The notes under the pieces: generated by a model | The model's database searches: none | Told to the model about the DNA's origin: nothing | The model's input: the letters and a program-made list of their open reading frames with translations, nothing else | Source: Cyclobacteriaceae bacterium | GTDB taxonomy: Bacteria; Bacteroidota; Bacteroidia; Cytophagales; Cyclobacteriaceae | Direction of reading: 5' to 3' | NCBI GenBank assembly: GCA_029858965.1 | Contig: JAOUDZ010000032.1 | Span: 1-44,430 of the forward strand | DNA length: 44,430 nucleotides | Program-made: the position numbers and the translations under genes | In this document: piece after piece, positions 1-44,430 of the stretch | How the letters are laid out: each line of letters opens with the position of its first letter | How positions within the stretch are numbered: the first letter of the stretch is position 1

Positions 1-105
1 CGTTTCACCTATCACTTATTCTTAGGGTATCGGTTCAATGCCCCTAAGTCTCTAACAAAAGCTGCGGATAAAGCTGACGAAAAACGATCGAAAATATTTA
101 AATAG
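1..105 (+). CDS. C-terminal end of a gene entering from the left, possible outer-membrane protein
   Basis: An open frame runs from the first base to a TAG at 103-105 and gives 34 residues. It begins RFTYHLFLGYRF, an alternating aromatic/polar pattern like the last strand of an outer-membrane barrel. A lysine- and alanine-rich tail follows, ending KRSKIFK. A true barrel usually ends on the aromatic strand itself, so the extra charged tail is slightly odd. The start lies outside the window, and the family cannot be named from this fragment. The open frame could also be chance. Confidence 0.4.
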   Translation, partial: RFTYHLFLGYRFNAPKSLTKAADKADEKRSKIFK

Positions 106-652
106 AGCATTCCTTTTTCTGCATTTTGAAATGGTACTAGTTTATCGACGCGGAAATCAGATCTTCATTCTTGGCTAATCTTTGAGAGATTTCAGAATGT
201 CTTGTGAAATACCAACCACTGAATTCCTGAAGCCACGGCACCCAAATTTCTAAGTGGAGGCTCCACTTTGACGGCAATTGACAAAAATTCTGAAGATGTA
301 CACAGTGTGAGCGGGCAACAAGTTGGCCAGGGACGAATCGAAAGATCGGTTCCAGCTCAACATTCGGCATTTGAAACTTTTGATGTTGGAGTGGATGCAG
401 GCTTGCCTGTAGCGTTGAATTATTACGATCGAGCGCCTTTCAAATTTAGGGGAAGATAAACAAGATCAACATTCGGTATTTGAATTAAAATGGCATCAAG
501 TTGAATTTTGATTGAGGATAAATAATTCTAATAGAGCATATACCATGAAAACTATAAAAATTAGCAGCGACAGGAGCAAGGTCATTCACATGCAGATATA
601 TTTCATTATTTCATACAAATGTCATAGAAAACCATGATATAGGTCATCGTAT
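106..652. other. Intergenic region with one imperfect direct repeat
   Basis: No convincing gene is visible here. Short frames on either strand (137-370 minus, 268-459 plus) lack family features. An 18-bp repeat, CAACATTCGGCATTTGAA at 358-375 and the same with T for C at 467-484, is the only clear structure. The 3' part is AT-rich and may hold the promoter of the downstream broken barrel gene, but I see no full TAnnTTTG match. Confidence 0.5.
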
Positions 653-718
653 TTGAATAGAATGTGCAGGATCTTTAGGCATGGTTCTATCCCGAAGGTT
701 ACCGAGGCCTTCACATTT

Positions 719-1173
719 ATGCTAATTTTAAATCAAACAAATACTTGCTTTGGTCAAGTGGCCCTGATCGCATTACTAATCCTTATTCTTAATTTCTCGT
801 CGATGGGACAGTCCAATTGGGAAATCGGAATGCGATTGGGCAACAATGTCGCTGCCGACTTAACAATTCCCCTGTCCAAAGCGCCCCGTCTTCATTCGGC
901 CATATATTTTGATCGTTTTGGTCTTGGAGAATATTTTGACTGGATGTTCGCGTTGTCTGATGGCCCGGCGGGACTGAAGTTTTATCCCGGGTTCGGACCG
1001 GAATTCTTCTTTGGAAATCGTTTTGACTTCCACATAGCAGGGGATTTGGCGCTGAGTATTCTTTCGACTTCCCGTTGATAGTGCGTTTTGACTGGAGACC
1101 GGGCTTTGCCGTCACGGAGAGTTTTCGCTGGACTGGGGATGTACCGCGAGGTCCCGGATCGGGCAAGGTGTAA
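719..1173 (+). pseudogene. Frameshifted small outer-membrane beta-barrel protein
   Basis: The frame opening at ATG 719 (a TTG at 653 extends it) gives a signal peptide-like start, then WEIGMRLGNNVAAD and further barrel-like strands, including GLKFYPGFGPEFFFGNRF. It breaks at about 1048. Reading on in the next frame from 1048 restores a typical Bacteroidota barrel ending, GAEYSFDFPLIVRFDWRPGF, up to a TAA at 1171-1173. Restoring one G at TTTGGCGCT (making TTG GGC GCT) would join the two halves as DLGAEYSF. This looks like a single-base deletion in a G run. The final aromatic strand also seems to be missing, so the gene is probably genuinely broken, although a sequencing error cannot be excluded. 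Confidence 0.6.
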
Positions 1174-1237
1174 AGTTGCAACGTGTTGAATAACGCAATG
1201 AGAATTCTATTTCATGTTTACCTAAATGGTGTAAAAT

Positions 1238-2278
1238 GTGCGATTCCTAAATAGCATTATTATTATTATTAATATCATCACGATCTCTTTTGGCTGCACA
1301 AATACCAGAGAGAATGAGCAGTCTGCCTCCGAGCTTTCGGACACCGCTACAGATCAGTTGGATACGCTTATCTATTCCGCGCCGCTCAACTACTTATTGA
1401 CGTTGGATAAAGTTGATGCCAACAATGTTGAAATTAGAACCTATAAGGACATACTGGAATTATTTGAAAAGCTTAACTACACGCCTGAAGCGTGGCAATC
1501 CGGAATCCGGGAAGTTCCACGTGTGTACCTGCCAATCATCGGTGATAGGTGGGGTTCCACTACCTCGAGAGAAATTACGGTTGAAAATAAGAAACGGATA
1601 TTTTTTCGTGGCCTGGCGCCAATGATTTTGCGCGCCAACGAATTAATCATGATGGACAGAAATCGATTGGGTGGTATTATGTCCTCGCACAATCAAAATG
1701 TAGCCATTGCTGAGGAAGATGAACTATGGGTCCTCGAACTTGCCAAATTGTACAAGGTCAAGACCGAGCTGGATCAAGTGACTGCTCCCGTGCTGCGATC
1801 GTTATGGGAAAAAGTAGATATCGTTCCTGCATCTTTGGCATTGGCACAGGGTGCCGAAGAAAGCGGATGGGGCACTTCCCGATTTGCCGCAGCAGGCAAT
1901 GCTGTCTACGGCCAGTGGACCTGGGGAAAAAATGCGATCGTCCCTGAAAAACAACGGAAGGAATTGGGGAGCTATGGTATTGCAGCCTTTGGGACCTTAC
2001 AGGAATCCGTTTGTGCCTATATGCTTAACCTTAACACCCATAATGCGTATGCAAGTCTGCGTAACAAGAGAGCGGAACTCCGCAAAAAGAACCAGAAGAT
2101 CACGGGAGCTTTGCTGGCAGAGCAATTAACGCAATATTCAGAAAGGGGAGAGGCCTATGTAAAAACGCTTAAATCCATGATGGATTACAACCGCCTGAGC
2201 CCGGCTGATGATGCCTATTTATCTGACGGTCCACCAATATATCTCGTCCCTATAGCAGCTGAAGAAAATGGAAAATAG
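1238..2278 (+). CDS. Bax-type glucosaminidase-domain lipoprotein
   Basis: The protein has 346 residues and starts at GTG. The hydrophobic leader ends in a lipobox, ISFGC, with Cys20 as the likely lipidated residue. The C-terminal half matches the Bax/FlgJ glucosaminidase family. VPASLALAQGAEESGWGTSR lies around residues 196-215, where Glu208 before SGWG is the expected catalytic acid. It is followed by GNAVYGQWTW and a Tyr-rich end. The family cleaves the glycan of peptidoglycan, and the lipid anchor would place it in the periplasm or at the outer membrane. No in-frame ATG precedes the leader, which is why GTG is chosen. The neighbours do not suggest an operon. Confidence 0.85.
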   Translation: MRFLNSIIIIINIITISFGCTNTRENEQSASELSDTATDQLDTLIYSAPLNYLLTLDKVDANNVEIRTYKDILELFEKLNYTPEAWQSGIREVPRVYLPIIGDRWGSTTSREITVENKKRIFFRGLAPMILRANELIMMDRNRLGGIMSSHNQNVAIAEEDELWVLELAKLYKVKTELDQVTAPVLRSLWEKVDIVPASLALAQGAEESGWGTSRFAAAGNAVYGQWTWGKNAIVPEKQRKELGSYGIAAFGTLQESVCAYMLNLNTHNAYASLRNKRAELRKKNQKITGALLAEQLTQYSERGEAYVKTLKSMMDYNRLSPADDAYLSDGPPIYLVPIAAEENGK

Positions 2279-2378
2279 TATGTATAGAATTCTATTTTGA
2301 TGAATAATGCAATAATGTTAGCCTCGTTGGTTTTAATATAGAGAGCGATAAGCAAGTTGAATTAAAATACTAACAATT

Positions 2379-3785
2379 ATGAATGATCCTGTTCAAAAAG
2401 TCCTCACGCTTTGTTTTCTGCTGCTACTGATAAGCTGCACGACGGAAAAGAAAGAGTCAACGCCGACAGACGAAAACGGGTATGTTATATTATCGGATGC
2501 ACAGGTGGAGAATATCGTAAAACGTTCCTACCAGTATGTAGCCTTGTACAATGTCAATAATAAGTTTGCCCTAAAACAAGGCGGATGGAATACTCTACAG
2601 GCTGATACGGAGCTGAAAGACCACACCATGCGTGAAATCGCCAGGCCAAACAATGATACATTCTATGTGAGTGCATTGCTTGACTTACGCGCTGAACCCA
2701 TGATTCTGGATTTACCTGCTTTTGGCTCCCAGTATGTGTCGCTCATGGTAACTGCCTATGATCACTACGTGGGCGTACCGAAAACCACAGGCCATGGTGA
2801 CTTTGGGAAGCCAGAGAAAATCCTGTTTTATGCTGATCGAACCTATGGATATCATGGTGAACCGGTTAATGGTGTCGATATAATCTATAAAACGACGGGG
2901 GATTTCGTTTCAGCGGTGTTGAGAGTAATGCCGCATGCGAACGATCCTGAACGATTCAAAAGCATCGTTGATAAAATCAAGTCGGTACAGATTCAGACGC
3001 TGTCGGAATTTCGTGGGGAAGAACCGAAACCCCCGCTTGATATTACTTTCCCCGACGTGGGCAAAACTGATTTGGACATTTTCGAAAACAACCTGCTCGA
3101 AGTGATGCAGTTTGTCTTCAACCACATTTCCTTTGATACAAATGATGAAATGGATCAACAGGTTTTGGAAGCTTACAAACCTTTGGGAATTGTACCCGGT
3201 GGAAAATACGATCCTGATAAAGGCAAAATTGACGGCAAGCGTTTCAGGACCAAGGCAGAAATGGTTCAGAAGGAATACCTTGGAAAGTTATCTGATCCAA
3301 ATCTAATGACTGAAATGGCGCCAAAGATGTTTAAGTTAAAGGGCCTTACGGATTTGGAGACCCTCCTAACGGTTTCAATCATAGGCCCAATTGGATTGCC
3401 AATGGAAGAAGCCATGTATCCTAACGTGACTTCTACTGACGGAAAGCCCTTGAATGCCCTGAATGACTATGTGATCAAATTGAGCAAAGATGAGTTGCCA
3501 CCGGATCAGGCGTTCTGGTCTTTGACACTTTATGATAAGGCCAATGGTTTCTTTATCCCCAACGATCACAAGAAATATAGTGTCGGGCTCAACGCTGGCT
3601 ACAAGCTGAATAAAGATGGAGGCATTGAAATATATGTAGCCGAAAAAAAACCTGCTGGGGCGTCGGAGGAGAATTGGCTGCCCATCGTCCGGAAAGATGA
3701 AGATATTGATCTCATCCTACGGGTGTATGTACCTGATCTTGAGAAAATTAAATCGTGGAAAGCACCAAAGGCACAAAAGTTGTAA
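2379..3785 (+). CDS. DUF1254/DUF1214 domain lipoprotein
   Basis: This is a 468-residue protein with a lipoprotein signal, LLLLISCTT, with Cys20 as the acceptor. The N-terminal part fits DUF1254: GGWNTLQADTELKD, then REIARPNNDTFYVSALLDL, then LPAFGSQYVSLMV. The last roughly 100 residues fit DUF1214: PDQAFWSLTLYDKANGFFIP and a closing ENWLPI segment. Both domains together in one exported protein is the usual family layout. The biochemical role is not established. The next gene, an outer-membrane barrel, starts 21 bp downstream on the same strand, so the two are probably co-transcribed and may act together at the envelope. Confidence 0.85.
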   Translation: MNDPVQKVLTLCFLLLLISCTTEKKESTPTDENGYVILSDAQVENIVKRSYQYVALYNVNNKFALKQGGWNTLQADTELKDHTMREIARPNNDTFYVSALLDLRAEPMILDLPAFGSQYVSLMVTAYDHYVGVPKTTGHGDFGKPEKILFYADRTYGYHGEPVNGVDIIYKTTGDFVSAVLRVMPHANDPERFKSIVDKIKSVQIQTLSEFRGEEPKPPLDITFPDVGKTDLDIFENNLLEVMQFVFNHISFDTNDEMDQQVLEAYKPLGIVPGGKYDPDKGKIDGKRFRTKAEMVQKEYLGKLSDPNLMTEMAPKMFKLKGLTDLETLLTVSIIGPIGLPMEEAMYPNVTSTDGKPLNALNDYVIKLSKDELPPDQAFWSLTLYDKANGFFIPNDHKKYSVGLNAGYKLNKDGGIEIYVAEKKPAGASEENWLPIVRKDEDIDLILRVYVPDLEKIKSWKAPKAQKL

Positions 3786-3806
3786 CATCGATAAAACTGA
3801 CTGACC

Positions 3807-4613
3807 ATGAAAAATATATTATGGATTGTACTGGCACTCATGCTTTCTGGCATACGGTCAGCGAGAGCTCAGGAAAATCAGGAGGAACTTTCCAAACAGG
3901 CTGCCAATCCAATTGCAGATCTCATGAGTTTTCCTTTGCAGAATAACCTGAACATGAACTACGGGCCCTACAACAGGAATTCAAACGTGTTGAACTTTCA
4001 ACCGGTAATGCCTTTTGCGGGAGGCCGCATCATCACACGAACCATATTCCCTTTTGTACGCATTCCGGACTTTAGCAATGAAAGCGGAACGTACGCGTCT
4101 GGTTTATCGGATATTGTTGCCACTGCCTTCTATTCGCCAGAAAGTAAGGGGGCGACGTGGGGGGTGGGTCCTGTACTGGAAATACCAACCGGCGGTGCAA
4201 AACGTGGATCGCAAAAATGGAGTACCGGCCCTGCATTCGTCATCCTGGTGCAACCTGGTGACTGGACCTTTGGGGCACTCATTAATAACGCGTGGTCGTT
4301 TGCTGGAAATTCGGATCGCGATAAAGTGAACCATATGCTCCTTAACCTGTTCATTGTTCGGCAGATGGGAAACGGCTGGTACATCAATACGGCGCCAATC
4401 ATTACGGCCGACTGGACTGCAAATAATGACAGTAAATGGATTGTCCCGGTTGGGGCAGGAGGAGGGAAGCTCGTATTTCTTGGTGGTAAGCTTCCGCTTA
4501 ATTTGCAAACCCAACTGTACTACAATCTAGTTCGCCCGGATTTTGGTCCGGAATGGCAATGGCGGGTTCAGGCCCAGATCTTATTGCCAAAGAGTATTTT
4601 TTCAAAAAAATGA
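3807..4613 (+). CDS. Outer-membrane beta-barrel protein (MetA-pathway/'neuromedin U'-type)
   Basis: The 268-residue protein has a cleavable signal peptide ending SARAQ. A KQAANPIADLMSFPLQNN segment follows, characteristic of barrel proteins often annotated as neuromedin U-like or phenol MetA-pathway transporters. Strand-like stretches carry on to the end: FPFVRIPDFSN, WGVGPVLEIPTGG, WSTGPAFVILVQPG and WQWRVQAQILLPKSIF. It lies 21 bp after the DUF1254 gene and is probably in the same operon. The substrate is unknown. Its TGA stop overlaps an ATG (ATGA at 4610-4613) that opens a small degraded frame. Confidence 0.8.
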   Translation: MKNILWIVLALMLSGIRSARAQENQEELSKQAANPIADLMSFPLQNNLNMNYGPYNRNSNVLNFQPVMPFAGGRIITRTIFPFVRIPDFSNESGTYASGLSDIVATAFYSPESKGATWGVGPVLEIPTGGAKRGSQKWSTGPAFVILVQPGDWTFGALINNAWSFAGNSDRDKVNHMLLNLFIVRQMGNGWYINTAPIITADWTANNDSKWIVPVGAGGGKLVFLGGKLPLNLQTQLYYNLVRPDFGPEWQWRVQAQILLPKSIFSKK

Positions 4614-4773
4614 ACTACGTGTTCCTTGGAGTGATCTTAACATCAAGTTTTTTGCCAATTGGATTGGTAGAAGATACGACTATTCTGACTATGCAAAAAA
4701 TCGCTTTGGCGTGAATGATTATACTACAGGAAGATTTACCGTAGGATTTATATCACCGTTGGGAATCTTCTAG
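4610..4773 (+). pseudogene. Possible remnant of an exported barrel protein
   Basis: An ATG overlapping the previous stop opens a 34-residue frame beginning MNYVFLGVILTSSFLPIG, which looks like a signal peptide, and stops at 4712-4714. In another frame the same stretch runs on to a TAG at 4771-4773, ending YDYSDYAKNRFGV and TTGRFTVGFISPLGIF, which looks like barrel strands. An export signal in one frame and a barrel-like tail in the next suggests a gene reduced by internal deletion and frameshift. The pieces are short, and chance remains possible. Confidence 0.3.
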
Positions 4774-5165
4774 CGTGTAATTTAATTACGGATGAGATGC
4801 TATATATCGCGGGACAAGAGGGTGTGCAATGAAATGGTCAAATCGCCAAATGAGCTTCTGTAAAGCCTTAGTTTTGTCACCCCTGTAATGGGTATGCCTT
4901 GGTTGTTTTGAAATATGAATATTCATTGGCCTCTATGCATCAATTGGGTGCCACTTTATGTGATTGGAAGCGGCACTGATTTTTGGTTTATAGAACGGGC
5001 GTCTGGTTCTTGGTAGGGAAGAAAATACGCTGATGAATCAATGATCAATACTATTGTTTAAACCATAACGTGCTGAATATCCTTTGATCATGAGACAAGA
5101 TTTAGATCAAGAAAGTATCATGCCAGGCGCTGCAGCCGACGACGGTTTCGATTACCAAAAGGTAC
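4774..5165. other. Intergenic region, no gene seen
   Basis: About 390 bp without a supported gene. A 32-codon frame starting at ATG 5090 runs into the conserved leader but has no family features. A dyad TTGATC/GATCAA at 5084-5089 and 5105-5110 has a 15-nt gap, too wide for an FNR/CRP half-site pair. No terminator was recognised. Confidence 0.4.
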
Positions 5166-5246
5166 TTGTCCTGAAATACCAATAACTGTCCGTTTACGAC
5201 AATACACTTGTTGTATCCCTTGCGTTAGCATAATAAAAAGCTAATC
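5166..5246 (+). repeat. Conserved 81-bp leader, copy A
   Basis: This stretch immediately upstream of the 140-residue protein is strongly similar, base for base and without length change, to 10285-10365 in front of its paralog. Both begin TTGTCCTGAAATACC and end in a block around GCGTTAGCATAATAAAAAGC, directly before ATG. TTAGC (5225-5229) and GCTAA (5240-5244) form a perfect dyad with a 10-nt A/T-rich gap, conserved in both copies and ending two bases before the start codon. TACACTTG at about 5203-5210 is one base from the TAnnTTTG promoter element. It may be a promoter plus operator or a structured leader. No Shine-Dalgarno is visible. Confidence 0.75.
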
Positions 5247-5669
5247 ATGGATACAAAATGGACAATCTTAAGTGGTGGAAGATTGAGTGATGATCAACTC
5301 ACCGGCAAAGCTTCATTTACCTTATCAACGGATGAAGCGTTTGAAAGCGTTTTGCTAAAAAACGAATCAATTAAGAAAGCCTTTGAAGAGAAACTTCGTC
5401 AGGAACTGGCTACCATAGGGATAACTTCTTCGGCCAAGGCAGCACTGACGATGGAGTATAAATCGGTTGCGCTGACTTACCCGTCCAGGGAAAGACATGT
5501 AGAACTTACTGTTGTTGTGAAGGATTCATCCACAGGATCCATACTTTGGTATTTTGTTCTCGTAAGTCCGGAAAGTTCTATTTCCAACAAAAGCCTCTAC
5601 GAGATTGTCGACATCATATCCCTGCGTTTTCCGCTGAAGAATAAGTCTGAATCATCAGACTTCAAATAG
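5247..5669 (+). CDS. Unrecognised small protein, paralog A
   Basis: A 140-residue protein of no family I recognise, with no signal peptide or membrane segment, so probably cytoplasmic. It opens MDTKWTILSGGRL and has a conserved middle (LLKNES, FEEKL) and a core ILWYFVLVSPES. An ungapped hand alignment with the protein at 10366-10761 gives about 67 identities over 131 positions. Paralog A carries nine extra C-terminal residues, SESSDF-rich. The near-identical leader shows that gene and control region were duplicated together. It lies 92 bp before the octaheme cytochrome gene on the same strand. Conservation of both copies suggests a real protein; no function is assigned. Confidence 0.8.
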   Translation: MDTKWTILSGGRLSDDQLTGKASFTLSTDEAFESVLLKNESIKKAFEEKLRQELATIGITSSAKAALTMEYKSVALTYPSRERHVELTVVVKDSSTGSILWYFVLVSPESSISNKSLYEIVDIISLRFPLKNKSESSDFK

Positions 5670-5761
5670 TCAAATAATTTGCCGCGATTCCGCCATTATT
5701 TTTAGAAATAATTATATTACCTCCCTATATGGAGTAAGGAATAACGGTTATCGGAAGAGCT

Positions 5762-7987
5762 ATGAATAGACTGAGGATTTGTTTCCACGCTTGTGCCATT
5801 GCCGGTGTGATAGTAGGCTGTAATTCTTCCCTGGAGAAGCAGGAAAATCCTTTAAACAAACCACTTGCTAAGAATACCTATGTCGGGTCGGTTGCCTGTC
5901 AATCCTGCCACACACAAGCCTATGCCGACTGGACAACGTCGGATCATTACCTCGCCATGCAACCGGCAAATGACTCAACGGTGCTTGGTGACTTTGATAG
6001 TACTACCTATGTGGCAGACGGCGTCACCAATACATTTTTTAAGAAGGGAAATAAGTTCTACATCAATACGCAAGGGGAAGATGGGAATAATCATGACTAC
6101 GAAGTGCTGTATACGTTTGGATATTATCCCCTGCAGCAATATCTGATTGCGTTTCCCGGCGGAAGAATGCAATCTACGCGGGTATGCTGGGATACGCGCA
6201 GTAAGAAATGGTTTCACCAATATGCCGGTCAAAAAATTCATTACCGCGATTGGTTACATTGGACAGGGGCCAGTCAAAACTGGAACACCATGTGCGCTTC
6301 TTGTCACACAACGGATCTCCAGAAGAATTATGACTTCAAACGTGATGATTACCACACTATATGGAAAGAATTGAATGTTGGCTGTGAAAGCTGTCATGGG
6401 CCTGGCAGCGCACACATCAGCTTTGTCAATTCACCAGAATATAAAAAAGGTGAGTCTATTAAGAATTTAGGTTTTTTATATGTAAAGGATACGCTTTCGC
6501 ATTTGCAGCTGAATGCGTGCGCCGCTTGCCATGCGCGGAAAGCTGAACTGTCGCAGGCTAAGATGCATACGGGTCAGATTATGGATGATTTGATTCCACA
6601 AATTATCAGTAACGAATTCTATTTTCCGGATGGTCAAATCAAAGAGGAAGATTATGAGTATGGTTCGTTTACACAAAGCAAGATGTATCAAAACAATGTA
6701 AGGTGCAGCAATTGTCATAATCCTCACTCCGGAAAACTTCGGATGACAGGAAACAACTTGTGCCTTAGTTGCCATAAACCAAAATATGCATCAGAAGAAC
6801 ATCACTTTCATGCAGTTAACACGGAAGGATCGCAATGTATCAATTGCCATATGCCAGTGAAAACCTTTATGGGGAATGATCATCGCAGGGATCACAGTTT
6901 TCGTATACCACGGCCTGATCAGTCGACGGTTTATGGTACGCCCAATACCTGCACGAGCTGTCATAAAGGAAAATCTCCGGCATGGGCTGCTGACGCTATC
7001 GGGAAGTGGTACGGTAAGAAAAGGGTGTATCATTTTTCAGATGACCTCTTGCCCGGCAGCCTCCTTACGGACAAGAGTGAGAAACACCTGGTGAAACTTT
7101 TACGCGATACTTTACAACCCGAAATCGCACGTGCGACAGCCGCGTACTATATGGGGAACATTCAAACCCAGCTGAGTGCAACGGCATTGCTGAATGCATT
7201 GCGCGACAACAAACCCCTTGTGCGCTATCATGCCGTCAGATCCTTGGAGAATTTTCCACCTGAAGTCTGGCAAAAAACAGCGTATCAAAACCTATCGGAT
7301 AATGTTCGTGCTGTCCGTATTGCCGCGGCCGATCTCTATCATCGTTTATTGCCAGAAGCCCTGCCGGCCGAAGCCAGGAGTGCCTACTACGCAGCCAACG
7401 CAGAGAACAGAGAATACCTTCGGTACCAAACTGATTTTGCTATTGGCAATATCATGGTAGCTGATTATGAATTACAGGGTGGTGATCAACTAACGGCCAT
7501 CGCCTATTATTTGCGCGGGTTGAAGAAGGATAGCCTGATGAACTATGCCAGATTTAATCTATCAGCAGCTTACAATAGTCTTGGTAGAAATCAGGAAGCA
7601 TTGAGAACGCTAAAAAACGCCTCGGATATTGATCCGACAAATGATAGAATTTTCTATAATATGGGGCTGCTGTATTATGAGTTGCACGATGTTCCTGCAG
7701 CAATGGAGAATTTTCAAAAGGCAGTACGCCTCGGATCACAGAATCCCGGTGTTTATTACAATTATGGGCTGTTGCTGCAGCAACAGGGCAAGATGCAAGA
7801 ATCCGAAAAAGCTTTGTTAAGAGGGTTGTCTTTGAATCCGAAGGCAACAAACATAAACTACGCACTGGCCTTTTTTTACATGAATCAAAAAGATCCGCAG
7901 AAAGCAAGAAGATATGCGGCAGCACTGCGTAAAATTGACCCGGATAATCCCGAATATCAGGCCATGTTCAATAGTCTGGGATTATAG
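5762..7987 (+). CDS. Octaheme cytochrome c lipoprotein with HEAT-like and TPR repeats
   Basis: The 741-residue protein has a lipobox, VIVGC (Cys20). Eight CXXCH heme-binding motifs sit at residues 46-50, 178-182, 208-212, 253-257, 315-319, 334-338, 359-363 and 397-401. The first lies in a cytochrome c554-like segment, YVGSVACQSCHTQAYADW. Residues about 440-550 look like HEAT-type helical repeats and about 570-735 like TPRs (for example AIAYYLRGLKKDS and AMENFQKAVRLG). Such proteins carry electrons in the periplasm or at the outer membrane. The TPR part probably binds a partner. No catalytic heme ligand set can be named from sequence alone. A DcaP-like porin follows within about 95 bp. Confidence 0.9.
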   Translation: MNRLRICFHACAIAGVIVGCNSSLEKQENPLNKPLAKNTYVGSVACQSCHTQAYADWTTSDHYLAMQPANDSTVLGDFDSTTYVADGVTNTFFKKGNKFYINTQGEDGNNHDYEVLYTFGYYPLQQYLIAFPGGRMQSTRVCWDTRSKKWFHQYAGQKIHYRDWLHWTGASQNWNTMCASCHTTDLQKNYDFKRDDYHTIWKELNVGCESCHGPGSAHISFVNSPEYKKGESIKNLGFLYVKDTLSHLQLNACAACHARKAELSQAKMHTGQIMDDLIPQIISNEFYFPDGQIKEEDYEYGSFTQSKMYQNNVRCSNCHNPHSGKLRMTGNNLCLSCHKPKYASEEHHFHAVNTEGSQCINCHMPVKTFMGNDHRRDHSFRIPRPDQSTVYGTPNTCTSCHKGKSPAWAADAIGKWYGKKRVYHFSDDLLPGSLLTDKSEKHLVKLLRDTLQPEIARATAAYYMGNIQTQLSATALLNALRDNKPLVRYHAVRSLENFPPEVWQKTAYQNLSDNVRAVRIAAADLYHRLLPEALPAEARSAYYAANAENREYLRYQTDFAIGNIMVADYELQGGDQLTAIAYYLRGLKKDSLMNYARFNLSAAYNSLGRNQEALRTLKNASDIDPTNDRIFYNMGLLYYELHDVPAAMENFQKAVRLGSQNPGVYYNYGLLLQQQGKMQESEKALLRGLSLNPKATNINYALAFFYMNQKDPQKARRYAAALRKIDPDNPEYQAMFNSLGL

Positions 7988-8041
7988 CCCGACCAATGTC
8001 CTTGAAAAAGTTCGAGCCCAATGCGCATTGACACATTTGAT

Positions 8042-8049
8042 TATATTTG
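8042..8049 (+). promoter_or_regulatory. Bacteroidota -7 promoter element for the DcaP-like porin
   Basis: TATATTTG matches TAnnTTTG exactly. It lies inside the longest possible frame of the next gene, so transcription from it would start near 8056 and favours the ATG at 8081 over the one at 8021. The -33 element is not clear. Confidence 0.45.
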
Positions 8050-8080
8050 TGAATTCGAGTTGAATCAAAACCATGATCGA

Positions 8081-9379
8081 ATGTGGAGCAACAAGGAGAT
8101 AGATTTGAGACTGTTTCGCACACCGCGTAAGACATCCGTACTACTCTTTTGCTGTATGACCTCAACGTTATGCTTCGGCCAGGAAGATACCGGTCCGGTA
8201 CAAGATTCAGCAAAGGTGGTTGTTTCAATTCAAACAGCTGACAGCAAAATGGAACAAGATACCGCAGTACAAAAAAGAGAAGACAGCCGGTTGGATATAA
8301 CACAGGATAGAGGCTTGTATATTCTTGCCGAGGAAAATAAACTGCAGTTGCGCATTTTAGGTTCAGTTCGTTTTTCAGCCTTTTATGAGAACAAGAATCT
8401 CAACAATAAGAACGTTTTCAGCACATTTGAAATTCCTACTGGTGCGAAAGACATTAATATCCCCAATTACTACAACAGCCTGAGTTTTTCGAGGCTGGGC
8501 TTTGAGGTCACCAGGAAGACATTAAATGGAAATATTTTTATTCGACTGGAAACAGATTTTGCCGGACCAGGCAATACGTTTCGGATCAGGCATGCGTATG
8601 GGCAATATGGAAGATGGCTCATTGGCCAGACCTGGTCCCTGCTCACCAATGCGTCATCATTGCCGGCGACAGTTGACCCGGGTGGCCCTACCGGAGCCAT
8701 AAGTTCCAGAACACCGCAAATCAGGTACAGCCTCAAAATATCTGAGCGATTTGGATTTTCGGCCGCCTTTGAATATTCCCTTCCCGACTATGCGTCGCCA
8801 GATTCCTTACAGATCACCTTTGTACAAACCATACCTAACCTGACAGCTAGAATCAATAGGGAAGGAAAATATGGCTCCTTCCAGTTGGGTGGCATATTTG
8901 CCCCAATCGCCGGTTATGATCCTGATGGTAACAAAAACAACAGCTTTGGATACGGTACTTCCTTGTCAGGGACTTTTGAACTGAAGCATTCGGATGAGAT
9001 ACTGTTCCAGGGAACTTTCGGCAGGGCTATCTCTCATTTCATAAATCCGTTTCAGGGCCAGGGGCAGGATATGGCCTATGATCCTCAAACGGCTGAGTTT
9101 AAGGGTCTCACTTCGGCGGGTGGATTTGTATCGTATGGACATCACTGGCCAAGAAACATATCTTCGTATTTTTCTTTTGGCATGTCATCAATCATCAACA
9201 ATAGCCTTCAGGTAGGAGATGACTTTGATTATAGCTATAGCTTTTCTGGCAATGCCTTCTGGAAAATTGTCGAGGGGCTGAGGATTGGTGTTGAATACAT
9301 GTATGGCCAGCGTTTCAATATCGACCATTCAAACGGAAATGCAAATCGTACCTGGATATTATTCTATTATGATTTCTAA
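8081..9379 (+). CDS. DcaP-like outer-membrane porin
   Basis: From ATG 8081 the protein has 432 residues. The frame is open back to ATG 8021, but that adds 20 residues in front of the export signal and overlaps a promoter match. The signal ends STLCFGQ. LQLRILGSVRFSAFYEN, FSRLGFEVTRK, IFIRLETDF and RIRHAYGQYGRWLIGQTW are typical of DcaP-type porins, and the barrel ends on the aromatic strand TWILFYYDF. This family forms trimers that pass small anionic molecules; the substrate here is unknown. The gene lies between the octaheme cytochrome and an AraC-type regulator, so its expression may be tied to that unit. Confidence 0.82.
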   Translation: MWSNKEIDLRLFRTPRKTSVLLFCCMTSTLCFGQEDTGPVQDSAKVVVSIQTADSKMEQDTAVQKREDSRLDITQDRGLYILAEENKLQLRILGSVRFSAFYENKNLNNKNVFSTFEIPTGAKDINIPNYYNSLSFSRLGFEVTRKTLNGNIFIRLETDFAGPGNTFRIRHAYGQYGRWLIGQTWSLLTNASSLPATVDPGGPTGAISSRTPQIRYSLKISERFGFSAAFEYSLPDYASPDSLQITFVQTIPNLTARINREGKYGSFQLGGIFAPIAGYDPDGNKNNSFGYGTSLSGTFELKHSDEILFQGTFGRAISHFINPFQGQGQDMAYDPQTAEFKGLTSAGGFVSYGHHWPRNISSYFSFGMSSIINNSLQVGDDFDYSYSFSGNAFWKIVEGLRIGVEYMYGQRFNIDHSNGNANRTWILFYYDF

Positions 9380-9411
9380 TACAATGTCTTTCCTGAATTA
9401 ACGATCGGGTA

Positions 9412-10293
9412 ATGCAAAAACGATTCAGATCAAAAAGTACAATTCCTAAAATATCCTTGTGGAGTATTGACGGTGATAAAACATTCAATGTTTTACTGTT
9501 CGATTCCATTCCATTGGAATACATGCCGCAATACAAGGCACACCAAAAGAATCATTTTGTGCTATCCTATTGCCTCGAAGGTTCCTTCAAAAGTTTTATT
9601 GACTTTAAGGAACATCTCATCACCAAAGGTGATGCAGGTCTGATAAATCCCAATCAGATTCATTTTGTTCGGCCGATCAATAAGAAGGCAGTAAAAGTGA
9701 TTGTCATTGCCTTCAACCAGGCCTTTTGTGCCAGGTTGCTATTGAGCGCGAAAGTTAGAATGCTCATCAATGCGCCTGATGAAAATTTACTGGTACATGG
9801 CCTGATCTATCATGAGGATATTATGGCACTTTTATTCCGGTCTATCCTGAAAGAATTTGAAGGTCAACAAAAACCAACGCCTGTCGTTTTTCAGCTGATG
9901 GCAGTCTTGCTTGCGAAGTTGTGCGAACAGAGCAAAACGAGAAAGGAGATGCCCAAGACAAGTCATCTTTACTATTCCTTTTTGAATTTGTTGGATGAGA
10001 AGATATCAAAAACACATCGTGTTTCTGAATATGCGAAGGACCTTGAAATATCAGAGAAAACTTTGTCCCGGGCATGCCAGGCTACCACACAAAGCTCTGC
10101 GCAAAGTATTATACATCAAAAAATAAATTTCGAGGCAAAACGACAATTGGCACACAACCAATCATCGGCCAAAGAGATTGCCTATTCTGTGGGTTTTACG
10201 GACCCCATACAATTCTCAAAGTTTTTCAAACAGCACAATGGAATTGCACCATTGGCCTATCGCAAAAGAGTAAGGGGAGGACTGTTGTCCTGA
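9412..10293 (+). CDS. AraC-family transcriptional regulator
   Basis: The 293-residue protein has an N-terminal cupin-like sensor half: NHFVLSYCLEGSFKSFID and a GDAGLINPNQIHFV segment. Its C-terminal AraC DNA-binding half starts around residue 190, with helix-turn-helix 1 near VSEYAKDLEISEKTLSRACQ. Helix-turn-helix 2 is SSAKEIAYSVGFTDPIQFSK followed by PLAYRKR. The gene starts 32 bp after the porin on the same strand. Its stop codon lies inside the conserved 81-bp leader of the next gene, so the regulator and that leader are physically overlapped. The duplicated leader is a natural candidate target. The ligand is not predictable. Confidence 0.9.
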   Translation: MQKRFRSKSTIPKISLWSIDGDKTFNVLLFDSIPLEYMPQYKAHQKNHFVLSYCLEGSFKSFIDFKEHLITKGDAGLINPNQIHFVRPINKKAVKVIVIAFNQAFCARLLLSAKVRMLINAPDENLLVHGLIYHEDIMALLFRSILKEFEGQQKPTPVVFQLMAVLLAKLCEQSKTRKEMPKTSHLYYSFLNLLDEKISKTHRVSEYAKDLEISEKTLSRACQATTQSSAQSIIHQKINFEAKRQLAHNQSSAKEIAYSVGFTDPIQFSKFFKQHNGIAPLAYRKRVRGGLLS

Positions 10294-10365
10294 AATACCT
10301 ACAACTGTCCGATAACTACAATACACTTATTTTATCCTTCGCGTTAGCATAATAAAAAGCTAATC
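10285..10365 (+). repeat. Conserved 81-bp leader, copy B
   Basis: Second copy of the leader at 5166-5246, equal in length and again ending directly at an ATG. It includes the stop codon of the AraC-type gene (TGA at 10291-10293). The TTAGC/GCTAA dyad with a 10-nt gap is retained. The upstream part has more changes (TACACTTA where copy A has TACACTTG). Conservation outside coding sequence in both copies argues for a regulatory role. Confidence 0.75.
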
Positions 10366-10761
10366 ATGGATACAAGATGGACTATCATCAGTGGCGGAAG
10401 ATTGGGTAACAATCATCCTACTGATAAAATATCGTATGCGTTGGCATTCGATGGGAAGTTTGAAAAAATATTATTAAAGAATGAAACCACAAAGAGATCA
10501 TTCGAGGAAAAACTACACAATGAGTTATCAGAAAAGAACATAAATGCATCCTCCCAGCCAGCGCTGATAATTGAATACTCCTCAATGACCTACGCCTATC
10601 CCTTTTCGGAAAGTTATGTGGAATTCACACTTACGGTCAAAGAGGTCGCAACCGATTCGGTCCTGTGGTATTTTGTGCTGCTCAGTCCCGTGGGATTTAT
10701 TTCTACCAGCAATCTGAACGAAATAATCTGGATTATAGCAAATCGAGTACCCCTAAAATGA
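10366..10761 (+). CDS. Unrecognised small protein, paralog B
   Basis: A 131-residue paralog of the protein at 5247-5669, opening MDTRWTIISGGRL and keeping LLKNET, SFEEKL, the core VLWYFVLLSP and the closing RVPLK. About half the positions are identical in a gap-free alignment, so the two copies are old enough to have diverged under selection. No membrane segment, metal site or known catalytic motif is visible. The alternating pattern of the middle (YVEFTLTVKE) suggests a small alpha/beta fold. It sits 72 bp after the AraC-type gene and closes the cytochrome/porin/regulator unit. Confidence 0.8.
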   Translation: MDTRWTIISGGRLGNNHPTDKISYALAFDGKFEKILLKNETTKRSFEEKLHNELSEKNINASSQPALIIEYSSMTYAYPFSESYVEFTLTVKEVATDSVLWYFVLLSPVGFISTSNLNEIIWIIANRVPLK

Positions 10762-10973
10762 AGTGCGTCTATTTAACCTGTAGCGCAATGAAACTAACAG
10801 ATTGGAAGTAGTCCTCTGCCGCCATTGCTAGACACACGCTAAAGCATTGCTAAATTTCTTTGAGTTCTATTCTTCTGTGATTCAAGGAGTTGGTATTTGT
10901 TTGCCGAAATCCTTAAAAGATACGCCGTTCTCGTTTTCAGTTCGGGTATATTCATATTTCAAATTATACCACT

Positions 10974-12848
10974 ATGAAATCTCGCCTGCTGACTTTCCTC
11001 TTCCTGTTCTGCAGCGTCTTGGTATACTCCCAGTACCTGGATTCTGCAAAGGCTGCCTCCTTTATGGATGGTGTAATGAAGGTAAAGCTAAAAGACAAAA
11101 ACATCGTCGGGGCTACAGTAGCCATTTTGCAGGATGGTAAAGTGGTTCTGGCCAATGGTTATGGTGTAGCGGACATCAAAACACAGCGTCCCATTAACCC
11201 TGCTACCACGCTTTTTCGGATAGGCTCGATTTCTAAACTTTTTGTATGGACCAGCATCATGCAGCTCATGGCACAAGGTAAGCTTGACCTTGATGCAGAT
11301 ATCAACCATTACATGCAAGATGTCACCATTCCCGAGAAATATGGTCAGCCCATCACACTGCGGCACCTGATGACGCATACACCCGGATTTGAAGATCACA
11401 TATTGAATCTTTTTGGCAAGGACTCCTCGTCCCTAAAACCAATGGGTGACCTGCTCCGCAAGGAGATGCCGGCCAGGGTGCGCGCGCCATTTACGCAAGC
11501 CGCCTATTCCAATCACGGCACTGCCATGGCGGCCTATATAGTCGAGAAAATATCGGGATTAAGCTTTGACGACTATGTTAACAAAAATATCATCACTCCG
11601 CTTGAAATGTCCAATACTACATTCAGGCAACCACTGCCGGCATCCCTGGCAAGCCAGATGTCCAAAGGATACAGGGTAGAGAATAATGAATCCGTAGAGG
11701 AAGCGTTTGAATACGTTCCGCTGTATCCTATCGGCGCAGCGTCGTCCACTGCTTTGGACATGATGCACCTTATGCTTGCTTACCTGAGAAATGGAAATTA
11801 TAACGGGTACCAACTTCTGGACAGCGCAACGCTTGGAATGATGATGTCACCTGCGCATCAGCACCATCCAGCTGTAAATCCTATGCGCTACGGGTTTATG
11901 GACCTTAGCCAGAACGGTGAAACTTTGATCGGCCATGGTGGCGATACCTTCTGGTTTCATTCAGGCTTCTTCTTTCTGCCGAAACACGATACCGGCATAT
12001 TTATCTCTTTCAACACCGACCAGGGCGCGCAGGCGTACATGGATGTAATCGAAGCCTTTATGGATGAATACTTTCCTGACGAGCGTCCGCTTACCACTCC
12101 AATGAAGACTGATAAACATTGGCTCACACAGTTTGCCGGGGAATACAGGGCAAACCGATATTCCTTTAGTGACTTGCTGAAAATAGGATCACTCGCAGGC
12201 CGTGTTCAAATCGTGGTTGCAGATGATGAGCGACTAAAAGTGACAACCGATACGGAGACAACATATATGGTTCCTATTGATAGCACCACTTTTCGTGAAG
12301 AGCATAAATCTGATCAAATGGCTTTTGGCAAAGATGCGCGTGGCATTATCAAATATTGTTACCTCGGTCTGTTGCCGATCTTCGCCCTCGAGAAAGTGAG
12401 TTGGATTGATAGGAGTTCCACACATATGGGGCTGTTTTTTATCACTATTATCCTTATGCTGACAGCATTATGCTATTGGCCAATAGTCTACCGGATCCGC
12501 AGGAAATACCAGGCTACCGGACGGGTAAGTCAGACACTACCTGTGCTGGCTAAAGCGGTAGCCTGGTTCAACTACTTGTTACTATTGCTTTTTCTTGTCG
12601 CGACAGTTGTTTCCTTGCGCGTACCCTTTGATATTGTATACGACGTTCCGGCATTGCTCAAAACCGCGCTTGTATTTCCATTGCTCATGATCGTTACCAC
12701 TGTTGGCATGCTTGTACTGGGCGCAAGGCTCCTGAATAATGACCAATATAAAATGAGGAGCCGGATCTATTATGTCATGCTAACTGTTGGGAGCGTGCTT
12801 TGCCTCCTGCAGTTGAGCTATTGGAATCTTATTGGTTTTAATTACTAA
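10974..12848 (+). CDS. Serine hydrolase (beta-lactamase/PBP class C type) with C-terminal membrane anchor
   Basis: This 624-residue protein has a signal peptide ending VYSQ. The acyl-enzyme motif SxxK is S85-I-S-K88 in FRIGSISKLF, the second motif YSN is at 178-180, and GHGGDTF takes the place of the KTG-type box. This set is typical of class C-like esterases and D-aminopeptidases in the Beta-lactamase family. After a linker domain, four hydrophobic segments fill the last roughly 150 residues (from FFITIILMLTALCYW on). The catalytic domain would therefore be held on the periplasmic face of the inner membrane. The substrate is unknown; a true antibiotic-hydrolysing role is unlikely on family grounds. 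Confidence 0.85.
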   Translation: MKSRLLTFLFLFCSVLVYSQYLDSAKAASFMDGVMKVKLKDKNIVGATVAILQDGKVVLANGYGVADIKTQRPINPATTLFRIGSISKLFVWTSIMQLMAQGKLDLDADINHYMQDVTIPEKYGQPITLRHLMTHTPGFEDHILNLFGKDSSSLKPMGDLLRKEMPARVRAPFTQAAYSNHGTAMAAYIVEKISGLSFDDYVNKNIITPLEMSNTTFRQPLPASLASQMSKGYRVENNESVEEAFEYVPLYPIGAASSTALDMMHLMLAYLRNGNYNGYQLLDSATLGMMMSPAHQHHPAVNPMRYGFMDLSQNGETLIGHGGDTFWFHSGFFFLPKHDTGIFISFNTDQGAQAYMDVIEAFMDEYFPDERPLTTPMKTDKHWLTQFAGEYRANRYSFSDLLKIGSLAGRVQIVVADDERLKVTTDTETTYMVPIDSTTFREEHKSDQMAFGKDARGIIKYCYLGLLPIFALEKVSWIDRSSTHMGLFFITIILMLTALCYWPIVYRIRRKYQATGRVSQTLPVLAKAVAWFNYLLLLLFLVATVVSLRVPFDIVYDVPALLKTALVFPLLMIVTTVGMLVLGARLLNNDQYKMRSRIYYVMLTVGSVLCLLQLSYWNLIGFNY

Positions 12849-12888
12849 AGCCCTCCTTTATCTCTCCGCTTTCCTGTAATTTCCTGTT

Positions 12889-13053
12889 GTGTTGGCGCTC
12901 AGAAAACTGAGGAAGTCCAACAAGGCTAATCGCTGTAATTGGTACTTCAAAAAGCTTTCAACCAGGTGGGCTAAAGCAAGAATTGCTCACACCGTAAGTA
13001 ATTTCATGAAATCCTGGTTTCCAAAAAGCGAATATTCGGAGTCTATAAACTAA
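12889..13053 (+). CDS. Possible small basic protein or gene remnant
   Basis: A GTG-initiated frame of 54 residues fills much of the gap before pta. It is rich in Lys, Arg and Trp (LRKLRKSNKANRCNWYFKKL, then FMKSWFPKSEYSESIN). No family is recognised and no ribosome site is seen. The residue choice looks more coding-like than random, so it may be a small DNA- or RNA-binding protein or the tail of a lost gene. Evidence is weak. Confidence 0.22.
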   Translation: MLALRKLRKSNKANRCNWYFKKLSTRWAKARIAHTVSNFMKSWFPKSEYSESIN

Positions 13054-13067
13054 CTGGATTCATTGCC

Positions 13068-13075
13068 TATCTTTG
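13068..13075 (+). promoter_or_regulatory. Bacteroidota -7 promoter element for pta-ackA
   Basis: TATCTTTG is an exact TAnnTTTG match, 46 bp before the pta start codon, giving a leader of about 40 nt. No good -33 TTTG is seen at the usual spacing. Confidence 0.5.
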
Positions 13076-13121
13076 CCACACTTTGTTCGACATTATATAC
13101 TTTTGATGGTTCTAATTAATC

Positions 13122-15209
13122 ATGACAAACGCAATCTATATCACAACAACCGAGCCCTATTCCGGCAAATCCATCATTGCCCTGGGGCTTGTTAATTTGT
13201 TGGCCGGCAAGATGGCAAAGATCGCTTATTTTAAACCGGTAATAAGTTGTCCGCCTACTGAAAAAGACAGCCACCTGCATACCATCGCAAATCATTTCAA
13301 CTTGAACGAAGCATACAACGAGATGTATGTCTTTACCCGTGACGAGGTAAGCAAACACATAAATGCCGGAAATGAATCTTATATAATTGATACCATTATC
13401 GAAAGATTCAAACGACTGCAGGAGAACTATGATTTTGTTGTGGTCGAAGGGACGGATTTTATGGATAACAACACGAACCTGGAATTTGACGGCAATATTT
13501 CTATTGTTAAAAATCTGGGCATACCTGCTGTGGTCATCGTTAAGGGTGAAGGAAAAGCGGTCAAGGAAATTGTTGACATTGCAGTATCCACAACAAAAAG
13601 TTTTACGGATAGTGGCGTTCAGATCCTTACGATAGTCGCAAATAAAATCGATATTGAAAGTGAAGAAGAGATCATAAAACGCCTGAATGCTGCGCTTCCA
13701 AAGGGAATGATTGTAACCTCCATTCCGGGCAACAAAGATCTGGGAAGCCCCACCATGCAGGAGATCGTTGAATCGGTTAAAGGTAAGGTATTGTTTGGGG
13801 AGCACTTGCTCTCTAACCGTGTGGATGCTTCTATTGTGGGGGCTATGCAATTGCACAATTGTCTGACCAGGATAAATAAGAACACTTTGATTGCAACCCC
13901 CGGGGACCGTGGTGACATCATTATCGGCGCCCTGCAGGCGAATATTTCCAAGAACTATTCGAAAATAGCCGGCATAGTGCTAACGGGAGGGTTAGTACCC
14001 GAGCCAACCATTATGAAGTTAATTGAAGGATTGGACACCGTAGTCCCCATCATCCAGGTGGATACAGGGACGTTCAAAACCGTTACGCGCATAGCCAATA
14101 CCCAATCCAGGATTTCGCCTGAAAACAAAGAAAAGATAAACCTGGCGATTGCCATGTTCGACAAGTATGTGGATGTTAAAGCACTGGAAAAGAAAATTAT
14201 CTTTTTTCGTTCCACCACGATCACGCCGCGGATGTTTCAGTATCAGATTGTCAAACGGGCGAAGGAACACAGGAAACATATCGTATTGCCTGAAGGAGAA
14301 GATGATCGCATCCTGATGGCGGCAGATTTATTGATAAAGCAGAACGTTGTAGACCTCACCATCCTGGGCAATAAGGAAACGATTTCGGCTGCCGTGAATC
14401 GTTTGAATTTGTCCCTTGATTTGGAGCAAGTGAGTATTATTAATCCTGCTACCTCAGATCGCTTCGAGGATTTCGTTAAAACACTTTATGACCTCCGAAA
14501 GCACAAAGGTCTCACGATGGAAATGGCCCGTGACCTGATGCAGGATGTTTCCTACTTCGGTACGATGATGGTGTACAAAGGTGAAGCCGATGGCATGGTT
14601 TCTGGTGCTGTACATACTACTCAACACACCATCCGCCCGGCCCTGCAGTTTGTGAAGACTAAACCTGGTGTTAATACCGTTTCCTCTGTTTTCTTTATGT
14701 GCCTGCCTAACCGCGTTTCTGTTTTTGGCGATTGTGCCGTCAATCCTGATCCGACCTCAGAACAATTAGCCGACATCGCGATATCTTCCGCGGAAACCAG
14801 CAGGATGTTTGGCATTGAGCCCAAGGTGGCGATGCTGTCTTACTCATCAGGTTCGTCAGGTGAAGGTGCAGATGTAGACAAGGTCAGGAAGGCTACTGAA
14901 ATTATCAGGCTAAGAAGTCCTGATCTAAAGGTGGAAGGACCGATACAATACGATGCGGCTGTTGACCCGGTTGTAGGTAAAAAGAAATTGCCCAATTCTG
15001 AAGTGGCGGGGCAGGCAAGTGTTCTGATTTTTCCGGACCTCAATACAGGTAACAACACCTACAAGGCTGTCCAACGTGAGACCGGTGCGCTTGCCATCGG
15101 GCCAATGTTGCAGGGTCTCAATAAACCCGTCAATGATCTGAGTCGGGGTTGCACCGTGGCCGACATTTTTAATACAGTTGTCATCACAGCCATTCAAGCC
15201 CAACAATAA
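13122..15209 (+). CDS. pta: Phosphate acetyltransferase, long form
   Basis: The 695-residue protein matches the three-domain Pta of many bacteria. An N-terminal BioD-like P-loop domain has TEPYSGKS at residues 10-17, a DRTGG domain covers roughly 215-330, and the PTA/PTB catalytic domain runs from about 370 to the end. That domain contains HIVLPEGEDDRIL, DGMVSGAVHTT and VAMLSYSSGSSGEG. It interconverts acetyl-CoA and acetyl phosphate in the cytoplasm. The acetate kinase gene begins 18 bp downstream, so the two form an operon producing acetate and ATP. Family knowledge says the N-terminal part is regulatory. Confidence 0.96.
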   Translation: MTNAIYITTTEPYSGKSIIALGLVNLLAGKMAKIAYFKPVISCPPTEKDSHLHTIANHFNLNEAYNEMYVFTRDEVSKHINAGNESYIIDTIIERFKRLQENYDFVVVEGTDFMDNNTNLEFDGNISIVKNLGIPAVVIVKGEGKAVKEIVDIAVSTTKSFTDSGVQILTIVANKIDIESEEEIIKRLNAALPKGMIVTSIPGNKDLGSPTMQEIVESVKGKVLFGEHLLSNRVDASIVGAMQLHNCLTRINKNTLIATPGDRGDIIIGALQANISKNYSKIAGIVLTGGLVPEPTIMKLIEGLDTVVPIIQVDTGTFKTVTRIANTQSRISPENKEKINLAIAMFDKYVDVKALEKKIIFFRSTTITPRMFQYQIVKRAKEHRKHIVLPEGEDDRILMAADLLIKQNVVDLTILGNKETISAAVNRLNLSLDLEQVSIINPATSDRFEDFVKTLYDLRKHKGLTMEMARDLMQDVSYFGTMMVYKGEADGMVSGAVHTTQHTIRPALQFVKTKPGVNTVSSVFFMCLPNRVSVFGDCAVNPDPTSEQLADIAISSAETSRMFGIEPKVAMLSYSSGSSGEGADVDKVRKATEIIRLRSPDLKVEGPIQYDAAVDPVVGKKKLPNSEVAGQASVLIFPDLNTGNNTYKAVQRETGALAIGPMLQGLNKPVNDLSRGCTVADIFNTVVITAIQAQQ

Positions 15210-15227
15210 ATTCCGTATTGCCGTAAC

Positions 15228-16427
15228 ATGAATGTTTTTGTTATTAATTCAGGAAGCAGCTCGATCAAGTATCAGCTTATCCGCATGCCTCAGGCAGAAG
15301 TTGTTTGCGCAGGTATAGTTGACAGGATTGGTCTTGAAGGATCGGCTATTCAGCATAAAACGTTTTCAGGGCAAAACGAACACGTCAGGAAAGTAGGTAT
15401 TCACATTCCTGACCATGCAAGCGGACTAACGGAAGTGGCCAGGCTGCTTACTGATTCCCAAATCGGTGTGATCCAGGACCCCATGGAAATTGATGTCGTT
15501 GGGCACCGCGTAGTGCATGGTGGTGAAGATTTTTCTGATACCATCATAATCAGTGAGGCGGTAAAGGAAAAGATCAAGAACCTTTTTCCGCTGGCACCAT
15601 TGCACAATCCACCCAACTACCTGGGAATTGAAGTAGCAGAACAAATATTCAAGCATGCCAAACAAGTTGCGGTATTCGATACTGCCTTTCACCAAACGAT
15701 GCCCCCGGTGGCTTATCGCATGGCCATTCCAAATTTATTTTATGATGATCATGGAATTCGCGCCTATGGATTTCACGGGACGAGTCATAAGTATGTTTCT
15801 GAAACAGCAGCACAATATTTGCAAAAGAATGGGTCCCGGATAATTACTATTCACCTGGGTAATGGTTGTAGTATGAGTGCCGTTCAAAATGGTACTTGCA
15901 TTGACACGAGTATGGGACTTGGTCCCATGAACGGACTTATCATGGGAACAAGAACCGGTGATATTGACCAGTCTGTCATCTTTCATATGGTGAATCAGCT
16001 TGGATATTCGCTGGATGACGTCAATGATATTCTCAACAAGAAGAGCGGTATGCTTGGCCTCACTGGGTTTAGTGACATGCGGGATGTGAAAGCAGCGTAC
16101 GAAAAGGGAAACGAGGCGGCCGTGCTGGCTTATGAGATGTATTGTTATCATATCCGCAAGTATATCGGTTCTTTTGCCGCAGTGCTCAGCGGTATAGATG
16201 CCATCGTCTTTACAGCGGGAGTAGGGGAGAATGATCCCCTTGTTCGAAGTCTGTCAACCAGTAAAATGGCCCATCTTGGAATTTACCTCGACGAGAAGAA
16301 AAATAAGGCTGGCGGAAAAGGAATTTATGAAATAAATACTTCGGATTCTCCAGTCAAAATATTGATTGTTCCGACCAATGAAGAATTGGAGATAGCGAGG
16401 CAGTGCTACATGCTTTTGAACGGATAA
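15228..16427 (+). CDS. ackA: Acetate kinase
   Basis: At 399 residues this is the normal family length. The phosphate-binding start NSGSSSIKYQL lies at residues 7-17. HRVVHGGEDF, FDTAFHQTMP, the ASKHA-fold loop IHLGNGCSMSAVQNG and TAGVGENDP are all present and intact. The enzyme converts acetyl phosphate and ADP to acetate and ATP. It follows pta by 18 bp and is followed by a likely terminator at 16450-16482. With the pyruvate oxidoreductase at the right edge of the window it completes a pyruvate-to-acetate route. Confidence 0.96.
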   Translation: MNVFVINSGSSSIKYQLIRMPQAEVVCAGIVDRIGLEGSAIQHKTFSGQNEHVRKVGIHIPDHASGLTEVARLLTDSQIGVIQDPMEIDVVGHRVVHGGEDFSDTIIISEAVKEKIKNLFPLAPLHNPPNYLGIEVAEQIFKHAKQVAVFDTAFHQTMPPVAYRMAIPNLFYDDHGIRAYGFHGTSHKYVSETAAQYLQKNGSRIITIHLGNGCSMSAVQNGTCIDTSMGLGPMNGLIMGTRTGDIDQSVIFHMVNQLGYSLDDVNDILNKKSGMLGLTGFSDMRDVKAAYEKGNEAAVLAYEMYCYHIRKYIGSFAAVLSGIDAIVFTAGVGENDPLVRSLSTSKMAHLGIYLDEKKNKAGGKGIYEINTSDSPVKILIVPTNEELEIARQCYMLLNG

Positions 16428-16449
16428 TTGAATTGTTAATGCCGATGCG

Positions 16450-16482
16450 AAAAAAGAAACCCCGAGGCCAGGGCGTTTTTTT
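16450..16482 (+). terminator. Likely intrinsic terminator of pta-ackA
   Basis: A run of six A followed by GAAACCCC, a short GC-rich loop, then GGGCG and seven T (16476-16482). The A-run can pair with the T-run around a CCC/GGG core, with a small internal mismatch. It lies 23 bp after the ackA stop. The stem is imperfect. Confidence 0.5.
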
Positions 16483-16514
16483 CAAACCATGTTGGCAATC
16501 CGGTTGTTATGAAT

Positions 16515-16542
16515 TTTGATACGGATAAAATTTCTAAATTTG
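16515..16542 (+). promoter_or_regulatory. Promoter of the DUF4251 gene
   Basis: TTTG at 16515-16518 and an exact -7 element TAAATTTG at 16535-16542, with 16 nt between. It supports the start at ATG 16567 rather than the TTG at 16516, which falls inside the promoter. Confidence 0.55.
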
Positions 16543-16566
16543 CCACAGCAACAAATACCACAAGCA

Positions 16567-17058
16567 ATGAAGCTGACAATAAGTATTCTATCTATTGTTG
16601 CCTTGCTGATAGTCGTGGGTGCAAATGCCCAGGAGTCAAACAAGGAAGGGTCACAAGAAATGCGCTTTAAGAATATGGTGGATGAAAAATCCTTTGTTTT
16701 TCAGGCGCAATCGGCAAGCCCGATGAAAGGCGGACTCAGGACATTGTCGCCTGGGTATACCCTGACCGTAAAGTCCGACGCCGTCTCCTGTAATTTTCCC
16801 TATTTTGGCAGGTCGTTCAGCGCCCCCATGAATCCATCCGATGCTGGAATAGAATTTACTTCCACTGATTTTCAATATACCGTCAAAAACGGGAAGAAAG
16901 GAGGCTGGGAAATTACTATCATACCAAATGATATAAGAAAGTCTCTGAAAGTTTACGTTTCTGTTTCTGCCAAAGGCAATACATCTGTACGTATATCCAG
17001 CATAGACAGGGATCCCATCTCATTCAATGGTTACATTGAGGAACGGAAAATAGAATAA
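16567..17058 (+). CDS. DUF4251 domain exported protein
   Basis: From ATG 16567 the protein has 163 residues and a clear signal peptide, MKLTISILSIVALLIVVGAN, cut near NAQ. The mature part fits DUF4251, a family mostly confined to Bacteroidota: FVFQAQSASPMKGG, LSPGYTLTVKSDAVSCNFPY and FGRSFSAPMNPSDAGIEF. The frame is open upstream to a TTG at 16516, but a good promoter overlaps that stretch. It is monocistronic, with an intrinsic terminator before it and its own promoter. The function of the family is unknown; a small periplasmic beta-rich protein is expected. Confidence 0.85.
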   Translation: MKLTISILSIVALLIVVGANAQESNKEGSQEMRFKNMVDEKSFVFQAQSASPMKGGLRTLSPGYTLTVKSDAVSCNFPYFGRSFSAPMNPSDAGIEFTSTDFQYTVKNGKKGGWEITIIPNDIRKSLKVYVSVSAKGNTSVRISSIDRDPISFNGYIEERKIE

Positions 17059-17122
17059 TCCGAAAATAAAGCTTGTTCAAAGACCTTTGGGTCTGCGCAG
17101 CTGTATTGGCAGGTTGGTAGTG

Positions 17123-17145
17123 CCTTTTTTTATCATTCAAAAAGG
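17123..17145 (+). terminator. Possible terminator or A/T hairpin after the DUF4251 gene
   Basis: CCTTTTT at 17123-17129 and AAAAAGG at 17139-17145 form a perfect 7-bp dyad with a 9-nt loop. It lies 65 bp after the DUF4251 stop and 53 bp before the next start. The stem is mostly A-T, so termination strength is doubtful. Confidence 0.3.
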
Positions 17146-17197
17146 TAGAATTGGGCAGTCATATTTATGAAAGTGCTTTTTTTGAGAAACAGTTTCT

Positions 17198-17752
17198 ATG
17201 CGTAAAATATTCGATATTATTGTACTCTTCCTTATTGGTGCTTTTCCGTTGTTTGCGCAAGAACAAGTAGAGCAAAAGGGAGATGATGAAGGTTCATACC
17301 CGCATCGTCTTAGCATCATGATGGCAAATTCACACATTCCAGCTGCGGATGATGTAAATGGAAAAAAAACTGTTTTTATTGTTCCAACCTGGGGGATTGA
17401 CTATGATTATTGGTTTGGAGAGAAATGGGCCATTGGTCTCCACAATGACATTGTACTGCAGCAGTACAAGATTGAAGAGCGGGAAGGTAAAGATGTAATT
17501 GAGCGTTCCTTTCCGGTAGGCGTGTGTATCGTTGGGTTATTCAAGCCCTGGAGAAAAATTACGTTGATAGCGGGTGTAGGAAAAGAGTTGGAAAGGAGTG
17601 AAAGCTTCAATATGGTGAATTTTGGGGTTGAATATGGAATAGAACTGCCAAAGCATTGGGAACTCAGCGTCAATTTACTTTATGACAGTAAACTGAAGGT
17701 TTATGATAGTTGGATCTTTGGTGTTGGGTTTTCACGGTTTCTTAAGAAATAA
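17198..17752 (+). CDS. Small outer-membrane beta-barrel protein
   Basis: The 184-residue protein has a signal peptide, IIVLFLIGAFPLFAQ. Alternating strands follow: TVFIVPTWGIDYDYWFGEKW, KITLIAGVGKELE, MVNFGVEYGIELPKHWELSV and the terminal SWIFGVGFSRFLKK. This is the general build of small Bacteroidota barrels of about eight strands, with GVGKELE resembling OmpW-like or 'PorT-like' barrels, though I cannot choose between them. It has no close operon partner. It lies just before the decayed VirJ/MprF locus, which is on the other strand. Confidence 0.75.
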   Translation: MRKIFDIIVLFLIGAFPLFAQEQVEQKGDDEGSYPHRLSIMMANSHIPAADDVNGKKTVFIVPTWGIDYDYWFGEKWAIGLHNDIVLQQYKIEEREGKDVIERSFPVGVCIVGLFKPWRKITLIAGVGKELERSESFNMVNFGVEYGIELPKHWELSVNLLYDSKLKVYDSWIFGVGFSRFLKK

Positions 17753-17776
17753 GACGTGTAGCTGGATTTACAATAA

Positions 17777-18583
17777 TTAGACTCCCTCAGAAACACGCTT
17801 TAGCGCATTCGGCACTTGAAGCAGGTGATAATTGTGATCGTAAACAAGGTATTTTTTCTACCAGCCGGGAAAAAACTTGTCTTTGTACTTACGTAAGCCC
17901 TTGAAGTGTCCAAAAGCTTTCAAATTTTCGTAAGCATAGCGAATCCTCTTCTCTGCAAGGTTTACTCCCTCAATGCCGGAAAGTGGCGCTAGTCACATAT
18001 TTACAGAGGTATATCCTTTCTCCTTCAGGTACATGAAGGTTTTGGCCAGCAACATGTCCAGGACACCATTCGGAGAATCTTCCGTTTTGCGAATCAAGTC
18101 ATAGGTCGCTTCACCAGGTGCATAATCGGGTATGATGTTTAGAAAAGCCAACACTTTTTCTTCGGCATTCTCAACTGTAAGGATTGTATGACCTTTTAAG
18201 AGGGTCTAATCGAAGATACCTTGTGTGAAGGCAACTTCCTTTTGCCCCAGGTGGTGAAGCCAATCATCTGAAACTTGTTCCAGCTTCTGGAGCAGCCCCG
18301 CTTTAACAGGAGGTTCATATACCTTGAAATTGCATCCTTCCGAGGTCAACCTGTTCACAGCGCTCCGGGTAGTTTTCATTTTACCCCCCTCCAGTGTATA
18401 CGTAGTGATATTCAGGATAGCCTCTTCACCTACTAACATACTTTTCTTATTCAACGATTTATACAATGCCAGCGAAGCTCTGGGCACACGGTAGTATATG
18501 CTGACAAATCCGTTTTCATCACAAAAATTATCAAAGCTGCGCACCAGACTACGCTTCAGAAAAAGGGATGTTGTTGCACGCAA
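17777..18583 (-). pseudogene. C-terminal remnant of an MprF-like aminoacyl-phosphatidylglycerol synthase
   Basis: One continuous minus-strand frame translates as the LPG-synthase C-terminal (DUF2156-like) domain. RSFDNFCDENGFVSIYYRVP is followed by LGQKEVAFTQGIFD, FLNIIPDYAPGEATYDLIRK, SPNGVLDMLLAKTFMYLKEK, LAPLSGIEGVNLAEKRIR, FGHFKGLRKYKDKFFPGW and YLVYDHNYHLLQVP. It is interrupted by three nonsense codons in the same frame: TAG at 18206-18208, TGA at 17993-17995 (where GLAP would be expected) and TAG at 17858-17860. The normal stop is at 17777-17779. There are no frameshifts, so the decay is by point mutation. The N-terminal half and the entire membrane domain are missing, apparently lost in the deletion that joins it to the VirJ-like start. 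Confidence 0.85.
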
Positions 18584-18863
18584 CCGGTGAATTCAAGGCT
18601 ACAACACTGTACCCTTTCTTAACAAATGAGGCTCCGATATCCTGACTGAACTTATTCCACCCTCCATCACCTGTCAGGTAAAGTACCAATACTTCATTTT
18701 TTTCTGCAGTGCGTAGTAATTCAATGGGAGGTTTCATAACGGACGCACTGTCCTGGGCCTGCGAGAACAATGCGGGGCATAGCGATAATAGGAATATCGC
18801 GTTGCTTAAAATTTGTTTTGCTTTCCCCAGCACCGATTGCATATTCAATGACTTTTGGTTCAA
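18549..18863 (-). pseudogene. N-terminal remnant of a VirJ/AcvB-like protein
   Basis: A minus-strand frame of 104 residues begins with an export signal (SNAIFLLSLCPALFSQAQ). It continues into the start of an AcvB/VirJ-type alpha/beta hydrolase domain: VLVLYLTGDGGWNKFSQDIG then FVKKGYSVVALNS. After this (about 18597) homology stops, and the last eleven or so residues are the MprF-like sequence read out of frame. Known AcvB/VirJ proteins act on lysyl-phosphatidylglycerol and are found beside MprF/LpiA-type synthases, so the two remnants were functionally linked genes collapsed by one deletion. Confidence 0.75.
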
Positions 18864-18894
18864 GATTACTAATTAAACATTTTTTGATATGTTG

Positions 18895-19035
18895 TCACGT
18901 TAAAATTCCCTGCTCCGGTTTTGTAGCGGAGTGCCTCATTCCGTAAGAATTCAAATCCTTCACAATGGGGCCAGCATAAGTATTCCATTCTGCCTTGATC
19001 TCACGCAGGATAGCGATCCTGTGTTGATTTTTCAT
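18895..19035 (-). CDS. Possible 46-residue protein or remnant
   Basis: A minus-strand ATG frame opens MKNQHRIAILREIKAEWNTY, has GPIVKDLNSYG in the middle, and stops 31 bp before the VirJ-like remnant on the same strand. The sequence is amphipathic and looks coding, but no family is recognised. Since everything downstream on this strand is decayed, it may also be a fragment. A GTG-started gene begins at 19083 on the other strand, so the two would share a short divergent promoter region. Confidence 0.3.
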   Translation of the reverse strand: MKNQHRIAILREIKAEWNTYAGPIVKDLNSYGMRHSATKPEQGILT

Positions 19036-19082
19036 GTTATTCCGTAACTTTCTCAACAATACGCATTTGTAACCAAAAAGCT

Positions 19083-20099
19083 GTGGATACCATTACCCAC
19101 ATTGCCCTTGGCGCATGCCTTGGTGAAGTACTGGCTGGTAAGAAACTGGGCAAAAAGGCACTGCTGTGGGGTGCTGCTGCACAGATTATGCCGGACCTTG
19201 ATGTTGTTTGCTCGTTGTGGATGGATCCGTCCTCCAGTGTATTGGCGCACCGTGGATTCACGCATTCCTTTCTGTTTGCTATTTTGATCTCAGCGCTATT
19301 CGCATGGTTTCTTCAGCGAATATGGGGGAGGTCATCTGCTTCCATTAAATTCTGGTTTACGTTCTTTATTGTGCAGCTTCTTGTGCATTCCGTGTTGGAT
19401 GCATTTAATGCATACGGTACGGGATGGTTTGAGCCATTCAGTCACTATCGCGTTTCTTTTAATACGCTTTTTGTAATGGATCCATTTTACCTTTTGCCCA
19501 TAGGAATAATCAGCCTCCTGCTGTTGGTGATAAGAAAATCGTATAACAAAAGGGCTTACCTGGCTTTAGCAGGAATCGCCATCAGCTCGCTCTATGTGGG
19601 ATATGCGCTGGTCAACAAATTTAGTATTGATAGGGAAGTGCAAGCAGCCATGACCCAGAAAAAAATTACAACAAGGAAATACTTTACTACCCCAACGCCT
19701 TTTAATAGCTGGCTTTGGTTTGTCGTTGTCGCAAAAGAAGGGGGGAGCTTTGTTGGTTACCGATCGGTATTTGACAGCAAGGATGAACCCATCGATTTTG
19801 AATTTTTCTCGCGCAAGGATGTGCTGTTAAACCTTGCCAATACGCCGGATGTAGTCAGCCGCCTTAAGCGTTTTTCAAAGGACTTTTACACTGTGGATAT
19901 CAGGAAAGACACGCTCCTATTCAATGATCTCCGGTTCGGTCAAATGGGCGGATGGAAGGACCCACGAGCTGATTTTGCATTCCATTATTATTTGAGACCC
20001 GCATTAGATAACAGACTTGTGATGCAGCGCGGTCGATTATCAGGCTGGGATAAGGACACAATGCAGGCCTTTATTGAACGGATAAAGGGAATTGAGTAG
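19083..20099 (+). CDS. Membrane-bound metal-dependent hydrolase, YdjM/DUF457 type
   Basis: The 338-residue protein starts at GTG. The N-terminal motifs fit the YdjM-like family: MDTITHIALGACLGE (His6), then QIMPDLDVV and AHRGFTHSFLF, supplying His and Asp metal ligands. Several membrane segments follow (FLFAILISALFAWFL, FTFFIVQLLVHSVLDAF, IGIISLLLLVI). The C-terminal roughly 150 residues are soluble. Proteins of this type are predicted inner-membrane hydrolases with unproven substrate. The gene converges with the cardiolipin synthase gene, and the ends are 7 bp apart. Confidence 0.8.
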   Translation: MDTITHIALGACLGEVLAGKKLGKKALLWGAAAQIMPDLDVVCSLWMDPSSSVLAHRGFTHSFLFAILISALFAWFLQRIWGRSSASIKFWFTFFIVQLLVHSVLDAFNAYGTGWFEPFSHYRVSFNTLFVMDPFYLLPIGIISLLLLVIRKSYNKRAYLALAGIAISSLYVGYALVNKFSIDREVQAAMTQKKITTRKYFTTPTPFNSWLWFVVVAKEGGSFVGYRSVFDSKDEPIDFEFFSRKDVLLNLANTPDVVSRLKRFSKDFYTVDIRKDTLLFNDLRFGQMGGWKDPRADFAFHYYLRPALDNRLVMQRGRLSGWDKDTMQAFIERIKGIE

Positions 20100-20106
20100 C
20101 ACAGCA

Positions 20107-21285
20107 CTATTGGGGCTTCTCTTGTCTGAAATAGAATGTGAACACATAAAAAATTATCCTGAAGGACCAGAAAGCCAGGAGATATACCATGCGGTGAAGA
20201 AAGCTGTCCTTATGATTTAGTGTTTCCAAAGTTATGCGATCGCAATCCTTTTCCATAATTTCGCCCAGCACTTTGTCCACTTGTTCTGCAAAAGGAAGGT
20301 GGTGGATGTCTAAATTAAGTTCTATGCTGGCATAGGCACTTATATCATTTACGTTGTAAGAACCCACTGTTACCCACATGCCGTCATACGTAGCAATTTT
20401 AGCGTGCAAGACTTCTTTCCGGTACTCATAAAGTTTAATATTCCGCTTCAGGAGCCAGGGATAGAAATAATGTTCTGCTAATTTTGCGAGGGTCACATCT
20501 GATATTTTTGTAACAATAATTCTTACGCTGACGCCTCTCATTGCTGCCTGGCGGAGGTTCCTCCTGAAGACACGGCCAGGTAAGAAGTAGCTTGACATGA
20601 TAGTGATGTTGGAATTGGCACGGTGAAACATTTCCAGGTAACTGCGTGAAATCTGATTCTTGTTCCGGACCCAGTCATTGATGCGGGCACGTATCAGACA
20701 ATTCTCTCCAATACTTTCCGCAATAGGAAATACGGGTATAGGAATTTTAGTCACGCGAAACCACATCTGCGTGCAACGATGGTACAATACAGCAGAAACT
20801 TCGCCTTCCACGAATACAGCCCAATCCAGCCAGGCCGGCTTACCAGGTAAATCATTGTAATGGTTACTGATATTGATTCCGCCTACCAGACTAGACAGCC
20901 CATCTGCCACAAAAATCTTATGGTGCATCCTTCGACCGATATAAAAATTACGCCCCTTTACAAGTGGTTCAAACCATCTGAAATTAATACCCGCATGGAT
21001 AATACTTTGGACAGTTGACTCGGGCAGCGCACTAGAGGCATAACGGTCCAGCAACAAATAGACTTTTACCCCTCTTTGCGCTGCGCGTACAAGCGCCCTC
21101 GTAATCTGGCTGCCAGTCTCGTCTTCTTCATAGATGTAGACCTGTAAATGGATTGAAGTTTTGGCACGATCAATGAGCTGCTCCAATAAATCAAAATAGG
21201 CCTTCCCGCCGCGTATTAACCGGCTGGTATTGTTGGCAGTATACACATTGGAAATGATTGAATCCCCTCGGCCCATCTGAATCAT
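20107..21285 (-). CDS. Cardiolipin synthase / phospholipase D family protein
   Basis: The protein has 392 residues and two HKD motifs: HHKIFVAD with His121, Lys123 and Asp128, and HAKIATYD with His294, Lys296 and Asp301. GGINISNHYNDLPGKPAW and GSYNVNDISAYASIELN follow them as in cardiolipin synthases. It lacks the two N-terminal membrane helices of the long ClsA form and instead has a hydrophobic C-terminal segment near MVYLLAFWSFRIIFYVFTFY. It probably joins phosphatidyl groups to make cardiolipin at the inner membrane. It starts 26 bp after the caspase-fold gene on the same strand, suggesting an operon. A start at Met4 is also possible. Confidence 0.85.
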   Translation of the reverse strand: MIQMGRGDSIISNVYTANNTSRLIRGGKAYFDLLEQLIDRAKTSIHLQVYIYEEDETGSQITRALVRAAQRGVKVYLLLDRYASSALPESTVQSIIHAGINFRWFEPLVKGRNFYIGRRMHHKIFVADGLSSLVGGINISNHYNDLPGKPAWLDWAVFVEGEVSAVLYHRCTQMWFRVTKIPIPVFPIAESIGENCLIRARINDWVRNKNQISRSYLEMFHRANSNITIMSSYFLPGRVFRRNLRQAAMRGVSVRIIVTKISDVTLAKLAEHYFYPWLLKRNIKLYEYRKEVLHAKIATYDGMWVTVGSYNVNDISAYASIELNLDIHHLPFAEQVDKVLGEIMEKDCDRITLETLNHKDSFLHRMVYLLAFWSFRIIFYVFTFYFRQEKPQ

Positions 21286-21311
21286 GTGAAAGTCCCGTTC
21301 AGTATTACTTC

Positions 21312-22556
21312 TTAGTGATCATAACGCCTTAGAAAAATAAAATCTCCTCCCTCATCTCCAACCTGACCAATAGGTCCGTATTGTGGCACCTGCCCATTTG
21401 GGCTATTGTTTATTACAGCGATTTTGAAAGATTGGAATAATTCCTCAGAAGAAAGAAACGACTGTCGATTGTCAACGAGACGTTTAATAAGGTATGAGAT
21501 AAACACGCTTTGGTCGGGTACCGTCTTAAGTGCGCCACTTGTCATTGCCTTACGGCTCTGGAGCTTATACATTTCAAGGATAGCCTTAGTATTCGAGCTA
21601 ACGGCTCTTTCTTTGAATATGCTTCCGCTAAAGCACGCATCGGTGATCAGCAATATGTGCTTGGCTTTAATTCCGCCAATATAATCACGGATAGTGCTAT
21701 TCGACAGCCACTGTGCTTTGGAATTCATGGTTGCATCAGCGGGCAGCCAGAATCCCTGGCTTAGTCGATCATCCCAAAGACCATGCCCGGCGTAGAAAAT
21801 AAGCAGCTGATCCCGTTCCATCACTTTTTCGCTTAAGGCGTCAAACGATTCAATAATCGCTGTCCGCGTAGGGTTAGAAAGCAAATAAGTATTCTCTTTG
21901 GTAAACGCATAATACTTTTGAAGAACACCTTGCAAGGCTTTTGCGTCAGCTACCGGGCTTGCCAGATCGACAATACGGTCATCTTCATAGGTATCAATGC
22001 CAATGATGAGCGCGTAGTATTTCCGCTTATCGAGCGCATCGCGTAAAGCATTTCCTTCATTATCGCTTGCGGCAAGATGACCGGAACTTGCCGGTGTAAT
22101 AGCCTCGACCACTTTGGGGCTGGTCATAACGCGGGCCAATTCTACTTTTCCGGATGCGCCTGGCATGCAGGTCGATAAGTCCCAGTCGCCTTTCCACTTC
22201 CCCAAAAGGAATTCCATTCCATCCTTTTGGCTGTATGTAAGTTCAACAACTGATAGACAACCAGAAGTCTTATAAACGAATGCGGTTGACCTGAAATAGG
22301 CCACGCCATTCTTGAATGACCCTGAAAATTTTGATTGTGCCGAATCTCTTTTGTCACTGCTTTTCAGGGTTGCAATCCCTTCCAGCAACAGCCCTTTTTG
22401 CTCTATTGAGTATTCACCTGTCCAATCATCGCTCAACGGAACCTGGATGGTCCCATTCCAGACCCCTGAAATGTTGGTCGCTGTTTGCGCGAAAGCATTG
22501 TTTACAGTGAGGATCAAAAAAAAGGGAAGCCACCTTGCTGGCGCGACGAATCTCAT
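21312..22556 (-). CDS. Exported caspase-fold (peptidase C14) protein
   Basis: A 414-residue protein with a cleavable signal peptide ending NNAFAQ. Residues about 28-142 form a beta-rich domain (SGVWNGTIQVPLSDDWTGEY). Residues about 178-410 are a caspase-like domain with YALIIGIDTYEDD, the catalytic histidine His258 in YAGHG and the catalytic cysteine Cys308 in TDACFSG. Both catalytic residues are intact, so it is expected to be an active bacterial (ortho/meta)caspase, which in this group usually cut after basic residues. Export to the periplasm or beyond is unusual for caspase relatives. It is followed at 26 bp by cardiolipin synthase. Confidence 0.87.
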   Translation of the reverse strand: MRFVAPARWLPFFLILTVNNAFAQTATNISGVWNGTIQVPLSDDWTGEYSIEQKGLLLEGIATLKSSDKRDSAQSKFSGSFKNGVAYFRSTAFVYKTSGCLSVVELTYSQKDGMEFLLGKWKGDWDLSTCMPGASGKVELARVMTSPKVVEAITPASSGHLAASDNEGNALRDALDKRKYYALIIGIDTYEDDRIVDLASPVADAKALQGVLQKYYAFTKENTYLLSNPTRTAIIESFDALSEKVMERDQLLIFYAGHGLWDDRLSQGFWLPADATMNSKAQWLSNSTIRDYIGGIKAKHILLITDACFSGSIFKERAVSSNTKAILEMYKLQSRKAMTSGALKTVPDQSVFISYLIKRLVDNRQSFLSSEELFQSFKIAVINNSPNGQVPQYGPIGQVGDEGGDFIFLRRYDH

Positions 22557-22842
22557 AAACGATAATGATTGACTAATTGATACACCCTGTGAAAAACAAG
22601 ATAAAGCTAGTATCTAAACTTAGCAAGCTTTACCTACCGTAAAAGAAGTTTCAGGATGGAAAGGTTTTTCGTTTGTCTGGAATATCAAGCATTTCGACAG
22701 GCTTATTGAATGACATGAAACCCAACAGAATTGATGAATATTTATTGAAATTACCTGATATAAATCATAATTCTGTTCCAATAAATATCATACGCTTTTC
22801 GTGCTTAATTGTATAAGTTTAGTTTTTAAACGAGCAAGCCCT
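22557..22842. other. Divergent intergenic region with overlapping dyads
   Basis: About 286 bp between the minus-strand caspase gene and the plus-strand TerB-like gene. Two perfect dyads interleave. AACAGAATT (22724-22732) pairs with AATTCTGTT (22769-22777), and ATATTTATTG (22738-22747) pairs with CAATAAATAT (22779-22788). The order X-Y-X'-Y' means the two hairpins exclude each other. Nothing else was recognised. Confidence 0.6.
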
Positions 22843-23265
22843 ATGGAAACGAACTTCAAAAAAATGTACGAACAGCTGGGTTTTTTGTTTTACGCAATAT
22901 CTGCGGCAGATAAAATAGTGAAACCCGCCGAGATAGAGAAGCTCCGGGAATTGGTTAACCAATATTGGGTGCCAATGGAGGGTACGGTAGACGAATTTGC
23001 AACTAATGCAGCAGAACACATTTTGATTGTCTTTGATTACCTGGTGCAACAGAAGGAATCCGCCAGGGAGGCGTTTCGCTCATTTGCCAAGTACTATGAA
23101 GAGAATCCTGACGTTTTTAGCTGCCCAATAAAGCATCGTATATCAGATACCGCCGGTTCGATTGCACATGCCTTTGGGAATATCAACAAAGCTGAAAAAG
23201 GTTATCTGACCCAACTTCATGCACTGCTTACTGACGACGAATTGGTAAATCAGGTTCATGGCTAA
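22843..23265 (+). CDS. TerB-like helical protein
   Basis: From ATG 22843 it has 140 residues; the frame is open to a GTG at 22801, but the extra residues are not protein-like. It is all-helical and charged: FYAISAADKIVKPAEIEKLR resembles the first helix and acidic loop of TerB-type domains. Further helices follow, and the end is KAEKGYLTQLHALLTDDELV. No signal or membrane segment is seen. TerB-like domains bind metal ions and occur in stress and membrane-linked systems; the assignment is by pattern only. Two universal stress protein genes follow at once on the same strand, suggesting a shared stress role. Confidence 0.65.
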   Translation: METNFKKMYEQLGFLFYAISAADKIVKPAEIEKLRELVNQYWVPMEGTVDEFATNAAEHILIVFDYLVQQKESAREAFRSFAKYYEENPDVFSCPIKHRISDTAGSIAHAFGNINKAEKGYLTQLHALLTDDELVNQVHG

Positions 23266-23319
23266 ATCAATTTGATCTCGCAATGCGTTATAAATAGTCT
23301 TTGAACTTATTTTCGGTAG

Positions 23320-24144
23320 ATGAAAATTTTAATCCCAACTGATTTTTCCGAGAATGCCGCACATGCAATTAAGTATGCATCTGTAGTTGCGAAGGCACTG
23401 GGTGCTGAAGTCAAGCTCCTTTGTGTATGCACACCACCACTCTCGCGCAATGATGTTGCCTATGAACTTATTGAGGCAGAGATGTCCAAGGCTGAGAAAG
23501 CGGCACACAAGGAACTCCTGAAGATTTCGGGGGAGCTTCTGGATGCCTTTGGTGTTCCTTGTGAAAAAGAGGTCAGGACAGGCAGCACAGTATACGAAAT
23601 TATCAATGCAGCAAGTGAAAGCAAAACGGACCTGATCGTCATGGGAACGAAAGGCGCCAGCGGAATTGGCGGATTCTTATTTGGGACCAATACAGGGGAG
23701 GTGATTGAAGCAACACCTTGCCCGGTGCTTGCCGTGCCTGCGGACGCCCCGATTGCTTTACCCAAAAAAGTAGTCTTCGCCACTAATTTTTATGACAGTG
23801 ACATCCAAACTTTGAAAGAACTTAGCACGTTAGTGAACAAACTTAACGCTGAACTCATTTTGCTACATGTTTCAAAGGAAAAAGTGAAGTCCGAACGCGA
23901 CACCATTGAAGCATATTCTAAAACAGTTGCGGTGGAAACCGGGCACCAGGAGCCATTTTATTACGTGCTGCAGCATGACGATACGCAAAAAGGAATCAAT
24001 TTATTCGTCGATTCTGTTGGCGCGGATCTGATTGCACTTTCGACGCGAAAAAGGAAGGAATTTGAAAAATTGTTTGATAGGAGTTTGACCAAAAAGATGG
24101 CATACCAGGCTCGCCTTCCACTGCTTGCTTTTCATACTACTTAA
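23320..24144 (+). CDS. Universal stress protein, two-domain
   Basis: The 274-residue protein holds two Usp domains. The first starts MKILIPTDFSENAAHAIKYA and keeps the ATP-binding signature G-x2-G-x9-G-T in MGTKGASGIGGFLFGTNTG. The second starts near KKVVFATNFYDSDIQTL and lacks the signature (LIALSTRKRKEFEKLFDRS). This is the common Bacteroidota arrangement with one nucleotide-binding and one degenerate half. It lies 54 bp after the TerB-like gene and is followed by a second Usp gene 52 bp downstream. The role is probably stress survival in the cytoplasm; partners are unknown. Confidence 0.9.
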   Translation: MKILIPTDFSENAAHAIKYASVVAKALGAEVKLLCVCTPPLSRNDVAYELIEAEMSKAEKAAHKELLKISGELLDAFGVPCEKEVRTGSTVYEIINAASESKTDLIVMGTKGASGIGGFLFGTNTGEVIEATPCPVLAVPADAPIALPKKVVFATNFYDSDIQTLKELSTLVNKLNAELILLHVSKEKVKSERDTIEAYSKTVAVETGHQEPFYYVLQHDDTQKGINLFVDSVGADLIALSTRKRKEFEKLFDRSLTKKMAYQARLPLLAFHTT

Positions 24145-24196
24145 TGGATAACCCGTGACGATCAACTTCAATATATTACTAATTCAATAGAACATC

Positions 24197-25033
24197 ATGC
24201 AAACCATTCTTGTTCCGACCGATTTTTCTGCGCTGTCTAAAGTTGCAGTTATGTATGCCGCCCGCCTGGCGGTTCAATTAAAGGCCAAGATCTTTTTGGT
24301 ATCAGTGGTAAACGTTAATACTACCTCTCAAACGTTAATGAAATGGCAAAAGCTTGAGGAGGAAATGCTCGAGATAGCACAACAAGACGCTGATCGGCTT
24401 ATAGAAGAAATCAGAACCCAGGTTGGTGGTGAGTTGAATATCAGATACCAATCAGTAAAAGGTTTCCCAATTGAATTAGTACTCGAGCGATTTATTGGCG
24501 AACACAAGATCGATCTGATTGTAATGGGTACCAAAGGTGTTACGGGTTTGAAAAAGACGCTCTTGGGTAGCAATGCAACCGCTGTAATTGATCACAGCAG
24601 CATTCCAGTGGTAGCCGTGCCTGGTGATGCGAAATTCAATTATGTCAAGCGAATTATTTATGCGACAGACCTGGTAAGTGTGCATGAAGAGATACAGACC
24701 ATTGCTGTATACGCCAGAAAACTTGGTGCTGAGATTAGCATTTTACACGTTCTTCCTACCGATTCTACAAAGACAATTGACACTAAGGAGATCACGAAGC
24801 AACTTATAGCTGAGACCAAATACAAGGCGATTTCTTTCCACGTTATGCATAACGATGACATCTCTGAGGCAGTGGAAGCGTTCTTTCAGGCACAGCATGG
24901 AGACATGCTGGCAATGTTTACGCACAAACTTCATTTTTTTGAAAAACTTTTCGGAAGAAGTGTTACACAGCAAATGGCCTTCCACGCCGAAGTGCCATTA
25001 CTTACCTTCAATAGGACGATGTTAATCGCATAA
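24197..25033 (+). CDS. Universal stress protein, two-domain
   Basis: The 278-residue paralog of the preceding gene starts MQTILVPTDFSALSKVAVMY. The first domain has the intact ATP-binding signature MGTKGVTGLKKTLLGSNATA. The second domain (from KRIIYATDLVSVHEEIQTIA) again lacks it, ending KLFGRSVTQQMAFHAEVPLL. The two neighbours share this layout and probably arose by tandem duplication, but are now quite different in sequence. A small release-factor-like protein follows after 50 bp. Confidence 0.9.
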   Translation: MQTILVPTDFSALSKVAVMYAARLAVQLKAKIFLVSVVNVNTTSQTLMKWQKLEEEMLEIAQQDADRLIEEIRTQVGGELNIRYQSVKGFPIELVLERFIGEHKIDLIVMGTKGVTGLKKTLLGSNATAVIDHSSIPVVAVPGDAKFNYVKRIIYATDLVSVHEEIQTIAVYARKLGAEISILHVLPTDSTKTIDTKEITKQLIAETKYKAISFHVMHNDDISEAVEAFFQAQHGDMLAMFTHKLHFFEKLFGRSVTQQMAFHAEVPLLTFNRTMLIA

Positions 25034-25083
25034 TAAATGTGCTGAACAAAAACTTTTCAATTCGTTATTAACAATTATACATA

Positions 25084-25500
25084 ATGAAAAAACAAACGGG
25101 TATATGGATAGACAGTGCGAAAGCGTTCATCGTCACATTTGCTGATGGTACTCATGATTTTACAGAGGTTGAGTCAGGTATTGAAAACCGAATTCATCAC
25201 CAGGGAGAAGGTGAAAAGGGGAGCTTCTTCGGCAGCCAACACATCAATAACGAGAAGACTTTGGATGCAAAAAAAATGGCTCAAGTGGATCTTTTCCTCC
25301 AGAAGGTGTTGGACTACGTCAAAGACGTTGACGAACTATTCGTTTTTGGTCCTGCCGAAGTCAAAAATTTATTACAGCAAAAGATAGAAAGTGGTAAAAC
25401 GATCGATCGCGGAGCTGACAAACTAAAATCGGTATTAGTGGCTGACGCAATGACTAAAAACCAGATCGTTGCGATGGTAAAAGACTTCTATAAGCTGTGA
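25084..25500 (+). CDS. Release-factor-like ('host attachment'/baeRF-type) small protein
   Basis: The 138-residue protein opens KQTGIWIDSAKAFIVTF, a pattern seen at the start of bacterial proteins related to the archaeo-eukaryotic release factor fold. A charged loop with HHQGEGEKGSFFG follows. The second half, VDELFVFGPAEVKNLLQQKI, ends in a helix, consistent with that fold. Related families are annotated as host-attachment or translation-related proteins, but their function is not settled. It lies between the Usp pair and the site-2 protease, all on one strand with short gaps, suggesting a stress operon and possibly a ribosome-linked role. The family call is tentative. Confidence 0.65.
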   Translation: MKKQTGIWIDSAKAFIVTFADGTHDFTEVESGIENRIHHQGEGEKGSFFGSQHINNEKTLDAKKMAQVDLFLQKVLDYVKDVDELFVFGPAEVKNLLQQKIESGKTIDRGADKLKSVLVADAMTKNQIVAMVKDFYKL

Positions 25501-25525
25501 TTCCATAGACAACTAATAGTAATTG

Positions 25526-26614
25526 ATGAAGGGTTCATTTAAGCTGGGTAACATAGCAGGTATCGGAATATTCATTCACTGGACATTCTCCATATTGATA
25601 GCCTTCATTATCTTCAGTAATTATAGACAAGGACAGAGCGCCATTCAGATTTTATGGTCTGTATTGTTTGTGATAAGCATATTCATCACTGTTTTTCTGC
25701 ACGAACTTGGTCATGCACTCGCCGCAAAACGTTATAACATTAATACAAAGGACATAACACTCTTACCCATCGGTGGCCTTGCGCGCCTTGAACGTATACC
25801 TGAAAAACCCTCCGAGGAATTGGTTGTCGCTATTGCCGGACCAACAGTAAATATTGCCTTGGCGGCTATTACAGGACTACTGATTTCAGTTCCCGATACC
25901 GAAAGCATGACACTTCAGTTGACGGCCAGCGTGAATAGCTCCAATTTCTTCCTAAACTTTCTTGTAGTGAATATTTGGCTTGCGTTATTTAATTTGATCC
26001 CTGCGTTTCCAATGGATGGCGGGAGAGTTTTACGTGCAATTCTGTCGATGAACATGGATAGGCGAAGGGCAACTAATATCGCAGCCAAAATTGGGCAGGT
26101 ATTGGCAATGGTTTTTGTATTCATAGGCTTCTACGCCAACCCGTTTCTTATCTTTATCGGCTTATTCATCTTTTTGGGCGCCCAGGCCGAAGCATCCATG
26201 ACGCAAGCTAAATTCATACTTGCCGGCTATACCGTAAATGACGTGCTGATGCGACACTATGAAACCATTAGCGCTAGTGACACAGTCAAGACAGCGGTAA
26301 GCATGCTGTTAAATGGGCAAACCAAGACTTTTCTGGTTACTGAGAACGAAGTTCCAGTCGGTACGGTAAGCCGGGATGAAATTATTCTGGCACTATCCAA
26401 TAAAGGTGAGAATGAAATTATCAGTAGGATAATGAATAATGATCTTTTGTTTCTTGATGCGGATACATCTTTGGAAAAGGCATATCTCCAAATGCAACAA
26501 CATAAATCAACTCTTATGCCTGTAATGCTTGACCAGAAGTTAATTGGTACCGTAGACAATGAGAACATACTGGAATTCTTAATGGTCAAGAACGCCAGTA
26601 CAACAAAGGAATAA
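25526..26614 (+). CDS. Site-2 protease (M50) with C-terminal CBS domains
   Basis: The ATG at 25526 is chosen over the adjacent TTG at 25523, giving 362 residues. Zinc ligands are in FLHELGHALAAKR (His59, Glu60, His63) and the third ligand is in LFNLIPAFPMDGGRVLR (Asp164). About six membrane segments surround them. Residues about 230-355 form two CBS domains (VNDVLMRHYETISASDTVKT and ISRIMNNDLLFLDADTSLEK), which in this subfamily bind nucleotides and regulate the protease. It is an intramembrane protease of the inner membrane with an unknown target, perhaps an anti-sigma factor. It follows the release-factor-like gene by 25 bp. Confidence 0.9.
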   Translation: MKGSFKLGNIAGIGIFIHWTFSILIAFIIFSNYRQGQSAIQILWSVLFVISIFITVFLHELGHALAAKRYNINTKDITLLPIGGLARLERIPEKPSEELVVAIAGPTVNIALAAITGLLISVPDTESMTLQLTASVNSSNFFLNFLVVNIWLALFNLIPAFPMDGGRVLRAILSMNMDRRRATNIAAKIGQVLAMVFVFIGFYANPFLIFIGLFIFLGAQAEASMTQAKFILAGYTVNDVLMRHYETISASDTVKTAVSMLLNGQTKTFLVTENEVPVGTVSRDEIILALSNKGENEIISRIMNNDLLFLDADTSLEKAYLQMQQHKSTLMPVMLDQKLIGTVDNENILEFLMVKNASTTKE

Positions 26615-26668
26615 TACGCCGGTTGGAAATGAATGGTTTTTCTGCAAGCATGGGAAGTGTGTTTTTCA

Positions 26669-26697
26669 TTTGTTTTCACAATACAATGCTAACTTCG
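26669..26697 (+). promoter_or_regulatory. Candidate promoter of the small membrane protein gene
   Basis: TTTG at 26669-26672, a 17-nt gap and TAACTTCG at 26690-26697, which is one base from TAnnTTTG. It would give a leader of about 90 nt before ATG 26792. Confidence 0.3.
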
Positions 26698-26791
26698 TGA
26701 AGGATTTGTGCTGCGATGTCAAAATAATACGCACAATTGCATTAATTCAGGTAATTTATCCACATTCAATCTGACAGGGGGTACTTCTATT

Positions 26792-27334
26792 ATGATTAAG
26801 ATAGCGGAATTTGCTACTGGAAAGAGGGTGCTTCTGCTCGTTATACTCACCAATTTTGTATATGCTCTCATGATTGCTATTACCATTCCATTGGTGATGA
26901 AATCCTCGAACGGCCTGGAACTTTTGGATATGATGCCAGCAGGATACTCTCCAGTGTATGTAAAAACATTGTTGGAAATTCTCGGAGAGGAGGGCAGGCA
27001 TAGTTATCTGTTCATCCAAATTCCGGTAGATATGCTATATCCGTTGTTGTTTGGTGTATCGTACTCGCTCCTGCTTGCATACTTCCTGATCAAACTGGGT
27101 TGGCCAAAGAGCTATTTTGTTATTTGCTTACTACCGTTGGCCGCCGGATTGTTTGATTACTTTGAAAATATTGCGGTCGTAAATATGCTCATGCGATACC
27201 CCTCAGAAGTGACTTCGGTTGCGGAAGTCGCTTCAGTTTTAACCATCATAAAATCCATTTTCTCTACTTTTTCCTTCATGGCAATAGTCATTGTTGGTGC
27301 ATTATTTTTGCTTAAAAAATGGAGAACTTCATAA
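26792..27334 (+). CDS. Unrecognised four-helix membrane protein
   Basis: The ATG at 26792 begins right before the first hydrophobic segment and gives 180 residues; the frame is open to 26708 but that part is not membrane- or signal-like. Four membrane segments are visible: LLVILTNFVYALMIAI, LYPLLFGVSYSLLLAYFLI, SYFVICLLPLAAGLFDY and TFSFMAIVIVGALFLL. A loop between the first two carries MPAGYSPVYVKTLLEILGE. No catalytic motif is seen. The next gene starts 22 bp downstream, so they may be co-transcribed. Confidence 0.7.
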   Translation: MIKIAEFATGKRVLLLVILTNFVYALMIAITIPLVMKSSNGLELLDMMPAGYSPVYVKTLLEILGEEGRHSYLFIQIPVDMLYPLLFGVSYSLLLAYFLIKLGWPKSYFVICLLPLAAGLFDYFENIAVVNMLMRYPSEVTSVAEVASVLTIIKSIFSTFSFMAIVIVGALFLLKKWRTS

Positions 27335-27356
27335 ACTATATTCAAATTACTTCTAT

Positions 27357-28280
27357 ATGAAATCGACCAGACGTGATTTTCTAAATGGTTTTGCGGCCTT
27401 CGCCCTAAGTCCTTTCCTGCTCTCTTTGCGCAGCGAGCAAAAGCAGTCATTTCCGATTTCCTGCAGCACATACGACTGGATTACTTTCTACAAGCGACAG
27501 GGCAGAACCTGGTGGCAAGATCCTGAAGCATCTGCGCAGGATTTCTTGCGGTCTGGCATGAAAGCGATTGAACCAAACATTGGTACATCAGCGGAAGCCA
27601 GACAGATGATTGATGTTTTAGGGCGGAATGATATTAAGATGCCGTCAGTGTATGTAAACAGCATGCTGCATGACGCATCAGAAGCTGAAAAATCGATGCA
27701 AGTTGTTTTATCGATTGCTGAAGAAACGAAAAAATACGGAACCAAGATAGTGGTCACAAATCCCAGTCCAATCGAATGGGGCGGGAAAGGACTTAAATCG
27801 GATGCCCAACTGATCGAACAAGCCAGAAACGTTGACCGGCTGGGTAGTGCGCTGAAAAAGCTGGGCATAACGCTTGCATACCATACACACGATATGGAAT
27901 TGCTTGCGGGCGCAAGAGAGTTTCATCATGTCATGCAAAATACTTCGCCTGAAAATGTATCTTTTTGTTTTGATGTGCACTGGATTTATAGGGGATCCCA
28001 AAATTCACAGGTTGCTGTTTTTGATGTGTTGAAGTTGTATGGCAACCGTGTGATTGAATTGCATATCAGACAATCTGTTAACGGTATATGGACTGAAACT
28101 TTTGGTGAAGGGGATATCGATTATGATAGGTTCGCAAAGGAACTGAAGGATATGAATTTACATCCTCATCTCGTTATCGAACAGTGTGTCGAAGCGAATA
28201 CACCAGATACAATGGATGCAGTGCAAGCGCATCGAATTGACTTTGAGAAAGTGAAAAAAACTTTTCAACAGATTTTATAA
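27357..28280 (+). CDS. Exported sugar phosphate isomerase/epimerase (TIM barrel)
   Basis: From ATG 27357 the protein has 307 residues and starts KSTRRDFLNGFAAFALSPFL, a twin-arginine-type signal. The rest is an AP-endonuclease-2/xylose isomerase-like TIM barrel. Probable metal ligands are the Glu in AIEPNIG, the His pair in AYHTHDMELLAG, the Asp in CFDVHWIYRG, the His in ELHIRQ and the Glu in LVIEQCVE. Members handle sugars or inositols in the periplasm, but the substrate cannot be fixed here. It starts 22 bp after the small membrane protein. Confidence 0.85.
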   Translation: MKSTRRDFLNGFAAFALSPFLLSLRSEQKQSFPISCSTYDWITFYKRQGRTWWQDPEASAQDFLRSGMKAIEPNIGTSAEARQMIDVLGRNDIKMPSVYVNSMLHDASEAEKSMQVVLSIAEETKKYGTKIVVTNPSPIEWGGKGLKSDAQLIEQARNVDRLGSALKKLGITLAYHTHDMELLAGAREFHHVMQNTSPENVSFCFDVHWIYRGSQNSQVAVFDVLKLYGNRVIELHIRQSVNGIWTETFGEGDIDYDRFAKELKDMNLHPHLVIEQCVEANTPDTMDAVQAHRIDFEKVKKTFQQIL

Positions 28281-28332
28281 CGGTGGAATTGTTCTCATGC
28301 TTTGTCACAAGGCCATTTGCATAAAATGATAG

Positions 28333-29175
28333 TTAATCGCTCGGAATATTATCAGCGTTAGGTAGGGCTTGCCCGCATTGGCTGCAAAACTTCGCGGTAT
28401 CTCTGTCCACTGTAGTACCGCAATGCAAACATGCCCTTTTGGCATGTGTGGCTTTGCCTGAAGTTGACGCATTAGCCCTTACAAATTCGGCCGTGACCAG
28501 GCCTGTAGGTACAGCAATCACACCATAACCGGTTATCATCAGCAGCATAGCGAGGATTTGACCAAGGGTCGTTTGCGGTGCAATGTCGCCATAGCCCACG
28601 GTTGTGAGTGTTACGATAGCCCAGTAAATACTTCGTGGAATACTGGTGAAACCATGCTCACGTCCTTCAATGATATACATCAATGTTCCCAAGAAAACAC
28701 TAACGATCATAACGAAGAAGAGAAATACGACGATTTTTCTTGAACTTGTTCTCAGCGCCTCTTTCAGTTTGCTGGCCTCACCCATAAATTGAACCAGCTT
28801 TAAGACACGGAAAACCCGAAGTAACCTAAGCACACGAATAATTGCCAGGGCATGCGTTCCGGAAATAAGGATGCCTATATAGGTAGGGAGAATTGAGAAC
28901 AGATCAATCAATCCAAAGAAACTAAATACGTAATGCCTCCGCTTTTCGGAGGTCCAAATGCGCAGTACATACTCTACGGTAAACAGGCATGTAATAATCC
29001 AATCTAATTTCTTGAAGGTAGCAGACCACCTGATATTAATTTCCTGAACGCTTTCCAGCATGAGTATCGTAATGCTGGCAATGATGAGTATAAGTAAGAC
29101 AATGTCAAAACCTTTTCCCGCCGCGGTGTCAACTCCGAAGATAATTCGATGAAGCTTTTTCTTGAATGATTTCAT
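28333..29175 (-). CDS. Voltage-sensor-type potassium channel with zinc-ribbon tail
   Basis: The 280-residue protein has six membrane segments. The S4-like helix carries repeated arginines (ALAIIRVLRLLRVFRVLKLV, residues about 109-128). The pore has the K+ selectivity filter TVGYGD at 192-197. The soluble tail after residue 245 contains two CxxC pairs (Cys249/Cys252 in RACLHCG and Cys264/Cys267 in KFCSQCGQ), forming a zinc ribbon. The channel would conduct K+ through the inner membrane, perhaps with the zinc ribbon mediating assembly or gating. It begins the ion-transport block on the minus strand, 74 bp from the end of the MscS-like gene upstream of it. Confidence 0.9.
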   Translation of the reverse strand: MKSFKKKLHRIIFGVDTAAGKGFDIVLLILIIASITILMLESVQEINIRWSATFKKLDWIITCLFTVEYVLRIWTSEKRRHYVFSFFGLIDLFSILPTYIGILISGTHALAIIRVLRLLRVFRVLKLVQFMGEASKLKEALRTSSRKIVVFLFFVMIVSVFLGTLMYIIEGREHGFTSIPRSIYWAIVTLTTVGYGDIAPQTTLGQILAMLLMITGYGVIAVPTGLVTAEFVRANASTSGKATHAKRACLHCGTTVDRDTAKFCSQCGQALPNADNIPSD

Positions 29176-29249
29176 TTTAAGGAAGGATTAAACCTGTAGT
29201 AAAATGTCATCTTAGTCAATGCTGTATTCAATTTGCAGGCTACTGTTGT

Positions 29250-29954
29250 TTATTTCCCAACCTCCTGAAATTTACTAACAAGCTTTGCCAACCGATCTTT
29301 CGCCAATGAAAGATAGGAGGGGTCTAGCATGAAAAACGAAATTCGCATTGAACCTTCTTCTTCCTGATTCGGCTGCACCGTAATGGGTTTGGATGCCACG
29401 CACCAGGACGATAGGGCGAGGGTTTCACGTACAAAACGCTCGAAATAGCCTGGATCAACTGCACCCTCCAGTTTTATCGTGATCACCGTTTCGCCAGGAG
29501 ACAGTGCATGCTGTGACTGGATGGAAAGCATCTGGGTGACCAGGGCTGAATACGGTACCTTTCGCCATTGACCCTCGGCGGTCTCAACAGTGAGCTGTGA
29601 CAGCCCTACACGCCTGATTGTACCATGCAGTTTTTCGCAATCCAACAACTGACCTTTGATTGGATTGTGCCGCAGGCGAAATAGGAAACCTGCGACAATA
29701 TCCTTCACATAATACCACACCACTAAGATCATGAATAAACTGATCATCACAATGACCAAGTATGGATAGTACTGCTTATCAGAAAGAAAAAGGTCTGCAG
29801 ACCAGAAGATAATGGAGGTCCATAAGGCAAGTTCAAGCCCATTCAACAGTGGAAGATACCTTTGGGTAATCCTGTTTCGAAGGCTTACTAGTTTTGCAAA
29901 GCGGAAAAAGATTACCGCAAACAAAGCAGCCACTGTTAAATAGATAGTGTTCAT
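29250..29954 (-). CDS. MscS-like membrane protein
   Basis: The ATG at 29954 shares its A with the stop codon of the upstream giant gene (TAATG), so translation is coupled; a GTG at 29963 would add three residues. The protein has 234 residues. Membrane segments include IYLTVAALFAVIFFRFAKLV, LELALWTSIIFWSADLFL and PYLVIVMISLFMILVVWYYV. A beta-rich MscS-type domain follows, with the sequence IKGQLLDCEKLHGTIRRVGL, then WRKVPYSALVTQ, and an alpha/beta tail. The usual glycine/alanine-rich pore helix of MscS is weak, so it may be a mechanosensitive channel relative or a regulator of the neighbouring transporter. Confidence 0.72.
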   Translation of the reverse strand: MNTIYLTVAALFAVIFFRFAKLVSLRNRITQRYLPLLNGLELALWTSIIFWSADLFLSDKQYYPYLVIVMISLFMILVVWYYVKDIVAGFLFRLRHNPIKGQLLDCEKLHGTIRRVGLSQLTVETAEGQWRKVPYSALVTQMLSIQSQHALSPGETVITIKLEGAVDPGYFERFVRETLALSSWCVASKPITVQPNQEEEGSMRISFFMLDPSYLSLAKDRLAKLVSKFQEVGK

Positions 29955-32900
29955 TATATCCACTCTTTTTCTGTAAAATGTTTAATTAATAAAAACTCTG
30001 CGTATGGATTCAAAAAATAAATGGAATTTCCACGAATAGAGACTAGCTGAAGGCGTTTCAACACCGCTAGACTTTCTGTTATTTGATCCTTATCTAATTG
30101 TACCGATCGTATGATCTTTTCTAAGCTCATGCGTTTGTGTAGCAACAGTTGGAGGCAAAGATGTGCCCACGGCGCTGGCATTTCTGCCAAGACATCACCA
30201 TTCTTGATAACAGGCGCCCGCCAGTTAATGGTTTTGTCTACGTAGTCCTGAATTCCTGCTAACCAGGCATTCATGGCTACCCCCGGATTTCCTTTTGAAT
30301 ATGCAAAAAGGTTATTAAAGATTCGGGCTAGTCGGATTTCACCAAATCTGTCGGTCACACCTGAACCAAAATTCAAAGAGAGTCCGCTGGACTTGTGCCG
30401 CGTCATGACCAATTGTTTCAATTCAAAAGAGTTAAAGGGCACGCATCGAATAATACCGGCGCAATGAGTGTCGAGTTTCTCTGCCGTATTGATTACTGCA
30501 AATGCATATGGATTCATATTTACAATAAACAAACATTTAGCAGAGAACTCTTCAACAAGTGATTTCAAATACCGGATCATGGTCAGGCCGTTTTCTTCAC
30601 TCCGTTCCCACCACATTTCAAGATCATGTATAACAATCATGCTATTGTGCGGCAGCATACTAAGTATTTGGGTCGCGTCACCATCAAACTTCGTCACCTT
30701 TCTCATCGCCGCTTCAAACTGATCGATGGCTATGGTACCATCTTCTGGCGGGAAAATGTGGTAGGGTGTGAAGTTACCTGATGCCGACTCGGCGAAATGT
30801 TTACACAATGCGGTTTTGCCTGTATTTCGTTCGCCTAAAACCAATAACATGCCTTGTCGGCTGACCAGGTAGCGCTGCTGTGCAACTGCGAACTGCTTTT
30901 CTTCATCAGGGCGTGCTACCCAAAAGTTATCACCTATGCTAGACCGTCCGCTGAAAAGGGAAACATAGTAATGCGGTAATCTTTGCAGTATGCCCTGGTT
31001 TGGTGTTACACTGCCGACAACGTTCAAAATCCTTTCATTTACAGATAGTATTTGTGCTGAAGATGATAACTGCCTGGCTAGTAAAATGCCTTTGGCCTGC
31101 GAGTATAGCACTGAAACTAGTGTCCGCTTCACAATATCCGCAACTTGTGCAAGTTTTTCACTCAGCCGCCCTTGTAAATGCTCTTTTCTTCTTCTCCTTA
31201 CCAACGTCGAAAAATCACCAGCCAAATCGCTCAAATGATGTATTCTCAAGGCGCTTTGAAGTTCACTGCATTGTCTGTCGATTTCTTGCAAGGTGGATTC
31301 AAGAGCTTTTTTCATCAGCTCCATTTCCTGCTTTATCGCCCGAACGGCCCTATTGACCTCCTCAGGACGCAATGATTCTTCATCTGTCTCTTCCAGATTG
31401 TATATGTTAAACATAGCCAGACTGGCCTGATCATTAACAATCAGGTTCGATCGCCCAACTTTTTCCAATAATTCCTCCAGGATATCATTTAGCGGGCCCG
31501 CTAATGTGGTCTCCGTGAGGTGCGAAACCATAGCGCGTATGGGTAAGGTTAGACCTTCGACTTTGCCATCAAACTGGATCGATACAGTAGATTCCTCTGG
31601 CAGTACACTGGAAGTAGATAGTAACTTATCCGTGATCTCCCTTAATTTCTCCGTTGCGAAATCGTGATTGAACTCCCATTCAGGCAGGGAAGGTGGTTTT
31701 GATTTTCCAGGTGCCGTAGCAACAGCAGTTAATGAATCGATCAATCGGCTAACAGGTTGCGCCTGTTCTTTATCAAATAACTGTTTGAGTCGTGCATGAA
31801 AGCCTTGTATCTCGTGTTGCACAAGTCCGAAATAGTCATACAATAATGCGCTCGACTTAATTGTGTTCAAATCAAGCGTGGCTTTTTCTGACCATTCGGC
31901 AGGATACCCGGAAAGCGTTTCTTTTCGCGCGAGATAGGATTTTCTGTAGCGCCTCTTTTTTTGGATGTAATCATTGAAATCTATGCGTTCCAGCTGTTGC
32001 ATGAAGAAAATTACATTCTTTCGGTACTCTACCTGCAGCCGGCCTTTGTATAATGATTGTAGATCGAGCAACTGGGTCTTTAGCGTTTGCACTTTTTTGA
32101 GCAAGTCCGCAATAAATGACTTAATTTCTTCATTTTGTTGCAGACTGTCCTGCATGCTTAACATGCGCTGAAAGGATTCATCTGCCCATGAAATGAAATG
32201 GCGAAAGTTTTCACGCGAAGCGGTGAGGTTCTTTCCGAGATCATCCAGGAGTACAGTAAGAAAGTGGTACCGTAGATCACGCAGGAAATAGGCAGCCCCT
32301 TCACGATAGTTCACTTTCAGTGAAATTGATTTTCGTGAAAAAGGATTTAATACTCTGCGTTTAAGCTTATACCACCGAAGGGCTGGACTATCTTCCTTAT
32401 TGGGGTCAAATTCTGTTCTGGCATAATGAATAGATAGCTGTTTTGGAAACCGGTTACTATCGGCCTCCAATTGTGCAAGGTACCACTGCATTCCTTCCTG
32501 CAGTATCTCCTCTTGTGAATGAACGACATTTTCAAGGGCGTCATCGAGTAGCCGCGCTATTTGGGTGTTGAAGTGCTTCTTGGTCCGCATGACTGCGGAA
32601 CTTCTTTGATACGGTTGGTCGTATTTTACCACCTTGTTTAATGCCGATGCCGTTGTCTCAGCAAGCGAATAGAGGTTATCATAAATTGCAGATTCCGGGT
32701 TGAAACTCGCTACGAAGATTTTCTTGTGCAGTGCCTCGGTTAGTTGAAGACCACGCTCATCTATCTTCCGGATATCATCATTAATTTCCGAATAGCGGGA
32801 CTCAGGGATCTCCGGGAGCACCCATTCATTTTTCTTGATTGTTGCAGACGCGGTATCCTGCTGGGTTACAATAGAATGGTCTTCAAAGATATTGCAGGCG

Positions 32901-35020
32901 TTAATAAGCAATACCGAGTTGAGTTGTTCACAAATCTCGTACGAAAATTGATAGGTTGTTTCCAAATCATCATAGCTGCCATCAGGAATTCCAATAACCG
33001 CAAGATCGACCGACGCAGATTCGTTGGCGATTATCTCTTTATGGGGTAATTGAGCGACATGATTGTCTATTATTTTTATGGTCGCTTTTGCCCTGTACTG
33101 CAATACAACGTTCTTTACGTAACGGTTAATACGTTCTGTATCCTCGTCATTATTTATAATAATACAAATTCTGACATTGGACTGATTCCAGGGATAGGAG
33201 CTTGTAAGATGTCTGAGTAAGTTGAGTGCAAACGAAAGGTTTCGTCCCCATCCGCTCCACCATACGTCAATGGATGGCGTTGTAATTTTCTTCGCGCTTG
33301 CATGGTGGTAAAGGAAAAGAGAATTGAGATTGTAACCTTGAATATGACTGATTAGTCTGATGAACTTGTCTTTGTTTTCCGGTTTGATACTCCAACCCAT
33401 TAAAATCGTGTTGGGCTCAATTCCTGAATAACCGTAGATACGCGCTATTTCATCTATTCCAGAATAAATATCGGTACACGTATACGTATTTCGGAATACT
33501 TTTGTATCGTCATTTTCGATTTTAACGCTTCGCTGCGGTTTCAGGATGTCATTTGATTTGATCAACTCGAAAGACGATAATAGACCAAGTTTTCCCGATA
33601 TGGCGTTTCCCAGACTCAACATGAATGGTCTTGCACTATCCGCGCCATTAAACATCAGAATGTTGGGCCGCCAGTTTCTATTGTGCTTCTTCGTTGTAGT
33701 TAGCCGTAGCAGTGAAGTTTTCACCAACGACGACCATACTCCTGCCCAGGTATCACCACTTTGCAGTGCAAGTTCTTTTCTCTTGAGGTAGAAGTACAGT
33801 ATTCCTAAAATGACAGATGCGCCAAGCGTTGCCACAAAATCGAGTTCGATCATTACGATAAAGCAGGCTGTCGCGCCCAGCAGGCTTACCCATACCGGTG
33901 TCTTGAAACTTGGCCGAAAGTCCGCGCTTGTCCATGCTTCAAAAGCACAACTCAAATTCAAAAAACCGTAGGTTGTGATGAAGAAAATAGAAACGATCCG
34001 GGCGATAACATCAAGTTCACCTATCAGAATTCCACATTCGGCTATCAAAAAAGTCAGCATGAGTGCGTTTCGTGGTTCATTGGAAGCGCCAACACCTTTT
34101 GAAAAGAAACGTGGTGTAATGTTGTCTGCCGCTGTCGCTTGTAGAATACGAGGTGCTCCTAAGATACTCCCGAGCGCTGAAGAGAGCGTTGCACCCCAAA
34201 TGCCCGCTATCACCAATTGAGGAATCCAGGATATCTTAAGTAAAACCTGTGAATCAGTAGCCAGTATTTCCCCATCTACCGTGAGGGCAAAAAAGGCAGC
34301 AAGGGCGAGATAGACAAACAGGCCAACGACGATGGCAAGAATAGTTCCCTGTGGAATGGATCGCTTCGGATCCTTCAGGTCGCCCGACATTGATACGCCT
34401 GCTTCGAATCCCGTTACCGCGGGGAAGAAGATCCCAAATAGTACCATAAAGGGTATAGCACTTGTACCCGATCCTATTGATTGAACGGCCTGCTGTGGTG
34501 CGAAATCGTGGTTCCCCAGCAATATCGAAATCAGCGAAAGGATGATCGCTGCCATAATGAAATATTGTGTCTTTATGGCCAGCGAAGTGCTGATGAAAGT
34601 GATGGTAGTTACAACAAGCAGAATAATTGTACCTGCCAATCGAATGGCATTAATAGACAGCTCAAATCCCCAAAAGCCAAGGAAGCTTTCGGCGAACCCG
34701 ATGAGGTATAAGCTTACGCTAAAGGAAAGTCCGACGAACAGTGCCAGCCCTAGGGTACCGCCGATTGGTAACCCTAAACTCCTGGAAATCATAAAGTAGG
34801 TCCCACCTGCAGCTACCTTTTTGTCTGTCGCAATAGAAGAAACACTAAGTCCTGTCGTAACAGAAATGATGTGGGCGATTACGATAATGCCGATAGTGGC
34901 CCACAAGCCTGCCTCTCCGATGATCATCGGCAGACGTAAATACATGATAACACCGAGAATGGTTAAAATGGATGGCGTGAATACGCCACTGAAGGTCCCG
35001 AATTTATTAACTTTTGCCAT
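29954..35020 (-). CDS. SLC12-type cation-chloride cotransporter fused to helical and P-loop ATPase domains
   Basis: A single uninterrupted 1688-residue frame. Residues 1 to about 430 are an amino acid-polyamine-cation transporter fold with some 12 membrane segments, opening FGTFSGVFTPSILTILGVIM, as in SLC12 (NKCC/KCC-like) proteins. Residues about 447-730 match the SLC12 cytosolic domain (NWRPNILMFNGADSARPFML), and ordinary bacterial relatives end about there. About 745-1370 is largely helical with coiled-coil-like stretches. A P-loop ATPase follows: Walker A GERNTGKT at 1396-1403, Walker B IVIHDLE with Asp1466 and Glu1468, a sensor-like FIVNMN near 1500. A winged-helix-like end spans about 1637-1688. 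It overlaps the MscS-like gene by one base. The role is inferred as ATP-controlled ion/chloride transport. Confidence 0.85.
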   Translation of the reverse strand: MAKVNKFGTFSGVFTPSILTILGVIMYLRLPMIIGEAGLWATIGIIVIAHIISVTTGLSVSSIATDKKVAAGGTYFMISRSLGLPIGGTLGLALFVGLSFSVSLYLIGFAESFLGFWGFELSINAIRLAGTIILLVVTTITFISTSLAIKTQYFIMAAIILSLISILLGNHDFAPQQAVQSIGSGTSAIPFMVLFGIFFPAVTGFEAGVSMSGDLKDPKRSIPQGTILAIVVGLFVYLALAAFFALTVDGEILATDSQVLLKISWIPQLVIAGIWGATLSSALGSILGAPRILQATAADNITPRFFSKGVGASNEPRNALMLTFLIAECGILIGELDVIARIVSIFFITTYGFLNLSCAFEAWTSADFRPSFKTPVWVSLLGATACFIVMIELDFVATLGASVILGILYFYLKRKELALQSGDTWAGVWSSLVKTSLLRLTTTKKHNRNWRPNILMFNGADSARPFMLSLGNAISGKLGLLSSFELIKSNDILKPQRSVKIENDDTKVFRNTYTCTDIYSGIDEIARIYGYSGIEPNTILMGWSIKPENKDKFIRLISHIQGYNLNSLFLYHHASAKKITTPSIDVWWSGWGRNLSFALNLLRHLTSSYPWNQSNVRICIIINNDEDTERINRYVKNVVLQYRAKATIKIIDNHVAQLPHKEIIANESASVDLAVIGIPDGSYDDLETTYQFSYEICEQLNSVLLINACNIFEDHSIVTQQDTASATIKKNEWVLPEIPESRYSEINDDIRKIDERGLQLTEALHKKIFVASFNPESAIYDNLYSLAETTASALNKVVKYDQPYQRSSAVMRTKKHFNTQIARLLDDALENVVHSQEEILQEGMQWYLAQLEADSNRFPKQLSIHYARTEFDPNKEDSPALRWYKLKRRVLNPFSRKSISLKVNYREGAAYFLRDLRYHFLTVLLDDLGKNLTASRENFRHFISWADESFQRMLSMQDSLQQNEEIKSFIADLLKKVQTLKTQLLDLQSLYKGRLQVEYRKNVIFFMQQLERIDFNDYIQKKRRYRKSYLARKETLSGYPAEWSEKATLDLNTIKSSALLYDYFGLVQHEIQGFHARLKQLFDKEQAQPVSRLIDSLTAVATAPGKSKPPSLPEWEFNHDFATEKLREITDKLLSTSSVLPEESTVSIQFDGKVEGLTLPIRAMVSHLTETTLAGPLNDILEELLEKVGRSNLIVNDQASLAMFNIYNLEETDEESLRPEEVNRAVRAIKQEMELMKKALESTLQEIDRQCSELQSALRIHHLSDLAGDFSTLVRRRRKEHLQGRLSEKLAQVADIVKRTLVSVLYSQAKGILLARQLSSSAQILSVNERILNVVGSVTPNQGILQRLPHYYVSLFSGRSSIGDNFWVARPDEEKQFAVAQQRYLVSRQGMLLVLGERNTGKTALCKHFAESASGNFTPYHIFPPEDGTIAIDQFEAAMRKVTKFDGDATQILSMLPHNSMIVIHDLEMWWERSEENGLTMIRYLKSLVEEFSAKCLFIVNMNPYAFAVINTAEKLDTHCAGIIRCVPFNSFELKQLVMTRHKSSGLSLNFGSGVTDRFGEIRLARIFNNLFAYSKGNPGVAMNAWLAGIQDYVDKTINWRAPVIKNGDVLAEMPAPWAHLCLQLLLHKRMSLEKIIRSVQLDKDQITESLAVLKRLQLVSIRGNSIYFLNPYAEFLLIKHFTEKEWI

Positions 35021-35101
35021 TCAACCCTTTCTTTATCTTAATGACTTCCTTTGATAATCGAAAGTCAGTAACTTTAATACTGTTCCTGTGAAGCGCTTGA
35101 A

Positions 35102-35109
35102 CAAAGATA
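35102..35109 (-). promoter_or_regulatory. Bacteroidota -7 element for the SLC12-ATPase gene
   Basis: On the minus strand this reads TATCTTTG, an exact TAnnTTTG match, about 82 bp before the ATG at 35020. It is in the 108-bp region shared with the divergent antiporter gene, so the two may be controlled together. No clear -33 box. Confidence 0.4.
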
Positions 35110-35128
35110 CATTAAGAATTAAAACTCC

Positions 35129-36382
35129 ATGATTACACAAAACATTTACTACGACATTCTTTTGATTTGTGGTGTTATTATTTTATCCTATTCCTTTGGA
35201 TGGGTGTCAAAACTAACCAGAATACCAAGTGTTCTTTTACTTATCCTCTTTGGTATCGGCTGTCAGTTTGCCATGCGCTACTTTAATCTCCATCTGGGAC
35301 CAAGTGCTTTCAATTTACTACAATTGCTTGGTATCGTAGGACTTATTATGATTGTATTGGAGGCTGCGCTTGACCTTACATTAACCAGGGAAAAACGTCC
35401 ACTAATTCTGAAGGCCTTTGCAGTCGCCTTTGTCGCGCTTTCCGGTTCGGCTGTTGTTTTGGCCTACCTGATCCAAGAGTTTCTCAACTTCGAATTTTAT
35501 GTCGCCTTAGTGTACGCAATTCCACTCTCCGTCATGAGTAGTGCGATTATTATACCAAGCGTAAAGCAATTGTCTCAATCCAGGAAAGAGTTTATGATAT
35601 ACGAAAGTACTTTCTCCGACATTCTTGGAATTATGTTTTTCTACTTCGCTATCGGAACCCCCAAGGACGCGACGGCCCTATCGATAGTGAAGGAAGTAGG
35701 ATTCAACGTTCTTATTACAGTCAGCTTGTCTGTATTCATAAGCTATTTACTGGTGTTAATTTTTCAAAAGATAGAAGAAAATGCGCGTCTTTTCTTACTG
35801 ATCGCTGTTCTGATAGCGCTATATTCAGTCGGAAAAATATTTCATCTCTCTTCGTTAATCGTTATTTTGATTTTCGGCCTTACGTTGAGTAACTATAAGC
35901 TATTCTTTTCCGGGAAACTGCAAAAATGGATTGATCCCGGAGTTTTGAAAAAGATCAACAAGGAATTTCATCTTGTGACGCTGGAATCTGCATTTGTTGT
36001 TCGTACATTCTTCTTTGTGGTTTTTGGGATGACACTGGATTTGGCATCGTTGCTAAATGTAGGAACAGCAATTATCAGTATTAGCCTGGTTCTTGCGCTC
36101 TATGTCGTCAGATTGATCAGCTTGCGGTTATTTATGAAGAGTATCAACCCCGAGTGGTTCATCGCACCACGTGGTTTGATTACCGTTCTCTTATTTTTTG
36201 GAATACCGGAAGCGTACGTTCAGCATAACTTCAGCAGCGGGATTTTACTCTATGCTATTCTTATGACAGGACTGGTAATGACGATAGGCATGATATTTTA
36301 TCAAAATGAAGCTGATGACGTTGCTGAATTACATTTTGATAATCTCGCTGAGCTGGATAAAGAGCTAGTCAAGCGTGAATAA
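35129..36382 (+). CDS. Cation:proton antiporter (CPA family)
   Basis: The 417-residue protein consists of about 11-12 membrane segments, e.g. LLLILFGIGCQFAMRYF, LIMIVLEAALDLTL, VLIALYSVGKIFHLSSLIVI and FFFVVFGMTLDLASLLNVG. Pattern and length fit the NhaP/Kef-type Na+(K+)/H+ antiporters of the CPA superfamily without a C-terminal TrkA-N domain. It would exchange Na+ or K+ for protons at the inner membrane. It is divergent from the SLC12-ATPase gene across 108 bp and converges with nadB (6-bp gap), which links it to the ion-transport block. Confidence 0.85.
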   Translation: MITQNIYYDILLICGVIILSYSFGWVSKLTRIPSVLLLILFGIGCQFAMRYFNLHLGPSAFNLLQLLGIVGLIMIVLEAALDLTLTREKRPLILKAFAVAFVALSGSAVVLAYLIQEFLNFEFYVALVYAIPLSVMSSAIIIPSVKQLSQSRKEFMIYESTFSDILGIMFFYFAIGTPKDATALSIVKEVGFNVLITVSLSVFISYLLVLIFQKIEENARLFLLIAVLIALYSVGKIFHLSSLIVILIFGLTLSNYKLFFSGKLQKWIDPGVLKKINKEFHLVTLESAFVVRTFFFVVFGMTLDLASLLNVGTAIISISLVLALYVVRLISLRLFMKSINPEWFIAPRGLITVLLFFGIPEAYVQHNFSSGILLYAILMTGLVMTIGMIFYQNEADDVAELHFDNLAELDKELVKRE

Positions 36383-36388
36383 CAGAAT

Positions 36389-37963
36389 TTACGGCAGCGC
36401 AGCATAATCGGTATTATAGTATACCCCACAGCTCTCCTTTCGATCAATAGATTGCCTGGTGATTAGATATGCGACGGCAATCAGATTGCGAAGCTCACAG
36501 AGCTGAGGCGACAACACGGCACTATGGTAAAGCTTTTCCGTTTCCTGATACAGAATATTTAAACGCATTTGCGCACTTGATAAACGCTCATTGGATCGAA
36601 CAATAGCCACATAATCACTCATCAGATCACGCAGTTCCTTTCGATTGTGGGTTATCAAAATTTGCTCGCGGGGAATGGTCGTACCTTCAGCGTTCCAATC
36701 CGGAATGTTTGCTGGTGTAGCTATAGACGCTATGGTATGCTCAACATCAGTGTAACACCGATGCGCAAATACGATCGCTTCCAACAGCGAATTGGAAGCA
36801 AGCCTGTTGGCGCCGTGCAAACCGGTACAGGAACATTCGCCGCAAGCGTATAAATTTGTAATAGACGTCTTCCCGTTTACATCGACTTCAATTCCGCCAC
36901 AGCTGTAATGCGCCGCCGGGGCAACAGGTATCCATTGGCTGGTGATGTCAATGCCTTTGCTCAGGCACTTCTCGTAGATATTCGGAAAATGAAGGAGTAT
37001 GTCCTCCTTTAGTAAGTGCGTGCAATCAAGATATACGCAATTATCTCCGCGCGTGATAAGCTCATTGTCTATTGCTTTGGCTACTATATCTCGGGAGGCA
37101 AGTTCTCCGCGATCATCATATTTTAACATGAATCGGACTCCGTCCTGCGTTCTCAGGTAAGCCCCATGTCCTCGGATCGCTTCGGTGATTAAGAATGCGG
37201 GATTTTCATCCAGGGTATAGAATGCCGTGGGATGGAATTGCACAAATTCCATATCCTTTACTTTTGCCATGGCGCGATACGCCATGGCAACGCCATCGCC
37301 AGTCGCGATTTGAGGATTCGTCGTTACGCGATAAACCTGACCGCAGCCACCGGTAGCTAGCAATGTTACTTTTGAAACATACTTTTCAATCATGCATGTA
37401 CGCTGATCCATGACGTAGGCACCGTAGCAGGTGATACCAGTTTCCGGTTGCGAAATCTTATGTTTGAAGTGGTGCTCTGTAATCAGGTCTATGGAGAAAT
37501 GGTGTGCCAATAATGAAATATTAGGCAGTTGTGCGACCTGGGCAAGCAGGCTCTTTTCAATCTGGAGTCCGGTTATATCTTTATAGTGTATTATGCGTTT
37601 GGCGGTATGTCCACCTTCGCGACTCAGGGCAAGTTTCCCTGAGGCGTCTTGATCAAATTCCACACCCCAGTCGATGATCTCTTTAAGCCTTTCGGGGCCT
37701 TCTTTAACAACGAATTCCACTACTTCCCGATTGCATAGACCATCTCCTGCCTTCAGCGTATCTGTAATGTGCTTCTCAAAAGAATCCGTGATCTCATCCA
37801 ACACCACGGCTATTCCACCCTGTGCATATTTGGTATTCGATTCACCATCATCAGCTTTGGTGATTACCGTAATAGATTGATCCGGAAATCGCTTGGCCAT
37901 TTTAATAGCAAACGAAAGTCCGGCAATTCCCGAACCAATTATGAGTACATCTGTTTTTGGCAT
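36389..37963 (-). CDS. nadB: L-aspartate oxidase
   Basis: The ATG at 37963 is two bases after the nadA stop; a TTG at 37969 would overlap it. The 524-residue flavoprotein has the FAD-binding start DVLIIGSGIAGLSFA (Gly10, Gly12, Gly15), then NTKYAQGGIAVV, ATGGCGQVYRVTTNPQIATG, MEFVQFHPTAFY, EAIRGHGAYLR and ECSCTGLHGANRLASNSLLE, all diagnostic of NadB. It oxidises aspartate to iminoaspartate, the first step of de novo NAD synthesis in the cytoplasm. Its partner nadA is immediately upstream. nadC is not in this window. Confidence 0.96.
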   Translation of the reverse strand: MPKTDVLIIGSGIAGLSFAIKMAKRFPDQSITVITKADDGESNTKYAQGGIAVVLDEITDSFEKHITDTLKAGDGLCNREVVEFVVKEGPERLKEIIDWGVEFDQDASGKLALSREGGHTAKRIIHYKDITGLQIEKSLLAQVAQLPNISLLAHHFSIDLITEHHFKHKISQPETGITCYGAYVMDQRTCMIEKYVSKVTLLATGGCGQVYRVTTNPQIATGDGVAMAYRAMAKVKDMEFVQFHPTAFYTLDENPAFLITEAIRGHGAYLRTQDGVRFMLKYDDRGELASRDIVAKAIDNELITRGDNCVYLDCTHLLKEDILLHFPNIYEKCLSKGIDITSQWIPVAPAAHYSCGGIEVDVNGKTSITNLYACGECSCTGLHGANRLASNSLLEAIVFAHRCYTDVEHTIASIATPANIPDWNAEGTTIPREQILITHNRKELRDLMSDYVAIVRSNERLSSAQMRLNILYQETEKLYHSAVLSPQLCELRNLIAVAYLITRQSIDRKESCGVYYNTDYAALP

Positions 37964-37965
37964 GA

Positions 37966-38979
37966 TCAATTTTTCGAAATCTCCAGCATGCGTTGAATGG
38001 GTATCAACGCCTTAATTCGGATTTCTTCTGGCACTTCAATTTCAGGCAATTCGTATTTAAGACAGAGATAAAGTTTTTCCATTGTATTCAGGCGCATGAA
38101 TGCGCATTCGCTGCAGGCGCAGGTGTTGTCTTCATGACTTGGCGCCGGTATCAGGATTTTGTGCGGAACTTCTTTTGACATCTTGTGGAGGATGCCTGCC
38201 TCTGTTGCTATAATATATTCCTGACCAGGATCATTCTTGACAAAGTTGATCATCCCCGTAGTCGACCCGATGTAGTTGGCTACTTTCAAAATATGTTCTT
38301 CAGATTCGGGATGTGCCACTATCTTGGACGCAGGATGTTTGCCGTGAAGATCCAATAGTTTATCGATGGCAAAAGCTTCATGTACGATGCAGGCACCTTC
38401 CCAGAGGAGCATGTCCCGGCCCGTTTTTCGCATGAGATATTTTCCCAAATTCTTGTCTGGCGCAAAGATGATTGGTTTGTCCGCCGGGATAGCGTTCACA
38501 ATTTTTTCAGCATTGGAAGAAGTGCAAATGATATCACTCATGGCCTTGATCTCAGCTGAGCAGTTGATATAAGTCACCACAATATGCTCCGGATGCATTT
38601 CACAAAATCGCTTAAACTCACGCGGAGGTGCTGATTCTGCCAGGGAGCATCCGGCATTGAGATCCGGCAATACCACCTTTTTGGTTGGGTTAAGAATCTT
38701 GGCCGTCTCACCCATGAAATGTACGCCGGCAAATACAATGATATCGGCAGTAGTACTGGCAGCTTGCTGTGACAACCCCAGACTATCACCAACATAGTCA
38801 GCAATATCCTGTATTTCAGGCTGCTGGTAATAGTGTGCCAGGATAACTGCGTTTTTCGCCTTTCGCAACTGGTTGATTTCCCAGACAAGGTCCAGTTTTT
38901 TGTCTACCTGAATGCCCAAGAATCCCCGCGTATGCAGGGCATCCAGATCTTTATTCATCAAAACAGTATCCTTGGTCAT
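37966..38979 (-). CDS. nadA: Quinolinate synthase A
   Basis: The 337-residue iron-sulfur enzyme has [28 protein letters not shown], and [13 protein letters not shown]. The cluster cysteines are in [13 protein letters not shown] (Cys111), [11 protein letters not shown] (Cys197) and [11 protein letters not shown] (Cys287, 289, 292). It condenses iminoaspartate with dihydroxyacetone phosphate to quinolinate using a 4Fe-4S cluster that is oxygen-sensitive. It is followed by nadB in the same operon. A -7 element lies directly upstream. Met8 is an alternative start. Confidence 0.96.
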
Positions 38980-38995
38980 ACAAGCTTTTGTTGCG

Positions 38996-39003
38996 CAAAA
39001 TTA
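38996..39003 (-). promoter_or_regulatory. Bacteroidota -7 element for nadA-nadB
   Basis: Minus-strand TAATTTTG matches TAnnTTTG, 16 bp before the nadA start codon, so the leader would be only about 10 nt. The -33 box is not evident. Confidence 0.4.
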
Positions 39004-39097
39004 GTGCAAAGACCTTAGATTTCCTGACTTCTTAGAGAAATCCCAAACGGAACGCACATTGGATTCAAGGATTCATTGGAAAAATGTATCATGAATG

Positions 39098-40327
39098 CTA
39101 TTCGTTAATGACAATCTGCTTAACAATTTCTCTGTACATCGCGATTTCTATGTCATGAAAAAAACCGGTATTGTCATGCTTGAAGTGGTAGTTGGATGAC
39201 AACTTTACGATGACCAAATCTTTGTCCGGATCGATATAAATAAACTGGCCATAGATGCCCTGGGCGTTAAACTCATCGTCACCACCATAGGGTATCCACC
39301 ATTGAAAACCATAACCATCTTTGCGTTCCGCTGTATTTCGTATGCCAGGCATCAGGTGAGGTGCGTCTGGCGTGACCGAGGCAATTACCCAGGCCTCCGG
39401 CACGATTTGCTGACCTTGCCACCTGCCGGAGTCCAAAAACAATTGCCCTATCCTGGCATAATCTCTGGCCGTGACGTTGAGTCCTCCGAGCACGAACTCC
39501 ATGCCGGCTTTGTCTACGATCCAATAGGCTTCAGATTCCGCGCCAATCCTGGACCATAGTTTTTTATACATATATTCCGTTATTGTTTCTCCGGTTGCCT
39601 TTTTCAGAATCATACCCAATACTTGAGTGTCAATACTGACGTAGTGATTGTACGTGCCAGGCGCCCTTTCTCTTTTTAGTCGCTTTGCAAAATCTGCCAT
39701 CGGCATACCCAAAGCAAAGTAGCGGCCCATCACATTAATATCAGAATTTAAATCACCATAGTCTTCATTAAATCCGACGCCGGATGACATTTGCAGTACA
39801 TCTTTGATCCTTACGTTCTCATACCCGGTCCCTACAAAGTCTGGCAAATAGTCGGTTACTGTTTCTTCAATACTTTTAATCTTCCCTTCATCTATGGCAA
39901 TGCCCAAAAGCGCCGAAATAATAGATTTTGACATCGACCATGAGATGTGATTGTCATCAGCTGTAAATTGATTTCCATAGTACTCATAGCGGATAGTATC
40001 ATGTCGAATGACAAGCAAGGCATCTGTCAGCGTATAATCAAGGTAGGCCTGGGTATTGATTGTTGAATCATTGCATTGGAAGGTTTCGGGTAGTGTGATG
40101 GGTTGTTCATCTGTTGCAAAACGGTATGGAATCTCTGGCTTGCGCACGGTAGTGGTTCGAAATATAGCAGGAACACTTTTGAAGTTTTCGCCAATGACAT
40201 CCTGATCAAAGAATGTGAGGACCTTATACAGTTGATAGGCTTCCTGTCGAAAGAATAACAATATCATAAGCAGCGAAATACCTAAAAATCCTACGATGCC
40301 AAGAAAAATCCTGCGAATGATTTTCAT
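39098..40327 (-). CDS. Membrane-anchored serine hydrolase (beta-lactamase family)
   Basis: The 409-residue protein has one N-terminal membrane segment (FLGIVGFLGISLLMILLFF) and no cleavage site, so the catalytic domain is tethered in the periplasm. The SxxK motif is S131-M-S-K134 in ISWSMSKSIISALLGIA. TYNHYVSIDTQVLG supplies the second motif region and GYGFQWWIPYGG the third. This is the class C penicillin-binding/esterase type also seen in 6-aminohexanoate-dimer hydrolase-like proteins. The substrate is unknown. It is a single gene, divergent from the DUF2461 gene. Confidence 0.87.
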   Translation of the reverse strand: MKIIRRIFLGIVGFLGISLLMILLFFRQEAYQLYKVLTFFDQDVIGENFKSVPAIFRTTTVRKPEIPYRFATDEQPITLPETFQCNDSTINTQAYLDYTLTDALLVIRHDTIRYEYYGNQFTADDNHISWSMSKSIISALLGIAIDEGKIKSIEETVTDYLPDFVGTGYENVRIKDVLQMSSGVGFNEDYGDLNSDINVMGRYFALGMPMADFAKRLKRERAPGTYNHYVSIDTQVLGMILKKATGETITEYMYKKLWSRIGAESEAYWIVDKAGMEFVLGGLNVTARDYARIGQLFLDSGRWQGQQIVPEAWVIASVTPDAPHLMPGIRNTAERKDGYGFQWWIPYGGDDEFNAQGIYGQFIYIDPDKDLVIVKLSSNYHFKHDNTGFFHDIEIAMYREIVKQIVINE

Positions 40328-40461
40328 AGTTGTATTTTAGTTGAAATAAAGGTAGATGTTCTTCACAATACTCCAATTTGGGTGCACAACCTTATTTTGC
40401 AGAAGCAGATTGGTGATTATCCATATATTGCATTTGATTGGTGCAATAAAATGTTTTAGTC

Positions 40462-41166
40462 ATGAATAGCAGGAGAGGCAAAGCAACGATTCAAGATTCA
40501 ACATTTGACTTCTTAAAGAAACTGGCACGAAACAATAACAGGGATTGGTTCAATGCACATAAAGAACGATACCTCCTAGCCAAAGAAAATGTAGAATCTT
40601 TTTTAGATCAGCTGATCATAAAAATGAATACACATGACCAGCTTGAAACGCCGTCGGGGAAGAAAGCCCTGTATCGAATCTATAACGACGTTCGCTTTTC
40701 AAAGGACAAAACACCATACAATCCACGCTTTGCCGGGCATTTACGGCGTAACAAACCCATGCTACGCGGTGGATACTATTTCTGGATCAAACCAGGCGGA
40801 TCGCGATTGGGTTGTGGATTTACATATCCTAATCCCGATGACCTCAAAAGGATACGTCTGGAGATATCCCACAATTATGTAGCCTGGAACAAGTTGCTTA
40901 ACGCAAAGGCCATACAGGCAAATTTTGGCGTCATGATGGGGGACACAGTCAATACAGCGCCAAAAGGCTTTTCAAGGGACCATCCGGCGATTGATTTGCT
41001 GCGATACAAACAGTATTGGTTTGAACGTGCATTTACTGACAAGGAAGTCCTGGACAATAGTTTCCTGGACAACGCAAACAAAACATTCAAAAGTATTCGC
41101 CCATTTTTTGACTACATGAGTGAAATCCTGAGTACAGACTCAAATGGCCAACCCCTTGTGCACTAG
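40462..41166 (+). CDS. DUF2461 domain protein
   Basis: The 234-residue cytoplasmic protein matches the DUF2461 (TIGR02453-like) family along its length: TFDFLKKLARNNNRDWFNAH at the start, then IYNDVRFSKDKTPYNPRFAG, GGYYFWIKPGGSRLGCGF and the closing SIRPFFDYMSEIL. The family is widespread and conserved, but its activity is not known. Its stop overlaps the stop of the opposite-strand aminopeptidase by four bases (tail to tail). Confidence 0.88.
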   Translation: MNSRRGKATIQDSTFDFLKKLARNNNRDWFNAHKERYLLAKENVESFLDQLIIKMNTHDQLETPSGKKALYRIYNDVRFSKDKTPYNPRFAGHLRRNKPMLRGGYYFWIKPGGSRLGCGFTYPNPDDLKRIRLEISHNYVAWNKLLNAKAIQANFGVMMGDTVNTAPKGFSRDHPAIDLLRYKQYWFERAFTDKEVLDNSFLDNANKTFKSIRPFFDYMSEILSTDSNGQPLVH

Positions 41167-42458
41167 GCTGGCGCTCCGGGAAAAGGTTCGCCGATCGATT
41201 TGCTTGGCCGTGAAAACCATTTCGGACCTGTGTCCGTCATATAAACGCAATCTTCCAGGCGAACACCAAATTCCCCCGGGATTGAAATATTCGGTTCGAT
41301 GCTAAAACACATTCCTGGTTCTAATGGTTGGCGATTTCCTTTTACCATGTTGCCCCACTCATGTCCATCCATGCCGATGCCATGCCCGGTACGATGGGGC
41401 AGACCCGGTAACTTATAGCCGGGGCCGAATCCTGCATTCGTTATGATTGCCCGGGCAGCAGCGTCGACATCTTCACAAGCAGCCATAAGGTTGGCTGCTG
41501 CAAAGCCTGCTGCCTGAGCTTCTTTTTCCAGGCTCCAGATTTCCAGCTGCCGCTTGGTAGGTTCCTGACCAAAAACAATAGTTCTGGAGATGTCGGAACT
41601 GTAACCTGATACCCGGCACCCGCAGTCCATTAGAACGATATCGCCTTGCTTCAATCTTTGTGGCTTGGCGCTGCCGTGCGGGAAAGCTGTTGCCTCACCG
41701 AAGTTGACATCTGCAAAATCATGTTCGGCCCCAAATGTCTGATGGGCAGATGAAACAATTGCAGAAAAGTCTGCCGGGCTCATGCCAACTGCCAAAGCTT
41801 GCATTCCTATTTTCATGGCGTTGGTAGTAATATCATTCGCGACTTGCATGAGTGCAATTTCTGCAGCCGATTTTATTAAGCGACATGCACCGGTTACATG
41901 ATCGGCACTTACGAAGTCCAGGTGTGGAGATTCTTTTCGTATCCCATCCACAATAAAAAACCGAACCCGTTCTTCTACACCCACTTTGCCGCCTTTGATG
42001 CCGGCATCCTTTAGTACTAAGGCTATTTGTTTATACGGACTTTCATCTTCCTGCCAGGGATACACGTCATTGCCTTGTGTAATCAATTCTCGCAGGCGGG
42101 CTTCCTCAAATCCGGGACAAACATAGCGGACATCTCCCTGCGAAGGTATAATGGCAACCATTGGGCGCTCACTGGGCCACCAACTGATACCGGTAAAATA
42201 AGTCAGGGAAGTACCTGCATCTAAAATCAGTGCCTCCATTTGTTGATCATTCAGCAGCCGTTGTGCCTTTTCTATGCGTGAAGCTCTTTCTGCTTTGGTG
42301 ATGGGTTGTATGCCTGAAGTCATGGGTTCGAGTTGGTCCGGACCAAGCTCTTTCTGCATTCCTTTTTCATTTGACTGACACGATTGGATACCCGTTAATA
42401 GCGTTGTCCCTGCTACTACAGTAGACAGTTGGATAAAATCTCTTCTTTTTAAAGTCAT
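41163..42458 (-). CDS. Exported M24 (Xaa-Pro aminopeptidase-like) lipoprotein
   Basis: The 431-residue protein has a twin-arginine signal (LKRRDFIQL) combined with a lipobox, TGIQSC, with Cys27 lipidated. The pita-bread M24 fold follows, with all five metal ligands expected: Asp in IVLMDCGCRVSG, Asp in YSSDISRTIVF, His in LPHRTGHGIGMDGHEW, Glu in CFSIEPNISIPG, and Glu in VRLEDCVYM. It probably removes N-terminal residues before proline from peptides or dipeptides in the periplasm. A Tat-exported lipoprotein version may be folded with metal before export. No operon partners. Confidence 0.9.
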   Translation of the reverse strand: MTLKRRDFIQLSTVVAGTTLLTGIQSCQSNEKGMQKELGPDQLEPMTSGIQPITKAERASRIEKAQRLLNDQQMEALILDAGTSLTYFTGISWWPSERPMVAIIPSQGDVRYVCPGFEEARLRELITQGNDVYPWQEDESPYKQIALVLKDAGIKGGKVGVEERVRFFIVDGIRKESPHLDFVSADHVTGACRLIKSAAEIALMQVANDITTNAMKIGMQALAVGMSPADFSAIVSSAHQTFGAEHDFADVNFGEATAFPHGSAKPQRLKQGDIVLMDCGCRVSGYSSDISRTIVFGQEPTKRQLEIWSLEKEAQAAGFAAANLMAACEDVDAAARAIITNAGFGPGYKLPGLPHRTGHGIGMDGHEWGNMVKGNRQPLEPGMCFSIEPNISIPGEFGVRLEDCVYMTDTGPKWFSRPSKSIGEPFPGAPA

Positions 42459-42820
42459 CGTATTTGCATGGCTAGATTCATAGAATTGGGGTTGAACAGA
42501 GATGTTTAATTTTCGTCAGGCTCACGATTCAAAATTAGGTAATGAGATTGTACTGTGCATCTTTGTAAGAAAGGCATTTCAACTCAGCCGGATAAAATTT
42601 TGTTCCAATGCCCGGATCATACCTTCTACAGAAGAAATGAAGATAAGAAAATCTTACGTCCCTGGGTCATCAGCAATTCATCTGCGATCGTTGATACGGT
42701 AGCGATAAATTACCTATATTATTGCAGTATTCTATGAGCCAATACCGGCCAGGCATCAGTATGTTCATTTTACATGATTATCTGGCAAGGTTGTATGCAT
42801 GCGCATGGCCGTACAAGTGA
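42459..42820. other. Intergenic region, no gene seen
   Basis: About 360 bp between a divergent pair. Short frames here (e.g. 42502-42702 plus) lack protein features. No promoter matching TAnnTTTG and no clear hairpin was found on either side. Confidence 0.4.
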
Positions 42821-43696
42821 ATGGGAAAAAAGTCAGGAAAACCAGTCTTAATTACCAAAGCCTCAGGGGAAAAGGTGGCCTTCTTGCCAGAGAAGCTTCG
42901 TCAATCATTGCAGCGATCCGGCGCGGATGATATTATCATCGAAAGCGTGATCGAGAAACTCGTACCGCAATTGTATGATGGCATTTCGACAAGGAATATC
43001 TATCGGCTTGCTTTTTCTTTGCTCAAAAAAGTTTCTAAGCCACACGCGGCACGTTATAAATTGAAGCAGGCAATTATGGAATTTGGGCCTTCAGGCTTTC
43101 CGTTTGAAAAATTTGTTGGTGAGATTTTCAGGGCACAAGGGTATACTGCAAGAGTAGGAGTTATTGCGGAGGGGCAGTGCGTTAAGCATGAAATTGATGT
43201 GATCGCTGAAAAAGGTGAACATTACTTAATGATAGAATGCAAGTTTCACAACCTGCCAGGCATAAAAAGCGACGTAAAAATTCCACTCTACATACAGGCA
43301 CGTTTCCAGGACGTTGAAAAACAACGTCTTCAGCAATCAGAAAACAACGCAAGTTTTCATCAGGGCTGGGTTGTTACCAATACCAAATTCACCGATGATG
43401 CCGTTCAATACGGTGGTTGCGTTGGGCTTCATTTACTGGGGTGGGATTATCCTCGCAAAGGAAGCCTGAACAAACTCATCGATGCCTATGGACTGCATCC
43501 ACTGACCAGCCTTACAACGCTCACCAAAGCCGAAAAGCAGCATTTGATTGAAAAGGGAGCAGTGCTCTGCAAAGAGATTTGCGAATCGCCACATCTGTTG
43601 GACAGCTTGCATATTGCCAAAACAAGAACGAACAACATTTTGAAGGAATGCCAACAACTGTGTCGCCAAATTGGAAAGCACGATCCCGCCGGGTAA
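42821..43696 (+). CDS. ATP-cone domain fused to Mrr-type nuclease domain
   Basis: A 291-residue protein. Residues about 8-90 form an ATP-cone (VLITKASGEKVAFLPEKLRQ, and ISTRNIYRLAFSLLKKVSK), a nucleotide-binding module best known from ribonucleotide reductases and NrdR. Residues about 95-185 carry a restriction-endonuclease-like fold with Glu101, Asp126 in HEIDVIAEKGE and the Glu139-x-Lys141 pair in YLMIECKFHN. The tail (205-291) is helical and ends in KECQQLCRQIGKHDPAG. It may cleave DNA under nucleotide control, perhaps in repair or defence; the target is unknown. No methylase or antitoxin partner is adjacent. Confidence 0.82.
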   Translation: MGKKSGKPVLITKASGEKVAFLPEKLRQSLQRSGADDIIIESVIEKLVPQLYDGISTRNIYRLAFSLLKKVSKPHAARYKLKQAIMEFGPSGFPFEKFVGEIFRAQGYTARVGVIAEGQCVKHEIDVIAEKGEHYLMIECKFHNLPGIKSDVKIPLYIQARFQDVEKQRLQQSENNASFHQGWVVTNTKFTDDAVQYGGCVGLHLLGWDYPRKGSLNKLIDAYGLHPLTSLTTLTKAEKQHLIEKGAVLCKEICESPHLLDSLHIAKTRTNNILKECQQLCRQIGKHDPAG

Positions 43697-43702
43697 TCCC
43701 TT

Positions 43703-43815
43703 ACTGGCGCAAGCGTCCGCTTGCGCCTATCATAATTCAAGCGTCTGGTTGACCTAAAACAAACTCCAAACTGGGGCACCAAACTGGCGCAAGCCCCCGC
43801 TTGACTTATAACAAA
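43703..43815 (+). repeat. Tandem REP-like palindromic repeats
   Basis: Three degenerate units follow the nuclease gene. Unit 1 at 43703-43727 contains a perfect 10-bp palindrome, GGCGCAAGCG-TC-CGCTTGCGCC. Unit 3 at 43783-43815 begins ACTGGCGCAAGC like unit 1 (19 of 21 bases shared over 43783-43803) but keeps only a CAAGC/GCTTG stem. Unit 2 at 43738-43763 shares the flanking pattern CAAGC...TTGAC...AACAAA with unit 3. Such elements are typical of REP sequences spread by RAYT-type transposases or of transcription-end hairpins. Confidence 0.6.
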
Positions 43816-43971
43816 GGTGAACATGATAAATTCCTTCAAAATTCGATATTCAATAAAATAAGGACAGCTGTAGCAAGTTATAGCGGGTTTATCCTGATTA
43901 AAATCATTTTTTTCAATGACAACTGACAGCACCTTGGGCTAAACTGGTGGGTACTTTCATGCTACAATTAA

Positions 43972-44430
<459 letters not shown>

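Follow-up and report, generated by a model that had tools for sequence, protein, structure and literature searches.

Carriers of the SLC12 family are gradient-driven, serve as drug targets and are regulated by phosphorylation in animals. The cation-chloride cotransporters among them (NKCC1, KCC1-4 and NCC; NCBIfam TIGR00930) possess membrane and cytosolic domains. Other cation transporters such as TrkH-TrkA, KtrAB and Kef are controlled by cytosolic nucleotide-binding RCK/KTN regulators, which are Rossmann folds and can be fused or separate. In ArsAB an ATPase is placed on a carrier that is able to act as a secondary transporter, and ArsA, which belongs to a different ATPase class, energises the transport.

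Here we describe a gene of a Cyclobacteriaceae bacterium (assembly GCA_029858965.1, contig JAOUDZ010000032.1) in which an SLC12 carrier is joined to long helices and an ATPase. The window, meaning the whole stretch of DNA that was analysed, has a length of 44,430 nucleotides. The encoded protein has both domains and the Na+ and K+ site residues in common with the SLC12 cotransporters, but it carries about 950 extra C-terminal residues (helices and ATPase) and differs at Thr20 and Leu22. With the ORC/Cdc6-STAND AAA+ proteins (2qen, Cdc6/Orc1, the NACHT domain of NLRP3, Apaf-1) it shares the order of P-loop core and winged helix, and it has a GNP-like motif, whereas its Walker B Asp position is occupied by His, Asn, Glu or Asp in the fusions, a membrane carrier is attached and no sensor repeats are recognised. 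TrkH-TrkA, KtrAB and Kef are works-like analogues, but the presumed regulator here combines an AAA+/STAND ATPase with long helices and has a partner of the MscS fold. This partner has three transmembrane (TM) segments, a beta domain, an alpha/beta end and PF00924 in common with the MscS family, but it is shorter (about 235 aa in the SLC12 fusions), adjoins the ATPase module and sometimes consists of the C-terminal piece only. The likeness to ArsAB lies in the ATPase on a carrier, whereas energisation is a feature of ArsA and the fusion is known from its sequence.

We know of no described kind of system combining these parts, and no description of the fusion or the module was found in the open-licence PMC literature, queried mostly with multi-term searches, which does not establish its absence from print. 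The combination is therefore rated as new as a system; each recognised domain belongs to a known superfamily. We regard it as fairly probable that the locus encodes a unit for ion and osmotic homeostasis, in which an ATP-dependent AAA+/STAND switch would act on a secondary carrier together with an MscS-fold partner.

Results and Discussion

The gene is located at 29954-35020 on the minus strand and reads from an ATG start as a single frame of 1688 aa with zero internal stops. Residues 1-735 form the SLC12 carrier, residues 736-1340 an extended helical stretch, and residues 1341-1688 a P-loop ATPase that ends in a winged helix. The initial annotation had described carrier, helices and P-loop as one frame, and this frame is indeed intact and recurs at full length in other genomes. 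Among the genes fetched, 35 further distinct ones show the identical uninterrupted architecture (1639-1821 aa), and beyond these one fusion is broken (L063) and one is ended by the contig end (L065). Full-length frames are present in Fulvivirga, Imperialibacter, Flexithrix, Thermonema and Lewinella, several of them from named cultured strains. An assembly chimera or a missed stop, which the annotation had named as grounds for rejection, is ruled out because the uninterrupted architecture recurs in many independent assemblies; furthermore, dN is well below dS in all four regions of the fusion (pair L039/L059). As had also been anticipated, SLC12 homologues without the module end near the junction, the complete ones having 727-797 aa and the open frames mostly about 716-860.

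The membrane domain (residues 1-435; 33716..35020, minus strand) is matched by Pfam AA_permease (4.4e-48, spanning residues 13-455), by TIGR00930 and by KCC/NKCC structures. It is followed by the SLC12 cytosolic C-terminal domain (residues 436-735; 32816..33715, minus strand), in which KCC matches extend to residue 657-667 and for which several module-free SLC12 genes were likewise matched. The K-Cl cotransporter model TIGR00930 covered residues 2-669 with 394 bits, short of the 953 bits set as its curated cut-off, and the best PDB matches by phmmer were to human KCC3 (4e-82), with homology across both domains. Together with AA_permease these matches confirm the NKCC/KCC-like transporter with SLC12 cytosolic domain that had been proposed at the outset. 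The ion-site residues of NKCC1 are named in PMC7035313. A277, S280 and S281 align directly with Ala610, Ser613 and Ser614 of the NKCC1 Na+ site in TM8, S280 being read from the alignment, and Y105, P200, T203 and S281 are invariant in all 29 aligned fusions. The equivalents of the K+-site residues Tyr383 (TM3), Pro496 and Thr499 (TM6) were placed through the KCC3 alignment, using a residue correspondence between KCC3 and NKCC1 which we take to hold. Two positions differ in TM1, where Thr20 and Leu22 correspond by motif to NKCC1 Asn298 and Trp300. Judged from these alignments, the residues matching the K+ and Na+ sites of NKCC are conserved in the SLC12 part, and such NKCC-like sites suggest that the carrier would move K+, Na+ and Cl-.

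By profile comparison, the part from about residue 850 to residue 1688 is a single movable module, found alone and on an unrelated carrier of the CPA (Na+/H+-exchanger) type. With hhalign it was matched to the stand-alone proteins (100%, E 5.7e-50, 844 columns) and to the CPA fusions, represented by two sequences (99.95%, E 3.2e-38, 830 columns), in both cases with the ATPase included. SLC12-fused and CPA-fused members separate in 100% of bootstraps in the ATPase tree. Each kind of fusion thus seems to have its own origin, and the CPA fusions may themselves represent more than one event, L169 lying on a long branch apart from the other four. TrkH and TrkA genes, identified by Pfam, adjoin the CPA fusion L088; the neighbours of L089, L132 and L137 resemble these by appearance, and beside L169 neither TrkH nor a TrkA-like gene was seen. 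TrkA is encoded separately in the vicinity of L088 and of L133. In the window a CPA-type Na+/H+ antiporter (35129..36382, plus strand; PF00999 3e-17) is located divergently to the fusion, as in 12 of the 37 distinct fetched fusions. The same antiporter family comes after the ATPase and MscS-like genes in stand-alone operons of type B, which run from the ATPase through a small membrane protein to the CPA antiporter.

All fused rows of the SLC12 tree, 37 including the window and L058 but leaving out L063 and L065, are found inside one 47-row clade (100/100) alongside 10 unfused rows, and separate origins of fused and unfused SLC12 were rejected on this placement. Within the clade the label fused or unfused changes nine times at face value, and at least seven changes are forced by well-supported branches. 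Five unfused rows (L054, L055, L056, L060, L071) are taken for fragments that lie at a contig end or close to one, and four (L078, L129-L131) as truly unfused close SLC12 relatives without the module. L053 is read as a split copy (836 + 843 aa), which may be natural or a frameshift of a low-coverage metagenome, and it was given no weight. A single gain of the SLC12 fusion with later losses would be the simplest reading of this history. A module of any kind occurs in eight of 148 genomes of the window's order, the fusion being rare even there, and among the 11 listed genomes of the same family it is present in the window genome alone. TrkH was found in eight of nine other fusion genomes searched; in the window genome TrkH and KdpA gave no match and Kup gave one, and the idea that the fusion is the cell's sole K+ importer was rejected because of this Kup.

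On the other side of the fusion, the MscS-fold partner with three TM segments, beta domain and alpha/beta end is encoded at 29250..29954 (minus strand; PF00924 with 22.3 bits, cut-off 20.2). Its probable ATG at 29954 overlaps the fusion stop by one nucleotide, while the program's ORF list gives a GTG at 29963, and both genes are probably co-transcribed. The AlphaFold model of the partner matched E. coli MscS in Foldseek (3.3e-10), and PF00924 matches 25 of the 27 members of alignment A4 including the window (E 0.01), A4 being made without the short partners of L037, L038 and L041 and without L067, whose frame is overlong. The next gene, a K+-channel-like one with a C-terminal zinc ribbon (28333..29175, minus strand; PF00520 1.9e-37), is a neighbour by position.

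A same-strand MscS-fold gene adjoins 70 of the 76 distinct module genes that were fetched with wide flanks (35/37 SLC12 fusions, 5/5 CPA fusions, 30/34 others) and none of 14 control SLC12 genes without the module. As it is the most constant partner and remains even where no fused carrier is known, the module of helices and ATPase could serve to open and close an MscS-fold channel, with the fused carrier as cargo for positioning or sensing. However, in L037, L038 and L041 (two Fulvivirga and one Imperialibacter) the fusion persists although TM and beta domains have disappeared from the partner, of which the soluble C-terminal piece alone is left (positions 152-236 of the 238-position model are matched), and the fusions L052 and L166 have no MscS-fold neighbour. 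A working channel is therefore not always needed, and we consider channel gating as the main role unlikely, preferring a switch that acts on the carrier.

The long helical region (residues 736-1340; 31001..32815, minus strand) is built from helices in the AlphaFold model, with homology to the movable module from about residue 850, and the mean identity with the window protein, taken per 50 residues, lies at about 15-28% in most of this region. The model has a mean pLDDT of 85, mostly above 85 in the helical region and low at about 1277-1323, and contains very long predicted helices and the winged-helix-like end that the annotation had suggested. For the following ATPase domain (residues 1341-1688; 29957..31000, minus strand) the Pfam matches to AAA_16 and AAA_22 are weak. 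In the window protein every AAA/STAND family stays below its Pfam gathering score (AAA_16 20.1 bits vs 32.6), Pfam and NCBIfam name the carrier alone, and neither sensor repeats nor a TrkA_N domain (Rossmann-type RCK/KTN) is matched in Pfam. For the ATPase, profile-profile comparison and structure prediction were therefore used. Foldseek matched it to AAA+/STAND proteins with a best E of 2e-6, the aligned range not being printed, among them 2qen, Cdc6/Orc1, NLRP3 and Apaf-1, with Avs4 also similar, and other module members do pass gathering scores (L083 with AAA_22, 29 vs 27; L169 with AAA_16, 37.1 vs 32.6). By its predicted structure the domain is a member of the ORC/STAND branch of AAA+ with a C-terminal winged helix. 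This agrees with the STAND/AAA-type P-loop domain first proposed and leaves no ground for a P-loop segment without ATPase fold, the second outcome that had been named as refuting.

Walker A (GERNTGKT, residues 1396-1403; 30812..30835, minus strand) lies exactly where it had been annotated. G1396 and G1401 are kept in 29/29 aligned fusions and K1402 in 28/29, the exception being L067 with a Met, inside the SLC12 branch. The Walker B-like segment (MIVIHDLE, residues 1461-1468; 30617..30640, minus strand) had been called intact: D1466 and E1468 are present and invariant (29/29), but the textbook hhhhDE is replaced by a variant of the HDLE type. The canonical Asp position, the first residue after the predicted strand 1460-1464, appears to be His1465, which is variable among the 29 fusions (H 16, N nine, D two, E two). 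R1541 is likewise invariant (29/29), and the GNP-like motif, which presumably recalls the GxP motif of STAND proteins, has its G in 29, N in 24 and P in 19 of the 29. Alignment A5 contains nine sequences that are CPA-fused or stand-alone of type D. All nine carry Asn or Ser at the equivalent of D1466, and in two the Walker A Lys is replaced, once by Arg and once by Asn; the module can therefore work without ordinary hydrolysis there.

This loss of the acid would be unexpected for a motor that energises the carrier. AAA+ ATPases are capable of mechanical work, and with the covalent link, the conserved catalytic-type acids of the SLC12 branch and a module serving two carrier families one might imagine an ATPase that works mechanically on the SLC12 or CPA carrier and makes this secondary transporter a primary pump, comparable to ArsA acting on ArsB. 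But the closest folds are of the switch or loader type (ORC/STAND) and the SLC12 ion-site residues are intact as in a gradient-driven symport, making such a pump rather improbable. Equally improbable is a scaffold or assembly factor, whose helical arm would tether carrier and MscS-like protein into clusters while bound nucleotide merely stabilises the fold. The very long predicted helices and the loss of the acid in several lineages would suit it, whereas the constancy of D1466, E1468, R1541 and, with one exception, K1402 in the SLC12 branch, despite the low identity of the helical region, argues against it. Anti-phage defence, in which an activated STAND ATPase would open the carrier as a membrane effector of abortive infection, is highly improbable: the fold resembles Avs4 and NLRP3 and there is a weak PADLOC mad8 match (E 3.8e-4, 18.1 bits), but this match covers only residues 1387-1449 of the window protein and no other curated defence family is matched, no sensor repeats are matched in Pfam, the ion-site residues are conserved, and at the loci with identified neighbours CPA-type and stand-alone modules are repeatedly accompanied by cation transporters.

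For the ATP-dependent switch on the carrier we propose the following course. The ATPase domain would bind ATP and, in the SLC12 branch, probably hydrolyse it. The conformational or oligomeric state of this domain would then reach the carrier's cytosolic part along the long helical arm and turn transport up or down. The MscS-fold protein of the putative operon, possibly in physical contact with the fusion, may act as a regulatory or tension-sensing subunit or as a release channel governed by the same switch, and uptake and release of salt would thereby be set together. Control of the carrier through such putative ATP binding or hydrolysis is a good inference.

Conclusion

In a broader proposal, which we consider plausible rather than likely, AAA+/STAND ATPase and helical arm, jointly some 850 residues long, would form an undescribed exchangeable cassette with an MscS-fold partner dedicated to them, acquired by SLC12 and independently by CPA carriers. 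By its ATP-driven state changes the cassette would adjust the entry and exit of salt jointly, as a single volume regulator, and so correspond within one polypeptide to the volume system of animals in which kinases control SLC12 carriers. Should the regulatory reading be right, the fusion would work like the RCK/KTN-controlled transporters with a different regulator. An AAA+/STAND switch that gates a secondary carrier becomes testable with it, and as the parts occur in cultured species experiments are possible at once. The finding would point to an unnamed bacterial way of tying cell energy and membrane state to the transport of K+, Na+ and Cl-, and it suggests an undescribed control of cell salt and volume.

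Results and Discussion

As the initial annotation had proposed, the fusion gene at 29954-35020 is a single frame of 1688 codons. The frame, for which no strand had been given, lies on the minus strand, contains no internal stop and is present as one copy in its genome. The SLC12-type carrier claimed for its N-terminus is borne out as well: residues 1-435 form the membrane domain (Pfam AA_permease, 4.4e-48), residues 436-735 continue the SLC12 homology as cytosolic domain, TIGR00930 spans residues 2-669 with 394 bits (below the model's curated cut-off of 953) and human KCC3 matches the SLC12 part at 4e-82. For residues 736-1688 no Pfam family reaches its gathering score, the best being AAA_16 with 20.1 bits against 32.6. 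The AlphaFold model of residues 726-1688 (30 sequences; mean pLDDT 85, pTM 0.54) shows predicted helices some 50-65 residues long and a beta hairpin at 1144-1159; confidence is low at about 1277-1323, after which come a P-loop domain and a C-terminal helix-strand arrangement of the winged-helix type. Its best Foldseek match is the Walker-type ATPase 2qen from P. abyssi (E 2e-6), followed in order by Cdc6/Orc1 and ORC, RuvB, and then NLRP3, Apaf-1 and Avs4. Model and matches agree with the P-loop ATPase fold and winged-helix-like end that had been suggested, and place the predicted domain on the ORC/STAND side of AAA+.

The Walker motifs had previously been described as intact, which for Walker B applies to an HDLE-type variant. 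Among 29 aligned fusions the Walker A Lys is kept in 28, and D1466, E1468, R1541, G1577 and G1580 are invariant, but position 1465, taken as the usual Walker B Asp site from its placement after the strand, is variable (H16 N9 D2 E2). The SLC12 fusion L067 (7998-13088) has Met for the Walker A Lys.

We assigned module genes (helical arm plus ATPase) to four types by reading the fetched loci. Type A are the SLC12 fusions (1639-1821 aa). In type B a stand-alone ATPase (749-808 aa) is followed by a small membrane gene and a CPA antiporter. The small gene is MscS-like in L086, L087 and L173; that of L139 and L140 encodes 185-187 aa with three predicted TM helices and does not match MscS. Type C combines CPA antiporter, helices and ATPase in one protein of 1495-1578 aa (L088, L089, L132, L137, L169), and type D stands alone, mostly with 926-1107 aa and sometimes shorter (about 430 aa in L091). 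TrkH and TrkA lie near the L088 fusion according to Pfam, genes of similar appearance occupy the same places in L089, L132 and L137, and no such neighbour was noticed on reading L169. In L133 (6062-10459), counted among the stand-alone genes, the module is fused to an 11-TM N-terminal part without Pfam family, possibly a third carrier type, and TrkH and TrkA adjoin.

Profile-profile alignments of the SLC12-fused C-terminus extend over 844 columns with type D (E 5.7e-50) and 830 columns with type C (E 3.2e-38), the homology beginning near window residue 850. Alignments of this length indicate that arm and ATPase are a single homologous unit, attached to carriers from two families. Within the ATPase alignment A5, the equivalent of D1466 is Asp in both type B sequences and Asn or Ser in the nine of types C and D, where the Walker A Lys is also replaced by Arg (L083) or Asn (L090). 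As D1466 is kept in the SLC12 fusions and type B and lost in these sequences of types C and D, ATP hydrolysis would be most plausible in the former two.

A check for a fused assembly error or missed stop showed that the fusion is real, as 28 of 50 loci in a contig scan carry uninterrupted full-length frames (1639-1723 aa), among them loci of two Fulvivirga, Imperialibacter, Thermonema rossianum, Flexithrix dorotheae and Lewinella cohaerens. They also include metagenome assemblies bearing the labels Acidobacteria, Marinimicrobia, Ignavibacterium, Latescibacterota and Proteobacteria, bin labels that may be wrong. Seven further full-length copies were found (L093-L095 and L164-L167, including the near-copies L164 and L165). 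In each of the four regions, synonymous substitutions outweigh amino-acid replacements in the pairs L039/L059 (dN 0.02-0.07 vs dS 0.50-0.55) and window/L035 (pN 0.09-0.28, synonymous sites saturated). The fusions L164 (5495-10960), L165 (6233-11698) and L166 (6327-11666) are longer (1779-1821 aa), with about 70-85 additional residues between membrane helices 3 and 4 of the SLC12 part, judged from predicted helix spacing.

Of 296 Bacteroidota genomes, 69 contain SLC12 (query residues 1-701, E ≤ 1e-20), and in only four, the window's own counted, is the open frame longer than 1600 aa. The A5 ATPase profile matched 74 of the same 296 genomes at E ≤ 1e-5, 59 of them at about 1e-29 or better by hand count from the listing, and most matches are not SLC12 fusions. 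The module occurs in 8/148 genomes of the window's order (six with frames of 1688-1822 aa) and in 6/120 of the phylum of locus L043 (three with 1722-1725 aa); among 11 same-family genomes listed the fusion is present only in the window's, and G076 of this family has the stand-alone type. Thus, the fusion is widespread yet uncommon, and SLC12 without the module is the usual state. Five of nine fusion genomes searched (G300-G304) contain a second module gene spanning nearly the whole ATPase profile, with open frames of 824-1019 aa in four and 1609 aa in G304.

In the ATPase tree, where 12 rows are flagged for unusual composition and L169 and L087 sit on long branches, 38 SLC12-fused rows including the window separate from the five CPA-fused rows in 100% of bootstraps, which argues for at least two fusion events. 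The stand-alone L168 nests within the SLC12-fused clade, suggesting that its carrier part was lost afterwards. The SLC12 tree unites all 37 fused rows, counting the window and L058, in one 47-row clade (100/100) alongside ten unfused rows. We read these ten as five fragments that lie at a contig end or close to one, the split L053, and four genes that are truly unfused (L078, L129, L130 and L131). At face value the fused/unfused label changes nine times (minimum seven); if the fragments are disregarded, a single gain with subsequent losses would be the simplest reading. A divergent upstream CPA antiporter accompanies 12 of 37 distinct fusions, plus the window.

Directly after the window fusion lies an MscS-fold gene (29250-29954 or 29963, minus strand, 234-237 aa), whose likely ATG overlaps the fusion stop codon by one base. 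It matches the MscS beta domain PF00924 with 22.3 bits (cut-off 20.2), and 25 of 27 members of the partner alignment A4 match this family. Its AlphaFold model (pLDDT 87, three N-terminal helices) resembles E. coli MscS, MscK and YnaI (best E 3.3e-10) with TM-scores of only about 0.4, perhaps owing to a different setting of the membrane and cytosolic halves. The next gene (28333-29175, minus strand) is K+-channel-like with a terminal zinc ribbon, based on PF00520 and weak Zn-ribbon matches.

Of the 76 distinct module genes tallied, 70 have an MscS-fold gene on their own strand at a distance of up to 900 bases: 35/37 SLC12 fusions (including the broken L063 and L065, cut by a contig end), 5/5 CPA fusions and 30/34 others. 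The loci had been picked by their matches and not at random. None was found in that range for L052, L166, L134, L138, L139 and L140. The tally covers L033-L098 and L129-L179, fetched with wide flanks, minus duplicates (L174, L175), the truncated L148 and, as scoring below 90 bits, the cut gene L058 and L170, which lacks an adjacent MscS match; the window, L001-L032, L099-L128 and L149-L163 lie outside it. As control, 0/14 SLC12 genes without fused module have such a neighbour, the 14 including the split fusion L053, with an MscS-like gene after its second half; five additional genes were dropped for short flanks. The neighbour is downstream in 64 cases and upstream in six, all in one clade. 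L166, an SLC12 fusion without MscS-like gene, shares its genome with L168 (5235-8204), a carrier-less ATPase elsewhere that has one.

In two Fulvivirga strains and Imperialibacter the partner is a soluble piece of 111-123 aa (L037 13058-13408, L038 13073-13408, L041 13022-13393) matching only positions 152-236 of the 238 of the MscS model and still sharing four bases with the end of the fusion gene. These reduced partners speak against a simple channel role.

PMC7035313 names Ala610, Ser613/614, Tyr383, Pro496 and Thr499 as NKCC1 site residues and describes KCC1 structures without Na+ site. Direct alignment to NKCC1 equates Ala610 with A277 and Ser613/614 with S280/S281. Via KCC3, and using what we take to be the KCC3-NKCC1 residue correspondence, Tyr383, Pro496 and Thr499 become Y105, P200 and T203. 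Y105, P200, T203 and S281 are invariant in 29/29 fusions and S280 is conserved as read from their alignment; at two TM1 positions the window carrier differs from NKCC1 (Asn298 to Thr20, Trp300 to Leu22). Judged by sequence, a substrate of the Na+-K+-Cl- type is likely for the window carrier. Neither TrkH nor KdpA was found in the window genome (99% complete), which has one Kup. Since TrkH is present in eight of nine other fusion genomes searched, and given this Kup, we rejected the fusion as generally the sole K+ importer.

Conclusion

We know of no experiment on this carrier-ATPase system, and none was found in open-licence PMC papers. Energy coupling as a pump, channel gating, defence and scaffolding were weighed as rivals to a regulatory role. 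The strongest argument for the latter is association, because the same module is found on two ion-carrier families; in addition TrkH/TrkA adjoin at least one CPA fusion, CPA genes neighbour type B modules as well as some SLC12 fusions, and a protein with an osmotic-type channel fold is encoded next door. The carrier would probably bear a nucleotide-driven switch, the ATPase, whose state would be relayed to it through the helical arm, and the MscS-fold protein would probably act as co-regulator or release channel.
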